Source of the DNA: Balneolaceae bacterium
GTDB taxonomy: Bacteria; Bacteroidota; Rhodothermia; Balneolales; Balneolaceae
Reading direction: 5' to 3'
DNA: 64,000 nucleotides
Assembly: GCA_017640605.1 (NCBI GenBank)
Contig: JAEPQH010000005.1
Location: 124,001 to 188,000, forward strand
Under the pieces are notes generated by a model that made no database searches, was not told where the DNA came from, and saw nothing but the letters and a program-made list of their open reading frames with translations. The position numbers and the translations under genes are program-made. The stretch's first letter is position 1; each line of letters opens with the position of its first letter. This document shows, piece by piece, positions 1-64,000 of this stretch.

Positions 1-141
1 AATATTGAACACTTCAAATCGTAAACGGAGTGCTTTTTCAACCTCTGTTCTGTCGGAAGCAATTTTAACAGAATATTTTTGTCCCGGAATTGAAAAGTCT
101 GATACTTTTGTTGAAGATATATAATTGTTGATGAGGCTCAT
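1..141 (-). CDS. GNAT/hemolysin-like N-acyltransferase, N-terminal fragment
   Basis: Only the first 47 codons lie in the window; the gene runs off the left edge. Reading the minus strand from the ATG at 141 gives an open frame whose last visible residues are ALRLRFEVFNI. This resembles the beginning of the Acetyltransf_5 family (hemolysin or OlsB-like acyl-ACP N-acyltransferases), where an R-x-R-Y/F-x-V-F block follows an E-V-E-x-A helix. Family members acylate amino acids such as ornithine to make aminolipids, but the substrate cannot be judged from this fragment. It is divergent from the hydrolase at 246 and shares its upstream region. Family assignment rests on a short motif only. Confidence 0.5.
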   Translation of the reverse strand, partial: MSLINNYISSTKVSDFSIPGQKYSVKIASDRTEVEKALRLRFEVFNI

Positions 142-178
142 TCTGCTTAGTTTTAATAACAAGTAAAAATAGAGGTGA

Positions 179-201
179 ACTGTTATTTAACTATTAACAG
201 T
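179..201. promoter_or_regulatory. inverted repeat in divergent promoter region
   Basis: The 104-bp gap between the divergent acyltransferase (start 141) and hydrolase (start 246) holds a 7-bp inverted repeat, ACTGTTA at 179-185 and TAACAGT at 195-201, with a 9-bp spacer in very AT-rich DNA. Position and symmetry fit an operator for a dimeric regulator acting on both genes. There is no experimental or comparative support. Confidence 0.25.
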
Positions 202-245
202 ATATAAATTCATCACAAAAAAGTAATGTAAAATATTAGTACTAA

Positions 246-1028
246 GTGCTTTACTATAAAAAATACGAAAAGGACGAAAGCAAAGAATGGGTGGTTTTTG
301 TACACGGCGCAGGGGGAAGTTCGTCTATATGGTTCCAGCAGTTAAAGGCATTTAAAAGTGTATTCAATGTTCTTCTGGTTGATTTACGAGGACATGGTAA
401 ATCGAAAGATGCCTTACAAATGTACTACGAAGAAGAATATACTTTTGATGATATCAGTAAAGATGTACTACAAGTCCTCGATCACCTTAATATACAAAGA
501 GCTCATTTTGTGGGGGTTTCTCTTGGTACTATTATCATTAGAAACTTAAGCGAACTTGCTCCTGAAAGAGTCAAATCTGCTATCCTTTGTGGAGCAATTA
601 CACGGCTTAATGTTCGCTCCAGATTACTCGTTTTTTTGGGCAATACCTTTAAAAAATTCGTGCCATACATGTGGTTATATCGCTTTTTTGCATGGATAAT
701 TATGCCTCGAAAGCGCCATGAAAAAGCACGCAATCTATTTATTGGTGAAGCCAAGAAACTGTATCAGAAGGAATTTATGAGATGGTTTAAATTAACCAAC
801 TCAGTAAATCCGTTGCTTAAATATTTTAAAGAAAAAGAAATCGATACTCCTATGCTTTATGTGATGGGAAGCGAAGACTACATGTTTTTGCCACCGGTTC
901 AGCAAATAGTAGCTGATCACAAGCAGTCATTTCTTGAAGTAATCGATAATTGCGGACACGTTTGTAATGTAGAAAAGCCGAGGATATTTAATAAAATATC
1001 CATCGACTTCATCAAAAAAAATGTGTAA
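246..1028 (+). CDS. alpha/beta hydrolase
   Basis: This 260-residue cytoplasmic protein has the alpha/beta hydrolase fold. It shows an oxyanion-loop motif VHGAGG (19-24), the strand DLRGHG (46-51), the nucleophile elbow GVSLG with Ser92, a probable acid at Asp210 in GSEDYM, and the catalytic His237 in NCGH. The cap between about 120 and 190 is helical and basic or aromatic, as in lipid or ester hydrolases. The start is GTG at 246; no better upstream start is visible. The substrate is unknown. It lies next to a probable lipid acyltransferase, so a lipid-related role is possible but unproven. Its stop codon lies in a 12-bp palindrome (GTAAAGCTTTAC, 1025-1036) shared with the stop of the convergent secretin gene. 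Confidence 0.85.
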   Translation: MLYYKKYEKDESKEWVVFVHGAGGSSSIWFQQLKAFKSVFNVLLVDLRGHGKSKDALQMYYEEEYTFDDISKDVLQVLDHLNIQRAHFVGVSLGTIIIRNLSELAPERVKSAILCGAITRLNVRSRLLVFLGNTFKKFVPYMWLYRFFAWIIMPRKRHEKARNLFIGEAKKLYQKEFMRWFKLTNSVNPLLKYFKEKEIDTPMLYVMGSEDYMFLPPVQQIVADHKQSFLEVIDNCGHVCNVEKPRIFNKISIDFIKKNV

Positions 1029-1032
1029 AGCT

Positions 1033-2958
1033 TTACTTAGGTAAGGTAAATAGCCACGCTTCTTGGTTAACGGTTTCTCTGATCGACATTAGGTAACTAA
1101 CCGCTTCGTCAAAAGTAGCGAAGCCTTGATATGCCACATAATTGAAACGGCTTTCGGGATGAAATAAGATTCGTGTATCATAGCCTTCATCCATTAACGA
1201 TTCATTAAATCGATTTGCATTATTTCTTACGATGAATGAGCCCCCAATAACGAAGAACCTTTTATCTTCGCTTTCATAGGATTCCTGTTCCTCTCCTCCA
1301 TTCTGCTGTTGTTCTAAATATTCATTTAGACTAAACGCACGTGGCACAAGAACCATAAGTTCTGGGTTTTCAACCGGCATGCTTAACTCATCAGCTAGTC
1401 GCTGCTGTTCCGGAGTAAGTTCATTGCCCTCTGATGATTCATTTTCGTTATTCACAGTATCTGCTTCATCTACAACTTCCTCGGGCATTTCGTCTTCCGA
1501 ATCACCTTCAGTATTATCAGTTGAGGTATCCGGTGATTCTACTGGAGCTTCTTCTGAAGTTTTAGAAGGCTCCGTTTTCATTTCTTGATTCTCGTTAGAA
1601 ACAAAATCATCTAAATCTTCCAGTAGTTTTACAGGAGTTGTTAGCAGATTGTTATTGAAGACTGCATCCAGATTGCTTCTCAAATAGTCTCTTTCGGCAT
1701 CTAATAAGGTTTGTTTAGTTGCAAACTTCTCATTTGCTCGTTGTTTAACTGTTTTTTCGAGTGAAGCTTGAACTATAATAATTAGCTCATTTTCCAGATA
1801 ATCGTTGGAATTGTATCCAAATAAATATCGAAGTCCGAAGAACCATGGTGGTAAATCTTTTAAGATCGGAATTCCTCTTCGAACTTTTGATTCTTCGGTT
1901 CTGTACAATCCTGCTATCGTTGTTGCTTCCCCGTCTAATAAAAGTGCCTGCGTGGATGCTTGTTGCTTATTGATGATTGTACTTACCGCATCTGGTTGAG
2001 CTGAAGATCGTTCAACTTCTATCTCTAGATGGATAAATGAAGTATCATTAACATCAATTACTGTTGGTACAACTGTTAATATTGTTCCTGTGCTAAAAAA
2101 CTGGTCGGTTACGTTTCCTGCAATATCTCGCTGTTTTATCGAGAAATCCTGACCAACTTGAACCCGACCTTCCTCGCCATCTAATACTTTTGTAAATGGC
2201 GTTGCAAGAACTTCTCCTAAGTTATCAGCTTCAAAAGCGTTAAATAGTGCCTGAACGCTAATTGCGTTGTCACCTTCACCAAATGGGCCGAGGTTCACTA
2301 GCGCGTTGAATACATTTTGTGAGACATTTGCCGCATTAAAAGAATTTATGGATACAAACTGATCATTAAATGTTGTGTTGGGCAAGCCTTCACCGGCTCC
2401 GGCTCCTTCTCCACCAACAATATTATTCAATTCCGTTGGTACAGTACCTCGCAATGTCGACCAATCAACCCCAATTTCCTGTAAGGCTCGTCGGTTACCT
2501 TCAAAAAAGGTAGCGTTTATACGAATTTCTCGAGTATCTAAATTGATTTCACCTTGCTGAGCCTGAGTTTGTTGCTGCTCTTCAGGCGTTGCTAAGGAGG
2601 ATAATGGCACAATTTCGACGAATTCATCGGATTCGATTAAAGTTAGATTCTTCAGCCTAAGAATAAAATCTAAAGCATCTTTCCAGTGCATAGCCGGTAG
2701 CGTAACACCTATAGAACCGGTTGTTTCGGTTTGATCGATTATGAATTTGTTTTGAAACTCTTGGTAAAATTGGTTGATAACTTCGATGGCTTCTTCGTAG
2801 CTGGTACTTCGGTCGAAGGCTACGATTTCATCCGGATTGGTGTACTCTCTCGGATATTCATCCTGAGCATTAACCATTACTGGCATGCACAAAAATGATA
2901 AAACCGCGATTATCGCAATTTTAAGCTTCCGTAAATGATATAATTGCTGAATTTTCAT
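1033..2958 (-). CDS. pilQ: type IV pilus/type II-like secretin with C-terminal SPOR domain
   Basis: This is the outer-membrane secretin through which the filament passes. An N-terminal signal peptide (about 1-31) is followed by an STN/secretin-N-like domain (about 45-120) and the secretin beta-barrel domain (about 145-400). That domain has typical blocks such as LDGEEGRVQVG, ATTIAGLYR and RGIPILKDLP, and ends in ELIIIVQ. An acidic, low-complexity linker (about 430-545) leads to a C-terminal SPOR domain (about 563-641) with FFVIGGSF and AWLFTLPK. SPOR domains bind denuded septal glycan. At 641 residues it has few N-domains compared with proteobacterial PilQ, and SPOR may replace the AMIN domain that anchors PilQ to peptidoglycan. 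It is the last gene of the filament operon and its ATG overlaps the PilO/P stop by 4 nt. Secretin and SPOR calls are strong; the role of SPOR is inference. Confidence 0.88.
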   Translation of the reverse strand: MKIQQLYHLRKLKIAIIAVLSFLCMPVMVNAQDEYPREYTNPDEIVAFDRSTSYEEAIEVINQFYQEFQNKFIIDQTETTGSIGVTLPAMHWKDALDFILRLKNLTLIESDEFVEIVPLSSLATPEEQQQTQAQQGEINLDTREIRINATFFEGNRRALQEIGVDWSTLRGTVPTELNNIVGGEGAGAGEGLPNTTFNDQFVSINSFNAANVSQNVFNALVNLGPFGEGDNAISVQALFNAFEADNLGEVLATPFTKVLDGEEGRVQVGQDFSIKQRDIAGNVTDQFFSTGTILTVVPTVIDVNDTSFIHLEIEVERSSAQPDAVSTIINKQQASTQALLLDGEATTIAGLYRTEESKVRRGIPILKDLPPWFFGLRYLFGYNSNDYLENELIIIVQASLEKTVKQRANEKFATKQTLLDAERDYLRSNLDAVFNNNLLTTPVKLLEDLDDFVSNENQEMKTEPSKTSEEAPVESPDTSTDNTEGDSEDEMPEEVVDEADTVNNENESSEGNELTPEQQRLADELSMPVENPELMVLVPRAFSLNEYLEQQQNGGEEQESYESEDKRFFVIGGSFIVRNNANRFNESLMDEGYDTRILFHPESRFNYVAYQGFATFDEAVSYLMSIRETVNQEAWLFTLPK

Positions 2959-3818
2959 CGAACTACCTCCAGGGTAACTACTTCTTCTATGCCGCCTACG
3001 TCCAGGTTAAAGGTAGCTTTTTTATTTTGTAAATCTATAGAAACTAAGCTACCCAGATATACACGATCACCTTGTTTAAGGGAAATTATTCTTCCGGTTT
3101 GATCTCTAACAAAAACACGGTTATCTGTCATACCAATTAGCCGAGAGCCTCTGATATCAGTCAACCCATTGACATTGGCTTGAACAGTTGGTTGAATTAA
3201 AGGAAAGAGTGGATTGTAATTTGAGATTTCCTCATCCAAATTGATCGAAAAATTTCTTCCTAACGAATCAAATAGGTTCGTTTTCTCATAATAACTTTCG
3301 AGCTCGAATGAGAAGTTTACGGTATGCAAATCATCATCTTGTCGCGCTGGTGAAATTGTTAGATTACTTACTTTATTAAGAAGCTGAGAATGTTCAATTC
3401 GATTTACAAAATCAGTAAGTGCATCATATCGACCAAATCCTGCGATAGAAGATTCAATGATCCCGTATTCGCTACTTGGAATAGAGTCTGTATAAATATA
3501 ATCGTAATACATTTGGTTACCACCTTCGGCATTCACTCGGTTCAAGAAATCGAATACATCGTCTGGCTTGTTAGAACTAAACAGGATCTTATCGTAGTTC
3601 GATATAACCTCTAATGCAGCCTGATACCGTTCGTTTAATTCCGTGAATTGTATGTTGATGTCTTCTTTTGAGGCTAAATCGTTTCGCTTAGCTACCAATG
3701 AATTTTCCAAATCTTCCACCTTCGATTCTAAAAAGAATTTCGAATATGAAAAACCCAAACCTAATATTAAAAACAAGGTAACAAGCAAAATTAGGGTATT
3801 TCGTATAGCGTATGACAT
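2955..3818 (-). CDS. PilO-PilP-like fusion, pilus alignment subcomplex
   Basis: This 287-residue inner-membrane protein looks like PilO joined to PilP. One transmembrane helix (about 7-27) is followed by a coiled coil (about 30-75) and a ferredoxin-like PilO region (about 85-180). The C-terminal 75 residues form a small beta domain with VRDQTGRIISLKQGDRVYLG and a final VTLEVVR, as in PilP/GspC homology domains that bind the secretin. In proteobacteria PilO and PilP are separate, and PilP is a lipoprotein. Here no lipobox is needed because PilO's transmembrane helix serves both. The start overlaps the PilM/N stop by one base and the stop overlaps the secretin start by 4 nt, so the three proteins are likely translationally coupled. 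The PilO part is recognised by topology and context, the PilP part by motif. Confidence 0.7.
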   Translation of the reverse strand: MSYAIRNTLILLVTLFLILGLGFSYSKFFLESKVEDLENSLVAKRNDLASKEDINIQFTELNERYQAALEVISNYDKILFSSNKPDDVFDFLNRVNAEGGNQMYYDYIYTDSIPSSEYGIIESSIAGFGRYDALTDFVNRIEHSQLLNKVSNLTISPARQDDDLHTVNFSFELESYYEKTNLFDSLGRNFSINLDEEISNYNPLFPLIQPTVQANVNGLTDIRGSRLIGMTDNRVFVRDQTGRIISLKQGDRVYLGSLVSIDLQNKKATFNLDVGGIEEVVTLEVVR

Positions 3819-5587
3819 TAATTGCCTATAAGGTCCCCCATACCTTGTAAGTTCTGTGGTGTATAAACATCGGTATTTGCAACAATGCGATTCACGTAAT
3901 AGCTAAAGTTGTACACCTCAACTTCACGAATTTCGCTGCGAGTAACGTCGAGCAAAGTTGCATCGGCAAACAATTCAGCAACCTGTCCAATTCGATCTTG
4001 ATAACGAGCTATTCCCTGTATTTCAAGTGTATTTGGCTCATCACCCGGTGTTACATTTGTCAGCCAAACTCCACCAATGTTATCAATACCAGCGTTAATG
4101 GTGTTCAAATTTACCGACCACGTGATAGAATTTTCTGCCAAGGTATTCATCAAAACAAGATTATCTTGAATTTGACTAAGCTGACTACTAATTCTGTTGT
4201 AGTTATTTACTGTTGGAGCATACGATTGAAGTTGGGTATCAACCAATGAGATTTCAGATTCCAACCGATTAATCTCCGCAAAATGTTGTTGCCACAAAAA
4301 ATTGACTCCCGGAAAAGACATCATAATCAGAATTAATAACAAGATACCATGCCATTGAAGCTTAAAGATCTTTTGCCGATCAATCACATATTTAGGCAAG
4401 AAAGAAATTCCTGAAAAAACTTCTTTCTTAAAGTTCGTTGCTGCCCATGCTGTACCGATAGCCGTTGTAAATGGAGCAATGGAGTCTAAAGTGTGCTCCT
4501 GCGGATCGAATAACTCTTCAGCAAACTCAAATTCTGAAACTTCAACATCAGGAAAGCGCTCTTTAAAAAACGATATACCCTCTTCCCCCAACGAGTTATT
4601 GCATATTATTAATCGGTCGAGGTTTGGAACTTCGCCTGTATCAAGTTGGAAAAGAATTTTTGAGAATACGGTATTCAAAAACTTTCTTGAACGAACACCT
4701 TCCGTAATAATCGGTGATACTAGCCAGAGTTTGTCACCTTTCATGAAAATTACGCGACAATTAAGCTCTGAAAACTGAAGAATACAGGTGATTTTTTCAT
4801 CTTCGAGTTCATAATTGGCTTTAACCATTGCCAATAAAATCGACTCATCCGGAAGAATTTCACTGATAAAGATTTTCCCTCGGTATAAGGTATCTACTCT
4901 GTCAATTAACGAAAGTAGTATGGGCTGATCATCGATACTAGATAGTACAAGAGCGCCATCTTCACGCACGCCATAGGAATAAAAATCAGGATCTTTTGGA
5001 TCTCCATATAATGCTTCCAGTCGATCGTCGATAATGACTTTTAGATCTTTCTTCTTTACCTCGTTAAAATCGACATCCTTTAATACCTGAAAAATGGCAG
5101 TACCGGCGGGAATATTTAAACCAAGATCAACGCGTTTGGGGTCGATGTTAGAAAGGAAATTAAAAACCTGAATCTCATTTGAAACCGGACCTTCGGTTTC
5201 GTCAATCATGTCTACATCTACGATCTCATCCCCTTTTTCTAGCTCGTCGAGCTCGAGATCTATATCATCTCCAATTTCACCTAATATATCATCGTCAAGA
5301 TCGCCTAGGATATCATCATCAATACCGCTAAGGATGTCATCATCAAGATCAATCTCAGAAGTAGAACTATCTTCATTTAGTGCAGAATCAAGATCAAAAA
5401 CATCGTCGCTAGTTTCTCCGAAAACATCATTAAGCTCTTTTTCCTCTGTGGGTTTATCGAGCTTTTCTAATAGTGAAAACCGATCCACCCGTACAAGCTG
5501 AACTTTCTTATCCTTAATTTGGATTACAGCAAATTTGAGGCTCTCCGCTTCAAGTACAATACCGGTATATAGTTTACCTGACTTCAC
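3818..5587 (-). CDS. PilM-PilN-like fusion with acidic octapeptide repeats
   Basis: The first 400 residues look like a cytoplasmic PilM-type actin-like domain (TGIVLEAESLKFAVIQI at the N-terminus, AIGTAWAA near 377-383). A single transmembrane helix follows (about 412-432), then a coiled coil (433-475) and a periplasmic PilN domain ending near 589. In other bacteria PilM is soluble and clamps the PilN N-terminus, so fusion hard-wires that contact. An insert at about 50-130 is strongly acidic and holds three tandem 8-residue repeats, DDDILSGI, DDDILGDL and DDDILGEI (82-105). The PilM part lacks clear actin-type phosphate loops to my eye, so ATP binding is uncertain. The gene lies 3 nt downstream of pilT in transcription order. 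The PilN half and the topology are the best supported points. Confidence 0.72.
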   Translation of the reverse strand: MKSGKLYTGIVLEAESLKFAVIQIKDKKVQLVRVDRFSLLEKLDKPTEEKELNDVFGETSDDVFDLDSALNEDSSTSEIDLDDDILSGIDDDILGDLDDDILGEIGDDIDLELDELEKGDEIVDVDMIDETEGPVSNEIQVFNFLSNIDPKRVDLGLNIPAGTAIFQVLKDVDFNEVKKKDLKVIIDDRLEALYGDPKDPDFYSYGVREDGALVLSSIDDQPILLSLIDRVDTLYRGKIFISEILPDESILLAMVKANYELEDEKITCILQFSELNCRVIFMKGDKLWLVSPIITEGVRSRKFLNTVFSKILFQLDTGEVPNLDRLIICNNSLGEEGISFFKERFPDVEVSEFEFAEELFDPQEHTLDSIAPFTTAIGTAWAATNFKKEVFSGISFLPKYVIDRQKIFKLQWHGILLLILIMMSFPGVNFLWQQHFAEINRLESEISLVDTQLQSYAPTVNNYNRISSQLSQIQDNLVLMNTLAENSITWSVNLNTINAGIDNIGGVWLTNVTPGDEPNTLEIQGIARYQDRIGQVAELFADATLLDVTRSEIREVEVYNFSYYVNRIVANTDVYTPQNLQGMGDLIGN

Positions 5588-5590
5588 CTA

Positions 5591-6832
5591 TTAGTAATTA
5601 ACCTCGCTTAAAAGTTGCACCATTTTGGTTTTATTGTTCGAGTAATTTAAGGCAGATTCTTTAGAAATCTTACCTTCATCAAACAACCTTTTTAAATCCT
5701 GTTCCATGGTATTCATACCACGCTCTTTGCCTTCCATCAGCATTTGATAAATCTCACCTATATTATTGTTTCTTATTGCTGCTTTAATGGAAGAATTTGC
5801 TAATAATACTTCTTTAGCAAGGACGCGTTTACCGTCTAACGAGGGTACTAATTTCTGACTTATCACGCAGGTTAATACATCGGCTAAGCGAGCACGTACT
5901 CGATTTTGTTCTTCGCTTGGCATTTCACCTAAAATACGCTCGATACTTTCCATAGCTGATGAAGTATGCAAAGTGCCAAAGGTTTTATGTCCAGAATCCG
6001 TAATTTCAAGAGCTGTCATTATAGTTTCGGGATCTCTAAGCTCACCTATTACAATGATATCCGGATCTTGCCGCAAGGCTTGAATTGCCCCTTCTTTAAA
6101 AGAGTGTACATCGCTACCAATTTCACGATGACGTACTACACAGCGAATGGGTTCATGAATTAATTCCACCGGAGATGCAATGATTACGATATGAGCATCA
6201 ACCGTACGGTTATTTGCATCAATAATGGTGTCTAAGGTAGATGATTTACCAGAGCCGGTAATCCCGGTAATTAATGTTAAACCGTATTTGTAATACTTTA
6301 AACTTACAGCTTTTGCTACTTCTGCGTGAACACCCAGCGACTTAAACGGACGGATGTTATTATCGATCTTTCTCATATTCAAGCCAAGATGATCCAGATC
6401 GAAATACATATCTGCTCGAAATCGTTGGCTCTTACCTTTTCCAAGATTTATTGAGTAAGAAAAATCCAGGTTTTTCTTTTCGAGTAATGTTTTGCGTTGT
6501 GTAGCTAATAAAACATTATGCAGTAAAACATCTGTTTCCAGATACTCTAACTTTTTAGGAAGCTTAAGCGGGTTTTTATCTCCAAAAATTCGATACCAGA
6601 TTTTTCCGTTACAACCGGGGCCGCCTAAATCAATATCCGAAGCACTTACTTTTATCATATTTACAAGAAAAGAATCCAGCGCTTCTTTAAGGTCTACTCG
6701 CAGGCTTATGTCGGCATTTTCAATAAGATCTCCGATTCTTCGATGCAATTCGGGTCCTCGCGCAGTCTTGGGAATGCGATCCAAAATCGGCTTTATAAGC
6801 CCCGATATTCTGTCTAAGTCAATTGCCGCCAT
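5591..6832 (-). CDS. pilT: PilT-like pilus retraction ATPase
   Basis: This hexameric secretion ATPase probably powers filament retraction. Visible motifs are Walker A GITGSGKSS (190-198), Walker B DPDIIVIGELRDPE with the catalytic Glu264, and the His box DSGHKTFGTLHTSSA (279-293). The C-terminal PilT signature region includes GMNTMEQDLKRLF. The tetracysteine motif of PilB is absent, which favours PilT. The Asp box normally reads as a variant of T-I-E-D-P-I-E; here it is VIIASPVEL (216-224), so the first Glu and the Asp are replaced by Ala and Ser while the last Glu is kept. At 413 residues it is longer than usual because of an N-terminal extension of about 60 residues. Cotranscription with the alignment genes is likely, with 3 nt to the next gene. 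Confidence 0.88.
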   Translation of the reverse strand: MAAIDLDRISGLIKPILDRIPKTARGPELHRRIGDLIENADISLRVDLKEALDSFLVNMIKVSASDIDLGGPGCNGKIWYRIFGDKNPLKLPKKLEYLETDVLLHNVLLATQRKTLLEKKNLDFSYSINLGKGKSQRFRADMYFDLDHLGLNMRKIDNNIRPFKSLGVHAEVAKAVSLKYYKYGLTLITGITGSGKSSTLDTIIDANNRTVDAHIVIIASPVELIHEPIRCVVRHREIGSDVHSFKEGAIQALRQDPDIIVIGELRDPETIMTALEITDSGHKTFGTLHTSSAMESIERILGEMPSEEQNRVRARLADVLTCVISQKLVPSLDGKRVLAKEVLLANSSIKAAIRNNNIGEIYQMLMEGKERGMNTMEQDLKRLFDEGKISKESALNYSNNKTKMVQLLSEVNY

Positions 6833-6930
6833 GATAAATCCATCTTTTTGATGGAATCAATAGATAATCTTACACACCTATTGTTACGAAAAAAATAATA
6901 ATCAGGATTGGTATTTAGTGTAATACACTA

Positions 6931-7434
6931 TTACCAATTGGAATCATTCAATAATCGTTTTTTAAGATTCAATAATTGAATGTTCATATTACTTATTTTT
7001 CTCTGTTGAATTTCGATGATATTTTTTGTGAATATATTGAATAATTTTTCTGGCTTTTTTCTGAAGAAGTTTAAAGCTTCATATCGTTCGTACCTAAGTA
7101 AAATGCACTCACCTTCTGCCGTAACTTTGGCCATTCTACTGTTTTTACTAAATAAAAAAGCTTCACCAAGAAAATTTCCTTCCGAAAGCGTTGCCAACTG
7201 TATGTTATCTTTCCAAATGGCCACTTTACCATCTGCTACCAAATAAGCCGAATTAACGTATTCTGATTCGTTTAAAATGATATCATCTGCTTGAAATTTT
7301 TCTTCTATTCCTAGCTGTAGAAATTCCAGCACATCTTCATAATGAAAGTTTTTTAAGAGTAATGGTGGCTCTTTTAAAAACTTTTTTATGTAATCTGCCA
7401 TCCATTCTTTCGACGGCTCGTTACCTGCATTCAT
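6931..7434 (-). CDS. cyclic-nucleotide-binding domain protein, no DNA-binding domain
   Basis: The 167-residue protein is a single cNMP-binding beta-barrel (about 25-135), with the sequence AYLVADGKVAIW and the phosphate-binding-cassette-like segment LSEGNFLGEAFLFSKNSRMA. It then has a basic helical tail (about 135-167). There is no helix-turn-helix, so it is not a Crp-type transcription factor. The canonical cassette has R-T/S-A after G-E-x-A/L; here the corresponding residues are RMA, so nucleotide binding is possible but unproven. It sits between pilB and pilT with spacers of 69 and 98 nt, on the same strand. A role as a second-messenger-sensing adaptor on one of the two motor ATPases is inference from context. 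Confidence 0.75.
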   Translation of the reverse strand: MNAGNEPSKEWMADYIKKFLKEPPLLLKNFHYEDVLEFLQLGIEEKFQADDIILNESEYVNSAYLVADGKVAIWKDNIQLATLSEGNFLGEAFLFSKNSRMAKVTAEGECILLRYERYEALNFFRKKPEKLFNIFTKNIIEIQQRKISNMNIQLLNLKKRLLNDSNW

Positions 7435-7503
7435 AAAACCTCACTATTTTGCACATGCTGTTAAATATGTGTTAAAATCATCAATAATAAAACTAAATAA
7501 TGC

Positions 7504-9279
7504 TCAATCGTCGATGGTTGATGCAATTATTTCTTCAATAGTTGTGATTCCTTCTTTAATTCGTTCGCGACCTGAACCTCGTAGTGTTAACATACCTTGG
7601 CTTACCGCTAATTCTTTAATTGAATTCTCATCAATATCTCCACCTGCATCTAATATCATTTGCTTTATTTCTTTAGAAAAGAATAAAGCTTCGTGTATTG
7701 CAGACCGTCCTTTATAGCCACTTCCGCTACAAACATCGCATCCCACCGCTTTATAGAAAGTAGTAGTTTCAATTTCTTCATCAGTAAAACCTAGACCTCT
7801 TGCGATTTCGGGATGCGGTTTAAACTCTTCTTTACAATCTTTGCATAACCTTCTAATTAATCGCTGAGCCATTACTAAATTAACCGCATTCGCAATAAGA
7901 AATGGTTCTACGCCCATTTTAAAAAGTCGCGATACTGCACTAGGCGCATCATTGGTGTGCAACGTTGAAAAGGTTAAGTGACCTGTGTTCGCAAGTTTGA
8001 TAGCGATTTCTGCTGTTTTTAAATCACGAATCTCACCCACAAGTACAATATCAGGGTCATGCCGCAGGATACCACGAATACTTTGATCGAAGGTCATTGC
8101 CGTGGATATTTTTAACTGCCTTGCCCCTTCAATAATATATTCTACCGGCTCTTCAACGGTTAGTACGTTTTTTGTGGGGTCAATCACATAATACAAGGCT
8201 GCAACAAGCGTGGTTGACTTACCACTACCAGTAGGACCTGTGATAATTACGATGCCAGAAGGCTGTTGAATCGACTTAACAAAATTATCTTTGGCTACTT
8301 TCTGTAAACCAAGTAAATCCAAATCGCGGATTACTTTTCTATCATCCAGAATTCGAATTACAATCGACTCAAATTTGCGATCGTATTGATTTCCTACAAT
8401 TGGCATGATGGAAACACGGTATCTGATATTGTAACCATCTATTTGCCGTTGAATAAATCCATCTTGTGAAGAATCCCGCTCAAAGCGATCTACGTTTCTG
8501 GTTTTATCCTTAATAACCGCCGAAATAGCCTCTGGTTTTACATTTTTCTGCTGATACCAAAGCTGTAGCTTACCATCAATTCTAAATCGAATATCCGTAG
8601 AAGAAGGGCCGCTTGGGATAATGTGCAAATCACTAACACCTTGCCGAACAGATTCAACCAGCATCCCTTCAACCAACGAGTTGAGCATACTTTGGTTAAT
8701 CTCAGCATCGATTTCTTCCTCATCAATATTCTCTTCGTCGGCTTCAATATTGGTTTCTTCGTAATCGATCTCTTCAAGAAGATCCAGAAACTCATTTTTA
8801 CGCTCGTAAACTTTACCAAGAATTTGCTCAACCAGGTCGTAATTACAGTAAACTAATTCTGTTTGCTTAAAATTGAGTTTATTGATAATTGTTTGCAGAT
8901 TCGGATCGGATGGATCAGCAGCTGCGATTGTTAAATCACCACGAGAAATTTGATACGGTAACGCTTTATGATGAACCAGCTCGTCTACCGTTTCTTCCGG
9001 GAGTTTTTCAACATAATTTTTGATGGTGTCAATAATCTCATCAGGAACAATCTCTACATCGGCTAGCACTTCCCTAAATGCATACACTTTAGAGATTTCG
9101 CGCATGATGAGATGCCGATTCAGACCAATATCCTGGAATAGTATTTGACCTAATCGTCTGGAACTACCTGACGGTTCCTCTTCTAAAATTTGAAGAGCTT
9201 GAGTAAGCTGCTCTTCACTTACTACTCCTTTGCGTACAAGGATATCGCCAATATGTCGACGTATATTGATTTTACCCAT
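7504..9279 (-). CDS. pilB: PilB/GspE-type assembly ATPase with MshEN-like N-terminus
   Basis: This is the extension motor of the filament. Walker A is GPTGSGKST (348-356), the Asp box VEEPVEY (375-381), Walker B DPDIVLVGEIRDLK (408-421) and the His box NTGHLTFSTLHTND (431-444). A tetracysteine metal site is formed by CKDC (479-482) and CDVC (514-517), the feature that separates PilB/GspE from PilT. The N-terminus (about 8-70) has two helical repeats, HIGDILVRKGVVSEEQLTQA and RLGQILFQDIGLNRHLIMRE, resembling the MshEN/GspII_E_N domain that in some relatives binds cyclic di-GMP. A strongly acidic linker lies at about 168-193. At 591 residues it is normal for the family. It is followed 69 nt downstream by the cNMP-binding gene. 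Function is confident; nucleotide sensing is inference. Confidence 0.93.
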   Translation of the reverse strand: MGKINIRRHIGDILVRKGVVSEEQLTQALQILEEEPSGSSRRLGQILFQDIGLNRHLIMREISKVYAFREVLADVEIVPDEIIDTIKNYVEKLPEETVDELVHHKALPYQISRGDLTIAAADPSDPNLQTIINKLNFKQTELVYCNYDLVEQILGKVYERKNEFLDLLEEIDYEETNIEADEENIDEEEIDAEINQSMLNSLVEGMLVESVRQGVSDLHIIPSGPSSTDIRFRIDGKLQLWYQQKNVKPEAISAVIKDKTRNVDRFERDSSQDGFIQRQIDGYNIRYRVSIMPIVGNQYDRKFESIVIRILDDRKVIRDLDLLGLQKVAKDNFVKSIQQPSGIVIITGPTGSGKSTTLVAALYYVIDPTKNVLTVEEPVEYIIEGARQLKISTAMTFDQSIRGILRHDPDIVLVGEIRDLKTAEIAIKLANTGHLTFSTLHTNDAPSAVSRLFKMGVEPFLIANAVNLVMAQRLIRRLCKDCKEEFKPHPEIARGLGFTDEEIETTTFYKAVGCDVCSGSGYKGRSAIHEALFFSKEIKQMILDAGGDIDENSIKELAVSQGMLTLRGSGRERIKEGITTIEEIIASTIDD

Positions 9280-9302
9280 GATTAGGAGTAATACAAGTGA
9301 TT

Positions 9303-10631
9303 TTAGATGCCTGAATTAGGTTTAATAACAGCCGATTCTGATGATACAACGGTAATTCCAATTAGTGAGATCATGATAAACAAATTTATAGTATCAATTA
9401 CAGATTGCATCTTATAAGTGGTTTGAATTTCGTAATACTCGGCAAGCTGCTTTGCATTTTCCCTAAGCGCACCGGACTCGGCACCTAACCTAAATCTACT
9501 AATAGCTGTTTGAGTAAATACACCGGTTTCTTCGATACTTTCAATCAAACCGGCACCATCTTTAAGCATCTTTTTTATTGCAACTTCTTTTATCTGTTTT
9601 TCCATGTAGGTGTTTCTACAAGCTTCGGATGCTACTCTAATCACTTCAATATTTTGTCCTGACCCACTGTAAAGAGTGTAGAATACTCTTGAAAAAATCT
9701 CGATACTCGTTTTATGAAGTAAATCCCCAATTACAGGTATTCTAATAATCACCCTGTCAACAATTAGCTTTCCTTTTGATGTGTTTACGAACCAAACAAA
9801 CCCAACAATCGGAGCAATAAATGATATTAGCAACATCACCCAATTATCTCTTAGCCAGTAACTTAGGTCAAGTGTAGATTGTGTCATTGGAGGTAAGTCT
9901 ATACCCATTTCCACAAATAATTCAGCTGTTGAAGGAAATATATAACCTACATAAAATAATACAACGCCAACAACAGCAAATACAGTTACTGCCGGCATCA
10001 TTAACGATCTCTTTAAATTCTTTTTGAACTCTGCATCACGTTCCAGGAATTTTGCAGTGCTTTCAAATACCAGTGCCATGTTACCGGAAGTAGAAGCAAC
10101 ACTTAACATGTAAGCAGCAAATTTACCAAATATGGGCTCATGCTTACCATAAACCTGCGAACCCTCTTTACCGTCTTTAAGATCTTTTTGAATTTCTTTA
10201 ATCACCTCTTTCATCCTCTTGTTGGTAGTATCTTCTATTAGAAGATTTAGGATTTCATCAAAGGTGAGCTGTTGTTTTAATAAGTCGGCAGATAAACTAA
10301 TGAAAGAAACTACCTCACTCATCGGAACGCCGCCGGAAAAGTTGAAGAGCTTTTTATTTACACTTACAACCTGATATCCAAGTTTAATGAGTGCACGCTC
10401 CAGTTCTTCTTTGGTATACGCTTCCTGTTCGCCGGCTATGGTTTTTTTACTACCCGACTTTTTTACTTTATATACGAAAGTATACTTTTGATCGAGAGCT
10501 TGTATGCGTAACCCATTTGTTTTCGATAAGCGATCAACCTTGATTTGAGCATCCTTCTTGTTATTTGCTTCAAATTCTGTTTGTACAACCTTACCTTTTT
10601 GTGATACTGCTTTTAAACGAAACTGTGCCAT
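9303..10631 (-). CDS. pilC: PilC/GspF inner-membrane platform protein
   Basis: This polytopic platform protein sits at the base of the filament and is contacted by PilB and PilT. Two T2SSF domains are visible, at about 105-230 and 300-430. Hydrophobic helices lie near 210-232, 262-281 and 412-432. The family's N-terminal small module appears twice: FRLKAVSQKGKVVQTEFEA at the start and a second copy near 52-95 (FVYKVKKSGSKKTIAGEQEA, then ELERALIKLGYQV). That doubling makes the protein slightly long (442 residues). It starts with an ordinary ATG, 24 nt downstream of the second pilin gene and 23 nt upstream of pilB, so one operon is likely. Confidence 0.92.
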   Translation of the reverse strand: MAQFRLKAVSQKGKVVQTEFEANNKKDAQIKVDRLSKTNGLRIQALDQKYTFVYKVKKSGSKKTIAGEQEAYTKEELERALIKLGYQVVSVNKKLFNFSGGVPMSEVVSFISLSADLLKQQLTFDEILNLLIEDTTNKRMKEVIKEIQKDLKDGKEGSQVYGKHEPIFGKFAAYMLSVASTSGNMALVFESTAKFLERDAEFKKNLKRSLMMPAVTVFAVVGVVLFYVGYIFPSTAELFVEMGIDLPPMTQSTLDLSYWLRDNWVMLLISFIAPIVGFVWFVNTSKGKLIVDRVIIRIPVIGDLLHKTSIEIFSRVFYTLYSGSGQNIEVIRVASEACRNTYMEKQIKEVAIKKMLKDGAGLIESIEETGVFTQTAISRFRLGAESGALRENAKQLAEYYEIQTTYKMQSVIDTINLFIMISLIGITVVSSESAVIKPNSGI

Positions 10632-10655
10632 ACTTGCTCCTTTATAGCGTTAGTT

Positions 10656-11024
10656 TTATTCCCAAACCACATTATCCACTGTTACAACAGCTGTAAATGG
10701 ATCTATTTCTCCTATTGTTGGAGTAGCGAGTAATTTAAAATAACTGCCTGATGTTTCCGAAATTTCAAATGTATTTACTGCCGTAGTTGAATCTAATTGA
10801 ATGTCATTCAAAGTAATATTATTGAAACTACCGCCACCGCCACCCAACATCGGATGCTTCTTGTAATACATTTGGCCAAGTGTAGCTGCTTCCATTACAT
10901 CCTGGCGAATAATATCTTTAATCGATTCGTCTCTTGAATTGCTAAACAATGTAATTGCAACTACTGTCATTATTCCCACAATAACAGTCACAATTAAAAG
11001 TAGCATTAGTTGTTGTTGTCCCAT
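10656..11024 (-). CDS. non-canonical type IV pilin-like protein (second pilin)
   Basis: This 122-residue protein begins MGQQQLMLLLIVTVIVGIM, a two-residue leader followed by polar glutamines and a long hydrophobic helix as in type IV pilins. Canonical pilins have Glu at mature position 5; here that position is Leu. Features shared with the neighbouring pilin are MGQQQL, VGI-x-TVVAI, RQD, a YY or YK block, and a glycine run MLGGGGG near residue 59. The C-terminal beta-rich part differs. It lies between the first pilin and pilC, downstream of a terminator hairpin, so it is probably made at lower level. It may be a minor pilin or an alternative subunit. Pilin identity rests on the N-terminus and operon context. 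Confidence 0.72.
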   Translation of the reverse strand: MGQQQLMLLLIVTVIVGIMTVVAITLFSNSRDESIKDIIRQDVMEAATLGQMYYKKHPMLGGGGGSFNNITLNDIQLDSTTAVNTFEISETSGSYFKLLATPTIGEIDPFTAVVTVDNVVWE

Positions 11025-11040
11025 AATTCATGGCTTAAAT

Positions 11041-11074
11041 AAAAAAAGCTTCTTCAACTGATGAAGAAGCTTTT
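11041..11074 (-). terminator. intrinsic terminator after major pilin gene
   Basis: A perfect 13-bp stem (11044-11056 with 11062-11074) encloses a 5-nt loop. Read on the minus strand it is followed by a run of seven U. It lies 22 bp past the stop of the first pilin gene and before the second. It would stop most transcripts after the first pilin and let a fraction read into the machinery genes. Confidence 0.85.
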
Positions 11075-11095
11075 AATGAATTAATCAAATAACCA

Positions 11096-11503
11096 TTACT
11101 GGTTAGTAGCCTGAGTCATATTATCAGGTGTAATAGTTGCAACAATACTAGTTACAGCACCACTAGCTGGAGTAGCAGTAACTACTAACTGCCCAGCAGC
11201 TCTGGTTGTCATTACATAAGAACCGTTGGTGTTAGCTGCAGATAGACCACTGTTAAAAATACTATCTGATGGGAAGGTAATGTTGTTGAAAGTTACAGAA
11301 CTCCAATCGTTACCACCACCACCAAGCATGGTTGGCTTGATGTAATATGCTTGAGCTGAAGAAGCAATTTGTGCTAAGTCTTGTCGAACTGCATCTAAGT
11401 TTGCAGAATCAGCAGCACTTGAGAAGGTATTAATGGCAACTACAGTTGCGATACCAACGATGATTGTTACTAGAATTACGAGAAGTAATTGTTGTTGACC
11501 CAT
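11096..11503 (-). CDS. non-canonical type IV pilin-like protein (likely major pilin)
   Basis: This 135-residue protein starts MGQQQLLLVILVTIIVGIA, then AINTFSSAADSANLDAVRQD, an amphipathic helix, a YYIKPTMLGGGG motif (53-64), and a Ser/Thr/Ala-rich beta domain without cysteines. Cleavage after Gly2 by a prepilin peptidase would expose Gln; Glu5 of classical pilins is missing. It has the strongest ribosome binding site seen in the operon (AGGAGA about 10 nt before ATG), is promoter-proximal, and is followed by a strong terminator. All three suggest high expression. It lacks the disulfide loop of many pilins. I infer that it is the main filament subunit; a pseudopilin role in a type II-like secretion system is the alternative. 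Confidence 0.75.
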   Translation of the reverse strand: MGQQQLLLVILVTIIVGIATVVAINTFSSAADSANLDAVRQDLAQIASSAQAYYIKPTMLGGGGNDWSSVTFNNITFPSDSIFNSGLSAANTNGSYVMTTRAAGQLVVTATPASGAVTSIVATITPDNMTQATNQ

Positions 11504-11750
11504 GATTATCTCCTAGGTTTTATTTATTGTTTATTTAAACTTTTACGTTTGAAAACAAGTTCAGAAATACTCTTTTAAAACAAAATTAGAATATTCTTAG
11601 CCGTTTATATTGTACTATATTACGAATGAGTAATAATTATAGATGATGTTACAAACTAATAAAACATTGATGAATTTTTCATATTAATTTATGGTAACAT
11701 GTACACTATGAAATGCACTCTCTCTTAAATACTCTTATCGACACTTTTGA
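11504..11750. promoter_or_regulatory. divergent promoter region of pilin operon and MFS gene
   Basis: This 247-bp AT-rich gap separates the divergent pilin operon and the transporter at 11751. On the minus strand TAATTTTG (11588-11581) fits the Bacteroidota -7 consensus TAnnTTTG. It would give an untranslated leader of roughly 70 nt before the pilin ATG, which has an AGGAGA ribosome binding site at 11510-11515. I see no clear -33 TTG at the right distance and no operator-like repeat. Confidence 0.35.
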
Positions 11751-12950
11751 ATGAAGGATAAGAGCAGTCACTATTTTATTATTTTCCCATTGTGGTTACT
11801 TGTTTTTGCGGCGAGTAGCCAAGTAATGATAATAGCCCCCATCCTACCCAAAATTGGTGCAGAGCTTAACACCTCCGAAAGTCTTCTTGGAAATTTGGTT
11901 ACAGTGTATGCAACTATGCTGGGATTATGTGCAATTGTAGTTGGTCCCCTTTCTGATAAAATCGGACGCCGTAAAATTTTATTACTTGGCACATCTACAA
12001 TGACGGTTTTCCTGTTACTTCATGGAATAGCCGACTCTTTTCTGTCTCTTTTAATTTTGCGAGCATTTACCGGAATGGCCGGCGGAGTACTAAGTGGTGC
12101 AGCGGTATCATATGTTGGAGATTATTTCCCTTATGAGAAGCGTGGTTGGGCAAACGGTTGGATTATGAGTGGCATTGCAATGGGACAAATATTGGGTATT
12201 CCTCTAGGAACTTTTCTTGCAGAACACTTTGGTTTTAAATTTCCATTTATTCTGTTTGGTATCATCATGGGGCTAACTTTTATTTTAATCTTTTTAAAAG
12301 TTCCTCAACCAGATGTAGCGCTTCAAACAAGTAAAATCACAATAAAAACTACTTTTGTTAAGTACAAAGTTCTACTAAAACAAAACGATATTAAAGCAGT
12401 GGCTTTCTCATATCTGCTGATGTTCCTAAGCCTGTCTATATATATAATTTACTTACCAGCATGGCTTACAAAGGAATTCGATGTTACTGTATCTGATATA
12501 GGATGGGTTTTCTTCGCAGGTGGTATTATGAATGCCATCACCGGTCCACGAGCCGGTAATTTGTCTGATCAAATTGGTCGTAAAAACATGATCATTTGGT
12601 CGTGTATTGGTTTAGCATTACTCATGGGCTTAACTACTTACATTACCGTAAGCTTTTGGGTAGCGTTTATTTTATTCCCGGTAGCAATGATCTTAATTGC
12701 AATGCGAATCAGTCCCTTTCAAGCTTTATCGAGTGAACTTGTTCGCGCTAATAACAGAGGCTCGCTTATGAGTTTACTCGTAGCCATTGGGAACATTGGT
12801 TCTGGACTCGCTGGAGTGTTAGCAGGTCCACTTTTTGAATATTTTGGTTATTTATCAAATACACTATTTGGTGCTTCTACAATTGTAATCACCGCGTATG
12901 TTGTATGGAAGTTTGTTCCCGAACCAGAATTAGTTACCCAAAAAGTATAG
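11751..12950 (+). CDS. MFS transporter, DHA1-like
   Basis: This 399-residue inner-membrane protein has 12 predicted hydrophobic segments and the MFS loop 2-3 signature GPLSDKIGRRKILLLG (about 65-80). A second-half copy reads GNLSDQIGRKNMIIWS. The motif C-like glycine-rich helix 5 reads GMAGGVLSGAAVSYVGDYFP. Together these fit proton-driven drug or small-molecule exporters of the DHA1 group. The substrate cannot be told. It appears to be a single gene, divergent from the pilin operon, with about 110 bp before the next gene. Confidence 0.85.
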   Translation: MKDKSSHYFIIFPLWLLVFAASSQVMIIAPILPKIGAELNTSESLLGNLVTVYATMLGLCAIVVGPLSDKIGRRKILLLGTSTMTVFLLLHGIADSFLSLLILRAFTGMAGGVLSGAAVSYVGDYFPYEKRGWANGWIMSGIAMGQILGIPLGTFLAEHFGFKFPFILFGIIMGLTFILIFLKVPQPDVALQTSKITIKTTFVKYKVLLKQNDIKAVAFSYLLMFLSLSIYIIYLPAWLTKEFDVTVSDIGWVFFAGGIMNAITGPRAGNLSDQIGRKNMIIWSCIGLALLMGLTTYITVSFWVAFILFPVAMILIAMRISPFQALSSELVRANNRGSLMSLLVAIGNIGSGLAGVLAGPLFEYFGYLSNTLFGASTIVITAYVVWKFVPEPELVTQKV

Positions 12951-13062
12951 TTCTTTACGAATATAATTTCTTTGCTTTCCTCTAGCGGTTATACTTAGTA
13001 TTCTGTTATGTTCAAAATTTGTAACTGATCTACAGTTCTTTTCTCTTAAAAGATAAAATAGT

Positions 13063-16000
13063 ATGAAACGCCTAGCCCCTTTTTCGGTAATTTTTGTAGT
13101 AGCAATTTCGGTGTACTTAGGATGCCAAACTACAAGCACAAATGATGATGTAACGATATCAGGAAATGTGATCAATGAACTCACGGGAGATCCTATAAAT
13201 CAAGCTATTGTTGAGATTTCAGCTCCTGAAGAATTTGCAGGAACCGCAAAAGTAACCGACGAAAATGGTGCATTCAGCTTTACTGAATTAACAGTAACAG
13301 AGTCGGCAACATTAACTTTATCCATTAAGAAAACCGGGTTTGTTGACAATACCTTAAATGTGCCGGTTTCCGGTGGGTTAGAAATTGCACTAGATCAACC
13401 AATTGAACTTACACCCGTCGAAACCGGTGATGGAGGTGATGGTGGCGACGATGGTGGACAACAAGTTTCTGGCCCATCTGAAGGTGCTGCGGCCATTGAA
13501 CTTGTTAGTATTGCAGAATCATCACTAAACATTAAAGAAACAGGCGGCACCATAAGTACCGAGTTTACGTTCCAAGTTCAGGATTCTGCTGGGCGAAATC
13601 TTGACCTTAACAATGCAGTAATGGTCAACTTTTCAATTGTATCCGGACCTGGTGGTGGCGAAGGAATTGTACCACCAACAGTTAGAACGAATGCTGCCGG
13701 AAGAGCTACCGCAAGTTTATTCTCTGGTAATGTAGCCGGTGTAGTTCAAATACAAGCCGAAATTGTTCGCGAGGATGTAAACCTTACCATTCAGTCCTCT
13801 CCAGTTGCAATTACCATTCATGGTGGGTTTCCAACTCAAGATGGATTTTACCTCACTTCAGATCGTACAAATATTGAATCAAGTGCCTCACAAGAAACAG
13901 AGATCACAGCTAAACTTGTTGATGAATTCAATAACCCTGTAAAACCTGGAACAGCTGTTTACTTTACAACTTCGATTGGATCTATCGAAGGCTCACAACA
14001 AACTCAGAGTAACAACGATGGTGAAGTTACCGTGCGATTTTGGTGCGATGGCAACTTCGGAACGGGCGTAGTTACCGCAACTACTGTTGACCAGAATAAT
14101 CAGCAAATTTCGCAGACTTTAGATGTTGTTTGTTCAAACAGCGAGGCATTGATCGTAGTTAATCCTCCTAATTTTGCTGTTGAGCCTGGCGGAACCCAAA
14201 GTTTTACCGTTACTGTAACGGATGTTTCAGGCCGACCAATGGCTGAAGGCACAGTATTAAATATTGTCGATAATGATGCAAGTTACGATCTCACCGGAAA
14301 TACCAACATCACTATTCCAAACGCAACTTCTACCGGACCGGGAAAAACCGAGTTTGAATTTGTTCTAGAATACTTTGGTAGCGAGACAAACGAGTTAGTT
14401 ATACCCGTAACCGTTACCTCTCCTTCAGGTTTTACTACAACGTTTAATATAAAGGGCAATTCATCTGGTGGTGAAATTTCCGGACCTTCAGAAGGTGCTG
14501 CGGTTATCATTCTCGATTCAATCTCCGAAACTGAACTTAATATTAGCGAAACAGGTGGAATCGTAAACTCTGTGCTTACCTTTCAGGTACAAGATTCTTC
14601 GGGCAGAAATGTCGACATTAATAATCAAGTAACCGTTAATTTTAGCGTTCTTTCAGGTCCTGATGGAGGTGAAGGATTACTACCTGAATCTGTTAAAACA
14701 GATGCTTCAGGTCGCGCAAGCACCAACTTCTATTCGGGTAATAAAGCAGGTGTTGTACAAATTCTTGCTGAAATTGTGCGTGATGATATTGGGCTAACAA
14801 TAAGCTCCAAACCAATTGCTTTAACCATATTTGGTGGGTTTCCTGTTGAAGAAGGGGTTGATGTATTCATGGAAAGAAAAAACCTTGAAGAAGGTGGAGA
14901 AGAGAACATTAATGTTACACTAACCGATGAATTCGGAAACCCCGTAAAACCCGGAACTGCTGTTTCTTTCTCAACAAACTTAGGTACAGTTGCCGGGTCT
15001 GCTTTCACAAACGACCGTGGTGAAGCGTTGATAAATGGTTCGAATCCGGTTTGGTTACGTTGCATTGGTTTAGACGGAAATGGAGCTGCTGGTCAAGGTA
15101 CAGTTACAGCTACAACAACTGATCAAAATGGAAACCCAATTTCTCGAAATATTGATTTCACTTGTAGTGACAGTGAAGCTATTATCTCCTCACCTATAAC
15201 AGAATTCAGCTTAGATGCAGGCGGTAAAATCAATATTCCGTTTACGGTAACCAACCAAAATGGTGGTCCAATGCCAACCGGAACTATAATTCGAGCAACG
15301 GCAGAAGGCTCGGTATCTATTACGGGCGACGATTTCGTTGAACTAGGAAATACTATGCAACCTGGTGATGGATCTACTGAGTTTGAAATTACTGTGGAAG
15401 ATATTGGTAATGCTGATGATGTAATCATTATATCCATTTCTGTTGAAACACCTTTACAGGTAACAACTATCTATAATGATATCAGAGGCAGTAGTTCCGC
15501 TGATGGTGTTAGTGGACCTCCTTCTGGAGCGGCTACTATTATTCTCACCAATATTTCGGATGAGTTCATAAATATTCAAGGAACTGGTGGTACAGTGAAC
15601 AGTACATTTACCTTCCAAGTACAGGATAGTGCCGGCCGTAATTTGGATTTGAATAATCAAATCGAAGTTAATTTCAGCATCTTAGTTGGACCTGACGGTG
15701 GTGAAGGATTATTACCTGAAACGAGTACAACAAATGCTTCTGGAAGAGTGATAACCAATCTTTATTCCGGTACTAAATCCGGTGTTGTACAAATTCAGGC
15801 AGAAATTGTACGTGACGATATTGGCCTTACTATACGATCCCGACCAATAGCAGTCACCATTCATGGAGGCTTCCCGGATGCCGATCATTTTAGTCTTGCT
15901 CCTAACAAATATAATTTTGAAGGATACTCGATCAACGGAAGAACAAATCAGATCACAGCTATTCTTGGTGATGAGTTTAGTAATCCAGTAAAACCGGGAA

Positions 16001-16581
16001 CTGCTGTCTATTTCAGTACAACCGGTGGTGTAATTGAAGGTTCTGCACAGGGCAATACCAATAATCAGGGATTTGCCTCTGTTCAGTTAATTTCCGGTGC
16101 TCGCAGACCCAATGATTCTCAAACTATTGATGGCACTCCATTTCCACGAGATGGTTTAGCTACCATAACAGCCTCAACGGTGGATAAAGACAATCAGTTG
16201 ATCGAAAAATCGGTTAATGTTGTATTCTCAACTTCTGCAGCTTCTATTTCGGCAAACCCAACTACCTTCGATTTGGCACCAGGTGGTGGTGACACCTTTA
16301 CTTACACGGTAACCGATCTGAATGGCAATCCAATGGCGGCAGGAACTTCTATTTCGGTAGATGCAGGCGAAGGAATCGAGCTCACCGGAGATGTAAACTT
16401 AACTTTAGGTAATTACATTTTCCCAGGTCCTGGTGCGACGGAGTTTACCTTTTCAATTCGTGATATTGATGATGATTCAAATGAACCCGCAGATCTTTCC
16501 ATAAATATCACCGTTGTTTCCCCATCCGGAAACGAAACTACACTTACCCCAATAAGTGGTACTCGACGAAAAACATTCTAA
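13063..16581 (+). CDS. surface lipoprotein with three tandem Ig-like (Big-1-type) units
   Basis: The 1172-residue protein has a signal peptide with lipobox-like LGC (Cys21), so it is probably a lipoprotein. An N-terminal carboxypeptidase-regulatory-like beta domain (about 30-115) has the TDENGAFSFTELTV signature. A Gly/Asp-rich linker follows, then three tandem units of about 340-350 residues starting near 134, 469 and 815. Each unit begins GPSEGAA or GPPSGAA, contains TFQVQDSAGRN-like and VNFS-like strands, and has a Big-1-like FGNPVKPGTAV module. Units 1 and 2 carry a cysteine pair around the third module; unit 3 lacks both. Big-1 domains occur in invasins and adhesins, so a cell-surface or adhesive role is likely but not shown. 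A terminator follows. Confidence 0.8.
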   Translation: MKRLAPFSVIFVVAISVYLGCQTTSTNDDVTISGNVINELTGDPINQAIVEISAPEEFAGTAKVTDENGAFSFTELTVTESATLTLSIKKTGFVDNTLNVPVSGGLEIALDQPIELTPVETGDGGDGGDDGGQQVSGPSEGAAAIELVSIAESSLNIKETGGTISTEFTFQVQDSAGRNLDLNNAVMVNFSIVSGPGGGEGIVPPTVRTNAAGRATASLFSGNVAGVVQIQAEIVREDVNLTIQSSPVAITIHGGFPTQDGFYLTSDRTNIESSASQETEITAKLVDEFNNPVKPGTAVYFTTSIGSIEGSQQTQSNNDGEVTVRFWCDGNFGTGVVTATTVDQNNQQISQTLDVVCSNSEALIVVNPPNFAVEPGGTQSFTVTVTDVSGRPMAEGTVLNIVDNDASYDLTGNTNITIPNATSTGPGKTEFEFVLEYFGSETNELVIPVTVTSPSGFTTTFNIKGNSSGGEISGPSEGAAVIILDSISETELNISETGGIVNSVLTFQVQDSSGRNVDINNQVTVNFSVLSGPDGGEGLLPESVKTDASGRASTNFYSGNKAGVVQILAEIVRDDIGLTISSKPIALTIFGGFPVEEGVDVFMERKNLEEGGEENINVTLTDEFGNPVKPGTAVSFSTNLGTVAGSAFTNDRGEALINGSNPVWLRCIGLDGNGAAGQGTVTATTTDQNGNPISRNIDFTCSDSEAIISSPITEFSLDAGGKINIPFTVTNQNGGPMPTGTIIRATAEGSVSITGDDFVELGNTMQPGDGSTEFEITVEDIGNADDVIIISISVETPLQVTTIYNDIRGSSSADGVSGPPSGAATIILTNISDEFINIQGTGGTVNSTFTFQVQDSAGRNLDLNNQIEVNFSILVGPDGGEGLLPETSTTNASGRVITNLYSGTKSGVVQIQAEIVRDDIGLTIRSRPIAVTIHGGFPDADHFSLAPNKYNFEGYSINGRTNQITAILGDEFSNPVKPGTAVYFSTTGGVIEGSAQGNTNNQGFASVQLISGARRPNDSQTIDGTPFPRDGLATITASTVDKDNQLIEKSVNVVFSTSAASISANPTTFDLAPGGGDTFTYTVTDLNGNPMAAGTSISVDAGEGIELTGDVNLTLGNYIFPGPGATEFTFSIRDIDDDSNEPADLSINITVVSPSGNETTLTPISGTRRKTF

Positions 16582-16595
16582 CAACAAACAGATTT

Positions 16596-16629
16596 AAAAG
16601 TGCTTGCCAAATGGCTAGCACTTTTTTTG
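16596..16629 (+). terminator. intrinsic terminator after Ig-repeat lipoprotein
   Basis: The stem AAAGTGCTTGCC pairs with GGCTAGCACTTT with one mismatch around an AAAT loop, and a run of seven T follows. It lies 15 bp beyond the lipoprotein stop codon and before the MATE gene. Confidence 0.85.
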
Positions 16630-16666
16630 TTTAATTCATTTTCAGTAATCTCACTTTAAAATCTAG

Positions 16667-18070
16667 TTGCCTACCACAAATACAGAAACTACTCTTTGGG
16701 CCGATATTAAGGCTTCCATCGCAGGAAATGATCAGGACTTTACCGAAGGAAAGCTTGGCCGCGCTATCCTACTGCTTTCTATTCCTATGGTGCTGGAAAT
16801 GGCTATGGAATCAGTTTTCGCGATCGTCGATATCTTTTTCGTTTCAAGATTGGGAGCCGATGCAGTAGCTACCGTTGGAATCACAGAATCACTTATCACC
16901 ATTGTTTACGCTATTGGAATCGGTCTTTCGATGGGAACCACAGCCATGGTTGCTCGTCGAATTGGTGAAAAAGATAAGATAGGAGCCTCAAAATCGGCGG
17001 TGCAGGCAATCATTGTAGGTTTTATTGTTTCACTTCCTATCAGTTTAATAGGCATCTTTTACGCCAAAGATTTACTACGATTAATGGGTGCAGAACCTGT
17101 GATTGTAGAAACCATGTACGCCTACACTTCCATCATGATTGGTGGTAATGTTGTGATCATGTTACTCTTTGTGATTAACGCAATTTTCAGAGGAGCCGGA
17201 GATGCCGCTATATCTATGCGGGTGCTTTGGCTAGCAAATGGATTAAACATCATTCTTGATCCCATACTTATTTTTGGAATCGGCTTTATTCCGGCATTTG
17301 GAGTAAAAGGAGCAGCAATTGCCACAGTTATTGGGCGTGGTATTGGGGTTCTGTATCAATTATATCTCCTATCGAAAAATCAAACCCGAGTAACCATCAT
17401 AAAAGAAACATTGGTTGTTCAGTGGGATATCATGAAACGACTTATTCGTTTGAGCTTAGGTGGAATTGGCCAATTTATCATCGCAACCTCCAGCTGGATT
17501 GGATTGGTTCGTATATTGGCTGAATTTGGGAGTATTACTGTTGCAGGTTACACTATCGCAATTCGTATTTTTATTTTTTCGATCCTGCCATCTTGGGGTA
17601 TGAGTAATGCAGCAGCTACTTTGGTTGGTCAAAACCTAGGCGCGAATAAACCGGAACGTGCAGAAAAATCTGTTTGGACTACCGCAGGCGTTAACATGGT
17701 ATTTCTAGCATTAGTAGGTATCACGTTTTACATATTTGCAGAATGGCTGATTGCTCTCTTCTCAACAGATCCGGAGATAATCCGTATCGGTGCACAATGT
17801 CTTCGAATTATCAGCTATGGTTATCTGGCTTATGCATTTGGAATGATAATCATTCAGGCATTCAATGGAGCCGGAGACACCACAACCCCTACTATTATCA
17901 ATTTTATCTGTTTTTGGCTGATCGAAATTCCATTAGCCTATTTACTTGCATTAGAATTTGGTTTTAAACAAGATGGTGTGTTTTACGCAATAGTTGTTGC
18001 AGAAACCTTACTTGGTGTAATTGGCTTTCTTATCTTCCGTAAAGGAAACTGGAAAAAAGTTAACGTATAA
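16667..18070 (+). CDS. MATE family efflux transporter
   Basis: This 467-residue multipass protein has the two homologous halves of MATE exporters. The first half has RAILLLSIPMVLEMAMESVF and IGLSMGTTAMVARRIGE, and the second has SWGMSNAAATLVGQNLGA and ISYGYLAYAFGMIIIQAFNG. These proteins export cationic drugs or metabolites using Na+ or H+ gradients; the substrate is unknown. The likely start is TTG at 16667, giving an N-terminal hydrophilic stretch of about 30 residues before the first helix. Its stop directly abuts the ATG of the SUI1-like gene, so the two are probably cotranscribed. Confidence 0.92.
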   Translation: MPTTNTETTLWADIKASIAGNDQDFTEGKLGRAILLLSIPMVLEMAMESVFAIVDIFFVSRLGADAVATVGITESLITIVYAIGIGLSMGTTAMVARRIGEKDKIGASKSAVQAIIVGFIVSLPISLIGIFYAKDLLRLMGAEPVIVETMYAYTSIMIGGNVVIMLLFVINAIFRGAGDAAISMRVLWLANGLNIILDPILIFGIGFIPAFGVKGAAIATVIGRGIGVLYQLYLLSKNQTRVTIIKETLVVQWDIMKRLIRLSLGGIGQFIIATSSWIGLVRILAEFGSITVAGYTIAIRIFIFSILPSWGMSNAAATLVGQNLGANKPERAEKSVWTTAGVNMVFLALVGITFYIFAEWLIALFSTDPEIIRIGAQCLRIISYGYLAYAFGMIIIQAFNGAGDTTTPTIINFICFWLIEIPLAYLLALEFGFKQDGVFYAIVVAETLLGVIGFLIFRKGNWKKVNV

Positions 18071-18295
18071 ATGAAAGTTAAAGTAACACTGGAAACCGGT
18101 GGTAGACGAGGAAAACAAGTAACCGTTATTCGTGGAATTACACACAATCCTCAGGTGATAGAAAAACTTACCAAGAAGATTAAATCTCAGTTAGGTACCG
18201 GTGGAACTATAAAAGGGAAAGTGATTGAAATCCAAGGTAATCACCTTCCCAAAGTAAGTAAACTGCTTGAAGCCGAAGGCTATACGGTTCAATAG
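18071..18295 (+). CDS. SUI1/eIF1-like translation factor (YciH family), short form
   Basis: The 74-residue protein is essentially a bare SUI1 domain. It has the basic TGGRRGKQVTVIRGI segment, LTKKIKSQLGTGGTIKG, and the closing EIQGNHLPKVSKLLEAEGY. Bacterial YciH proteins are usually around 105-110 residues; this one lacks most of the N-terminal extension. SUI1 proteins can influence start-codon fidelity on the ribosome, but the bacterial role is not settled. It follows the MATE gene with no gap and its stop abuts the stop of the convergent gene at 18296, leaving no intergenic terminator. Confidence 0.9.
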   Translation: MKVKVTLETGGRRGKQVTVIRGITHNPQVIEKLTKKIKSQLGTGGTIKGKVIEIQGNHLPKVSKLLEAEGYTVQ

Positions 18296-18787
18296 TTAGA
18301 GCGAAACTTTGCTTTCCTGTTTAGGATCTAAATCATATAAAGAAGAAGCAGTAGCCTGTATAGTTTTATACCACTCGTTGCCAAACTTGTCATTAATGGC
18401 GTAAAAATCAGCGAAATCAGGCTTTCTTAGATTCATTTTCCACTCTTGAGTTTTGGACTTAAAAGTAGGATCCAAATGGAGTAGTTGATGATAGATCATC
18501 ATTTCTTTGGTTTTGGTATCCAGCATATCCCAAAGCTCTCCGGATACTTCCACCAAATAATCATTACCTGAATAATACTTTACCTCGCGGGTAGCTTTCA
18601 TGCATTTAGCTGCTTTTTGTTTACTGATGTGCGGGTAAACAAGAAAATAGCCAATTTCTGCAGGTCCGAATTCTAATTTGTAGTCTTTTATAACTTTTTG
18701 TGCTATCGCCTCTATTTCGGGCGACTCCATTAACTGTTTGTCGCTTGATGTAGTCTCTTCTGGTGCTAAAAAATCGTTCTCTGGCAT
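18296..18787 (-). CDS. putative metallopeptidase-like protein with altered HExxH motif
   Basis: The 163-residue soluble protein resembles the putative phage metallopeptidase family. It has an N-terminal helical region, a central segment LVEVSGELWDMLDTKTKEMM, then HQLLHLDP (100-107) and a C-terminal block DFADFYAINDKFGNEWY. Active relatives carry HELLH and a later HD as zinc ligands. Here the catalytic Glu is Gln101 and the expected downstream His is replaced in RKPDF. It may be a non-catalytic derivative. No signal peptide is present. It overlaps nothing but touches the SUI1 stop, and lies 3 nt downstream of the DUF4920 gene on the same strand, suggesting cotranscription. Confidence 0.6.
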   Translation of the reverse strand: MPENDFLAPEETTSSDKQLMESPEIEAIAQKVIKDYKLEFGPAEIGYFLVYPHISKQKAAKCMKATREVKYYSGNDYLVEVSGELWDMLDTKTKEMMIYHQLLHLDPTFKSKTQEWKMNLRKPDFADFYAINDKFGNEWYKTIQATASSLYDLDPKQESKVSL

Positions 18788-18790
18788 AAA

Positions 18791-19282
18791 TTATTTAGTT
18801 TTTGGTATGCGAACACTGCTCGCAATAATAGCGTATTCCTTTTGCTCTTTGGTGATCAGCTTAGGATCCTCACCTACATCTTCGGCGTAGTGTTTAGCTT
18901 GTTCTGTAGAAAGGATCTTTTCTTCGAGCTTCCCTTTAAACAACACTTCTTTTCCGGTTGAATTGGTTGGAATAAAGAAGGAATAATCTACGAAAGATAC
19001 TCTAGCTTCAGCCGACTCTCCCTCTGCAATAAAGAAGCAGCCTTTTTTTGCGCACACCTGCTTCACATTTGCTTTGATGATAAACTCCTGATCACTCCCG
19101 CTTTGCCTAATCGCCTCGTCTAATGAGATAATGTTTTCATCATTGCCTAGCTCCAACACTGTACCAAATGTTTCATATTGTTCGGTAATGGTAACCGGCT
19201 CAGAGAGTCTGATGACCTCATCCTGTGCATTGATATTTGTAAAAGGTAAAAGAACAAAAAGAATTATTACTAATGATCGCAT
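18791..19282 (-). CDS. DUF4920 domain exported protein
   Basis: This 163-residue protein has a signal peptide (about 1-19, cleavage after NINA). Its DUF4920 domain carries the diagnostic VCAKKGCFF block with two cysteines (about 77-85), followed by VSFVDYSFFIP and TGKEVLFKGKLEEK. DUF4920 proteins are common in Bacteroidota and relatives. Their biochemical role is unknown, and the two cysteines could bind metal or form a disulfide. Its last codons lie 3 nt from the metallopeptidase-like gene, so they are probably one unit. The start is divergent from the membrane protein at 19332. Confidence 0.85.
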   Translation of the reverse strand: MRSLVIILFVLLPFTNINAQDEVIRLSEPVTITEQYETFGTVLELGNDENIISLDEAIRQSGSDQEFIIKANVKQVCAKKGCFFIAEGESAEARVSFVDYSFFIPTNSTGKEVLFKGKLEEKILSTEQAKHYAEDVGEDPKLITKEQKEYAIIASSVRIPKTK

Positions 19283-19331
19283 AGCAGTATTTTTTGGACT
19301 AAAATAAGAAAGAATTCAGTCCAATTTTGGG

Positions 19332-19760
19332 TTGAACATCAACAAATTCAAAAAAAGTGAAAGGATTTTATTGAAACGATTAATTACGCTCCTAGGCACA
19401 TTTCTCTTCGCTGTTTTTTGTGAATTATTTGTACGAATAGTCATCATTATTTACCAACAAACTGAATTCACATTCTATGGAACAGGAGCACTACCGGGAT
19501 GGCAATGGGTGGTACTTTTCGCTGTTATCATACTAATTTCTAGTTGGATTGCAGGCATGCTTAATGCCACAATTTTAAACTCTAAGCATTTCTCAAACTT
19601 CCTACTTTTACTAATATTGATGATCGTTTGGAGAGTGAGTGAGTATTTTGCTAATCCGGAACCTGAATTCTTATTCAGTTTGATTTTAATTTCTATGCAT
19701 TCCGTTGCGATTTTGCTTGCATTTAAAACTAAACAAAAAATCGATGAACAGATCTCTTAA
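19332..19760 (+). CDS. small membrane protein of unknown function
   Basis: The 142-residue protein has about four hydrophobic helices (near 14-37, 54-77, 82-102 and 110-133) and a short basic N-terminus (KFKKSERILLKR), suggesting an inner-membrane protein with cytoplasmic ends. I do not recognise a family. The predicted start is TTG at 19332; no ATG is available before the first helix. Its 3' end overlaps the start of the following sialidase-like lipoprotein by 17 nt, so the two are likely coexpressed. Confidence 0.6.
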   Translation: MNINKFKKSERILLKRLITLLGTFLFAVFCELFVRIVIIIYQQTEFTFYGTGALPGWQWVVLFAVIILISSWIAGMLNATILNSKHFSNFLLLLILMIVWRVSEYFANPEPEFLFSLILISMHSVAILLAFKTKQKIDEQIS

Positions 19761-20961
19761 CAATCTATTGGTACTGATATCAAGTCTTCTTTTAATTCAT
19801 TGTTCATCAACTCCAAAAGAAATCGAAATAGAAAATCCAGCCAATGAGCACGGCAAATATCCTCGATTATTTACGGATAACACCGGAACTGTGTTTATGA
19901 GTTGGATGGAAACCGTGAGTGACACCACCTTTCTTTATTATGCCAAATACAATGGAGAACGTTGGACCGAGCCAATGCTCATTTCTTCCTCAGATTCATG
20001 GTTTGTGAATTGGGCTGATTACCCCTCGATTATTGCGCAAAATGGCAAACCAATGGCGTCTCATTGGCTTCAAAAAAAACCCGGCGGAACCTATTCTTAT
20101 GACGTAGCCATTGCTACTTACAATGGGAGTGCTTTTTCTGATCCCCTTACACCACATACCGACAATACCCCAACCGAGCATGGTTTTGTAAGCATGCAGC
20201 CCATCAGCGAGGATTCATTTTATGCAATTTGGCTGGATGGTAGAAATATGAAGAGTGGGCATGGTCACGTTTCAGGTGAACAGGAAACGAATCTAGATCA
20301 TGCTATGACGTTGAGAGGGACAATGATTACGCCGGATAAGCCGGTATCAGACCAAGTTATAGATCAATCGGTTTGTGAATGTTGTGGAACTACACTGGTA
20401 AATACAAATAATACCTTAATTGCAGCTTACCGGAATAGAAGTGCAGAGGAAATTAGAGATATTTATGTATCAACAATGAATCTTGAAACCGGTAAATGGA
20501 CGGAAGGAAAAAATATAAGCAATGATAATTGGAAGATAGCTGCGTGTCCTGTTAATGGTCCTGTATTAGCTGCAAATGATCAGTTAGTGGCCTTAGCTTG
20601 GTTCACCGGAGCGAATGATACGGCAAAAGTAAAGCTGCGCACATCAACTAATTTAGGGGATTCATGGCATCAAATTCAGGAGCTGGAAGCAGAAACGCCA
20701 CTTGGTCGTGTGGATGTAACCATTACATCGGATAACGTAATTTGGGTAACTTGGATGAGCAGAAGCGACGATTCTGCTGTTCTTAAAATTGCTTCTTTTG
20801 ATGAATATGGAAATCGAAGGTCGCTGCAGATTGTAGATCAAGTTTCTGCATCAAGAAGCGGCGGATTTCCACAATTAGAAGTCATCGGTAATTCGAAAAT
20901 ACTAGCCTGGACCGACGCTTCAACCGATCGGCCCAGAATCAAAACAAAAATTATTCGATGA
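19744..20961 (+). CDS. sialidase-like beta-propeller lipoprotein
   Basis: The start is placed at the ATG at 19744 (MNRSLNNLL), because it gives a proper signal peptide and lipobox LIHC. A longer in-frame reading begins 39 nt upstream but would bury the signal. The mature 400 residues contain repeated beta-strand blocks such as YPRLFTDNTGTVFMSWM and LAWFTGANDTAKVKLRTS, with an Asp-box-like STNLGDSWHQI, the pattern of BNR/sialidase propellers. A CECCGTT motif in the middle may bind metal. True sialidase catalytic residues cannot be confirmed, so the safe call is a sialidase-like exported protein. The last 11 nt overlap the convergent alkaline phosphatase gene. Confidence 0.7.
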   Translation: MNRSLNNLLVLISSLLLIHCSSTPKEIEIENPANEHGKYPRLFTDNTGTVFMSWMETVSDTTFLYYAKYNGERWTEPMLISSSDSWFVNWADYPSIIAQNGKPMASHWLQKKPGGTYSYDVAIATYNGSAFSDPLTPHTDNTPTEHGFVSMQPISEDSFYAIWLDGRNMKSGHGHVSGEQETNLDHAMTLRGTMITPDKPVSDQVIDQSVCECCGTTLVNTNNTLIAAYRNRSAEEIRDIYVSTMNLETGKWTEGKNISNDNWKIAACPVNGPVLAANDQLVALAWFTGANDTAKVKLRTSTNLGDSWHQIQELEAETPLGRVDVTITSDNVIWVTWMSRSDDSAVLKIASFDEYGNRRSLQIVDQVSASRSGGFPQLEVIGNSKILAWTDASTDRPRIKTKIIR

Positions 20962-22129
20962 TTTGAGGAAGAGTTCCTAACCCAGCCAATTGGGCAACTA
21001 GAATTCCAATTTCGGTATTATCATGCCAGCCGGTGAATTCAACAGCATGTGGGCCGTAAGCCATTACAGGAACTGGAACACCTGTATGGTAACCGGTACT
21101 CCAAGCAATTTCCATTTCTTCGCTGCTATTACCGTATTGCAGGGTCATCCCTCCTGTTTCATGATCGGCAGTAACCACTACTAAAGTCTCTCCGTCTTCT
21201 ACCGCAAAATCGAGTGCAGTTTTAACCGCTGCATCAAAATCTTTCACCTCACGCATAGCATAAGTTGCGTTATTATCATGCCCGGCCCAATCGATCTGAG
21301 AACCTTCAATCATCAGAAAAAATCCATTTTCATTTGTTGATAACACATCGATTGCCTTTTGCGACATTTCAGCCAATGTTGGAGTTCTGTTTTCTGATGG
21401 CATACCTGCTGCAGAGAATAAGCCTAGAATTTTCTCACTATCCGATGCTTTCATCGTAGTTACGTTTTCTACAAACTCATATCCATTTGCGGTAAACTCA
21501 TCAATTAAATTACGATCGTCTTTTCTTGAGCTATTCTCTTCAGATTGTGGAATAAAAAATTCTCTCCCTCCACCTAGAAAAACTTCAACACCTGAATTCA
21601 GATATTGTACGGCAATTTCAGGTTGTTTACTTCTCGCATCTATATGAGCTGCGTAACTTGCAGGTGTTGCATGAGTAATTGTAGACGTTGCAACCAAACC
21701 TGTACTTTTACCTTGTGCCTCGGCAAGTTCAAGAACCGTTCGGCAGTGTTCGCCTTCTGGTAAATAGGCAATCATTCCATTATTGGTTTTCGCACCGCAA
21801 GAGTAAGCGGTAGCACCGGCAGCCGAATCGGTAACTAATCGATTTGCAGCATGGGTAATTGAAAAACCTGTAACCGGCATATTTTGAACCACTAAGCGGC
21901 CGTCTTTACCTACCAAATTTAGTTGACCGGAATACAGTTGTGCTAAACCGGTTCCATCACCAATGATAAAAATCACATTTTTGATTGGTCCATCAGCAAC
22001 CAATGGATATTTCTCGGTTTTTTCTAAAGAAGGTAACTGAACAGAAATAGTGTCTAGTTTAAGCTCCTGAGCCTTAGAGGCAAAAGTGAGAAAAAAAGAC
22101 ATCAAGATTAAGGAAAGTAAAAAGCGCAT
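20951..22129 (-). CDS. alkaline phosphatase, PhoA family
   Basis: This exported 392-residue phosphomonoesterase has a signal peptide (about 1-20). The metal site IIGDGTG contains Asp58, and the nucleophile Ser102 lies in VTDSAAGATAYSCG. Later metal-binding blocks are IEGSQIDWAGHDN, VTADHETGG and the His in TGYHTGVPVPV. All expected residues appear present, so it should be active, releasing phosphate from organic esters in the periplasm. It is convergent with the sialidase-like gene (11-nt overlap) and appears monocistronic. No Pho-box could be judged in the short upstream gap to the helicase gene. Confidence 0.95.
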   Translation of the reverse strand: MRFLLSLILMSFFLTFASKAQELKLDTISVQLPSLEKTEKYPLVADGPIKNVIFIIGDGTGLAQLYSGQLNLVGKDGRLVVQNMPVTGFSITHAANRLVTDSAAGATAYSCGAKTNNGMIAYLPEGEHCRTVLELAEAQGKSTGLVATSTITHATPASYAAHIDARSKQPEIAVQYLNSGVEVFLGGGREFFIPQSEENSSRKDDRNLIDEFTANGYEFVENVTTMKASDSEKILGLFSAAGMPSENRTPTLAEMSQKAIDVLSTNENGFFLMIEGSQIDWAGHDNNATYAMREVKDFDAAVKTALDFAVEDGETLVVVTADHETGGMTLQYGNSSEEMEIAWSTGYHTGVPVPVMAYGPHAVEFTGWHDNTEIGILVAQLAGLGTLPQIIE

Positions 22130-22190
22130 TTTTTTATCGTAAGTTGAATATTCAAAGTTTTCCTAGAATTACCGCAAGATTAACGGATTG

Positions 22191-23816
22191 CTAAAATTTT
22201 GGCAAAAAGCTTTTTATCAATCCCCAAATGCCTTTAGAGGGTTTATGTGCATTTTTATTTCGCTCTGCAGCTTTATCAATAGTTTTTAATTCAATTGTTT
22301 TCTTAGGCTGTTTGCTTTGTTTAGCTTCTTTTTGCTTTGGTTGCTTTTTCGAATTCGATTTTTTTGAAACTGCCTTTTTCTTAGAATTTGACTTAGATTC
22401 TTTTTTCGGCAACTTAACCGACACAGTTTTTTCTTCCTGTTTCTTTTCGTCTGCCGGTTTATTCTTCAATTCAATCACAAACCCACCTTGCTCACTTTTT
22501 GAAACATTGATGGTCTTGGCACCAGAAAAGTCGGGAGAGATGTCTTTAGCCGACCCTTTCTTATCTGAACTAGAATTGGAAGCAGATTTAGCCTCTACAT
22601 TTTTATCAGATTCATTTTTATTTGTATCTGATTTCTTCTTGTTCGATTTGGATTTCGATGATTTGGCATCATTCTGACGGCCATCACTACTGCTTTCAGA
22701 CTTTAGAAGTGCATCCCCATCAATAATCTCAAGATCTTTTCCTGCTTTTTGCTTGATGGGTTTAAATAACTTTGCATCTTTTTTACTTACCAATGTGACT
22801 GCCATCCCGGATTTGTCATATCTACCGGTTCGCCCAATTCTATGGATGTAATCATCAACAGCTTGCGGAACATCGTAATTGATGATTAAGGAAACGTCGG
22901 CGATATCGATTCCCCTGGCTAACACATCTGTTGCTACAATAATAGGTACTTTCCCATTTTTGAAACTGTTCAATGCCTTAGTTCGCTCATCCTGTTCACG
23001 ATCGCCATGAATACTGGCGGCATTAATACCTTTTTTGGATAGAAGTCGTTCTAACTGATCCGTCCCTCTTTTGGTAGCTGTAAAAATGATACAGGACGTC
23101 CACTCGAGTTCATCGAGTAAACGCTGAGTTAATTTCAGTTTCTCTCGTCCATCCACCTGATAGGCACGCTGTGCTACACTATTCGATGGTTTCGACATCT
23201 CAATCTGAATGAGCTCAGGATTCTTTTGAATCTTTTTAGCAAGATGCTGAATCTCTTTTGGCATCGTAGCAGAGAACAATAAGGTTTGCCGTTCTTTAGG
23301 CAACTTATCAATAATGTGATTTACATCCGGTAGGAAGCCCATATCAAGCATTCGATCAGCCTCATCCAAAATCAAGTATTTGATATTGGTAAAATCAACA
23401 TCAAGCACTTTCATTTGATCGATCAAACGCCCGGGCGTAGCAACGATCAAATCAACTCCGGCTCGAATAGCTTCGGCTTGTCTTGCAAAATCTTCTCCCC
23501 CAATTATAGTCGAAGAACTTAACCCGGTATGATAACCGAGTGCGAAAATTTGCTCATCAATTTGTTGTGCAAGTTCACGAGTTGGTGATAAAATTAATGC
23601 TTTTGTCCCTTCCTTTGGCTCAGATAAAATTTGATTAAGAATTGGGATAACAAAAGCCCCGGTTTTTCCGGTGCCGGTTTGGGCTGCACCAAGAACGTCC
23701 TGCCCGGATAAAATTAATGGAATAGATTTTTCTTGAATGGGAGTTGGCTCAGTAAAACCAATATCTTGCAACCCCATTTGTAGCGACTCATTTAAGTCAA
23801 ATTCTTTAAACGTCAA
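22191..23816 (-). CDS. DEAD-box RNA helicase, RhlE-like
   Basis: All core motifs are visible: the Q motif (FTEPTPIQEKSIP), AQTGTGKT, PTRELAQQ, DEADRMLDMGF, SAT, ATDVLARGIDI and HRIGRTGR. The core spans residues 1 to about 365. The 175-residue C-terminal tail is Lys/Ser-rich low complexity, with repeated SNKKK, SNSKKK and KQPKQ patterns, and ends KGIWGLIKSFLPKF, a short amphipathic or hydrophobic terminus. Such basic tails bind RNA nonspecifically in cold-shock helicases. It is the only gene between alkaline phosphatase and the FKBP gene. Roles in RNA unwinding, ribosome assembly or cold adaptation follow from the family. Confidence 0.95.
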   Translation of the reverse strand: MTFKEFDLNESLQMGLQDIGFTEPTPIQEKSIPLILSGQDVLGAAQTGTGKTGAFVIPILNQILSEPKEGTKALILSPTRELAQQIDEQIFALGYHTGLSSSTIIGGEDFARQAEAIRAGVDLIVATPGRLIDQMKVLDVDFTNIKYLILDEADRMLDMGFLPDVNHIIDKLPKERQTLLFSATMPKEIQHLAKKIQKNPELIQIEMSKPSNSVAQRAYQVDGREKLKLTQRLLDELEWTSCIIFTATKRGTDQLERLLSKKGINAASIHGDREQDERTKALNSFKNGKVPIIVATDVLARGIDIADVSLIINYDVPQAVDDYIHRIGRTGRYDKSGMAVTLVSKKDAKLFKPIKQKAGKDLEIIDGDALLKSESSSDGRQNDAKSSKSKSNKKKSDTNKNESDKNVEAKSASNSSSDKKGSAKDISPDFSGAKTINVSKSEQGGFVIELKNKPADEKKQEEKTVSVKLPKKESKSNSKKKAVSKKSNSKKQPKQKEAKQSKQPKKTIELKTIDKAAERNKNAHKPSKGIWGLIKSFLPKF

Positions 23817-23897
23817 AGTAATATAAATGCTTGTTAATCAATACAGCATGGAATATACACAGAACCTTTATAAAGTGTATTACTATCACAATTCTTA

Positions 23898-23905
23898 TAT
23901 CTTTG
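23898..23905 (+). promoter_or_regulatory. candidate Bacteroidota-type -7 box for FKBP gene
   Basis: TATCTTTG matches the TAnnTTTG consensus recognised by the primary sigma factor of Bacteroidota. It lies 36 bp upstream of the FKBP start codon. A clear TTG at -33 is not seen, so the call is tentative. Confidence 0.4.
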
Positions 23906-23940
23906 TGATTTAAAATTAATCCACAAACAAAAATCTAATC

Positions 23941-24636
23941 ATGCGTTTTTATCATTCATTAAGTACAATCATTCTTAGCTCATTCATCCTGTTTGCTTGT
24001 TCCTCTCCCGAAAAAGAATTTTCTACTGATACAGCATTGAATTCATTAGTAGATAGTGCCAGCTATGCGATTGCTTTTCAGAACGGTAGCAGGTTAAGCA
24101 GTCAGGGTTTTCCGGATGTAAATGTAGATGCCTATGTAGCTGGTTTTTTAAATGGGTTAAATGGGGATGAACATCGTATTTCGGAAGGTGAGCTGCGCCC
24201 TATGTTCCAAAAGTTTAATACATTTATTCAGGATAAGATCAAGACTGAAAATCGATTAGAGGCCGAGGAATTTTTTGAAAATAATCGAAAAAAAGACGGT
24301 GTAATTGAAACTGAATCGGGTTTACAATTAAAAGTACTTAAAGAAGGTGACGGACCTAAACCCTTACCACAAAATACCGTTGTTGTGATGTATGAGGGAC
24401 GTTTGATCGACGGAACTATTTTTGACTCAAACTATGGTAGTGGAAATCCTGCTGAATATGTACTAGGACAAATGATTCCCGGTTGGATTGAAGGACTTCA
24501 GCTGATGAAGGTAGGCGGTGAGTATGAATTATATGTTCCATCTGAGTTGGCTTACGGAGAGAATCCACGTCCGGGTGGAGCGATCATGCCAAACGATGCC
24601 TTAATTTTTAAAATTGAACTTTTAGAAGTGAAATAA
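23941..24636 (+). CDS. FKBP-type peptidyl-prolyl isomerase, lipoprotein
   Basis: The 231-residue protein has a signal peptide with lipobox LFAC (Cys20). A helical FKBP N-terminal dimerisation domain follows (about 30-115), then the FKBP catalytic domain (about 135-231). That domain has VVMYEGRLIDGTIFDSNY, VLGQMIPGWIEGLQLM and YVPSELAYGENPRPGGAI. This is the Mip/FkpA architecture: a periplasm-facing proline isomerase and chaperone that assists outer-membrane protein folding. It is monocistronic, with a terminator 24 bp after the stop. Confidence 0.95.
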   Translation: MRFYHSLSTIILSSFILFACSSPEKEFSTDTALNSLVDSASYAIAFQNGSRLSSQGFPDVNVDAYVAGFLNGLNGDEHRISEGELRPMFQKFNTFIQDKIKTENRLEAEEFFENNRKKDGVIETESGLQLKVLKEGDGPKPLPQNTVVVMYEGRLIDGTIFDSNYGSGNPAEYVLGQMIPGWIEGLQLMKVGGEYELYVPSELAYGENPRPGGAIMPNDALIFKIELLEVK

Positions 24637-24660
24637 CTCAGCAACCAAAAGTATAGATAT

Positions 24661-24697
24661 AAAAAAAGGAGCTCTAAAAAGAGCTCCTTTTTGTTTT
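24661..24697. terminator. bidirectional intrinsic terminator
   Basis: The perfect stem AAGGAGCTCT / AGAGCTCCTT has a short A-rich loop, A-run on the left and T-run on the right. It can stop the FKBP transcript (+) and the convergent lipoprotein transcript (-), whose stop is at 24711. Confidence 0.88.
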
Positions 24698-24710
24698 TAA
24701 GCTGTGTTAA

Positions 24711-26003
24711 TTACGAGGCAGCGTTAATTAGAATCATTAATTCTGTAACTGCTTCGATTTTAGTATCGCTACTGCCTTGCATTGAAGAACTTACATTACT
24801 TTCGATTGATGTGAAAAAGGTTTCATATACATCAACCATAAGGTCTGCAGTTGCAGTAGTTGCAAGTGCTGATTCAAAAACTGTTTTTGAACCTGAAGTT
24901 GCATTAATTTGAGTATCGATTTCTGCAATTACAGTTGCATTAAAGCTGCTATCATTTTCGATCGCTGTGCGAACTTCATCATGATAGGTTTGAAATTCTG
25001 CTCTTATTTCAGACTCAGTACCAGCGGTTGCCTTTAAATTATTGCGTAAATCAACAGATGCTTGTGCTACTGCACTAATGGTAGTTTCACTAGCACCGGC
25101 TGCTCTTGCTTCAGCTTCAACAGCTACATCTAATAAGTGAGCAAGAACTACTGAACTTTGAATACTCGCAGATGCTCTAGCTTCTGCTGATGCATTCGCG
25201 CTTCCATTAATCACGGCACGACTCCACATTTCTGCAGCTTTTGCTGCAACTGATGCTTCTGTATTTCCGGCTAAATAAGCGTTAAAGAAATCCTGCTCAA
25301 ATTCTACATAAGCATTGGTTTCACTCTCGGCAGATGTTGATGCTGCAAGCTTAGCCTCTAAGTCGGCTTGCGCTTCAGCCATTGCTTCCATCATAGCTTC
25401 AAGTTTTGCTTCACTTTCTGAGTTGAATTCACTCTGAAAATAAGCCGCTCGTACTTCTGCACCTTTCTTTAATGCGGCTGCAATACTAGTTGCTGAACTT
25501 GAATTTACATTTGCTGCACTTTCTGCAGTAACTATTGCTTCAATTTCAGCTTTAGATACATTGTTTGATCCATTATTTGCTACTAATTCAGCAAATACCA
25601 TTGTCTCTGCTTTCGATTCAGCATCAATAGGCTTTATGGTATATTCAGATCCATTTTCTACAGATCCTGATACAAATCCCATGGTAGTTTCTGTATCTGA
25701 TTTAGCTTCAACGATGATGTTTTGGTATGCTTCGGCATCAACTTGTAATTCAAAATTACCGGAAGCATCTACATTAGTTTCTGTATCACTAATGGTTTCT
25801 ACACTACTGTTTGCAGTTACATATGCAGCTGAAACAACAGTAGCTTGGTTATTTATAGTTTTTGATTTTGAGCTTTCTACTTGACCCGAAATTGTGGCGT
25901 AATCAGAACTGGTGCCCGACGTGTTATCATCAGAACAATTAAGTCCTAAAACGGCAAAACCGAGTACAAACATTATCGACTTAAATGATCTACTAAACTT
26001 CAT
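24711..26003 (-). CDS. Ala/Ser/Glu-rich helical lipoprotein of unknown function
   Basis: This 430-residue lipoprotein has a signal peptide with lipobox LNC (Cys23). Residues about 33-125 form a small beta domain of the carboxypeptidase-regulatory type (YATISGQVES, VDASGNFELQVDAE). The remaining 300 residues are very rich in Ala, Ser and Glu, with repeated short blocks such as EAMMEAMAEAQADLEAKLAA and ANASAEARASASIQ, predicted to be long helices. There are no cysteines after the lipid anchor and few aromatic or basic residues. I recognise no enzymatic family. A surface or periplasmic stalk or coiled-coil role is inference. It has its own upstream region and a shared terminator. Confidence 0.65.
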   Translation of the reverse strand: MKFSRSFKSIMFVLGFAVLGLNCSDDNTSGTSSDYATISGQVESSKSKTINNQATVVSAAYVTANSSVETISDTETNVDASGNFELQVDAEAYQNIIVEAKSDTETTMGFVSGSVENGSEYTIKPIDAESKAETMVFAELVANNGSNNVSKAEIEAIVTAESAANVNSSSATSIAAALKKGAEVRAAYFQSEFNSESEAKLEAMMEAMAEAQADLEAKLAASTSAESETNAYVEFEQDFFNAYLAGNTEASVAAKAAEMWSRAVINGSANASAEARASASIQSSVVLAHLLDVAVEAEARAAGASETTISAVAQASVDLRNNLKATAGTESEIRAEFQTYHDEVRTAIENDSSFNATVIAEIDTQINATSGSKTVFESALATTATADLMVDVYETFFTSIESNVSSSMQGSSDTKIEAVTELMILINAAS

Positions 26004-26160
26004 AATATATGTTTATTGATTTTTGGTTTGTTAATTAGTTCACCCGTTTATAGGCACAATTCACCGTAAGTGTTCCCAAAATCCTTATGCTATTAAGAAT
26101 GTGTAATGTAGATTAGAAGAAAATAAAGGTATTCGGTTGGGCATTGTCCGATATTTATAA

Positions 26161-26270
26161 AGCCTCGAAAAAGAAAGAGAGATAACAGGCTATCAACCTG
26201 CTATCCATGAATACGTTGGCTTTTTCGGGGTACAGAAAATTAGCTGTAGTTAGCGCTACAGCTTTTTTTG
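26161..26270 (+). ncRNA. candidate small structured RNA between lipoprotein and recD
   Basis: The gap 26004-26294 holds three nested or consecutive hairpins. An 11-bp stem (26163-26173 with 26220-26230, one G-U pair on the plus strand) encloses an 8-bp hairpin with one mismatch (26181-26189 with 26197-26205). This is followed by an intrinsic terminator (8-bp stem 26242-26249 with 26256-26263, then seven T). The G-U pair and the T-run both favour transcription on the plus strand, against recD. No convincing promoter is visible. It could instead be a structured 3' end of the recD transcript. It resembles no RNA family that I can name. Confidence 0.35.
26242..26269 (+). terminator. intrinsic terminator, plus-strand orientation
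   Basis: The stem AGCTGTAG / CTACAGCT with a 6-nt loop (TTAGCG) is followed by TTTTTTT on the plus strand. On the minus strand the tail is only ATTTT, so it would be a weaker stop for the recCBD transcript. Confidence 0.6.
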
Positions 26271-26294
26271 TAAGTAAATTCTTGGATTACCCCG

Positions 26295-28013
26295 TTATTT
26301 ACCCCAGAGTTTATTCATTAAACCACTATTTCTTAGTGTTGGAGTGAGAATTGTTTCTTTTATCAATTGCCTATCTCCTACTATAAGAACACTTAACCCC
26401 GCTCTTGTTACAGCTGTATACAAAAGTTCTTTGGTTAGCACACGATTTTTTTTGTTTGGCAACACAATCAATACCTGCTGGTATTCACTTCCCTGACTTT
26501 TGTGAATAGTAATGCAATAGCCCGGCTCGTACGATTGTAACCTGCTCACCGGTACCTGATTATTATTAAATTTTACCTGTTCATGATCAGCTTTATATAT
26601 ACCAAGTTCACCATTTTGTACGCCCAAAACATGTTGATTTTTGGTGACAATAATTTTTCGGTTCTCATACCATTCTCTGGATAACGAATGGTTTAAGCCT
26701 GTTTTTAAGGCTCGCTCGATCTTATCATTTAGAGATTTACTACCAGAAGGACCTTTTTTTAATGCGCAAAGAATTGAGAATGCATTCAGCGAGATATTGC
26801 TTTCCTTTTCAAAAAATGGCTGAATTGCATACTCATGAATTAATGTATCCAAAGTTCCGATAGAATTATCTACTCGCTTGATGTCGTCCCTCTCTTCATC
26901 CTCAAGTAATTGAATAGCTAACTCAGCTTGCTCTGTTCGAATTGCTTCAGCTAATGCTTGAATACCTGTTTCTTCGCCAAAACGCTTGCTTTTTGTGAGC
27001 GTAATGATGCAATCGTTTATAGCATTATTACTGTCAGAAGCTACTTTAAAATTGAGATTAGCGGCTAATTCAGTAGAAAATGTATTATCAGATGGCTTAC
27101 AAATATCATTTAAAACCGCACCTGCTTCTACCGATGCCAATTGGTTGTTATCACCAACAACGATTAGTTTTGCATGCTCCGGAAGGGCATTTATTAGAGC
27201 AACCCAGAGTGACAGGTCCATCATAGATGCTTCATCCACAATCATTAAATCGACTGCAAGTGGTCTATCTTCATTGTATTTGAAAGAATCAAAGCCTGTT
27301 CTTGCCCGAAGTAAACGATGGATGGTTTGTGCTTCCAATTTATCGTCATCAATTTCTCCTAAGGTTTCATTGATGCGCTGTGCAGCTTTTCCGGTGGGTG
27401 CAGCAAGCCGTATGCGATATTCTTTGCCAAAAATAGATTTATGAATCTCAATTATTTTCTGAACAGTGTAGGTTTTACCGGTTCCGGGTCCACCTGTTAA
27501 AAACACCAGAGGCTTTAGAAGTGATAGCTTAACCGCTAATTTTTGGTGGTCAATTTCTTCCTCATTTTGCTCAGGATAAAATTGATTTAACTTCTCTATT
27601 TGCCGTTCATTCAGACTTCTTGACTGTGCGGCTTTTTTTAGGATCCAATCAGATAATTGAACTTCATATTCATAGAATGTGTGAATGTATAGAAACCCAT
27701 CACTGTAAATAAACAGATTGTAATCTCCCGGTTTACCAATAATCTTTTCTTCATACAGATATTCATCAAGTAACAATTCAGAAAAGTCGTTTAAATTCAC
27801 CTCTACCAAAAAATCTTGCAGATAGTTTGAATCAATTGCCGTTCTACCCTCTTCAAAAGCTTTCATACAAGCAAGACATGCAATAAAGGCCTTATCTGAT
27901 AGATTCGGATCTTTAACAATCAAATAATGTCCAAATTCAATCACTTCTGAACTAAGTGATTGCTGGAGCTCAAGACGGGTGAGAAGCGCAAGTTTGAATG
28001 AAGAATTGCTCAT
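26295..28013 (-). CDS. recD: exodeoxyribonuclease V subunit alpha (RecD helicase)
   Basis: This 572-residue superfamily 1B helicase is the fast 5'-3' motor of RecBCD. Walker A is LTGGPGTGKT (172-181), motif II MIVDEASMMD, motif III VVGDNNQLASVEAGAVL, and the C-terminal motif CITIHKSQGSEYQQV with YTAVTRA closing the 2A/2B domains. The N-terminal region (1-150) is the RecB/RecC-contacting domain. The ATG overlaps the recB stop by 4 nt. The order recC-recB-recD matches a single operon in which stoichiometric subunits are translationally coupled. Confidence 0.95.
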   Translation of the reverse strand: MSNSSFKLALLTRLELQQSLSSEVIEFGHYLIVKDPNLSDKAFIACLACMKAFEEGRTAIDSNYLQDFLVEVNLNDFSELLLDEYLYEEKIIGKPGDYNLFIYSDGFLYIHTFYEYEVQLSDWILKKAAQSRSLNERQIEKLNQFYPEQNEEEIDHQKLAVKLSLLKPLVFLTGGPGTGKTYTVQKIIEIHKSIFGKEYRIRLAAPTGKAAQRINETLGEIDDDKLEAQTIHRLLRARTGFDSFKYNEDRPLAVDLMIVDEASMMDLSLWVALINALPEHAKLIVVGDNNQLASVEAGAVLNDICKPSDNTFSTELAANLNFKVASDSNNAINDCIITLTKSKRFGEETGIQALAEAIRTEQAELAIQLLEDEERDDIKRVDNSIGTLDTLIHEYAIQPFFEKESNISLNAFSILCALKKGPSGSKSLNDKIERALKTGLNHSLSREWYENRKIIVTKNQHVLGVQNGELGIYKADHEQVKFNNNQVPVSRLQSYEPGYCITIHKSQGSEYQQVLIVLPNKKNRVLTKELLYTAVTRAGLSVLIVGDRQLIKETILTPTLRNSGLMNKLWGK

Positions 28014-31000
28014 TTCTTATCCCCAACCTTGCTAACTATCGCATTTAACGCCTCAATAAGTGATTCATCCGGCTTATCGAAAAATACACCAGAATATTTT
28101 TCTTGAGGATTTATCCCTCGAACGAACAGATAAAATACGCCACCAAAATGTTTAGAATAATCGAAATGGGGTATTCGAGTTTGTAAATACCGATATAAGG
28201 CGAGGGTATATAAATGGTATTGCACATCGTATTTTGCTGATTTCATCTCCTCGGCGAGTGCACTTTTCGAATAATCTTCAAATCTATTACCGAGGTGATT
28301 GGTCTTATAATCCAAAATGTAGTACGTGTCTTCAACTCGGAAGATTAAATCGATAAAACCTCTCAAGTAACCATTAATACTTTGAAGGTCTTCCTCTTCT
28401 TCTTTACCTAATTCTTTCAGTAATTTAGCTTTGGATAACTCTTGAACGGGAATATAAAACTCCATTTCAACCAGAGTATCTTGCTTTGATAAATGGTTCA
28501 ACTGTATTTGATTAATTAGTGTAGCTTGTAAACTTCTTTGCACTAATTCGATTAACACCTGCTCCCATTTCTTGTCAATATTGAAGAGAGTCATCATTTC
28601 TCTAATTACTTCAGGATGCCGATCGGGGTTATCAAACTCTATATTTTCGAAAATAGCATGCACGATGTTTCCGGTATTCTTTCCCTTGGGTAAAGCGAAA
28701 ATGTCTTTTCCTTCTTTTTCCTCAGCCGCCGCCGTTGAATTCACATCATCATCTATATCTTTGAATAAAAAATCTTTGACAGTTTCTTTCCCAGAGCTCT
28801 CCACCAACGAGCTGTAACTAACCATTCTAGGGTATTCCCATAAATCTGTTCGATGCGATCTTTTAAACTCTGATTGCACTGATTTACCGCTATTCTTTAG
28901 CGATAGGTGTTTACCGTCAATGCTTAAATCTTTAACCTCCAACTCCGAAATATCTGAAAGCTGCGGTTCTACATTTTCCTCCCATAGCGCACCGATAATA
29001 TTCCGTCCGGTTGCATTCTTCACTTTTTTATTTGTCGGCAGATACACAAAACACTTGGATTTTGCTCTTGTAAGTGCCACATAGGCTAACCGTTTCTGTT
29101 CAGAAATTTCTTCTAGTTCAAAAAAAGGTAGTGTTTCATCATACCTGGCAGAATCAGATTTAAGAATTGCAGTTGTACTTTTTCCATCCGACTGTATGAT
29201 GAATGGTGGTTTTGATTTATTTAAATCCCACAAAAACGGACAAAATACTATCGGATATTCAAGTCCCTTACTCGCATGATGAGTAACAATTTGTATGAGC
29301 TTACCATCGCTTTCAAGCCGGATTATCTCAGAGTCATTATCTGCATTGGGGCGCTCTCTTTTCTCTTGAAGGAAACGCAACATCCCATTAATCCCTTTCC
29401 CATGGCTCCGGTACTCATCTACCAATAGCTCTTTTAAATGCAGTAAATTTGTAATCACTCGTTCGGGAGATTCTGTCTTAACTGCTTTTACCTCGATATC
29501 AAACTCAAAAAATAATCGATTAATGAACCGTGAAAAACCTTCTTTTTGCCATATTTCATTGAGATCAGAAAAGCGTTGTAAGATGGAAATTGTTTCTTCT
29601 TCTGAATCAAATATTTGTTGTACCTCCGAGGCTGAAAACCGTAACAAGCGAGTTAGCATAGCCGCGGGAATATAGTTTTGATTCGTGAACTCAGCGACCG
29701 CAACTAGAATGCGATAAAGATCATCAGATTCTTGTGTTTCATAAACAGATGACTTACTGCGAATGACGCTTTTTAGTCCACGAGCAGAAAGCTTTTGTTG
29801 TAATTCTGCGGCATGTTGATGTTTATCCACCAATATCGCAATGTCTTCTGTTGTCACCTGATGCCCATTAATCTGATAAGGTTCATTAAGCAAGCGAACG
29901 ATTTCAGTACAAACCGATTCCATGACCAGATTCTTTAGCTCACCTACCCGTTCATTATCCTGAGTAAAACTAACTACGGAAATTGGAGGAACCACGTTAT
30001 TCTCTAGCATGTATTCAGAATCTGAATTTCGCCCAACAGGATACTCTGCATCTTCGAAGTGTAAATCCTGCAATCCAAAAGGAGTTTCTGAATAATTAAA
30101 GAATGCGTTAATACCTTGAATCAGACTTTTTGAGCTTCGGTAATTATGTAGCAATGTTCGTGTATTCTCTGTAGAAACCTGTTTTTTAGCATATAAATAG
30201 GTGTTTATATCCGCGCCTCTGAATCTGTAAATTGCCTGTTTGGGATCACCAATCATTACCCAAAATATGGATTCATCGCCTTCATACAGTTTTTCAAATA
30301 TGGCATATTGAATGTGATCGGTATCTTGAAACTCATCAATAAAGGCAGCAGGAAAACGATTTTTTAAGCTTGTTGCAAGCGAGGAATTTTGGAGAAGAAC
30401 ATCCCGAACTTTTACCAATAAATCGTTATAGCCAATTTGATTCCTTCTTTTTTTCAAGCTCGCATATTTCTCACGAATAATTCGAATTGCATGACCTACA
30501 AATGCATTTTTAATAGATAATAAATCGTTGTTCAACTCATAAAAGTCATCCACCCGATCAAACACTTGCAAAAATGGTATGCTCCCTCCTTTTTTTGCTC
30601 CTTTCTCGTGCATGAATCTTCCAAACTTCTGAAACCAACCCTCTAAAGTATCCGCTTTAGTATCATACCCATTAAATATTAATCCCGGTGTTTGAATGTT
30701 CTGCACAAGATTAACGAATTCCGAAAACATGTCTTCTTTATTGCGATAGTATCGACCGCTTAGCGGACTCGTTGCAATAATCTCAGCTAATGCTTCTTTG
30801 TCTACTTCAAGCTGGTTTTTTAAGGCAATTAATGCCTCTGAAGCCTTTATATATAGTGCTTGATAATCATCCAATGAATGATCATACCAGCTAACATCAA
30901 GATCCGGATTAAGACATAGTTCTCGGTATGAATCCAAGAAATCTTCCGGAGATTTAAAAGCTGCTTCAAGGTATGAGTTGCTCCAACGTTCAAATTCACT

Positions 31001-31495
31001 TCCATTTTCTGACTTATAAAAATAATTGACCCAAAAAGAATCGGTCACTTCTGTAAGTAAAGGCAACTCATCCGTTAACAAATCAAAATTCGGCGACACC
31101 TCGAATTCTATAGAATATTCACTGAGTATTCGCTGACAAAAACCATGGATGGTAGAAACTGCAGCCTCATCAAATGCATATAAACAGTGTTGAAGGTGGT
31201 CGGCTTGAGCTTGAGAAAGCTTAGATGCAAAGGTTGCTACAAATTCATCTTCTGAATCTGTACCGTTAAACGTATCAATGACTTCCTGAATTCTTGACCG
31301 AAGACGTTGTTTTAATTCGTTAGTGGCATCGTTGGTAAAGGTTAATACTAACACCTGATTCGGCTTCAGTAATTTCTCAACCAACACTCTCAAATATAGT
31401 GAAGTGATATTGTAGGTTTTACCGGTGCCGGCTCCCGCCTCAATCAAAAACTTACCATTTAATGGAAGTTCAAATACGTTCAGAGCTTTATTCAT
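28010..31495 (-). CDS. recB: exodeoxyribonuclease V subunit beta (RecB helicase-nuclease)
   Basis: The start is set at the ATG at 31495 (MNKALNVFELP). It overlaps the recC stop as ATGA and is preceded by a strong GAGGAGG ribosome site; a GTG-type start 18 nt upstream is less likely. The 1161-residue protein has UvrD-like Walker A GAGTGKTY (21-28), the helicase motif AAFIDEFQDTDHIQY, the HASKGLEYPIV motif, and the C-terminal RecB nuclease motif YILDYKTNHLG. It therefore supplies both the 3'-5' motor and the only nuclease site of RecBCD, which processes double-strand breaks for recombination. Confidence 0.95.
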   Translation of the reverse strand: MNKALNVFELPLNGKFLIEAGAGTGKTYNITSLYLRVLVEKLLKPNQVLVLTFTNDATNELKQRLRSRIQEVIDTFNGTDSEDEFVATFASKLSQAQADHLQHCLYAFDEAAVSTIHGFCQRILSEYSIEFEVSPNFDLLTDELPLLTEVTDSFWVNYFYKSENGSEFERWSNSYLEAAFKSPEDFLDSYRELCLNPDLDVSWYDHSLDDYQALYIKASEALIALKNQLEVDKEALAEIIATSPLSGRYYRNKEDMFSEFVNLVQNIQTPGLIFNGYDTKADTLEGWFQKFGRFMHEKGAKKGGSIPFLQVFDRVDDFYELNNDLLSIKNAFVGHAIRIIREKYASLKKRRNQIGYNDLLVKVRDVLLQNSSLATSLKNRFPAAFIDEFQDTDHIQYAIFEKLYEGDESIFWVMIGDPKQAIYRFRGADINTYLYAKKQVSTENTRTLLHNYRSSKSLIQGINAFFNYSETPFGLQDLHFEDAEYPVGRNSDSEYMLENNVVPPISVVSFTQDNERVGELKNLVMESVCTEIVRLLNEPYQINGHQVTTEDIAILVDKHQHAAELQQKLSARGLKSVIRSKSSVYETQESDDLYRILVAVAEFTNQNYIPAAMLTRLLRFSASEVQQIFDSEEETISILQRFSDLNEIWQKEGFSRFINRLFFEFDIEVKAVKTESPERVITNLLHLKELLVDEYRSHGKGINGMLRFLQEKRERPNADNDSEIIRLESDGKLIQIVTHHASKGLEYPIVFCPFLWDLNKSKPPFIIQSDGKSTTAILKSDSARYDETLPFFELEEISEQKRLAYVALTRAKSKCFVYLPTNKKVKNATGRNIIGALWEENVEPQLSDISELEVKDLSIDGKHLSLKNSGKSVQSEFKRSHRTDLWEYPRMVSYSSLVESSGKETVKDFLFKDIDDDVNSTAAAEEKEGKDIFALPKGKNTGNIVHAIFENIEFDNPDRHPEVIREMMTLFNIDKKWEQVLIELVQRSLQATLINQIQLNHLSKQDTLVEMEFYIPVQELSKAKLLKELGKEEEEDLQSINGYLRGFIDLIFRVEDTYYILDYKTNHLGNRFEDYSKSALAEEMKSAKYDVQYHLYTLALYRYLQTRIPHFDYSKHFGGVFYLFVRGINPQEKYSGVFFDKPDESLIEALNAIVSKVGDKK

Positions 31496-34458
31496 GGCTC
31501 CTCCTCTTCCCAATGCATAGCAATAGGATCATATAATCGTTCGCTTAAAGTCATAAACTCAGGGAACGTACTCGGATTGACATCTCCGAAGATCAACCTA
31601 TTGTAATAATCGTCCATCAAGCCGGTTCTGTACCTGCTTCCTTCCCATACTTCGTTTAGTTTTTTATTCGTTTTATCCGGCTCCAAATCGCTGCATACCA
31701 ACTCCCAGCATAAATCAGGCAATAAACAAAGGTCTTTTTCATCAAACGAAGACTTACTGAAATACTCTAAGAATTCTAAAAGCTTTTCATGTGGATTATC
31801 ACAGCTTTTAAAACGGTGCACTACCAGTTTGTCATTATTGAAGGCAATGAGTATTGCACTTTTGATACCACAAAAACATTGCGCAACCAGAAACTCCAGC
31901 CATATTTTTACAATGTGTTTGCCATTCACACTGGCAAGTTGACTTCTGACTATAGTAGAGTTATGTAATCCCGAAATTTTTCCATGGATTACAAAGTCTC
32001 CAATCACATGATTGATTTCTACTGCTCGATGTACATCCGGGAAATTCTGAGTGATGTATGCGTTCATAAGTTTGACTTTATCATACTCAGCATACAGGGT
32101 ATTAACAGCGAGAGATCCTTTTGGTAGTTGTCCATTTTTTTTCAGATAACTCAGCATTTCTTCTATGGAAAGCGTTGAGAAAGCAGATTCAATTTCGTTT
32201 CGGATTATATACTTCTGCAACCCATCAACTTTAAAGAGCTGCCGATCATTTAGCAGTTCATCATCATACACATCATAAACCCCTAAACTGTTTGTGCAAA
32301 TATATTTAGAAGGATTAGTGAAAAAGCTGATTAACTCAGAAACTTCAATTTGTTGTTCCGGGGAAATAGATATTTTTTGGCTGATGGGCTTCCAGTCCAA
32401 CCCCGATTTATCTATAGTATCAAAGAGTTTGGTATTTGCATCTTCATAAAAAAGAGCATCTGAATTACCATATTCGCTAAAGGCATGGAGACTATGTTTT
32501 TGAACTTTTAAGCCATCAACGCCGTCCATCAACTGTTGCACAATAGGAGAAACCAAACTGCCTTGCTCGCCTTCTCCACCGTAACTGATATGCACAAAAT
32601 CGGAGGTAGAACTCATACGTTCCAAAAACAATAATTGATCGTCGGCTTTTGTAATTCGATCACCCGGTTGTGGATTTTGGTGTATCAAATCGAAGGTTGG
32701 TCGTTTAGGATTTCTTGGAAACACTCCTTCATTGAATCCTAAAATCGCACTAACCCGAAAAGGAATATTTCGATACGGAATGTAGCTACTGATTTGGATT
32801 CCGGTTCCCGGTTGGGTTGCTGAGGCATCAGAAGAAACAAGATGTTCGGTTAACCAAACTCGAAATGTATCTAAGCCGAATTTTTCCTGATTGTTAAAAA
32901 GAGAAATCTGATGCTGAAGCTTAGTCAATGTTTTGTTGATGGATGAATTCTCTGGAAATATTTGTGAACACCACCTCAGAGCATCCGACATCCATTCGTT
33001 GATAGCTTTTTCTGACTCAATATTCTGTTTGATAGATGTTAACCCACGAAAAACCGCATGTAGCGGTGTAACAAATTGAATCGCTTCTTTTTTAAGTGGA
33101 ATTGGAAACGGAATATGATTATCAAACACAGCAAATGGTTGTTCTTTTAGCAAAACGCCATCAAACAACTGATAAATACCTTTTTCTATACTGTAATCAG
33201 AATCGTGAACGGTTAATCCATAATGGATATGCATCTTTTCGAACCATTGCTCTACATAAATCAGTATATCATCAGTAATCTTGAATTTTTCCTTAATTCC
33301 CGAAGATGAGATTAGGTCCAGAAACTGACTCACTTTTTCTCCCTCTGCAAAAAAACTAAGCAGCTTTAAAAAAGCGTCTTCCCCATCACTGTTTATTTGT
33401 TTTGAGTTTTGAATCGGAAGTTTTGTGGGAGAATGTTCATGTAAAAAAACCGATTCAAGATGAGGCATGTATTCATCCAAATCCGGAACCATCACCAACA
33501 CTTCATGCGCTGAAAGTGATTCATCGGTATCAAATAACGACAGTAATTGCTGATACAACACTTCTACTTCACGCTTCGGATTGTGGCAAGAATGAACTTG
33601 AATCCGATCTGCATTCAACTCAGACGGCATTGTTTCATTTGGCTGATGCACCGAAAACGAAACGTCATGTTGCTTTAGCTCATCCATTAAAGCTTTTTTA
33701 ACCGCACTTTGAGGATGTACCCAGTCCGATGCCATTGCGCTGATATTATCAGATATTTTCGGAGTTTGCTGAAACCAATGAACTTCACTTTGTTTGGCAA
33801 TTTGAGTGATTAATCGATTAAACGATTGATTCCAATGCGAAATACCTACTACAAAAACTTCATCAGGTAGATTAATACCACCGTTTTGCATCGATTGGGT
33901 TAATAATGCTGGTATTTGATACCGAACAGGTATACCCGATGCAACCTCATTCATTTCAGTAATTAATAACTGCCATAATCTGACCTGCCAATTTCCTTTC
34001 TCTTTTTGATTGGCTTGTACCCAATTTTCTAACATTTCAGGACGGTATATCTGATATAAATCAAATACATCCGCTACTTCATTGGCAAGGGCGATTTTAG
34101 CATCAATAGAATCCGGTATTACTAATCCTGATGCTGAAAGCTCCGCTTTATGTGCATCCATAACTTTTAGAAAACCCCATTGAAGAGGGATACGATCGGA
34201 AGGCAAAATTTCGGGTAATGATTGATCTACTTCTCGGTACAGTTTAAATACAAACTGATTGGGCAAGATAAAATTCAGATTTCCTGAAATACCAATTCCA
34301 TCGGCAATGGCAGTGTTTAACCATGCTTCAGTTTCTTTATTCTGAACCACAATCCAAGGTGCTTCAAATGGATCGCTTTTTGTAAGAAATGCACGCAAAG
34401 CTTCGGATAGTGCCGGTAAATGTGATTGTAAAGATTGAGCAGAATGGAAATGTATCAT
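31492..34458 (-). CDS. recC: exodeoxyribonuclease V subunit gamma (RecC)
   Basis: The 988-residue RecC subunit is an inactivated helicase-nuclease relative that splits the duplex and scans for Chi. Family features include the N-terminal MIHFHSAQSLQSHLPALSEAL and a helicase-like fold without a Walker A lysine. Further family blocks are VHSCHNPKREVEVLYQQLL, SSYIPYRNIPFRVSAILGF and EGVFPRNPKRPTFDLI. It is shorter than E. coli RecC (about 1120 residues). It is first in recC-recB-recD and lies 58 nt downstream of the ribbon-helix-helix gene, so readthrough from the parA pair is possible. Confidence 0.92.
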   Translation of the reverse strand: MIHFHSAQSLQSHLPALSEALRAFLTKSDPFEAPWIVVQNKETEAWLNTAIADGIGISGNLNFILPNQFVFKLYREVDQSLPEILPSDRIPLQWGFLKVMDAHKAELSASGLVIPDSIDAKIALANEVADVFDLYQIYRPEMLENWVQANQKEKGNWQVRLWQLLITEMNEVASGIPVRYQIPALLTQSMQNGGINLPDEVFVVGISHWNQSFNRLITQIAKQSEVHWFQQTPKISDNISAMASDWVHPQSAVKKALMDELKQHDVSFSVHQPNETMPSELNADRIQVHSCHNPKREVEVLYQQLLSLFDTDESLSAHEVLVMVPDLDEYMPHLESVFLHEHSPTKLPIQNSKQINSDGEDAFLKLLSFFAEGEKVSQFLDLISSSGIKEKFKITDDILIYVEQWFEKMHIHYGLTVHDSDYSIEKGIYQLFDGVLLKEQPFAVFDNHIPFPIPLKKEAIQFVTPLHAVFRGLTSIKQNIESEKAINEWMSDALRWCSQIFPENSSINKTLTKLQHQISLFNNQEKFGLDTFRVWLTEHLVSSDASATQPGTGIQISSYIPYRNIPFRVSAILGFNEGVFPRNPKRPTFDLIHQNPQPGDRITKADDQLLFLERMSSTSDFVHISYGGEGEQGSLVSPIVQQLMDGVDGLKVQKHSLHAFSEYGNSDALFYEDANTKLFDTIDKSGLDWKPISQKISISPEQQIEVSELISFFTNPSKYICTNSLGVYDVYDDELLNDRQLFKVDGLQKYIIRNEIESAFSTLSIEEMLSYLKKNGQLPKGSLAVNTLYAEYDKVKLMNAYITQNFPDVHRAVEINHVIGDFVIHGKISGLHNSTIVRSQLASVNGKHIVKIWLEFLVAQCFCGIKSAILIAFNNDKLVVHRFKSCDNPHEKLLEFLEYFSKSSFDEKDLCLLPDLCWELVCSDLEPDKTNKKLNEVWEGSRYRTGLMDDYYNRLIFGDVNPSTFPEFMTLSERLYDPIAMHWEEEEP

Positions 34459-34516
34459 CGGCTAAAATTTGATAGAGTATACCAAAATTAAGCTGAGAAT
34501 TCTCAATGCAATATGT

Positions 34517-34777
34517 TTACTCGTTAATGGCCTCTTTCAACTTACGACTCACAAAGCCAGAGTACGATTCGCTATTTTCGGTAGCTTTATCTCTGATTTT
34601 TGAAATGAGATCTTCTTCCAAGTAATAGCTTACTACCTTTCGCTTCTTTTTGGGCTTATCACTATCAGAGTTTTTCTGCGCCGAACCGGATTCGGTGTAA
34701 GGAATAAAGTTAAATTTAGCGTCTGCCAGGTGATTCATACCTAGAGGGTTATGCCCCATCACCTTTTTCTTATCCAT
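34517..34777 (-). CDS. ribbon-helix-helix DNA-binding protein, likely ParA partner
   Basis: The 86-residue protein has a flexible, polar N-terminal half with a basic KPKKKRK stretch. The C-terminal ribbon-helix-helix domain (about 46-84) reads VVSYYLEEDLISKIRDKA then SYSGFVSRKLKEAINE. Its gene begins 4 nt after the ParA gene on the same strand. Small RHH proteins with unstructured N-termini (ParG, omega type) act as centromere-binding partners and autorepressors of type Ib ParA ATPases, and this pair fits that layout. Whether it is a partition system or positions other cargo is not decided by sequence. Confidence 0.65.
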   Translation of the reverse strand: MDKKKVMGHNPLGMNHLADAKFNFIPYTESGSAQKNSDSDKPKKKRKVVSYYLEEDLISKIRDKATENSESYSGFVSRKLKEAINE

Positions 34778-34781
34778 AATG

Positions 34782-35537
34782 CTAGTGGCCGTTTTTTATC
34801 TCCTTAGCTAAGGCTAAATAATCCTTCGCACCATTGCTATTGCCATCGTATTCGAAAATTGTTTTGTGGTGACTTGGAGCCTCTGCCAGGGCAACATTAT
34901 CCCGAATAATAGTATTGAACACTTTTTTGCCAAAGTAATCTTTGATGTGCCCTACAACTTCTTTATTCAGATTTTTTCTACTGTCGTATAACGTGCAGAT
35001 AATTCCTCCAACTTCCAAATCGGCGTTTAAGCGCTGTTGAACCACTTTTATGAGATCTAATAATTTAGATAAACCATGTAAAGCCAGATACTCGGATTGT
35101 AAAACAATAAACACATCCTGCACCGCAGTAAAAGCATTCAAAGTGAGCAATCCCAGATTTGGCGGACAGTCAATCAACACATAATCATATTCCGATCCCT
35201 TTAATTGGCTTAAGAAATTCCGCAATAAACTTTCTCGTGCCGGCTCATTGGCTAATTCCAACTCAGCTCCCGATAATTCTAACGATGACGCGATATAATC
35301 GAACCCGTTGTGCTTGATTACCACATCCTGCACTTTTACCTGTCCTTTGAGTGCCTGATAAATGGTTTTTTCCAGACGTTGAGAGTGCATGCGCAATGAG
35401 TAGGTAAGATTAGCTTGCGGATCGAGATCGATTAACAATACTTTCTTGCCCAGTTTTGCAAGTCCTGCCCCAACGTTAATGGTAGAGGTAGTTTTGCCTA
35501 CGCCGCCTTTTTGATTTGTAAAAGCAATGGTTTTCAT
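34782..35537 (-). CDS. parA: ParA/Soj-like partition ATPase
   Basis: This 251-residue deviant Walker ATPase has QKGGVGKTT (9-17) with the signature lysine, IDLDPQANLT as switch I, and LIDCPPNLGLLTLNAF as Walker B. It lacks the N-terminal DNA-binding extension of type Ia ParA and is closest in architecture to Soj or type Ib. It would form ATP-dependent dimers on nucleoid DNA to move a centromere complex or protein cargo. It pairs with the RHH protein 4 nt downstream. No ParB with a CTPase/HTH domain is present here. Confidence 0.9.
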   Translation of the reverse strand: MKTIAFTNQKGGVGKTTSTINVGAGLAKLGKKVLLIDLDPQANLTYSLRMHSQRLEKTIYQALKGQVKVQDVVIKHNGFDYIASSLELSGAELELANEPARESLLRNFLSQLKGSEYDYVLIDCPPNLGLLTLNAFTAVQDVFIVLQSEYLALHGLSKLLDLIKVVQQRLNADLEVGGIICTLYDSRKNLNKEVVGHIKDYFGKKVFNTIIRDNVALAEAPSHHKTIFEYDGNSNGAKDYLALAKEIKNGH

Positions 35538-35608
35538 AACGTATTAATGCCGTACTTATATCTAATATGGAGTATTAAAGAGGATATAATTATCGAATGT
35601 TACACGAG

Positions 35609-35625
35609 AATGCTTAAATAGCATT
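35609..35625. promoter_or_regulatory. inverted repeat upstream of parA
   Basis: AATGCT-taaat-AGCATT is a 6-bp inverted repeat about 72 bp upstream of the parA start, in the divergent region shared with the thioesterase gene. It could be a binding site for the RHH protein, by analogy with ParG/omega autorepression. Only one copy is seen, which weakens that idea. Confidence 0.25.
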
Positions 35626-35762
35626 AACTTGATTAAGAAGGTAGTTATAATCAGTTAATTTTCTAATAGAAAGTGCCGAAAACAAACAACATTCGGTATA
35701 ACAAATGGCAAGGCTATCCTATAATAAATCCTAATGTAGGTATCGAACCTGTACATAGTTTC

Positions 35763-35780
35763 TTAACTTTCGGAAGTTAA
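35763..35780 (+). promoter_or_regulatory. hairpin just before thioesterase start
   Basis: TTAACTT-TCGG-AAGTTAA is a perfect 7-bp stem with a UUCG-like tetraloop, 18 bp before the ATG at 35799. There is no T-run, so it is not a terminator. It may affect translation initiation or mRNA stability. Confidence 0.3.
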
Positions 35781-35798
35781 TTGTCATCAAGAAAAAGT

Positions 35799-36170
35799 AT
35801 GAGATTTTTTAGTCGCAAAATTGTAAAACCACAAGATCTTAATCCAAACGGCACCTTATTTGGAGGTGCAGTATTAAGCTGGATCGATGAAGAAGCAGCG
35901 ATTTATGTGCTCTGTCAACTTGGAAAAGGCCGAATTGTAACCAAATATATGTCGGAGATTAATTTTGTTAGTTCGGCAAAATTGGGAGATGTAATTGAGA
36001 TTGGCATGGAAACTGTTAAATTTGGAAGAACTTCCATTACAGTGAAATGTGAAGTTCGAACTAAATTTAGTAAAGACACCATTATTACGATCGACCGAAT
36101 TGTTTTTGTGCATATTGACGCAAATGGCAATCCAGTTCCTCATAACATAACAGAACCCGCAAACGAATAA
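35799..36170 (+). CDS. acyl-CoA thioesterase, hotdog fold (YciA-like)
   Basis: The start is set at the ATG at 35799 (MRFFSRKIVKPQ), which aligns with family N-termini. An upstream TTG at 35781 lies directly against a hairpin and is less likely. The 123-residue protein has the hotdog helix NPNGTLFGGAVLSWIDEEAA and the sequence VTKYMSEINFVSSAKLGDVI. These are typical of cytoplasmic acyl-CoA thioesterases with the catalytic Asn/Asp and Gly-rich helix start. It hydrolyses acyl-CoA to free acid and CoA; chain length is unknown. It is 8 nt upstream of the Hpt gene, so it may share that transcript. Confidence 0.85.
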   Translation: MRFFSRKIVKPQDLNPNGTLFGGAVLSWIDEEAAIYVLCQLGKGRIVTKYMSEINFVSSAKLGDVIEIGMETVKFGRTSITVKCEVRTKFSKDTIITIDRIVFVHIDANGNPVPHNITEPANE

Positions 36171-36178
36171 ATGTTGAA

Positions 36179-36535
36179 GTGAGTAACCAAGAAAAAATTG
36201 TTGATTTTACGACCCTGAACGAAATGCTTTTTGGGGAAGCAAAATATATCAAAGAATTTGCCGAAGCGGCTGTTATCTCTTTTGAGGAATTCAACGAAAA
36301 TTATACCCTTTTCCTCATAAAGCGTGATGAAGTTAATTTCAGAAAAGCCGGACACAAAATTAAGCCTGTAGCACAAATGCTGGGTTTAAACATGATTCTG
36401 GAAGAATATGAAACCGCCAAATCACTGATCTGGGAAGAAAAACCAGACGCAGAATTAGGAAATTCCTCGCAGCGTATGAGTAAAATAATTGATCAAGTGC
36501 TAGCTGAATTACGCGAGGTTGCCGAGAACGCTTAA
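36179..36535 (+). CDS. Hpt (histidine phosphotransfer) domain protein
   Basis: The 118-residue all-helical protein has an Hpt signature, FRKAGHKIKPVAQMLGL, with the phosphorylatable His59 followed by Lys at +3 (HKIK). Upstream and downstream helices match a four-helix bundle. It would shuttle phosphate between a response regulator receiver and a downstream regulator. The start is GTG at 36179, since the upstream ATG meets a stop. It lies between the thioesterase and a response regulator-histidine kinase pair, 65 nt before the regulator. That kinase is not a hybrid, so the Hpt partner is unclear. Domain call by motif and length. Confidence 0.65.
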   Translation: MSNQEKIVDFTTLNEMLFGEAKYIKEFAEAAVISFEEFNENYTLFLIKRDEVNFRKAGHKIKPVAQMLGLNMILEEYETAKSLIWEEKPDAELGNSSQRMSKIIDQVLAELREVAENA

Positions 36536-36600
36536 ATGTTACGTTCTCGTGATACTTTTCTTTGATGCAGATTTCTATTTTAGAGAAAAAATAGAACACT

Positions 36601-37314
36601 GTGTCCACTCCCATACTTATTATCGAAGACGATCGCGATTTATCTGAACTCATAAAGATTCAGTTACTAGATCAAAATTACGAAGTGCATCAACAATTTA
36701 ATGGCACTACCGGGCTACAATCTTTTAATGAAGGTGAGTATTCATTGCTCATTCTGGATGTAATGCTTCCCGGATTAGATGGTTTTGAAATCTGTAAAAA
36801 AATCCGAGCAAACGATTCTAAAACTCCCATTTTGATGCTTACCGCGAAGGCAGAAGAAATCGATAAGATTATGGGACTCGAGTTTGGTGCCGACGATTAC
36901 CTCACGAAACCTTTCAGTATTCGAGAACTCACAGCTCGGGTTAAGGCTTTGCTGAGACGTAGTCAGGTTCAAAATGATGATACCTCCGGCATATCAGACT
37001 CCATCACTTTTGGCGAACTTTCCATCTTCCCTCAAAAAAGATCCATCACCTTAAAAAATGAAAGCTTTGATCTGACTAGTAAAGAGTTTGATTTGCTGAT
37101 GTTATTCGCCACAAATCCCGGAAAAGCGTATAGCCGCCAAGAGTTGCTGGATGTTGTTTGGGGTTATCAATACAGTGGGTACAGCCATACTGTAAATAGC
37201 CACATTAACCGATTACGAAGTAAAATTGAAGACGATCCCTCCAATCCCACATACATAAAAACGGTATGGGGCGTAGGTTATCGTTTTGTAGAAATGGATG
37301 AGTTAATCGCATGA
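36601..37314 (+). CDS. OmpR/PhoB-family response regulator
   Basis: The 237-residue regulator has a receiver domain (1-120) with acidic pocket Glu9-Asp10-Asp11, phosphoacceptor Asp53 in LILDVMLPGLDGF, Thr in MLTAKAEE, and Lys in DDYLTKPFS. A winged-helix DNA-binding domain (about 140-232) has DLTSKEFDLLMLF and VNSHINRLRSKIE. It starts with GTG. The stop overlaps the ATG of the histidine kinase by 4 nt, a typical two-component pair. Target genes are unknown. Confidence 0.95.
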   Translation: MSTPILIIEDDRDLSELIKIQLLDQNYEVHQQFNGTTGLQSFNEGEYSLLILDVMLPGLDGFEICKKIRANDSKTPILMLTAKAEEIDKIMGLEFGADDYLTKPFSIRELTARVKALLRRSQVQNDDTSGISDSITFGELSIFPQKRSITLKNESFDLTSKEFDLLMLFATNPGKAYSRQELLDVVWGYQYSGYSHTVNSHINRLRSKIEDDPSNPTYIKTVWGVGYRFVEMDELIA

Positions 37315-38801
37315 AGATCTTCACCAACAGCTTTTATGCTAAAATATCGGCCGTTTTTCTGTTTTGTGTACTCTTTTTGGGAGCAACACTGGCTTACCTC
37401 ACCTTAAAATCCTCGATGATGTTTGTTGAGGAAACCACACAGAAAGTAAACGTAAACCTTGCCACAGAACTCGCTTTTGAGTTACAACCCTTTTTAATCG
37501 ATGCGATTGAGTCCGACAGTATCATCAGCAAGATTCAATATTTGAAGGGAATCAATCCACAGGTTGATATATATCTGCTAAAAAGTAATGGGATGATCAA
37601 AGAATCGTACTTAAGCGATGATGCTCCACCTGAGTTAGCCATGGCTACCGTAAATACAGCACCATTGGACGCTTTCTTACGTGGCGACCCTCTTCCCATT
37701 TTAGGGCAAGATCCGCTGAATCCTGAGATTAGTAAACCGTTCTCTGTGTCGAATATTTCCATTATGGGCAGCGAAGGCTGTTACTTATATGTGATTTTAG
37801 AAAGCCAACAATACAGCGAGATTGCCGGAATGCTGGCAGAGAGTTATATCATCAAAAATTCAATGATCGGCTTACTGATTGTTTTGTTAACCACCGTGTT
37901 CCTTGGTTTACTGGTATTTCGATTACTCACCCATCGTTTACGGAATATCACCAAAACCGTAGTTGCTTTTGAACATGGTCAATTAGATGAACGTGTACAC
38001 GTTCGCTCGCAGGATGAATTGGGAACACTTTCCTCCTCATTCAATCAGATGGCAGATACCATTGTTGCTAACATGGACGAAATAAAACAAGTAGACCGCT
38101 TACGTAGAGAATTAGTAGCAAATATTTCGCATGATTTACGCAGTCCATTAGCTTCAATTCAAGGTTATCTGGAAACTATTCAACTCAAAGAAGCAGAAAA
38201 AACATTATCAGAAGCAGATCGCGAAAAATACTATCAGGTGGTAATCAGAAACACGAAAAAGCTGGGTAAACTGATTTCTGAGTTGTTTGAGTTATCAAAA
38301 TTAGATGCCAAAAATGTGCAACCCGATTTAGAACCCGTTTCTATGGCAGAACTGGCTCAGGATGTAGTTATGCAGTTTCAACCATTGGCCAAAGCTAAAA
38401 ATGTACAGCTTAAAGCAGTTCTACCTAATGAGCCATTAAAACTGGTTACGGCTGATATCGCATTGATGGAGCGTGCACTTTCGAACCTCATCGATAATGC
38501 CATAAAAAATACCCCTGATGGTGGTATGGTAAGTATTACGCCTGCCAACGCCGGTGATCAGGTTTCTGTTCAAATAACCGACACCGGAAAAGGAATTTCG
38601 GAAGATCAACTCACCCGAATTTTTGATCGGTTTTATCAGGCGGATGAGAGTAGAAGTCCGGGTACAGGTGCTGGTTTGGGACTTTCTATCGCTCAAAAAA
38701 TATTAGAATTACACGGCGCTAAACTTTCTGTACGCAGTGCTTTGAATCAGGGAACGACATTTAGTTTCAGTCTAGTTCATTACATGGATATAGACAACTA
38801 A
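37311..38801 (+). CDS. sensor histidine kinase, HAMP type
   Basis: This 496-residue membrane kinase has one transmembrane helix near the N-terminus (about 11-30), a periplasmic sensing region (about 31-180), and a second transmembrane helix (about 183-204). These lead into HAMP (to about 258). The dimerisation domain has the H-box ANISHDLRSPLAS with His274. The ATPase domain has N-box NLIDNAIKNTPDGG, G1 DTGKGIS and G2 GTGAGLGLSIAQ. The periplasmic part has one cysteine and no named domain I can see. Its cognate regulator is the overlapping upstream gene. Confidence 0.95.
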   Translation: MKIFTNSFYAKISAVFLFCVLFLGATLAYLTLKSSMMFVEETTQKVNVNLATELAFELQPFLIDAIESDSIISKIQYLKGINPQVDIYLLKSNGMIKESYLSDDAPPELAMATVNTAPLDAFLRGDPLPILGQDPLNPEISKPFSVSNISIMGSEGCYLYVILESQQYSEIAGMLAESYIIKNSMIGLLIVLLTTVFLGLLVFRLLTHRLRNITKTVVAFEHGQLDERVHVRSQDELGTLSSSFNQMADTIVANMDEIKQVDRLRRELVANISHDLRSPLASIQGYLETIQLKEAEKTLSEADREKYYQVVIRNTKKLGKLISELFELSKLDAKNVQPDLEPVSMAELAQDVVMQFQPLAKAKNVQLKAVLPNEPLKLVTADIALMERALSNLIDNAIKNTPDGGMVSITPANAGDQVSVQITDTGKGISEDQLTRIFDRFYQADESRSPGTGAGLGLSIAQKILELHGAKLSVRSALNQGTTFSFSLVHYMDIDN

Positions 38802-38811
38802 TTCATCAAGC

Positions 38812-39225
38812 ATGATTCTAAAAGAAAGTGAGATTGATCAGGATAATATCGCTCCTGTACTTGGCAAACCTTATAAAGAACCCGGTAAATGGTTCACAGT
38901 AACCGGCTCTAGCTACTACTTCATCAAAACCCTTAAAACACTAGAGGGCGAAGACGTACTCATCTGGGAAGACTCCAAAGGGATTTTCCAACGCTACGAT
39001 CATGGACTTGCCCTACTGGTGAACCGAAGTAATTATCAGCGAGCGGTGTTAATGGCCATTGATAGTTTTATCAGCGTAAATATTTACGTGGATGAGTCGG
39101 GAATGAATCGCCAAACCGTTCTTGAGTTCGAAACGGATCGATACAAAGGTAAATTCGTGACTAGTTACAGCTCTTATAAAAGTCAGCTCAAGTTTTTTAA
39201 TAAACTAGGTTTAGTAGCGGTTTAA
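38812..39225 (+). CDS. hypothetical protein after two-component genes
   Basis: The 137-residue soluble protein is not recognised. It is mixed alpha/beta with aromatic-rich strands (WFTVTGSSYYFIKTL, VLIWEDSKGIFQRYD, KGKFVTSYSSYKSQLKFF) and no signal peptide, membrane segment or cysteine. It starts 10 nt after the kinase stop, so it is probably the last gene of the two-component transcript and may be functionally linked. A terminator follows about 95 bp later. Confidence 0.6.
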   Translation: MILKESEIDQDNIAPVLGKPYKEPGKWFTVTGSSYYFIKTLKTLEGEDVLIWEDSKGIFQRYDHGLALLVNRSNYQRAVLMAIDSFISVNIYVDESGMNRQTVLEFETDRYKGKFVTSYSSYKSQLKFFNKLGLVAV

Positions 39226-39293
39226 TTTTTTTATAAAACCGACCAATCCGCCAGCAAATAATTCTCGTACTCTCATTTGTACCCCGAAAAGAG

Positions 39294-39312
39294 ATGACCA
39301 TGGTGTGGTCAT
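39294..39312 (+). promoter_or_regulatory. inverted repeat upstream of terminator
   Basis: ATGACCA-tggtg-TGGTCAT is a perfect 7-bp stem immediately before a terminator hairpin. The tandem hairpins could belong to a short RNA or to the 3' end of the two-component transcript. The same symmetry could also be an operator for galE, which starts about 90 bp downstream. Confidence 0.3.
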
Positions 39313-39319
39313 ACCCCTC

Positions 39320-39354
39320 AGCCCCATTAATGATTTTAATGGGGCTTTTTATTT
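39320..39354 (+). terminator. intrinsic terminator before galE
   Basis: The stem AGCCCCATTAA / TTAATGGGGCT is followed by TTTTATTTT. It closes the two-component/hypothetical transcript. Confidence 0.88.
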
Positions 39355-39400
39355 TCAGGTATCGTAGTTTGGCGCGAATTCAAAAATAAATACATCATCT

Positions 39401-40414
39401 ATGACCGTTTTAGTTACCGGTGGAGCGGGTTACATCGGAAGCCACACTGTACTTGAGCTGCTCGAATCAGGCCACAAAGTAATTGTAATTGATAATTTGG
39501 CAAACAGCAGCGAACAGTCGTTGATTCGTGTATCGCACATAGCCGGACGTAAACCCATTTTTTATGAATTCAACCTACTGAATAAACCCGCTGTGGATGA
39601 AGTATTTAGTCGACATCACATAGATGCCGTGATTCACTTTGCCGGTTTTAAAGCGGTTGGAGAATCGGTTAAGGAGCCGCTGAAATACTACAGAAACAAT
39701 ATGAACTCCACCATGTACTTGTGCGAAGTTATGGCAAAACATGGTGTCAAAAATTTGGTATTCAGTTCTTCGGCCACTGTTTATGGTGAACCGGAAACCA
39801 TGCCAATTACTGAAGATTTTCCAATCTCGGCTCAAAATCCATATGGATATACCAAATTGATGTGTGAACAGATTCTTAGAGATGTTTATGTATCGGATGA
39901 GGAATGGAACATAGCGTTGTTGAGATATTTTAATCCTATTGGTGCGCATTATTCAGGTTTAATTGGTGAAGATCCTAATGGAATTCCCAATAACCTTCTC
40001 CCCTACATTTCGCAGGTAGCTGTTGGTAAATTAAAAGAACTAGCTGTTTTTGGGGATGATTATCCAACCAAAGATGGAACCGGAGTTCGGGATTATATCC
40101 ATGTGGTTGACTTAGCAAAAGGACATTTAAAAGCGTTGGAAAAGCTCGAAGAAGCTCCCGGTGTTGTGACTTACAATTTAGGAACCGGTTCAGGAAGCTC
40201 GGTTTTAGAGATGATCAATGCGTTCGAACAAGCCTCAGGAGTAGACATTCCCTACAAAATTGCACCTCGCCGACCCGGTGATGCTGCTGAATGCTACGCC
40301 GATCCTACAAAAGCCGAAGAAGAACTTGGATGGAAAGCGGAATTCGACATTCATCGAATGTGCGAAGACACCTGGCGCTGGCAATCGAATAACCCGAATG
40401 GATATGAGGAATAG
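39401..40414 (+). CDS. galE: UDP-glucose 4-epimerase
   Basis: This 337-residue extended SDR enzyme has the NAD-binding GGAGYIGSH (7-15), the catalytic triad segment [12 protein letters not shown] with YGYTKLM (Tyr-x-x-x-Lys), and the C-terminal [22 protein letters not shown]. All are diagnostic of GalE. It interconverts UDP-glucose and UDP-galactose for sugar use and surface polysaccharide. It appears monocistronic. Its last 34 bp are duplicated about 300 bp downstream within a repeat-rich gap. Confidence 0.96.
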
Positions 40415-40465
40415 AAGATTTCAATATTCAATATTCAACAAGCAGTAATCAACATTCAATGTTGA
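40383..40465 (+). repeat. galE 3'-end direct repeat, copy 1
   Basis: This stretch covers the last 11 codons of galE plus the adjoining AT-rich tail. It recurs with high identity at 40687-40769, 304 bp downstream. The tail contains CAATATTCAATATTCAACAAG, also found inverted further on. Confidence 0.85.
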
Positions 40466-40854
40466 GTGTTGTTCGTTGATTATTGAATGCTCAATGTAAT
40501 TTGCATACCTGGGTAGGATCGGTGCAAGAAAACGTCATCGTTGATATACATTCGATTAGTTATCTTGGTATGTATTCTTAACACATATAGATCTTTCGGA
40601 AGCATCATCAAGATGAAAATTTACCATTTTCTAACGCAGCTATGAGCTTATAGAATTACTAGCACATTCTCACAATCAGAAGCGGTAATCGAATAACCCA
40701 AATGGATATGAGGAATAGATAAGTTCTATATTCAATATTCAACAAGGAGTAAACAGTTTTCAATGTTGAATTACATGCTGTGATAGTTTGACACCAATCA
40801 GAATGTTACCCGATAAACAACATTGAATGTTCCTTGTTGAATATTGAATATTGT
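40415..40854. repeat. repeat-rich gap between galE and S9 peptidase
   Basis: The 440 bp hold no gene. They contain the duplicated galE tail (40687-40769), a 21-bp sequence (40728-40748) with a perfect inverted copy at 40831-40851, and several palindromic ATTCAATGTTGA-like blocks. The inverted copy reaches the stop codon of the convergent peptidase, so both transcripts could end in a long hairpin. No T-run typical of an intrinsic terminator is seen. Confidence 0.8.
40687..40769 (+). repeat. galE 3'-end direct repeat, copy 2
   Basis: This non-coding copy of the galE terminus retains the ATGGATATGAGGAATAG end of the gene with few substitutions, followed by the same ATTCAATATTCAACAAG tail. It marks a past duplication or recombination at the repeat. 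Confidence 0.85.
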
Positions 40855-42879
40855 TTATTGTCTATAACGCGCAAACCAGGCTAAAATGTGATCCACTTTG
40901 GTGATAAGTTGACTCGGGCGATTGGCAATAAAATGACTCGCGCCCGGAATTTCGACCAATGCGGTTTCAATTTCGCGAATTTGTAGTGCATTATACAATT
41001 GTTTGGATTCTGAAAGTGGCGTACGCAAATCTTCGGTTCCAACCATCAACAGCGTTGGAGTTTCCACATTTCCTACTAAAGAAATTGGCGAAAACTTCCA
41101 GTATTCCTCAAAATTCTCCCAAGGCTGACCAGGATATCGGTAATCGGCATATCCATAATAGTTATCGGCTACCAGAGTTTTGCTGATCCAATTCATAACC
41201 GGTTTTACCACGGCTGAAGCTTCAAAACGATTATTCTTTCCTATAATCCATGCGGTCATTATTCCGCCGGCACTCCCTCCGGTAACATATAAACTATCTT
41301 CGCTGGTGATGCCTTCCGAAATCAACACATCCACTCCATCCATGATATCGTGATAATCATCACCCGGATAATTGTGATATAGTAAATTTCCGAACTCCTC
41401 TCCATAACTAGTACTCCCTCTCATATTTGGATAAAACACCACATAACCTTCTGCAGCAAATAATTGAAACTCAGGAGTAAAATGCGGACCATAATGAGAA
41501 ATGGGTCCACCATGAATTTCTACCAATAAAGGATACGTTTTCGATTCATCATAATTTGGCGGATAAATCACCCAGCCCTGAATTTCACGTCCATCCACCG
41601 AAGAGGTATACCAAATATCACGAACTTCGCCTAAGGTACGTTGTGCAAACAAATCATCGTTTAAACGTGTGATTTTCGTAAGTCCGCGTCGACGTGTAAC
41701 CACTCCTAATTCAGCAGGATGATACGGAGAAGCTACATTCGTAGCGATTACATCTCCATCCGATAATGTAAAAGAACCGCCGCCATAAGGCCGACCAATA
41801 GAATTTCCACCAATGCGTTCTGCAACCACTTCCATATTTCCATTCAAGTCGGAGTAGCCAATTTTTGAAACGCCTTCATCGGCATATTGGAAATACAATC
41901 CACGCCCATTTGAAGCCCATTGCACATCCGAAATCGAGCGATCCAAATCAAGATTCAGCATACGCTGATTTGAGCCATCAGCATCCATTAAATTAATTTT
42001 GGCTACCTGATAGGTCTGAATTTTATCCTCATAACCGAGATAGGCAATGGTCTCACCATCCGGCGAAACTGCCGCATTTCCATCAGGACCAAAGCGTTCA
42101 GTTAGTTGAGTAATTGTTCCTGTAGTTACATCAAGGGAATACACTTCAAAATTACGGCGCACTCGCTCCCAATCGGGGTGTCGATTGGCTGAAAAATAGA
42201 TGGTTTCTCCATCGGGAGCCCAAACCGGAGCGCCATGATTAAAATCTCCTGAACTTAATTGGCGAACGGCTCCTCCTCCGGCGTTCACCATAAAAATATG
42301 AGTGAATCCCGGATCCAGATAACCGGCTCCATCCTGCTCGTATTTAAATCGATCGGTAACACGTGGTGTGGCTGCCCATTTTGCGCCTTCCGGCTTTTTT
42401 GGAGCACTTACTAACACCGGATTTTTTTCCTCAATCTTCATGGTGAAGGCAATATAATTACCATCCGGCGACCAGCTAATTCCACCCGGACCGCGTTCCA
42501 ATTGTGTGATGCGCGCCACCTTTCCGGTTTCTACCCAATATATAAAGAGCTCAGCGCCATGGGTTTCATCAGAAGTGACAAAGGCGATCCGCTTTCCATC
42601 CGGCGACCAACTCGGTTGCGATTCATTCTTATCGAAACTTGTAAGTTTTTGGTGATTTTCTCCATCGGTATCAATCAGCCATAGTGAAGAATTCCGGCGA
42701 TCGGTCATGATGTCCATTCCACGACGTTGATATACAATCTGCTGGCCATCCGGTGAAATCTGAGGGTTATCCACCCATTGAAGATCAAACACATCGAGCC
42801 GTTGGAAGGGCTGCTGTGCAATGGATAATTGAGTTGCTGTTATCAAGAATACGAAGAGTGAATACATCGCTTTTTTCAT
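40855..42879 (-). CDS. exported S9-family prolyl oligopeptidase (dipeptidyl-peptidase type)
   Basis: The 674-residue protein has a signal peptide (1-22, cleavage after SIA). A seven-bladed propeller domain of TolB/WD40-like blades follows (about 30-390), with repeated SPDGxxI motifs. The C-terminal alpha/beta hydrolase domain (about 420-674) contains the catalytic Ser536 in YVTGGSAGGIMT, an acid in VGTEDLRTPLSES, and His in PGASHFIANRP. It probably cleaves peptides, perhaps after proline or alanine, in the periplasm. It is monocistronic and its stop codon overlaps the end of a palindromic intergenic repeat. Confidence 0.92.
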   Translation of the reverse strand: MKKAMYSLFVFLITATQLSIAQQPFQRLDVFDLQWVDNPQISPDGQQIVYQRRGMDIMTDRRNSSLWLIDTDGENHQKLTSFDKNESQPSWSPDGKRIAFVTSDETHGAELFIYWVETGKVARITQLERGPGGISWSPDGNYIAFTMKIEEKNPVLVSAPKKPEGAKWAATPRVTDRFKYEQDGAGYLDPGFTHIFMVNAGGGAVRQLSSGDFNHGAPVWAPDGETIYFSANRHPDWERVRRNFEVYSLDVTTGTITQLTERFGPDGNAAVSPDGETIAYLGYEDKIQTYQVAKINLMDADGSNQRMLNLDLDRSISDVQWASNGRGLYFQYADEGVSKIGYSDLNGNMEVVAERIGGNSIGRPYGGGSFTLSDGDVIATNVASPYHPAELGVVTRRRGLTKITRLNDDLFAQRTLGEVRDIWYTSSVDGREIQGWVIYPPNYDESKTYPLLVEIHGGPISHYGPHFTPEFQLFAAEGYVVFYPNMRGSTSYGEEFGNLLYHNYPGDDYHDIMDGVDVLISEGITSEDSLYVTGGSAGGIMTAWIIGKNNRFEASAVVKPVMNWISKTLVADNYYGYADYRYPGQPWENFEEYWKFSPISLVGNVETPTLLMVGTEDLRTPLSESKQLYNALQIREIETALVEIPGASHFIANRPSQLITKVDHILAWFARYRQ

Positions 42880-43215
42880 AGATAGATACCTTATTTGATT
42901 TATCGAAATCTACGTTGGATTTGGATGATACTCTGTAAAATTATTTGTTGATGGATGAGCTAATACCACCTCTAAATCACCCAAGTGGGATCTTCATTAA
43001 TTATTGGACCGCAGGTTATTTGAATTTCCTCTTCTCTTGACCTTGATTCGCTTGATTTAAGGATTAGCAGGATTTTTAAGGACTTTAAACTGCATTAAAT
43101 TTCTTTAGCATTTTTATCAACTAGAAATAAACGGCTTATGTGAGATAGACTTTTTGGCCCAAACTGTATAAATAAAAAATGCCGAAATGGAATAAATCCA
43201 TTTCAGCATTTTGAG
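42880..43215. repeat. gap with inverted copy of degenerate repeat
   Basis: The 336 bp hold no gene. Positions 43032-43066 match, in inverted orientation, a repeat at 43658-43692; the block CTTGATTTAAGGATTA is identical over 16 bp. The rest is AT-rich, and I see no promoter or hairpin with a T-run. Confidence 0.65.
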
Positions 43216-43297
43216 TACCAAAGGTCGGGATCGAACCGACACTCCCGAAGGAACACGATTTTGAGTCGTGCGCGTCTACCAGTTCCGCCACTTTGGC
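43216..43297 (-). tRNA. tRNA-Leu (anticodon CAA)
   Basis: The minus strand folds as a long-variable-arm tRNA. The acceptor stem GCCAAAG / CTTTGGT has discriminator A, the D-arm reads GCGGAACTGGTAGACGC, and the anticodon arm is CACGA-CTCAAAA-TCGTG giving CAA. The class II variable arm is TTCCTTCGGGAGT, and the T-arm is GTCGG-TTCGATC-CCGAC. CCA is not encoded. It decodes UUG. It is isolated from protein genes and flanked on both sides by degenerate repeats. Confidence 0.96.
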
Positions 43298-43875
43298 TTT
43301 TGGCAAGACTCAAATATACGGCAAGTTGCGGGTAATCTTCAAAGGAGAGTTTGGTTTTTTTGTAACAGAGTTACACAGTATCAAATTCAATTCTTGATTG
43401 CAGGATAGCTAGTAAAGCTTCAAACAAAATCCTGTAAATCTTTAAATCAAGAGAATCATGGTCAAAGACAGGCACAGAGTTGCAAAGGTGAAAATGAGCA
43501 AAGGCATCAACTACGTTAAAATATTCTGAACAAGGCTTTTGTATAGATCATCTTCGTTGATCGAAACAGAGGCACAGAAATTAAATAAACCGCGAAATCT
43601 ATAAATCCATTTAATCCGTGATTCAACTTTTTATTATGTGCTTCCACAAAATCATACTAATCCTTAAATCAAGAGAATCATGGTCAAAAAGAGAGGGACA
43701 AAGGCGCACAGGCACAAGTGACAAAGGCATCAACTACGCTAAAATATACTTATCGAAGCTTTTGCGTAGTTTAGCTTCGTTGATTAAAACTAAGGCACTA
43801 AGGCAACACTCAACACTTAAAAACTAACCACTTTCAATCAACGAAGCTTAATGCGAAGTTGATCAAAACTCAAAA
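43298..43875. repeat. degenerate direct and inverted repeats downstream of S9/tRNA region
   Basis: The 578 bp hold no credible gene. Two related units about 222 bp apart share a 25-bp identical block (43442-43466 and 43664-43688) and the 17-bp block CAAAGGCATCAACTACG (43499-43515 and 43722-43738). A third, inverted fragment lies at 43032-43066 beyond the tRNA. Near the end, inverted AATCAACGAAGCT-type blocks (about 43750-43865) can pair. A 69-codon reading frame in this stretch is a by-product of the repeats. Confidence 0.75.
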
Positions 43876-45165
43876 CTAATCCCTCTTCTCCTTCAAACGC
43901 ATCGATAAAGCGGCAGAAATAATGAAAAAGATTCCGGCAAAGTACATGGCGTTTGCAGCTTCACCACCGAGCAGGAATTTGTAAATCGGACCAAAACTCA
44001 CGGTTTGGATTCCCATCGGAATAACAATCATCATATTCAAAATTCCCATGTACACTCCACGCCGATCCTGAGGTACAATTTTCGAAACCATGCCGTAAGG
44101 GATACCCATCATTGCCGCCCAACCGATTCCAAATAACACCATGGGGAAAAGCACATAAATAGGATCATGAATATTCGGAATCAGCAAGAGCGCAAGTCCT
44201 GTACCTAGTAAACTGGCAGCATAAATGCGTTTTCCGCCAAATTTTACGGTTAACGGAACCAATCCTAAGGCAACTACTGCGGTCACGATGTTATAGGTGG
44301 TGCTCATTTTCGCAGCCTGAGCCGCTGCTTCTGAGGTGTTGAATCCAAGCGTATTTCTGAACAAGGGTGTGATATATTGCCAATAACAAAACAAAGCATA
44401 CCACTGAAATAAATAAACCGCCGAGAGTTTCCACATGAATTTCGGCATTACTTTAACGGCATCCCAAATTTCGATAAACGGCGCTTTAAACTTAACCCAA
44501 AATGACTGCGCTTTGTGGGCAAGTATTTCGGTGAGTTCTTTTTCGGATGGTGGTATTTCCGGAGTTTTTAATACCGACCAAAGAATCGTTGAAATAGACA
44601 AAAAAGAACCAATGAAGAACGAATAATACAACCAGGTAGGAATGGTTTGAGCGACTTCCTCTCCACCGCCTAATAAATCCTGAAAAATAAAGATGGAACC
44701 GTTGGCTAATAAAATACCCGCACCCACAAACAAGCTTTGCATTTGATATCCCAAACTGAGTTGCTCATCAGGTAATTTATCACCAACAAAAGCTCGGTAC
44801 GGCTCCATAGCCATGTTATTTCCTACATCAAGAATCCATAGTAAGCCAACCGCAAACCAAAGGGTGGGACTTAATGGAAAGGCAAACAAACACAAACTTC
44901 CGAGAATGGCACCAATCAAGAAGAAAGGCTTTCTTCGTCCCCATTTCGGATGCCAGGTTTTATCAGAAATCGCTCCAACAATGGGCTGAACCACTAAACC
45001 TGTTACCGGTCCGGCAATATTCAGGATGGGCAGCATTTCTTCGGATGCACCCAGAAACAAAAAGATGGGATTGATCGCGGTTTGTTGTAATCCAAAACTA
45101 TATTGGATTCCTAGAAATCCGACATTCATGTTCCAGATTTGCCAAAAGCTTAACTTTGTTTTCAT
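43876..45165 (-). CDS. MFS sugar transporter, SLC45/GPH-like
   Basis: The 429-residue transporter has 12 hydrophobic segments. Its N-terminal signature IWNMNVGFLGIQYSFGLQ and the loop HPKWGRRKPFFLIGA are typical of bacterial SLC45-like disaccharide or maltose transporters found next to glycan-utilisation genes. It would import a sugar across the inner membrane. It lies downstream of the DUF1080 and Gfo/Idh/MocA genes, separated from them by a terminator. It may therefore have its own promoter while serving the same pathway. Confidence 0.85.
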   Translation of the reverse strand: MKTKLSFWQIWNMNVGFLGIQYSFGLQQTAINPIFLFLGASEEMLPILNIAGPVTGLVVQPIVGAISDKTWHPKWGRRKPFFLIGAILGSLCLFAFPLSPTLWFAVGLLWILDVGNNMAMEPYRAFVGDKLPDEQLSLGYQMQSLFVGAGILLANGSIFIFQDLLGGGEEVAQTIPTWLYYSFFIGSFLSISTILWSVLKTPEIPPSEKELTEILAHKAQSFWVKFKAPFIEIWDAVKVMPKFMWKLSAVYLFQWYALFCYWQYITPLFRNTLGFNTSEAAAQAAKMSTTYNIVTAVVALGLVPLTVKFGGKRIYAASLLGTGLALLLIPNIHDPIYVLFPMVLFGIGWAAMMGIPYGMVSKIVPQDRRGVYMGILNMMIVIPMGIQTVSFGPIYKFLLGGEAANAMYFAGIFFIISAALSMRLKEKRD

Positions 45166-45247
45166 TCGATGTATTGGTTCTTATTGTTAATCACTGAAAG
45201 GCTGAAAGTTGAAAAGAAGGTAAATGATTACCCTTAACTTTCAATAT

Positions 45248-45280
45248 AAAAAAGCCTTCATTGACAAAATGAAGGCTTAA
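45248..45280 (-). terminator. intrinsic terminator after DUF1080 gene
   Basis: The stem AAGCCTTCATT / AATGAAGGCTT has a 5-nt loop. On the minus strand it is followed by TTTTTT. It lies between the DUF1080 stop and the MFS gene. Confidence 0.85.
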
Positions 45281-45349
45281 AATCAGATGTATTAAGCATT
45301 TAAAAGCTCAAGCTCCTAGTAAACGAAGACGAGCTTAAAGAAGGAGAAT

Positions 45350-45390
45350 CTCAAACCTCAAACCTCACTCCTCACTCCTCACTCCTCAAC
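45350..45390. repeat. short tandem heptad repeat
   Basis: Six consecutive 7-bp units, two CTCAAAC, three CTCACTC and one partial CTCAAC, run into the stop codon of the DUF1080 gene. Such C/T-rich heptads can vary in number by slippage. Confidence 0.85.
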
Positions 45391-45391
45391 C

Positions 45392-46180
45392 CTACTTAAG
45401 CTCTTTAATCTTAATATTACGGAACCAAACATCATCGCCATGATCCTGAAGTCCGATGATTCCTTCCATCGCAATGTTGCCCCAATTTTCGTTGATTCCC
45501 GGCCATTTAGAATCGGCAATTAATGCTGCCATTCGCTCTGAACCGATGGTATATTCAACTACTACTTCTCCATTTTGGATATGCTGAATGTTATTTCCAC
45601 GTGCTATAACCTCAGCAGAATTCCACTCACCAAATGGTTTAGCATTTTGGGGATCGGCAGGAATTAAATCATATAATGAACCTGCCTTGCGGTTTCCGTC
45701 TTTACCTAGTTCAGCATCCGGGTGGTTTACATTATCCAATACCTGCATTTCCGGGGCAGTTTTCCAGATATAATCCCACTGCTCGTCTTCACTTCCTCTG
45801 TAGAAAATTCCAGCATTAGCGGCTTTAGCTACTTTCCATTCAACTTTAAAGTGGAAGTCGCTAAACATCTGATCATAGATGATATCTCCACCTTCGGCAT
45901 TTCCTAATTCACCGCGACCGGATCCCTGTATGTGAAGCGATCCGTCATCTGAAATCATCCATGCATTGGGGAAACTCTCTTTTTGATAGCCTCGCCAGCC
46001 ATCGGTAGATTCTCCATCAAATAACAGCATCCAGCCGTCATCGATTTCAGCTTGGGTTAAGGTGTTAGGTGTAGGTTCCATGGGTTCCGTAGCAGTTTGT
46101 TCTTTTTGTTGAGCGCAAGCAGTTAGCAGAAACACTGCGATTGTTGCCAGACTCAAACATTGAGTGATTTGTTTTTTCAT
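45392..46180 (-). CDS. DUF1080 (3-keto-disaccharide hydrolase-like) lipoprotein
   Basis: The start is set at the ATG at 46180 (MKKQITQCL), because it gives a signal peptide with lipobox LTAC. A longer in-frame reading overlaps the upstream gene and would hide the signal. The 262-residue product has one DUF1080/LamG-like jelly-roll domain: LLFDGESTDGWRGYQ, the WKVAKAANAGIFYR strand pair, EMQVLDN, and VWFRNIKIKEL at the end. Family members include hydrolases and lyases for 3-keto-glycosides. It lies 31 nt downstream of a Tat-exported Gfo/Idh/MocA protein, a common partner. Enzyme activity is inferred from family. Confidence 0.85.
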   Translation of the reverse strand: MKKQITQCLSLATIAVFLLTACAQQKEQTATEPMEPTPNTLTQAEIDDGWMLLFDGESTDGWRGYQKESFPNAWMISDDGSLHIQGSGRGELGNAEGGDIIYDQMFSDFHFKVEWKVAKAANAGIFYRGSEDEQWDYIWKTAPEMQVLDNVNHPDAELGKDGNRKAGSLYDLIPADPQNAKPFGEWNSAEVIARGNNIQHIQNGEVVVEYTIGSERMAALIADSKWPGINENWGNIAMEGIIGLQDHGDDVWFRNIKIKELK

Positions 46181-46211
46181 TGTTCGATTAACTGTTCTTT
46201 TCAAATTCTTA

Positions 46212-47738
46212 TTAATAACTCCAACCATTTCGGTATGGTCGTTTGATGTAATTTCGTGCTGCCTGAGCGGCATTAATCGTAGCGTAATTCGTGTTGAATT
46301 TCGGATCACCATCCACAACCTCAAAGGTATCGGTGGTTACCACGCGAATTTGCTCGTTTTCGTCGATATTGGTGATGGTCATGTTTTCACCATCCCATTG
46401 TAGAGGTCGGCGTAAATCCTGTAGACGAATTGCTAAATTCCCCATCACAACCACTTCGTTTAGCGGACCTGAATATCCAAAATGAGCACTTGGCTCAACT
46501 CGATTTCTGCGGGATTCTTTGCAAGCTCGCACCCAGTCCATTTCGTGAGAGGTTATTGCAGAAGCATCGGTTTCTGCAGCAATACTCATCGGAGTGAGTA
46601 CACGTCGTAAAGTTTGAGGGACACGTGGAGGATCGTTTTCTCTACCTACAATAAATGGATCTCTGGCGTAGGTGCCACAAATCAATACTCCTTTAGTTCC
46701 AACAAACATAGCTCCACCCCAATCGTCGCCAATCCATTTTCCGGGTGCTAATCCTTCCGGGCGTTTAGGCATCAAGCCGCCATCATACCAGGTAAAATCA
46801 ACTGCAGGCATGTTTACATTACCTTTTTTACCACGAGCTGGGAAATGATAATGAACCGTACTTCCTACAGGTGCACTTTCGGTGTTTACTTGTGTAGATG
46901 ATCCCTCGATTGTGGTTGGCTGACCAAGTTCAAGTGCTTTGAAAACTGGATCAATAATATGGCATCCCATATCGCCTAATGCACCGGTTCCGAAATCCCA
47001 CCATGCACGCCAGTTCCAAGGCGTATATTTTGGATGATACGGTCGCCAAGGTGCCGGACCAATAAAGTTGTGCCAATCTAAGGTTGGCGGTGTGGATGGA
47101 GTTTCCATCGGCCGCATTAATCCCTGAGGCCAGATAGGTCGGTTTGTCCAGGCATGTACTTCGGTTACTTCCCCAATTTCTCCGGCCCAAATCCACTCAC
47201 AAACCAATCGAATTCCTTCTCCCGAATTTCCCTGATTTCCCATTTGAGTAGCAACTCCGGTTTCGTCTGCTAATTGAGTAAGCATTCGTGATTCATATAC
47301 CGAGTGCGTTAACGGCTTTTGAACATACACGTGCTTTCCGGCCCGCATAGAATCGGCAGCTGCAACGTAGTGGGTATGATCCGGTGTTGAAATCATAACA
47401 GCGTCGATATCGTCGCCCATTTCATCCAACATTTCCCGGTAATCCATGTACTTTTGAGCGCCGGGATAATCGTTAAAGCAACGAGCTGCATACTTCCAAT
47501 CTACATCGGCAAGAGCAACGATATTTTCAGAATTCATGGCTCGCAAATTACCGCGTCCCATACCGCCAACTCCAATCCCGGCAATATTTAGTTTATCGCT
47601 TGGCGCTTTATGTCCTAACCCCGCAATTACAGAACTCGGAAGAATGGTAACTCCTGCTGCTAAAGCTCCGGTAGTTTTTAGGAAATCGCGACGTGAGGTA
47701 TTCGGTTTCCGTTCTTCCTTCTTATTTTTTTTATTCAT
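46212..47738 (-). CDS. Tat-exported Gfo/Idh/MocA-family oxidoreductase
   Basis: This 508-residue exported dehydrogenase has a twin-arginine signal TSRRDFLKTTGALAAGV (Arg16-Arg17), a Rossmann domain GIGVGGMGRGNLRAM, DVDWK for the cofactor, and the family motif YVQKPLTHS (usually E-K-P). The substrate domain (about 180-420) has WHNFIGPAPWRPYHPKYTPW and DFGTGALGDMGCHIID, typical of secreted glycoside or inositol dehydrogenases of Bacteroidota and Planctomycetes. Folding with NAD(P) in the cytoplasm explains Tat export. With the DUF1080 protein it probably oxidises and cleaves a sugar at C3. Confidence 0.9.
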   Translation of the reverse strand: MNKKNKKEERKPNTSRRDFLKTTGALAAGVTILPSSVIAGLGHKAPSDKLNIAGIGVGGMGRGNLRAMNSENIVALADVDWKYAARCFNDYPGAQKYMDYREMLDEMGDDIDAVMISTPDHTHYVAAADSMRAGKHVYVQKPLTHSVYESRMLTQLADETGVATQMGNQGNSGEGIRLVCEWIWAGEIGEVTEVHAWTNRPIWPQGLMRPMETPSTPPTLDWHNFIGPAPWRPYHPKYTPWNWRAWWDFGTGALGDMGCHIIDPVFKALELGQPTTIEGSSTQVNTESAPVGSTVHYHFPARGKKGNVNMPAVDFTWYDGGLMPKRPEGLAPGKWIGDDWGGAMFVGTKGVLICGTYARDPFIVGRENDPPRVPQTLRRVLTPMSIAAETDASAITSHEMDWVRACKESRRNRVEPSAHFGYSGPLNEVVVMGNLAIRLQDLRRPLQWDGENMTITNIDENEQIRVVTTDTFEVVDGDPKFNTNYATINAAQAARNYIKRPYRNGWSY

Positions 47739-47990
47739 ACTCCGATGATTAAGTTGATTGTAACTAAGTGATTATCAAAAAGAGCGAATCTATAATTAAG
47801 CGTCGATCACCCTTCAAATATAGCTCGGTATTTAAGCCAAATTCGGCTAAAAGTAAACGAAAAAACGACATTGAATTCCAGAAAACCGCTTGCAGCTTTA
47901 AATCGCACACAGGGTCAATAAATAGTTACATCCCTTAACAGAGTTTCCTACCTTCGGAATCACTCAATTATATTCATCGCAGTAGATATT

Positions 47991-50450
47991 ATGTACGTTT
48001 TAAAATTTGGCGGAACATCGGTCGGCACAGCCCAAAGCCTGAAACAAGTTCAGAAAATTCTCGAGAATCATGCAGAAAATGGAATTCCACAAGCCGTGGT
48101 GGTTTCTGCGCTGGGCGGTATTACCAATCAATTGGTAGAATTAGCAGCAAAAGCCGAAGCCGGAGATGAAAGTTACACCGAGTTACTGGTTGCAATCGAA
48201 GAGCGACATCTCGATGTAATCGAAGCATTAATTCCGGCCACACAACGCAGCAGTACGATTACAACCATTAAACTTCTGCTAAATGATCTGGAAGATATTT
48301 GCAGAGGTGTTTTTCTGATTCATGAGCTTTCTCCTCGATCAAGCGATCACATTTTAAGTTTCGGGGAACGACTCTCCTCAGCACTCATTCACGATTATTT
48401 AGCTTCCAGCGGATTGAAGGTCAGATTACTGGATGCCCGCAAAATCGTTAAAACCGATGCCCATTTTGGAAATGCCGTGGTAGATCAGGCATTGAGTTAT
48501 ACCAATATTCAACAAGCTTTTGATGGATATAATGATATCAGCATCATCCCGGGTTTTCTCGCTTCATCGAACGAAGGGAATTTCACAACAACCTTAGGTC
48601 GTGGTGGTTCGGATTATTCAGCCGCACTCATAGCAGCTGCTTTAGATGCCGATAAGCTACAAATATGGACCGATGTTTCCGGAATGATGACAGCAAACCC
48701 GAGAATGGTACCTCTCGCCCATCCCATAAAACATTTGTCGTACGAAGAAGCCATGGAGCTTTCGCATTTTGGGGCAAAAGTGATTTATCCGCCAACCATT
48801 CAACCTGTGTTGGATAAAGGCATAGATGTTGAAGTTAAAAACACCTTTTCGCCGGAAGATCACGGCACATTAATCACCAAAAACGGAGCAGAAAATGGTG
48901 ATTTAGTGAAAGGATTATCAAGTATCGAAGACGTAGCACTTTGCACGCTCTCCGGTTCCGGGATGGTGGCTGTACCTAATTTTTCGTATCGCCTGTTTGC
49001 TTCCCTAAGTCGAGAAAGCATCAATGTAATTATGATCACGCAGGCATCTTCTGAGCATACCATCACCGTTGGAATCGCCGAAAAAGATGCAGAACGAGCC
49101 CGCATCAGCATTGAAGCCGAATTTGAGAATGAAATCAGGCTTAGAAAAGTAAATCCACTCACCGTTGAAACTCAGTTGTCGATTATAGCCTTAGTTGGAA
49201 CGCGTATGCGGGAGCAAGTTGGGGTAAGTGCCAATCTTTTTGAGACGCTCAGCCATAATGGAGTAAATGTAAAAGCAATTGCTCAGGGTTCTACTGAATT
49301 GAATATATCGGTGGTAATCGATCGTAAGCATCTGAAGAAGTCATTGAACTCTTTGCACGAGAGCTTTTTCCTGTCGGATATTCGAAAGTACTATTTGTTC
49401 ATGATTGGAGTGGGCAATGTGGGTGAAGCTTTTTTGAATCAGATCAAAGCACAGAACGACTTTCTTTCAGAAGCCTTTAAAGTACAGCTCAATGTATGTG
49501 GATTGGCTAATTCCAGAAAAATGATCTTTAATGAAGAAACCATAAATCTGGATACCTGGAAGCAAGATATTGAAGATCACGGTACGCCAATGTCTGATCA
49601 GGGATTTGTGGAAGTCATGGAGGCAATGAATATGCGAAATAGTATTTTTGTGGATTGCACTGCCAGCAACGATATCCCAAAATTGTACGATCGAATTTTA
49701 AGAAACAGTATTTCGGTAGTTACGCCCAATAAAGTGGCTTGTTCTTCCGATTTCGATTCCTACCTCGACCTCAAAAAAACAGCAACACGATATCAGGCAA
49801 AGTTTTTATTTGAAACCAATGTAGGAGCCGGTTTGCCGGTGATTTCTACCTTAAGTGATCTGTTAAAAAGCGGCGATCGCATCACTAAAATTCAGGCAGT
49901 ACTGTCAGGTACTCTCAACTTTTTGTTTAATACTTATGATGGAAGTCAAAAATTTAGCGTTGTAGTTAAACAAGCAAAAGCCGAGGGATACACAGAACCG
50001 GATCCACGATTAGATTTATCAGGTGTTGATGTAATGCGAAAAATTCTGATTCTTGCCCGCGAAAGTGGATACAAGTTAGAATTGGAAGACATCGGTAATG
50101 AACCATTTGTGCCTGAAGAATGCATGAATACCGACTATCTTGATGACTTCTATGCGATGCTTGATAAGCACGACGATGTATTCAAAAAAATGTATCAAGA
50201 AGCGGCCGAAGCCGGAAAGAGAATAAAATATGTGGCAACCTTTGAGCGCGATGGAAAGCAAGCACAAACAGGATTGCAGACTTTCGGTAGAGAACATCCT
50301 TTTTTCGAGTTGGATGGAAAAGACAACATTGTTTTATTCTACACTAAACGCTATAGTGAACAGCCCCTTGTAGTTAAAGGAGCCGGAGCGGGAGCTGCGG
50401 TAACTGCATCGGGGATTTTTGCAGATGTGATGAGAATAACTTCAGCCTGA
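47991..50450 (+). CDS. thrA: bifunctional aspartokinase/homoserine dehydrogenase
   Basis: This 819-residue fused enzyme starts the threonine branch. The aspartokinase domain (1 to about 290) has KFGGTSVGTAQSL and SFGERLSSALI. Tandem ACT regulatory domains follow (about 310-455). The homoserine dehydrogenase domain (about 460-819) has IGVGNVGEAFLNQI, VTPNKVACSS, NVGAGLPVISTL and the EGYTEPDPRLDLSGVDV motif. It catalyses the first and third steps from aspartate and is normally inhibited by threonine through the ACT domains. It is the first gene of a five-gene unit. The 252-bp upstream gap shows no leader peptide or attenuator that I can identify. Confidence 0.96.
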   Translation: MYVLKFGGTSVGTAQSLKQVQKILENHAENGIPQAVVVSALGGITNQLVELAAKAEAGDESYTELLVAIEERHLDVIEALIPATQRSSTITTIKLLLNDLEDICRGVFLIHELSPRSSDHILSFGERLSSALIHDYLASSGLKVRLLDARKIVKTDAHFGNAVVDQALSYTNIQQAFDGYNDISIIPGFLASSNEGNFTTTLGRGGSDYSAALIAAALDADKLQIWTDVSGMMTANPRMVPLAHPIKHLSYEEAMELSHFGAKVIYPPTIQPVLDKGIDVEVKNTFSPEDHGTLITKNGAENGDLVKGLSSIEDVALCTLSGSGMVAVPNFSYRLFASLSRESINVIMITQASSEHTITVGIAEKDAERARISIEAEFENEIRLRKVNPLTVETQLSIIALVGTRMREQVGVSANLFETLSHNGVNVKAIAQGSTELNISVVIDRKHLKKSLNSLHESFFLSDIRKYYLFMIGVGNVGEAFLNQIKAQNDFLSEAFKVQLNVCGLANSRKMIFNEETINLDTWKQDIEDHGTPMSDQGFVEVMEAMNMRNSIFVDCTASNDIPKLYDRILRNSISVVTPNKVACSSDFDSYLDLKKTATRYQAKFLFETNVGAGLPVISTLSDLLKSGDRITKIQAVLSGTLNFLFNTYDGSQKFSVVVKQAKAEGYTEPDPRLDLSGVDVMRKILILARESGYKLELEDIGNEPFVPEECMNTDYLDDFYAMLDKHDDVFKKMYQEAAEAGKRIKYVATFERDGKQAQTGLQTFGREHPFFELDGKDNIVLFYTKRYSEQPLVVKGAGAGAAVTASGIFADVMRITSA

Positions 50451-50453
50451 TTG

Positions 50454-51386
50454 ATGGAAGAAATAAAAGTTTTTGCGCCTGCTACAGTTGCAAATGTAGC
50501 CTGCGGGTACGATGTGATGGGATTTGCCATGAAAGATATTGGCGATACCATGACCATAAGAAAAATTGCGACAAAAAAATGGGTCATTGAAAACGGCCGT
50601 GGTTGCGAAGGTTTGCCGGTAAGCCCAAAAGAAAATGTAATTGGTGTGGCTGTGGAAGCTTTGATGAAAGCGTACGGTAAATCCATCGATTTTGGCTTTC
50701 ATTTTTATACAACCAAGAATATAAAACCCGGAAGTGGCATGGGATCGAGTGCATCCAGTGCTTCTGCTGCAGTTTTTGGGGTAAATCAATTATTAGGAAA
50801 GCCATTCAAGAAAAAAGAACTGGTTAAATTTGCGATGGAAGGTGAACGCGCTGCATCCGGAGCGGCACATGCCGATAATGTTGCGCCTTGTTTGTTAGGT
50901 GGTTTTACATTAATCCGCAGCTACGAACCCTTAGATATCATCGAACTGCAATATCCGGATATGCTGTATGCTAGTGTGGTACATCCTCAAATCGAAATAA
51001 AAACGTCCGATTCGAAAAAGATTCTGAAAAAAGATATCCCGATTAAAGATGCTATTACTCAATGGGGAAATGTGGGTGGTTTAATTTCAGGATTGGCAAA
51101 ACCGGATTATGATCTCATCGGCAGATCATTACAAGATGTTGTTGCAGAACCCATACGCAGTAAACTGATTCCGTATTTTAAAGACGCAAAAAAAGCAGCA
51201 CTCAATGAAGGAGCATTAGGCGCTAGTATCTCGGGATCCGGTCCCTCCATTTTCGCCCTTTCATTCAGCAGAAAAATTGCCGAAGGTATCGCAATAGCAT
51301 TTAATAATGTATATGCAAGCAATGGAATTATGGCGAATGTGTACATCTCTCAGGTTAATGCTCAAGGCACTCAAATTATCTCATGA
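50454..51386 (+). CDS. thrB: homoserine kinase
   Basis: This GHMP kinase of 310 residues has an N-terminal FAPATVANVACGYDVMGFA block, the ATP-binding KPGSGMGSSASSASAAV, and the C-terminal GASISGSGPSIFAL. It phosphorylates homoserine. The start is the ATG at 50454; a TTG just before it is also in frame but less likely. It follows thrA by 3 nt and its stop overlaps the thrC start as ATGA. Confidence 0.95.
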   Translation: MEEIKVFAPATVANVACGYDVMGFAMKDIGDTMTIRKIATKKWVIENGRGCEGLPVSPKENVIGVAVEALMKAYGKSIDFGFHFYTTKNIKPGSGMGSSASSASAAVFGVNQLLGKPFKKKELVKFAMEGERAASGAAHADNVAPCLLGGFTLIRSYEPLDIIELQYPDMLYASVVHPQIEIKTSDSKKILKKDIPIKDAITQWGNVGGLISGLAKPDYDLIGRSLQDVVAEPIRSKLIPYFKDAKKAALNEGALGASISGSGPSIFALSFSRKIAEGIAIAFNNVYASNGIMANVYISQVNAQGTQIIS

Positions 51387-52681
51387 AGTATTACAGCACC
51401 AAAGGCACTGTTGAACCGGTAAATTTTCAGGAAGCTATTTTTAGAGGCTTACCTGCTGATAACGGATTATTCATGCCGGAAAAAATCCCCGTTCTCCCCT
51501 CCTCATTTTTCGATGAGCTTTCCAAAATGAGTTTACCCGAAATCGGCTTCGAAGTATTAAGGCATTTTGTGGATAGCGAAATTCCTGATGAAACCTTAAA
51601 GGAACTCGTCGCAGACACATTAAGCTTTGATATTCCACTTACCCGAATAAACGACTCGGTGTATGCACTGGAATTATTTCATGGTCCAACTATGGCGTTT
51701 AAAGACGTTGGAGCACGATTTTTAGCTCGATGTTTGAGTTATTTTACACAGAAGAAAAGCAACCAACTTACGGTATTGGTAGCCACATCGGGCGATACAG
51801 GTAGCGCCGTAGCCAACGGATTTTTTAATGTTGATGGAATTGAAGTCGTCATTTTATATCCGTCAGGCAAGGTTAGCGGATTTCAGGAACAACAGATGAC
51901 GACCTTGGGTGGAAATATAACCGCGCTGGAAGTGGACGGCACTTTTGATGATTGTCAGGCTTTGGTGAAACAAGCCTTTCTTGATGATGAACTCAGAGAA
52001 GCAAAACAACTTACTTCGGCGAATTCCATCAACATAGCGCGATTGCTGCCACAAAGTATCTACTATTTTTATGCGTGGGCACAATTGCCGGATGAAGCCA
52101 AAAACGAAGCTATTTTCTCTGTGCCAAGTGGTAATTATGGCAATCTAAGTGCCGGATTGATTGCTCAAAAAATGGGATTACCCATCAAACATTTTTTGGC
52201 TTGTTCGAATACCAACGACACCGTTCCCTTATATCTGTGGAATGGAAATTTCGAACCGAAACCGAGTGTTTCAACTATTTCGAATGCGATGGATGTGGGC
52301 AACCCGAGCAACTTCTTCAGAATGCTGGATCTTTTTGATGGTTCTTATCAACAAATGATCAAACACATTTCGGGTTATGCCTACACCGACGACAGTACAC
52401 GAGATGCTATCCAAAAAACCTATGCCCTCTACGGATACATTTTAGATCCGCACGGCGCGGTGGGTTATCTCGGATTAATGGATTACTTCCGATCTGAACA
52501 AGGCACAGGAATACTCCTTGAAACTGCGCATCCGGTAAAATTTAAACAAACGGTGGAAGATCAAATTCTGCGTGATGTACCCGTTCCTGCGCATGTTGAA
52601 AAAACATCACTTGAAAAAAAGAGCATACCGTTTAATGCAAATTTCACCGATTTCCGCTCATTCTTAATCGATAAACAATGA
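51383..52681 (+). CDS. thrC: threonine synthase
   Basis: This 432-residue PLP enzyme has the cofactor lysine Lys107 in HGPTMAFKDVGARFLAR, the phosphate-cup sequence TSGDTGSAVANGFF, and the FSVPSGNYGNLSAGLIA segment. It converts phosphohomoserine to threonine, completing the pathway begun by thrA. Its ATG overlaps thrB by 4 nt and its stop overlaps the next gene by 4 nt. Confidence 0.96.
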   Translation: MKYYSTKGTVEPVNFQEAIFRGLPADNGLFMPEKIPVLPSSFFDELSKMSLPEIGFEVLRHFVDSEIPDETLKELVADTLSFDIPLTRINDSVYALELFHGPTMAFKDVGARFLARCLSYFTQKKSNQLTVLVATSGDTGSAVANGFFNVDGIEVVILYPSGKVSGFQEQQMTTLGGNITALEVDGTFDDCQALVKQAFLDDELREAKQLTSANSINIARLLPQSIYYFYAWAQLPDEAKNEAIFSVPSGNYGNLSAGLIAQKMGLPIKHFLACSNTNDTVPLYLWNGNFEPKPSVSTISNAMDVGNPSNFFRMLDLFDGSYQQMIKHISGYAYTDDSTRDAIQKTYALYGYILDPHGAVGYLGLMDYFRSEQGTGILLETAHPVKFKQTVEDQILRDVPVPAHVEKTSLEKKSIPFNANFTDFRSFLIDKQ

Positions 52682-53343
52682 GACTATCTCTGCTCTTACT
52701 CTTACCCATTTTACTTTACTCAACTGCAGTTAATGGCCAAGATCCAACCCGTTTTGCCTCAGAAATCGCAATCATTGCTGAACGTGAATTTGAGAAATCT
52801 ACTACCGAACCCACTGTAGTTTTTACAGGAAGTTCCAGCATAAGAATGTGGGGAAATTTGGAGTCGAGCTTTCCCAGCTATCAAGTTTTAAATAATGGGT
52901 TTGGAGGATCTGAATTCAGTGATTTAATGCATTATCGGGAGGAATTGATTTATCGGTTCCGGCCGGATATGGTATTTATCTACGAAGGAGATAACGATGT
53001 GAATAGTGGCAAACCTACGGAAGAAATTTTAGAAGATGCCATCCTTTTACTATCAGATATTCAAGCTACCCTACCGGATGCTCAACTTTTTTTGATTGCT
53101 GCAAAACCAAGTATTGCGCGTTGGCATTTAAAGGATGAATATGAGCGCCTAAATAAAGCTCTCCTTGAATTAACTGAAACGGCTGATTTTAAAGATATTA
53201 CCTTTATTGATATTTGGTCGCCTATGCTTGATGATTCAGGTGAAGTGCTTGATGATATTTTCATCAGCGACAATTTACACATGAATGAAAAAGGCTATTC
53301 AATTTGGGAAACGGTTATAGGTGAATATTTACCTAAAAAGTGA
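52678..53343 (+). CDS. SGNH/GDSL-family exported hydrolase
   Basis: The 221-residue protein has a signal peptide (1-20, after AVNG) and the SGNH blocks: VVFTGSSSIRMW for the nucleophile Ser, NNGFGGS for Gly, YEGDNDVN for Asn, and SDNLHMNEKGY for the Asp-His pair. It probably deacylates an ester such as an acetylated glycan or lipid in the periplasm. Linkage to threonine biosynthesis is by coexpression only: it overlaps thrC by 4 nt. The reason is not obvious. Confidence 0.9.
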   Translation: MRLSLLLLLPILLYSTAVNGQDPTRFASEIAIIAEREFEKSTTEPTVVFTGSSSIRMWGNLESSFPSYQVLNNGFGGSEFSDLMHYREELIYRFRPDMVFIYEGDNDVNSGKPTEEILEDAILLLSDIQATLPDAQLFLIAAKPSIARWHLKDEYERLNKALLELTETADFKDITFIDIWSPMLDDSGEVLDDIFISDNLHMNEKGYSIWETVIGEYLPKK

Positions 53344-53954
53344 TGGTAAATACCAATACATGGAATAAAATTCGATATACGATTTATCGACCGATTTATA
53401 ATGTAATCGATCGTTACTTCAGGCCAAAACGAAAGCGATCGATTGAAACTTTGGGGCTCCAATCCGGACAAAAAGTATTGATTATTGGTGCCGGTACAGG
53501 CTTGGATTTAGACCTTCTCCCAAAAGATATTGAACTTACTGTGGTAGATATAACACCGGCCATGGTTAAAGCTTGTGGTCAACGTGCTCAAGAGTTGGGA
53601 ATGGAAATCGATTCCTATGTAATGGATGGTAGTAATCTGGAATTCGATGAACAAAGTTTTGATATCGTAATTCTACACTTAATATTAGCAGTAATTCCAG
53701 ATCCTGTTGGTTGCATTACCGAAACTGAACGAGTTTTGAAACCCGGTGGCATGTGTACCATTATGGATAAATTTGTGGCTCCGGGAAAAACAGCAGGATT
53801 TCTAAGACAAACTCTAAATCTGCTCACCAATCTTTTAGCTACCTCCATCACTCGAAATGTGGATGAACTGCTAACTCATACACAGTTGGAAAAAACACGT
53901 CATGAGCAATCTAGCTCCTTATTTTGGCTGATTCAGGCTCGGAAACGCACTTAG
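53343..53954 (+). CDS. class I SAM-dependent methyltransferase
   Basis: The 203-residue protein has methyltransferase motif I VLIIGAGTGLDLDLLP, the acidic strand-2 residue in TVVDITPAMVKAC, motif II-like DGSNLEFDEQSFDIVILHL, and LKPGGMCTIMD. It belongs to the UbiE/PmtA-like group that methylates quinones, lipids or small molecules. The basic N-terminal YRPIYNVIDRYFRPKRKR could contact membranes, which hints at a phospholipid N-methyltransferase. The start is the ATG at 53343 (overlapping the previous stop by one base); a GTG 3 nt earlier is possible. It is the last gene of the thr unit. Confidence 0.85.
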   Translation: MVNTNTWNKIRYTIYRPIYNVIDRYFRPKRKRSIETLGLQSGQKVLIIGAGTGLDLDLLPKDIELTVVDITPAMVKACGQRAQELGMEIDSYVMDGSNLEFDEQSFDIVILHLILAVIPDPVGCITETERVLKPGGMCTIMDKFVAPGKTAGFLRQTLNLLTNLLATSITRNVDELLTHTQLEKTRHEQSSSLFWLIQARKRT

Positions 53955-54060
53955 TTTTCCGCTATACTTTCGATCATTTTAAACGATGTAATGATTTGAA
54001 TCTTTTCTATATAATGTGAGTTCTAACGGTTGAATTTAACATATAAATCAAGGGTTAATT

Positions 54061-54555
54061 ATGAGTACTGTAACAAAAGAAGCAGAAAAATTAAATCGAA
54101 TCGGACTGGATATCGAAAAGAGTGAAGAGTTAGCTAAGCATTTAAATGAGCTGTTGGCTAACTATTCTGTTTTTTATCAAAATGTACGCGGCTACCACTG
54201 GAATATTCAGGGTGATAAGTTCTTTGAATTACACGAAAAGTTCGAGGAATTATATAACGATCTATTCGAAAAAATCGATGAAGTCGCCGAACGTGTGCTG
54301 ACTTTAGGGTTCTCACCCGATCACAGATTTACAGAATATTTGAAAGTAGCAGACATCCCCGAAAGTGTGGAAGTGAAAGACGGAGAAAAAGCCGTTTCAG
54401 AAATTTTGAGTGCATTCAAAATCTTACTTCAAAAGCAGCGAACCATCCTAAATATGTCGGATTTAATGGACGATGAAGGAACCAATGCTATGATGAGCGA
54501 TTACATTCGCGAGCAAGAAAAGAAAGTCTGGATGTACAGCTCGTTCTTGAAATAA
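54061..54555 (+). CDS. dps: Dps-family ferritin-like DNA-protection protein
   Basis: The 164-residue four-helix protein has the Dps ferroxidase ligands with the expected spacing: His46 in YHWNIQ, His58 in FELHEKF, then Asp73 and Glu77 in KIDEVAERV. It forms dodecamers that oxidise and store iron and protect DNA during stress. It is monocistronic, with about 106 bp upstream and a strong terminator downstream. Confidence 0.95.
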   Translation: MSTVTKEAEKLNRIGLDIEKSEELAKHLNELLANYSVFYQNVRGYHWNIQGDKFFELHEKFEELYNDLFEKIDEVAERVLTLGFSPDHRFTEYLKVADIPESVEVKDGEKAVSEILSAFKILLQKQRTILNMSDLMDDEGTNAMMSDYIREQEKKVWMYSSFLK

Positions 54556-54572
54556 AAAGTATTTCACTTTCC

Positions 54573-54606
54573 AAAGCTCTTAGAATACACTAAGAGCTTT
54601 TTTATT
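54573..54606 (+). terminator. intrinsic terminator after dps
   Basis: The perfect 11-bp stem AAAGCTCTTAG / CTAAGAGCTTT with a 6-nt loop is followed by TTTATTT, 17 bp past the dps stop. Confidence 0.9.
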
Positions 54607-54804
54607 TATGGGCATTTTGGTACAGGATTGTTTAATACCTCTCACGAAGAAGAACCAAAAGTTTAAAGCGAAGTAATTCAGATTTTTTAAAACAGGCTTA
54701 CCAAATTTTCAGTCTAACCTTTTGAATTCTTTTTCGTCTCTGATTACCGTTCAAAGTAATTTAATACGTAACTTCACTCATCGAATTATAAAACTATCTA
54801 CTTC

Positions 54805-56040
54805 GTGCCAAAAGCCATTTTTTTTATAGGGATTATTTTGTTGATTTTCGGTTTTACCAAAATTTATGAACCGGAAACCCCTCCCGCTAATCCTGTAGAA
54901 AAAAAAGACCCTGTTAGAGATTCGTTGGTGCAATTTATTCAGCGTTTTGATTCTACCATAACAATGGGTGCGGTAAACAAAAATATCCCCGGGGGTTCGT
55001 ATGTCATCACTTATAAAGATCAGGTTTTAGCGTCGAATGGTTTCGGAGTGCGTGAGCTAAATTCAGAAATGCCGGTTGATGCCTATACTGTATTCCGACT
55101 TGGCAGTGTATCGAAAGGGTTTGCCGCAGTGTTAGCAGGAATGATGATTGATCAGGGAGTTTTATCCTTCGATGATTCTGTGGCAAGTATTTTGCCTTAT
55201 TTTAGGTTAAATGATAATGAGCAAACAGCACGAGTTAGAGTTAGACATTTGCTGGAACACACAACGGGACTTCCCCGCCATGCTTATACCAATCTTGTTG
55301 AGGATGGTTTAACCCTTGAACGTATTATCCCCCGGTTCGAGGATGTCCCACTCATCGATCAAGAAGGTCAACGACATGCTTATACCAATGCTGCATACAG
55401 TGTTATTGAGAAAGTGCTGGAGCAACGGACCAATACCGATTTCAAAACACTGTTGGAAGAAGAAATTTTTACGCCTCTGGCTATGACACAAGCATCGGCG
55501 GATGTTTCGGTGTTCGAAACCAATACGAACGTTGCTCAGCCACATTTGTACAGTTATCGACAAAAAAAGCGCGTTCCTGTCTCCATCAAAGACAATTATT
55601 ACAATGCAATTTCGGCAGGTGGAATTAACGCTTCGGCCAAAGATATGGGACAATGGTTGCTTCTGTTAACCGGAAACCGACCGGATTTAATATCAGATTC
55701 TACTTTGGATGAGATTTTTACACCGGTTTCGAGAATCCCGAATAAACGATTTAGCCGGCATTGGGATGGTGTGAATGAATCATTTTACGCAATGGGTTGG
55801 CGAGTATTAGAACATGAAGATCAAACCATTGTGTACCATGGTGGGTATGTGAATGGTTTTCGCAGCGAAATCGCTTTTGATCGGGAGCGACAAATAGGTA
55901 TCAGCATTTTGGTAAACTCTAACAGTAGCTATGCACTCGAAGTAATCCCGGAATTCTTTAAAGAATTCAATCGTCTGCATGCCTTTATCGATTCCACCCA
56001 ACAATCTGCGATCGAAACCTTGCCCGCATCGGATGAATAA
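54805..56040 (+). CDS. class C beta-lactamase-family serine hydrolase
   Basis: The 411-residue protein has an N-terminal membrane or signal segment (about 4-19). Its serine hydrolase domain has Ser101-x-x-Lys104 (SVSK), the Tyr193-x-Asn195 motif (YTN) and His345-Gly-Gly (HGG). These are the three active-site elements of the AmpC/esterase/D,D-peptidase family. The HGG in place of KTG is typical of esterases and peptidases rather than true beta-lactamases. The start is GTG at 54805. It probably acts in the periplasm. The next gene overlaps it by 8 nt. Confidence 0.88.
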   Translation: MPKAIFFIGIILLIFGFTKIYEPETPPANPVEKKDPVRDSLVQFIQRFDSTITMGAVNKNIPGGSYVITYKDQVLASNGFGVRELNSEMPVDAYTVFRLGSVSKGFAAVLAGMMIDQGVLSFDDSVASILPYFRLNDNEQTARVRVRHLLEHTTGLPRHAYTNLVEDGLTLERIIPRFEDVPLIDQEGQRHAYTNAAYSVIEKVLEQRTNTDFKTLLEEEIFTPLAMTQASADVSVFETNTNVAQPHLYSYRQKKRVPVSIKDNYYNAISAGGINASAKDMGQWLLLLTGNRPDLISDSTLDEIFTPVSRIPNKRFSRHWDGVNESFYAMGWRVLEHEDQTIVYHGGYVNGFRSEIAFDRERQIGISILVNSNSSYALEVIPEFFKEFNRLHAFIDSTQQSAIETLPASDE

Positions 56041-56428
56041 AATTCAGAAAGTGAATTTTAATTCAGTGGATGAATTCTTGGATTATCTCCCGGAAAGTGA
56101 ACTCACAATAGTTGAAGAACTTCAATCTCTAGTTTTTGAATGTATTCCGCACGTAAAAGAAAAACTATCTTTTAATGTGCCTTTCTATTCCGTTCGCAAA
56201 AACATTTGTTGTATTTGGCCGGCCAGCATTCCATGGGGAAATGTACCCGATCACTCAGTGGTTTTAGGTTTTACTCAAGGCCATCTTCTCCCCGATCCTT
56301 ATAACGCACTTGCTGCAGAGAAACGAAAATATGTTCGAACGCTTACTTTCCCGGTAGATCAGTCACTTGATATTGAAATGATTCGGTTTTATTTATTCGA
56401 AGCATTAGAAATTGATTCGGTAAATTAG
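56033..56428 (+). CDS. DUF1801/YdhG-like small protein
   Basis: The start is set at the ATG at 56033 (MNKIQKVNFNSV), which matches family N-termini. A longer in-frame reading overlaps the previous gene by 60 nt. The 131-residue product has a DUF1801 domain: FLDYLPESELTIVEELQSLV, CIPHVKEKLSFNVPFYSVRK, and an end with FYLFEALEID. These proteins resemble bacterial frataxin-like YdhG, with possible iron handling. Function is unproven. Confidence 0.8.
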   Translation: MNKIQKVNFNSVDEFLDYLPESELTIVEELQSLVFECIPHVKEKLSFNVPFYSVRKNICCIWPASIPWGNVPDHSVVLGFTQGHLLPDPYNALAAEKRKYVRTLTFPVDQSLDIEMIRFYLFEALEIDSVN

Positions 56429-56460
56429 CGTTATCATCACCCTTTTTAGCGTTTAATTCT

Positions 56461-56570
56461 CCATCTGTCGGGTGGATACCCGGCTGATGGTTTCAAGTTA
56501 AAGAGAAATGAATACCAACAATTATAGAAGCTTTCTATCACTCCACTTTCATGGAAATGGTGAATGGGTT
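56461..56570. repeat. dispersed hairpin repeat element, copy 1
   Basis: The element begins with a hairpin (56461-56490): outer stem CCATC/GATGG, internal loop TGT/GCT, inner stem CGGGT/ACCCG. A second, imperfect hairpin lies about 50 bp on (56541-56570). It matches 61671-61780, and the inner stem shows a compensatory change between copies. It lies in the 220-bp gap before the PMP3 gene, which otherwise holds nothing I can name. Confidence 0.75.
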
Positions 56571-56648
56571 CATCAATCAACTTAGTATGTAACTCAATTT
56601 ACCTTAGCTCGTACCTTCCACACGCAATACTAATCAAAGCTACTTATC

Positions 56649-56816
56649 ATGAGCATTCTCAGAATCATTCTTACCATTTTACTTCCGCCCCTTGGTGTTT
56701 TCTTTACCGTTGGCATTAAAGGTGCTTTTTGGATCAACATATTACTCACCATATTCGGCTTTTATATTCTTGGGTTAATCCATGCTGTTTGGATTATTGC
56801 TAAAGCGGATAAGTAA
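56649..56816 (+). CDS. PMP3/YqaE-family small membrane protein
   Basis: This 55-codon gene has the hallmark of the PMP3 (UPF0057) family. Two hydrophobic helices are joined by a short loop: LLPPLGVFFTVGIKGAFW in the first and INILLTIFGFYILGLIHAVW in the second, then a basic end. Family members are stress-induced membrane proteins that may affect ion permeability. It starts at the ATG at 56649 and ends 3 bp before the stop of the convergent gene. No ribosome site is obvious. Confidence 0.88.
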   Translation: MSILRIILTILLPPLGVFFTVGIKGAFWINILLTIFGFYILGLIHAVWIIAKADK

Positions 56817-56819
56817 CTT

Positions 56820-57329
56820 CTAAAACTCGTACCAAGTAGTAACCTGACGAATTCCTCCGATTAGAATAATCAGTCCAGAAATGGTAAGTAACGACCCAAG
56901 GAAATTTCCTTTAAATGTATCTGTTAACGATTCACTTCTTGATTCATCAAGCGTATTGGGAGTAGGATACTGATCTGAATAATCTTTTGGTGTGGTAGCT
57001 AAAATCGCTGCTCCTGCCCCAATCATTCCTACCGAAAGTATTGTTGTTGATGAATGATTTCCTACAGTTTTGATCGCATAGATTTCATCAATTCCGAATC
57101 GTTGTATTTCATCACCATTGATTTGCAACAGTGAATCCGATCTCAATACAAAATCACCCTTTGTAAGTACTCGTCTTTCTTTCAGGTAAACTTTCGTTTT
57201 CTTTACATTCATTTCCCTGTTAACATCACTGATCATTTGTTCAGATTTAAGATCGATTGCCACTTTTGTCGGAGCACAGGCTAAGCAAATTATCGCCAGA
57301 AAAAGTAATGAGTAATGTGATGTAGGCAT
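56820..57329 (-). CDS. lipoprotein of unknown function with C-terminal hydrophobic segments
   Basis: The 169-residue protein has a signal peptide with lipobox LAC (CLAC, Cys18). A polar beta-rich part follows (about 20-95: KVYLKERRVLTKGDFVLRSD, QRFGIDEIYAIKTV), then a hydrophobic Gly/Ala-rich helix (about 100-117) and another near 140-162. I recognise no family. Lipoproteins with glycine-zipper-like helices occur in envelope stress systems, but this is only a resemblance. It is convergent with PMP3 and divergent from the aldo/keto reductase. Confidence 0.6.
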   Translation of the reverse strand: MPTSHYSLLFLAIICLACAPTKVAIDLKSEQMISDVNREMNVKKTKVYLKERRVLTKGDFVLRSDSLLQINGDEIQRFGIDEIYAIKTVGNHSSTTILSVGMIGAGAAILATTPKDYSDQYPTPNTLDESRSESLTDTFKGNFLGSLLTISGLIILIGGIRQVTTWYEF

Positions 57330-57378
57330 ATCACTAATATTTTTGATTTAATCCATACATACAACTACCTAAGTATCA

Positions 57379-58260
57379 ATGAAGTATAGAAGAATTGGAA
57401 AAACATCACTTAAAGTTTCAGAAATCAGTTTTGGGTGCATGTCGCTGGACGTAACATCAAAAGATTCCGAATCCTTGCTTCGATCTGCTGTAGATCATGG
57501 CATTAATTTTTTCGATACCGCCGATCTGTATGACAAAGGCGAAAATGAACGAGTGGTTGGAAAAGCACTTCAGTCGGTCAGAAATCAAGTGATTATTGCC
57601 ACCAAAGTTGGTAACCAATGGCGGGAAGACGGCTCCGGCTGGGATTGGAATCCTACCAAAACATACATTCTCAAGGCAGTAGAAGATTCTCTTCGCCGAT
57701 TAAACACCGATTATATCGACCTCTATCAGCTGCATGGTGGTACTATTGAAGATCCGATCGACGAAACCATTGAAGCGTTTGAATTGCTCAAGGAACAAGG
57801 GAAAATCAGAGCCTACGGAATTTCCTCGATTCGCCCAAATGTGATCAGAGAATGGGTTTCAAAATCGAATATGAGCTCCGTAATGATGCAGTACAGTTTG
57901 CTGGATCGCCGACCCGAAGAAGCAATGCTGGAACTGTTAGGTACACATGATATTTCGGTGATAACCAGAGGAACACTTGCCAAAGGGTTATTAGTAGATA
58001 AGCCCGCTAAATCGTATTTGAATTACACTGAGTCACAAGTTGCTGAACTTCAAGCAAAACTTCAGGATACAGGAAATGAACTCTCATTGGCTATTCAATA
58101 TGTGCTCGCCAATCAAACGGTTTCAAGTGCGGTTTTGGGGATGCGAACTTTAAATCAATTAGAGTCAATTTTAATGGTCGTAGAATTAGAAACTGATCCT
58201 CGTTATATAAAAGAAATAAAACAGATACTCCCGATAAATACTTATAATCAACATCGATAA
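57379..58260 (+). CDS. aldo/keto reductase
   Basis: The 293-residue TIM-barrel oxidoreductase has the catalytic tetrad Asp46-Tyr51 in FFDTADLYDKG, Lys76 in IIATKVGNQW and His119 in YQLHGGTIED. It would reduce aldehydes or ketones with NADPH. The N-terminus RRIGKTSLKVSEISFGCMS is typical of the AKR11/12-like bacterial group. The substrate is unknown. It is monocistronic. Confidence 0.93.
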   Translation: MKYRRIGKTSLKVSEISFGCMSLDVTSKDSESLLRSAVDHGINFFDTADLYDKGENERVVGKALQSVRNQVIIATKVGNQWREDGSGWDWNPTKTYILKAVEDSLRRLNTDYIDLYQLHGGTIEDPIDETIEAFELLKEQGKIRAYGISSIRPNVIREWVSKSNMSSVMMQYSLLDRRPEEAMLELLGTHDISVITRGTLAKGLLVDKPAKSYLNYTESQVAELQAKLQDTGNELSLAIQYVLANQTVSSAVLGMRTLNQLESILMVVELETDPRYIKEIKQILPINTYNQHR

Positions 58261-58391
58261 GTTGGGTTAATAATTCTATTATCACGGTCATTCAAATCAT
58301 GAGGCAGATTTGTTTTTATAGCTAATACAAACCAACTTTATTACACTTTATCAGAAATTCATAAACCATTAATAATATATTTCTAAAAATA

Positions 58392-58889
58392 ATGCGGCTG
58401 TTACTAATTGTATTCTTTTGCCTAATCCCAGTCTTAGTATTAGCCCAACAGAATTGTCGAGAATTGTCTAGCACCCCTAATTGTGATAAGGGGTGGTTCA
58501 CAGTAGCAGTTGGTAGCGATAGCGAGTTAGATTATGCAGTTTCGGTAAGCTCAAAATTTGGTAGAACAAATTATTGGAGTTTTGGATTTACGGGCAGAAG
58601 CAACGTGTTAAACGATAAGTTCATTGGCTCAATTGATGCTTTAAAGGGTATTTCTAGTGTTGATAGAATTGGTCGTATCTCTGTTGCAGCTGGAGTAAGT
58701 ATCATCAATTTTAACTCATATAACTATTCCTCTGAGAACGTAATTCGACCTGGTATAACATTTTTAGCTGAAACATTTATTACCCCTGCCAAACCATTTG
58801 GCTTTGGAGTTGATGTATTATACACTTTGGCTGAAAATTACAATTCTTTCAGTATCAGATTTTTATTTGCCTTAGAGGGTCACAAATAA
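58392..58889 (+). CDS. exported protein of unknown function
   Basis: The 165-residue protein has a signal peptide (1-19, after VLA). Two cysteines follow near the mature N-terminus (QQNCRELSSTPNCDKGW), and repeated beta strands with alternating polar and aromatic residues run to FSIRFLFALEGHK. The pattern suggests a small outer-membrane beta-barrel or a beta-sandwich. I recognise no family. It is 27 nt upstream of the RNase D-like gene and could be cotranscribed. Confidence 0.55.
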   Translation: MRLLLIVFFCLIPVLVLAQQNCRELSSTPNCDKGWFTVAVGSDSELDYAVSVSSKFGRTNYWSFGFTGRSNVLNDKFIGSIDALKGISSVDRIGRISVAAGVSIINFNSYNYSSENVIRPGITFLAETFITPAKPFGFGVDVLYTLAENYNSFSIRFLFALEGHK

Positions 58890-58916
58890 GCATGATTCTC
58901 TTTATACTCATCGCGC

Positions 58917-60101
58917 ATGAGTGAACAAAAAAAGCTACCGTATATATACGTTGATAATCAGGCTGCTTTAGAACAAGCAGCCGCGCAATTAAACAACGCC
59001 AAACAGCTCTCCGTAGACCTGGAATTTGACAAGAACCGATTCCGCTATGGATTCAATCTTTGCCTGATTCAAATCTTTGATGCGACTCAAACTTATCTCA
59101 TCGACCCGGTGATTGCTGAATTGGATTTACAACCCATTTTCGAAGTTTTCGCGAATCCGGATATCAAAAAAATTGTGTTTTCTTTTGGTGAGGATATCCG
59201 ACTACTCCATTCATTGGGTTGTTTTCCACGAGGTTTATATGATCTGCAGATGGTTAGTGCGCTACTGAATTATCCCCCGGCCTCGTTGGCTACGTTGTTG
59301 CAGGAAGTATTGGGAATCACACTTTCTAAAGCTTCTCAGCAAAGCAACTGGTTCAGGCGACCGTTATCGGATGAGCAAATCAATTATGCTATACTGGATG
59401 TAATCCATCTGCCTGATTTATATGATGTATTTGTTAAACATGCTGACGAACGTGGGGTTAGTGATTGGATTGATCAGGAAATGCAGCATTTCGAGACTCA
59501 GAATTATGAGGATGCCGATCAGAATGAGATTCTGAAAGAAAAATATAAAGGCGATATGACAGAAGTAGAATGGCACATATTTTCTAAATTGATGCATTTG
59601 AGAGATCGTCACGCCGAATCGGTTAATCGTCCGCCTTACCATATTTCGGAGCGTAGAACCATCACGGATATCGCGAAAAACCCGAAAAAAGCCGGGAGCT
59701 GGATGTCGATTAATTCCAATCATCACTCCACAAAAAACAATGAGTTTATTGAAGAACTGAATGCACAAATTGATTCTGCTTTACAAGAAGCACAGGCTTT
59801 AGAGTTATCACGTCGGAAAAAAGCCTATAAAAAACCTTCGAAAGAAGAATATGAAAGATATCGCGATTTAGAACATCAAGTGAAAGTAGCAAAGCTTCAT
59901 TTTTATAAACCTATCCAAAAAGGGATTAAAGAAGCGTATGGAGATCATACAAAAACCTTCATTCTAAACAATCGTTTGATTAAAGAATTAGTGGAAGGTA
60001 ACAGGCGTAATTTACTGCCTTACAAAGAAAAGCTAATTATGGATATTGCCATAAAAAAGGATCTGGATTATACTCAATATCTTCCAAGCAAAAGGGATTA
60101 A
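58917..60101 (+). CDS. RNase D-like 3'-5' exonuclease
   Basis: The 394-residue DEDDy exonuclease has Asp34 and Glu36 in SVDLEFD, Asp93 in FSFGEDIRLL, and Tyr157 with Asp161 in YAILDVIHL. The C-terminal half has an HRDC-like helical domain (about 215-290, EVEWHIFSKLMHLRDRHAES) and a long basic tail. It probably trims 3' ends of structured RNA such as tRNA. It lies 2 nt upstream of the epimerase-like gene, suggesting an operon. Confidence 0.9.
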   Translation: MSEQKKLPYIYVDNQAALEQAAAQLNNAKQLSVDLEFDKNRFRYGFNLCLIQIFDATQTYLIDPVIAELDLQPIFEVFANPDIKKIVFSFGEDIRLLHSLGCFPRGLYDLQMVSALLNYPPASLATLLQEVLGITLSKASQQSNWFRRPLSDEQINYAILDVIHLPDLYDVFVKHADERGVSDWIDQEMQHFETQNYEDADQNEILKEKYKGDMTEVEWHIFSKLMHLRDRHAESVNRPPYHISERRTITDIAKNPKKAGSWMSINSNHHSTKNNEFIEELNAQIDSALQEAQALELSRRKKAYKKPSKEEYERYRDLEHQVKVAKLHFYKPIQKGIKEAYGDHTKTFILNNRLIKELVEGNRRNLLPYKEKLIMDIAIKKDLDYTQYLPSKRD

Positions 60102-60103
60102 CA

Positions 60104-61096
60104 ATGAAAGTTTTATACATCGGTGGAACAGGAAATATCAGCACAGCAAGCAGTAAGTTAGCTGTTGAACAAGGAATCGATTTATACCTGTTGAATCGTG
60201 GAAACAGAAAGGTTGATATACCGGGTGCCAAAACCATTACCGCCGATATTTATGATACTGAGCAAACTAAGTCCGCATTAAAAGATCATGAATGGGATGT
60301 AGTGGTAAACTGGATTGCATTTACTCCAGAGCATATTCAGAATGATTTAGAACTCTTTCGCGGTAAAACAAAACAGTACATCTTCATTTCAACTGCTTCG
60401 GCCTACCAAAAACCGCCTACTTTTCCGCTCATCACGGAATCAACCCCATTGTATAATCCATTCTGGGAATACTCTCGAAATAAGATCGCTTGCGAAGATG
60501 CCTTGATGAGCGCATATCGTGATTTTGATTTCCCGATCACCATTGTGCGTCCTTCTCATACTTATGAAACCGTAATTCCGGTAACGATTGGCGGTTGGAA
60601 TGAATTCACCGTAGTCGATCGAATGAGAAATGGCCAAAAAGTCATCATTCAAGGTGATGGTACCAGTTTGTGGACCATCACACACTCCAAAGACTTTGCA
60701 AAAGGATTTAACGGATTGCTTGGCAATCAGCGCACAATTGGTCATGCTTTTCATATTACCAGCGATGAATGGTTAACATGGAATCAAATTTATCAATGTG
60801 TAGCGGATGCAGCCGGAGCTGAGCTAAATGCCGTTCATATTGCAACAGATTTTATTGACAAAATCGCACCCGGTGAAAAAGACGGACTCTGGGGCGATAA
60901 AGCCCATTGCGGTATTTTTGACAATTCGAAAATCAAGAGCTTTGTCCCCGATTATTGCGCCACCATCCCATTTTCTGAAGGCATAAAAGATACTATTGCT
61001 TGGTTTGAAGCCGAGGCAGATAGAATGATTGTGAATGAATCAACCAATGCTATGATGGATCGGATATTAAATGCTTATGGAGAATTAGGGCAATGA
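60104..61096 (+). CDS. NAD-dependent epimerase/dehydratase-like SDR
   Basis: This 330-residue atypical extended SDR has a GGTGNIS nucleotide-binding motif (7-13), NRG after strand 2, VVNWIAFTPEH, and YIFISTASAYQKP. The C-terminal part, including DGTSLWTITHSKDFAKGF, resembles plant chloroplast mRNA-binding CSP41-type and bacterial epimerase-like proteins. The active-site Tyr-x-x-x-Lys is not clear, though YSRNKIACED carries Tyr and Lys four apart. It overlaps the DUF4260 gene by 4 nt. Confidence 0.8.
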   Translation: MKVLYIGGTGNISTASSKLAVEQGIDLYLLNRGNRKVDIPGAKTITADIYDTEQTKSALKDHEWDVVVNWIAFTPEHIQNDLELFRGKTKQYIFISTASAYQKPPTFPLITESTPLYNPFWEYSRNKIACEDALMSAYRDFDFPITIVRPSHTYETVIPVTIGGWNEFTVVDRMRNGQKVIIQGDGTSLWTITHSKDFAKGFNGLLGNQRTIGHAFHITSDEWLTWNQIYQCVADAAGAELNAVHIATDFIDKIAPGEKDGLWGDKAHCGIFDNSKIKSFVPDYCATIPFSEGIKDTIAWFEAEADRMIVNESTNAMMDRILNAYGELGQ

Positions 61097-61455
61097 ACAT
61101 ACTCCTCAAACTAGAAGAATCGGCACAGTTACTGGCGGCTATTATCTTTTTAGTATTGGTAGAAGCTGATTGGTGGTGGTACTTAATTCTGTTTATTGGT
61201 CCTGATATAGGGATGTTTGGATATGCGATAAACACAAAATTTGGTGCAATTATTTATAATCTTTTTCACCATAAAGGATTGGCTATCATCGCTTTTTTGC
61301 TAGGAGTTCACTTTAATTCTGATTTACTTTCGCTCTTGGGAGTCATCCTATTTGGTCATGCAGCAATGGATCGATTATTTGGGTATGGACTCAAACATTC
61401 GGATGATTTCAAACACACCCATTTAGGTTGGATTGGTGGGAAGATGAATGGTTAA
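61093..61455 (+). CDS. DUF4260 membrane protein
   Basis: The 120-residue protein has three or four hydrophobic helices and the DUF4260 features LLKLEESAQLLAAIIFL, FIGPDIGMFGY, YNLFHHKGLAI and HAAMDRLFGYGLKHSDDFKH THLG. Conserved His and Asp residues at membrane edges hint at metal or proton handling, but function is unknown. Its start overlaps the upstream SDR gene by 4 nt. Confidence 0.88.
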   Translation: MNILLKLEESAQLLAAIIFLVLVEADWWWYLILFIGPDIGMFGYAINTKFGAIIYNLFHHKGLAIIAFLLGVHFNSDLLSLLGVILFGHAAMDRLFGYGLKHSDDFKHTHLGWIGGKMNG

Positions 61456-61815
61456 GACCGTTTAACAGAATAATTGGATACATTTCAACGGGGGTTCGAC
61501 AAGCTCACCCGCCTTAAAGATGATAGTAAAAACAAAAATTCCTGAGCATTTTAGTTCACTTCAACACATTTTATGAATGGTTAAAACCATTCATTTGATA
61601 AAACGTTTGAAGGGTCAATTCGTGAATGCCGATCTTTTTTTCAATAATTGAGAACTTTGATTAAGCTTCTCCATCTGTCGGATGAATATCCGGCTGATGG
61701 ATTACAGATGAATTTCAAATTCTTATCTCTTTTACAACTCCATCACCCCGCTTTTAGCGAAATGATGGATGGGCTTTGAATAATTGGTGTTTGTTTAAAA
61801 ATGTGTTACTGAAAT
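61456..61815. other. gene-free gap with repeats before bioA
   Basis: The 360 bp between DUF4260 and the convergent bioA hold no gene. They contain a 23-bp imperfect palindrome around TTCGACAAGCTC (61489-61511) and copy 2 of the hairpin repeat element (61671-61780). No clear intrinsic terminator for either gene is present. Confidence 0.7.
61671..61780. repeat. dispersed hairpin repeat element, copy 2
   Basis: The 30-bp hairpin (61671-61700) matches copy 1 except at three positions. The inner stem is CGGAT/ATCCG instead of CGGGT/ACCCG, a compensatory change. The second hairpin here is clear: CCATCA (61740-61745) pairs with TGATGG (61763-61768) around a CGC/GCG stem. Confidence 0.78.
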
Positions 61816-63093
61816 TCACTCTTCAATCAATTCCAGCAACGCATCATACATCCCTTCAATCTCTGCTTCTGTAACGCAATAAGGCGGCATCAAGTAAAAA
61901 GCATTGCCTAGTGGTCGAAATAAATATCCAAGATTGAGGCAGTTTTTCTTGATGTGATTGGCGATTGAATTATAATACCCATCTGCCTCATCATTAATAA
62001 TATCTACCGCTGAGATGGTTCCTTTTACCCGTGGATTTTTCAGCCTTGGATGATCCGCAATCCTTTCGATATTTTTTAAATGAATCTGCTCCATTTGTTT
62101 GAAGCGATGCTCATTTTCGATCAGTAAATCCCACGAAGCAATTCCGGCCGCGCAACCAATCGGATTACCGGTATAACTATGCGCATGCCAAAAGGTTTTA
62201 ACCGGATCGACAGTATTAAAAGTATTGTAAATATGATCGCTACAAACCGTTGCAGCCAATGGACTAAATCCACCTGTAATTCCTTTACTCAAACAAATAA
62301 TATCAGGTTCTACCTGAGCTTTTAAGCACGCAAAATAATCCCCGGTTCTGCCAAATCCGGTCATGACTTCATCCAAAATTAAAAGCACATCAAACTGTCG
62401 ATTTACCCAGTGTAATTTTTGCATAAACTCTTCGCTGCACATGCGCATCCCTCCTGCGCCTTGAATCAACGGCTCCATTACAATACCAGCATATTTCTCG
62501 GGATGTTCATCCAACAAATTCTCCAAATGCTCGATAACTGCGTCTTCTTTCTTAGCCCGATCGGAATCTCCAATCCACGTATCCGGAAATGGAATGACTT
62601 CCACATCAAAAAGCAGATCGTTAAAAGTGTCTGCAAAAAAGTTGTTTCGCTCCCCAACCGACATCGCACCAAGTGTATCGCCATGATAGGCTCCATCAAA
62701 ACAAATAAAGGTTGTTCGGTTCTCGCCTACGTTCTGCCAATACTGATAGGAAACCTTCAGCGCCACCTCCACGGCCGTTGAGCCATTATCTGAATAGAAT
62801 ACCCGATTTAAACTTTTGGGAAGCTTAGAAGTGATTTTTTCCGCGAGTTGCTCCGCAGGATCGTGGGTAAATCCTGCAAAAATCACATGCTCTAATTTTT
62901 GAGCTTGTTCATACACTGCTTTTGCGATGTCAGGATGTGAATGTCCGTGCAAATTCACCCACCAGCTCGAAATACAATCCAACAGCTCTCTGCCATCTTC
63001 TAAGGTAAGATACGCTCCCTTTCCCGATTTCACCTTTTGGGGTTCAGGACTGCCTTTTAAAATGGTAAATGGTTGCCAGATATTCTTGTGCAT
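61816..63093 (-). CDS. bioA: adenosylmethionine-8-amino-7-oxononanoate aminotransferase
   Basis: The 425-residue class III PLP aminotransferase has an N-terminal IWQPFT motif diagnostic of BioA, DGRELLDCISSWWVNLHGH, the cofactor region YSDNGSTAVEVALK, DEVMTGFGRTGDYFA, and the Schiff-base lysine in CLSKGITGGF. It converts KAPA to DAPA in biotin synthesis. It lies 10 nt downstream of bioD; bioC-bioD-bioA run in order on the minus strand. Confidence 0.96.
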   Translation of the reverse strand: MHKNIWQPFTILKGSPEPQKVKSGKGAYLTLEDGRELLDCISSWWVNLHGHSHPDIAKAVYEQAQKLEHVIFAGFTHDPAEQLAEKITSKLPKSLNRVFYSDNGSTAVEVALKVSYQYWQNVGENRTTFICFDGAYHGDTLGAMSVGERNNFFADTFNDLLFDVEVIPFPDTWIGDSDRAKKEDAVIEHLENLLDEHPEKYAGIVMEPLIQGAGGMRMCSEEFMQKLHWVNRQFDVLLILDEVMTGFGRTGDYFACLKAQVEPDIICLSKGITGGFSPLAATVCSDHIYNTFNTVDPVKTFWHAHSYTGNPIGCAAGIASWDLLIENEHRFKQMEQIHLKNIERIADHPRLKNPRVKGTISAVDIINDEADGYYNSIANHIKKNCLNLGYLFRPLGNAFYLMPPYCVTEAEIEGMYDALLELIEE

Positions 63094-63103
63094 GCTAACT
63101 GTA

Positions 63104-63733
63104 TTATGCTTCCAGACTAACTAGTTGACTGAACGCTACTTCCAATGATTTTTTATCAATTTTGGGAAGTTGACCAAGTTCGTAAACGGGTAAATCACTT
63201 AATCTTCTCAGTGTTTCGCGGTTGCTGTCGTGGTAAGGACCGCTCATCATGATTGCGAAAACCCGAATTCCCCGATCCTGAAGTGCTTTCAACGATAATA
63301 ACGTATGGTTCAACGTTCCTAAACCAGATCGAGCTACCAATAACACCGGTAACGCTAATTTGTCGATGATATCCAGCATGGTGTGTTCCCAATTGATCGG
63401 AACAATCAATCCACCGGCTCCTTCAACAATTAAGTGCCGGGTCTGATATTCAGGCAATTCAAAATCATCCAATGTGATTGAAACACCATCGATTTCTGCA
63501 GATGCGTGTGGACTCATTGGTGCGTTTAAAACCCATCGCTCGGGGATAACTCTCTCACTATCAGCTTCTGAGATTCTTTGAACAAATTGTGAGTCGGTTT
63601 CTTCTTCAAGTCCGGATTGAATTGGCTTCCAATAAGTAGCATCCAAAGCCGACATGAACATTGCGGAGACTACCGTTTTACCAATTTCGGTATCCGTCCC
63701 GGTAATAAAAAATTGTTTAGGAATTTCGATCAT
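63104..63733 (-). CDS. bioD: dethiobiotin synthetase
   Basis: The 209-residue P-loop enzyme has FITGTDTEIGKTVVSAM (10-26) for ATP, KPIQSGLEE for DAPA/CO2 binding, and VEGAGGLIVPINWEH, all diagnostic of BioD. It closes the ureido ring of dethiobiotin. Its ATG overlaps the bioC stop by 4 nt and bioA follows. Confidence 0.96.
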   Translation of the reverse strand: MIEIPKQFFITGTDTEIGKTVVSAMFMSALDATYWKPIQSGLEEETDSQFVQRISEADSERVIPERWVLNAPMSPHASAEIDGVSITLDDFELPEYQTRHLIVEGAGGLIVPINWEHTMLDIIDKLALPVLLVARSGLGTLNHTLLSLKALQDRGIRVFAIMMSGPYHDSNRETLRRLSDLPVYELGQLPKIDKKSLEVAFSQLVSLEA

Positions 63734-64000
63734 AACCCATCCTTTTTAGCGGCGAGATACACTACATGCCATTTCACTTTTACGGGATTTACTTTCTCAT
63801 CCCAATGCTTAGCTAGTAACCGTAATTGTTTTGCGTTTAGAGATTTACCGGTTAAGCTTTTGCCTGCTCCTATTTCCTTAATGTGCTTAAAAAAGTCAAT
63901 GGCATGATCAAAAGTTTGGAACAGATCGTTTTCGTAATAATCAATTTGAAAAGGTCCCATCGATAATTTCACCACCACTTCTTCAACATCCGGAAGTGGA
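63730..64000 (-). CDS. bioC: malonyl-ACP methyltransferase-like protein (BioC), C-terminal fragment
   Basis: The open frame continues through the right edge of the window with no stop. Only about 90 C-terminal residues are visible, with DHAIDFFKHIKEIGAG and SLTGKSLNAKQLRLL, matching the C-terminal substrate region of BioC-type methyltransferases. BioC primes pimelate synthesis by methylating malonyl-ACP. The 4-nt overlap with bioD supports the assignment. An internal GTG at 63978 is not the real start. Confidence 0.75.
   Translation of the reverse strand, partial: PLPDVEEVVVKLSMGPFQIDYYENDLFQTFDHAIDFFKHIKEIGAGKSLTGKSLNAKQLRLLAKHWDEKVNPVKVKWHVVYLAAKKDGL

Follow-up and report, generated by a model that had tools for sequence, protein, structure and literature searches.

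In canonical type IV pilus systems, the leader of the prepilin blocks subunit assembly until a cut on the cytoplasmic side removes it (PMC10191384, PMC4471445). The prepilin peptidase has been described as a universally conserved part of type IV filaments (PMC4471445) and as one of their five ancestral parts (PMC10191384). Leaders comprise 6 to 26 residues, Glu5 of the mature pilin is almost invariant in bacteria, and canonical pilins with a mutated Glu5 fail to form homopolymers (PMC4471445). MSHA (MSH) loci are devoid of a prepilin peptidase gene, but their genomes carry one elsewhere (PMC6668835), and archaeal pilins, which possess class III signal peptides, often lack Glu5 (PMC4471445). 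In Melioribacter roseus, pilT, pilQ, pilB, and pilC were reported, whereas pilA and pilD were not found, and the authors considered the set probably incomplete (PMC3534657).

We analyzed a stretch of 64,000 nucleotides from a Balneolaceae bacterium (assembly GCA_017640605.1, contig JAEPQH010000005.1), referred to here as the window. It contains a compact minus-strand operon that runs from position 11503 to 1033 and is headed by two pilin genes (Table 1). Judging from sequence comparisons and structural models, we propose, with a probability of roughly 75%, that these genes encode two subunits, one major and one minor, of a type IV pilus capable of retraction and that both pilins are leaderless, being born mature without a prepilin peptidase.

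Table 1. Features of the pil operon in the window
Feature	Coordinates	Strand	Details
Pilin 1, probable major pilin, predicted leaderless type IV	11096..11503	-	135 aa; N-terminus MGQQQLLLVILVTIIVGIATVVAI, also given as MGQQQLLLVILVTIIVGIATVVAINTF...
Intrinsic terminator between pilin genes	11044..11074	-	13-bp stem and T run
Pilin 2, probable minor or second pilin, predicted leaderless type IV	10656..11024	-	122 aa; N-terminus MGQQQLMLLLIVTVIVGIMTVVAI
PilC/GspF-type inner-membrane platform	9303..10631	-	442 aa; PF00482 (E 4e-28)
PilB-type extension ATPase	7504..9279	-	591 aa; Walker A GPTGSGKST intact; PF00437 (E 1e-98), TIGR02538 (E 1e-130)
Cyclic-nucleotide-binding-domain (cNMP) protein, between PilB and PilT	6931..7434	-	PF00027 (E 7e-12)
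PilT-type retraction ATPase	5591..6832	-	413 aa; Walker A GITGSGKSS; TIGR01420 (E 3e-92)
PilM/PilN-like protein	3818..5587	-	589 aa; weak match to PF05137 PilN (E 0.05); otherwise putative, from position and architecture
PilO/PilP-like protein	2955..3818	-	287 aa; single N-terminal membrane helix; putative, from position and architecture, no Pfam match
Secretin, PilQ-type	1033..2958	-	641 aa; PF00263 (E 6.5e-27)

Both minus-strand open reading frames (ORFs) start with MGQQQ, which is followed by an uncharged helix, and share the motif MLGGGG, as a first-pass annotation made from the sequence alone had described. In the 3.74-Mb genome, the sequence ATGGGNCARCARCAR has exactly two occurrences, both at the pilin genes, and its reversed control has none. 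An AGGAG ribosome-binding site precedes the ATG of the gene starting at 11503. In-frame stop codons are located a few codons 5' of each pilin ATG, with no start codon in between, so that a longer leader is impossible for either protein; translation of such a leader from an upstream start was thus ruled out. Nor is there a class III signal peptide, that is, a hydrophilic leader of 6 to 26 residues ending in Gly or Ala: the start codon lies two residues before Gln3, with stops upstream. Residues 1 to 24 of both window pilins and of 100 aligned relatives contain no Asp, Glu, Lys, or Arg. Glu5, a usual but not universal pilin trait, is therefore absent from all 100 aligned rows, in agreement with the first-pass annotation, and the compensating acidic residue that it had proposed to look for was not found in the helix core of these rows. 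Searches of Pfam and NCBIfam provided no name for the MGQQQ pilins, and weak matches to MacB and YdgH were judged to be due to chance. A hairpin followed by a T run separates the pilin genes in all 14 Balneolota loci examined, with a sequence that differs among loci. Considering this conserved position, expression of pilin 1 probably exceeds that of the other operon genes, which suggests that it is the strongly expressed major subunit.

The AlphaFold models of pilins 1 and 2 (mean pLDDT of 92.0 and 88.6, respectively) display a pilin fold, namely, a long N-terminal alpha-helix (residues 2 to 55) followed by a head of antiparallel beta-sheet. Foldseek by itself returned weak matches (best E 0.063), but the result of VIA-align was clear: type IV pilins were the best structural matches for both proteins, with top Z scores of 10.0 and 10.4, and accounted for all twelve top matches of pilin 1. 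These best matches include Thermus PilA4 (Z 10.0, 3.1 Å, 110 residues), Neisseria PilV (Z 9.4 and 10.4), Pseudomonas PilE, and the PAK pilin. Sequence homology of the N-terminal helix to known pilins was detected with a family profile, A5, which matched Geobacter PilA (E 2.9e-4) and Thermus PilA5 (E 0.008). In both the sequence and the structure alignments with solved pilins, residue 9 corresponds to mature residue 6, an offset of 3. Leu8 hence occupies the place of Glu5; Met1, Gly2, and Gln3 are extra N-terminal residues; and Gly2 is found at position -2, as compared to -1 for the prepilin cleavage site. As translated, the helix is about three residues longer than that of a mature pilin. A register in which Met1 is mature residue 1 and Gln5 stands for Glu5 was not supported, given this offset.

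With the whole protein as the query, 39 of the 59 related genomes yielded homologues. In an unbiased set of 103 homologues, found by profile in the phylum sample, the pattern [M/V/L]-G-[Q/S/T]-Q-Q was located exactly at the start codon in 102 cases, and the start codons at this place were ATG (96), GTG (4), and TTG (3). The single exception starts with MANKEL and has Ala at residue 2. A similar MANKE[LI] sequence, with Ala2 and Glu at residue 5, replaces MGQQQ in the second-pilin slot of some Balneolota (at 10520 in locus L053 and 10536 in L064). None of 98 sampled MGQQQ genes has an in-frame start upstream before a stop, and Gly2 is invariant in the 100 aligned rows. The N-terminus is the best-conserved part of the protein: residues 1 to 27 hardly change, in contrast to their codons and to the divergent head, with mean pairwise differences of 15.1 of 27 codons versus 3.6 of 27 residues. 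The MGQQQ feature is thus far beyond chance. The motif is common to Balneolota, Ignavibacteria, Kryptonia, KSB1, Calditrichota, and Marinimicrobia. When named genomes were scanned, at least 423 encoding stretches were retrieved with a pattern that contained MGQQQ and hence cannot by itself show conservation of the motif; the best 80 of these include Balneolota, KSB1, Calditrichota, Neomarinimicrobiota, Kryptonia, and Ignavibacteria.

The window operon contains the extension ATPase, platform, retraction ATPase, and secretin of a type IV pilus machine. As anticipated in the first-pass annotation, PilC, PilB, PilT, and the secretin are encoded downstream, at lower coordinates, and have strong Pfam matches. 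The intact Walker motifs of PilB and PilT lead us to expect both extension and retraction. The gene order pilin-PilC-PilB-PilT-PilM/N-PilO-secretin is kept in loci of other phyla, and the cNMP protein recurs in Balneolota and Marinimicrobia loci. Linkage of MGQQQ homologues to pilC and pilB, a check proposed in that annotation, was observed: most of the loci sampled combine them with the pil machine. Together with the predicted pilin fold, this linkage lends good computational support to the view that the MGQQQ proteins are filament subunits of a divergent class. In a PilC tree, one branch, with a support of 100/100, divides 37 MGQQQ-linked from 27 canonical-linked rows; the tree is unrooted and this branch is long, so it is compatible with, but no proof of, our view that the trait probably arose once in the FCB lineage, together with a distinct PilC clade.

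Several other features of these proteins were recorded. MGQQQ-linked PilC proteins mostly have 440 to 476 residues, as compared to 355 to 425 in canonical-linked ones, and the N-terminus of the window PilC seems by eye to contain two tandem copies of the GspF/PilC N-domain (approximately residues 4 to 46 and 53 to 96). Within its N-terminal half, the PilM/N-like protein contains a stretch of acidic repeats, DDDILGDLDDDILGEIGDDID. In the secretin, a long acidic linker is present, and a C-terminal segment appears SPOR-like by eye, with no SPOR match in Pfam. Near the operon, on the other strand (13063 to 16581), a predicted lipoprotein-like surface protein of 1,172 residues with several Big_1/invasin-type repeats is encoded.

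Three further protein families were identified in 24 related loci and were not found in the operon of the window. They are represented by MG[SH]RELxLTxGA and kin (164 aa, 13 of the 24 loci), MNxGIxxSFIIGG and kin (185 aa, 11 of the 24), and MGRxLxIF or MFGKxSL (approximately 390 aa, 8 of the 24). All three are leaderless, the helix mostly beginning within about 6 residues of the start. Family searches returned weak matches to a GspJ-like protein and DUF4900. Based on position and architecture, these families may represent GspH/I-, J-, and K-like minor pilins.

The Peptidase_A24 profile gave no match at an E value of ≤10 in the source genome (99.84% complete, 34 contigs), as compared to matches in 12 of 14 control genomes; the A24 peptidase of a type IV pilus machine was thus not found in this genome. 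Likewise, no canonical N_methyl prepilin was detected in it (best E 6.5). Among 59 relatives, only 4 have an A24 enzyme above the cut-off, in agreement with a second profile; these enzymes have 220 residues and are encoded within about 1 kb of a canonical prepilin with the sequence EDG↓FSLTELLIVLAIIGILIMIAVP. Similarly, A24 genes in the fetched neighborhoods were mostly found near a canonical substrate. In genomes of other phyla that contain both MGQQQ and a peptidase, Flp, type II secretion pseudopilins, or a canonical pilin were present near the enzyme in L147, L148, L149, and L151, while the neighborhood scan revealed no canonical substrate near it in L150, L152, and L153. Of 394 genomes of the phylum, 130 were MGQQQ positive, 128 of which contain PilC. 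Neither A24 nor a canonical pilin was detected in 112 of the 130, both were present in 15, a canonical pilin only in 3, and A24 only in none. Genomes consisting of one contig and devoid of both A24 and canonical prepilins include G034, G043, G096, G121, G160, G202, and G261. The presence of A24 therefore tracks canonical prepilins and not MGQQQ, and the motif is the same in A24-positive Balneolota (G007, G014, and G025).

Pfam alone can miss A24, since short divergent enzymes in the families f29 and f21 are near or below the cut-off. Several genomes of the phylum had canonical pilins and no Pfam match to A24; on inspection, such enzymes (approximately 160 to 215 aa) were observed at L219, L220, L224, L228, L231, and L232, beside pilins with Ala at -1 (A↓YSLTE and A↓FTLTE). 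We therefore ran on 80 genomes a profile, A4, built from six divergent A24 enzymes and five Balneolota enzymes. It matched all 10 f29/f21 canonical-pilin controls (E 1e-17 to 5e-56), including six outside the profile (G186, G359, G332, G114, G279, and G218), and all three Balneolota controls. In contrast, none of 67 MGQQQ-positive, peptidase-negative genomes matched (best E 0.047, 14.5 bits), and an A24 enzyme overlooked by Pfam was thus discarded as an explanation. Since A4 finds the controls, the absence is calibrated, although it is still an absence, derived from profile searches in assemblies that may contain gaps. Three of the 67 genomes, G245 (L233), G001 (L234), and G164 (L235), contain canonical prepilins but no A24 even by A4, indicating that the enzyme can be missed or lost. 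An operon-encoded peptidase was also considered and rejected, as PilC was the only recurrent polytopic protein among the clustered neighbors of 24 loci.

We suggest that translation of these pilins begins at the effective mature N-terminus, which would make a prepilin peptidase unnecessary. A penultimate Gly permits removal of Met1 by methionine aminopeptidase, and this step would leave Gly-Gln-Gln-Gln. The chain would then be inserted N-in and extracted directly by PilB and PilC. The uncharged polar cap Gln3 to Gln5 may assume the docking and charge-neutralizing role of the pair formed by Glu5 and the N-terminus; it would mark the membrane boundary and supply side-chain hydrogen bonds in the filament core. 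We lean, somewhat less firmly than for the window locus, toward a broader proposal, in which a clade of the FCB superphylum has dispensed with the prepilin peptidase, all its major and minor pilins being leaderless and the Gln cap replacing the Glu5 pairing.

The first-pass annotation had instead taken MG as a leader cut by a prepilin peptidase. A variant of this idea, in which MG is a minimal two-residue leader cut after Gly by a non-A24 peptidase or an A24 relative that has diverged too far, draws on the invariance of Gly2, the sole MANKEL exception having Ala, since Gly and Ala are the residues allowed at -1 of prepilins (PMC10191384). Near invariance exceeds what methionine aminopeptidase needs and suits a Gly↓X cleavage site, and the few genomes with canonical prepilins and no detectable A24 can be read in the same way. 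Nevertheless, we consider it unlikely: known leaders have 6 to 26 residues (PMC4471445), Gly2 is off the canonical -1 position in the register of solved pilins, the motif remains unchanged in genomes that do carry a peptidase, PilC is the only recurrent polytopic membrane protein of the operons, and the divergence-aware profile detected A24 in all 10 f29/f21 controls and in none of the MGQQQ-positive, peptidase-negative genomes. The original claim also conflicts with the missing A24 of the source genome and with the 112 genomes devoid of both enzyme and canonical prepilins.

That the proteins are ordinary prepilins whose normal A24 peptidase is missing from the assembly, or located on an unassembled replicon, would be consistent with the 34 contigs of the source genome and the occurrence of A24 in 15 of the 130 MGQQQ-positive genomes. 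This is highly improbable, and largely refuted by the single-contig genomes among those 112; moreover, A24 follows the canonical prepilins. Weak NCBIfam matches to GspH and GspG would suit another reading, in which the proteins do not build a surface pilus but serve as pseudopilins in a type II secretion-like or some other envelope machine. We regard this as quite improbable: the operon encodes a PilT-type retraction ATPase, as do most of the fetched loci whose flank is long enough, and most of the best structural matches are to pilins that form pili. A type II secretion system would comprise a GspG-K set and GspO but no PilT; here, PilT is present, and N_methyl pseudopilins and A24 were not found in the genome.

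MGQQQ pilins were not described in the literature searched: GQQQLL occurred in no text, and MGQQQ only in an unrelated paper. Nor did we find a paper on type IV pili in Balneolaceae. If leaderless pilins are confirmed, a machine without leader, peptidase, and Glu5 would separate the essentials of assembly from historical accident and render the roles of Glu5, N-terminal processing, and methylation directly testable. It would also tell annotators why whole phyla show pil machines but no pilA or pilD, and would explain the missing pilA and pilD of Melioribacter roseus.

Among known systems, MSHA resembles the present one in that its locus is devoid of a peptidase gene, but here none was found in the whole genome. 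MSH pilins have ordinary leaders. Archaeal pilins often share the absence of Glu5 and retain leaders and an A24 peptidase; in contrast, the machine described here is bacterial, with PilC, PilT, and a secretin. The window pilins resemble the type IVa pilins of Geobacter (PilA), Thermus (PilA4 and PilA5), and Pseudomonas (PilA) in helix and sheet, in helix profile homology, and in structural match, and the parts of the type IVa PilB-PilC-PilT-PilMNO-PilQ machine are encoded in one operon. They differ from type IVa pilins by the Gln triplet at the N-terminus, by the lack of a leader and of Glu5, and by a genome in which no prepilin peptidase was detected, and MGQQQ-linked PilC proteins form a group of their own against the sampled canonical-linked ones.
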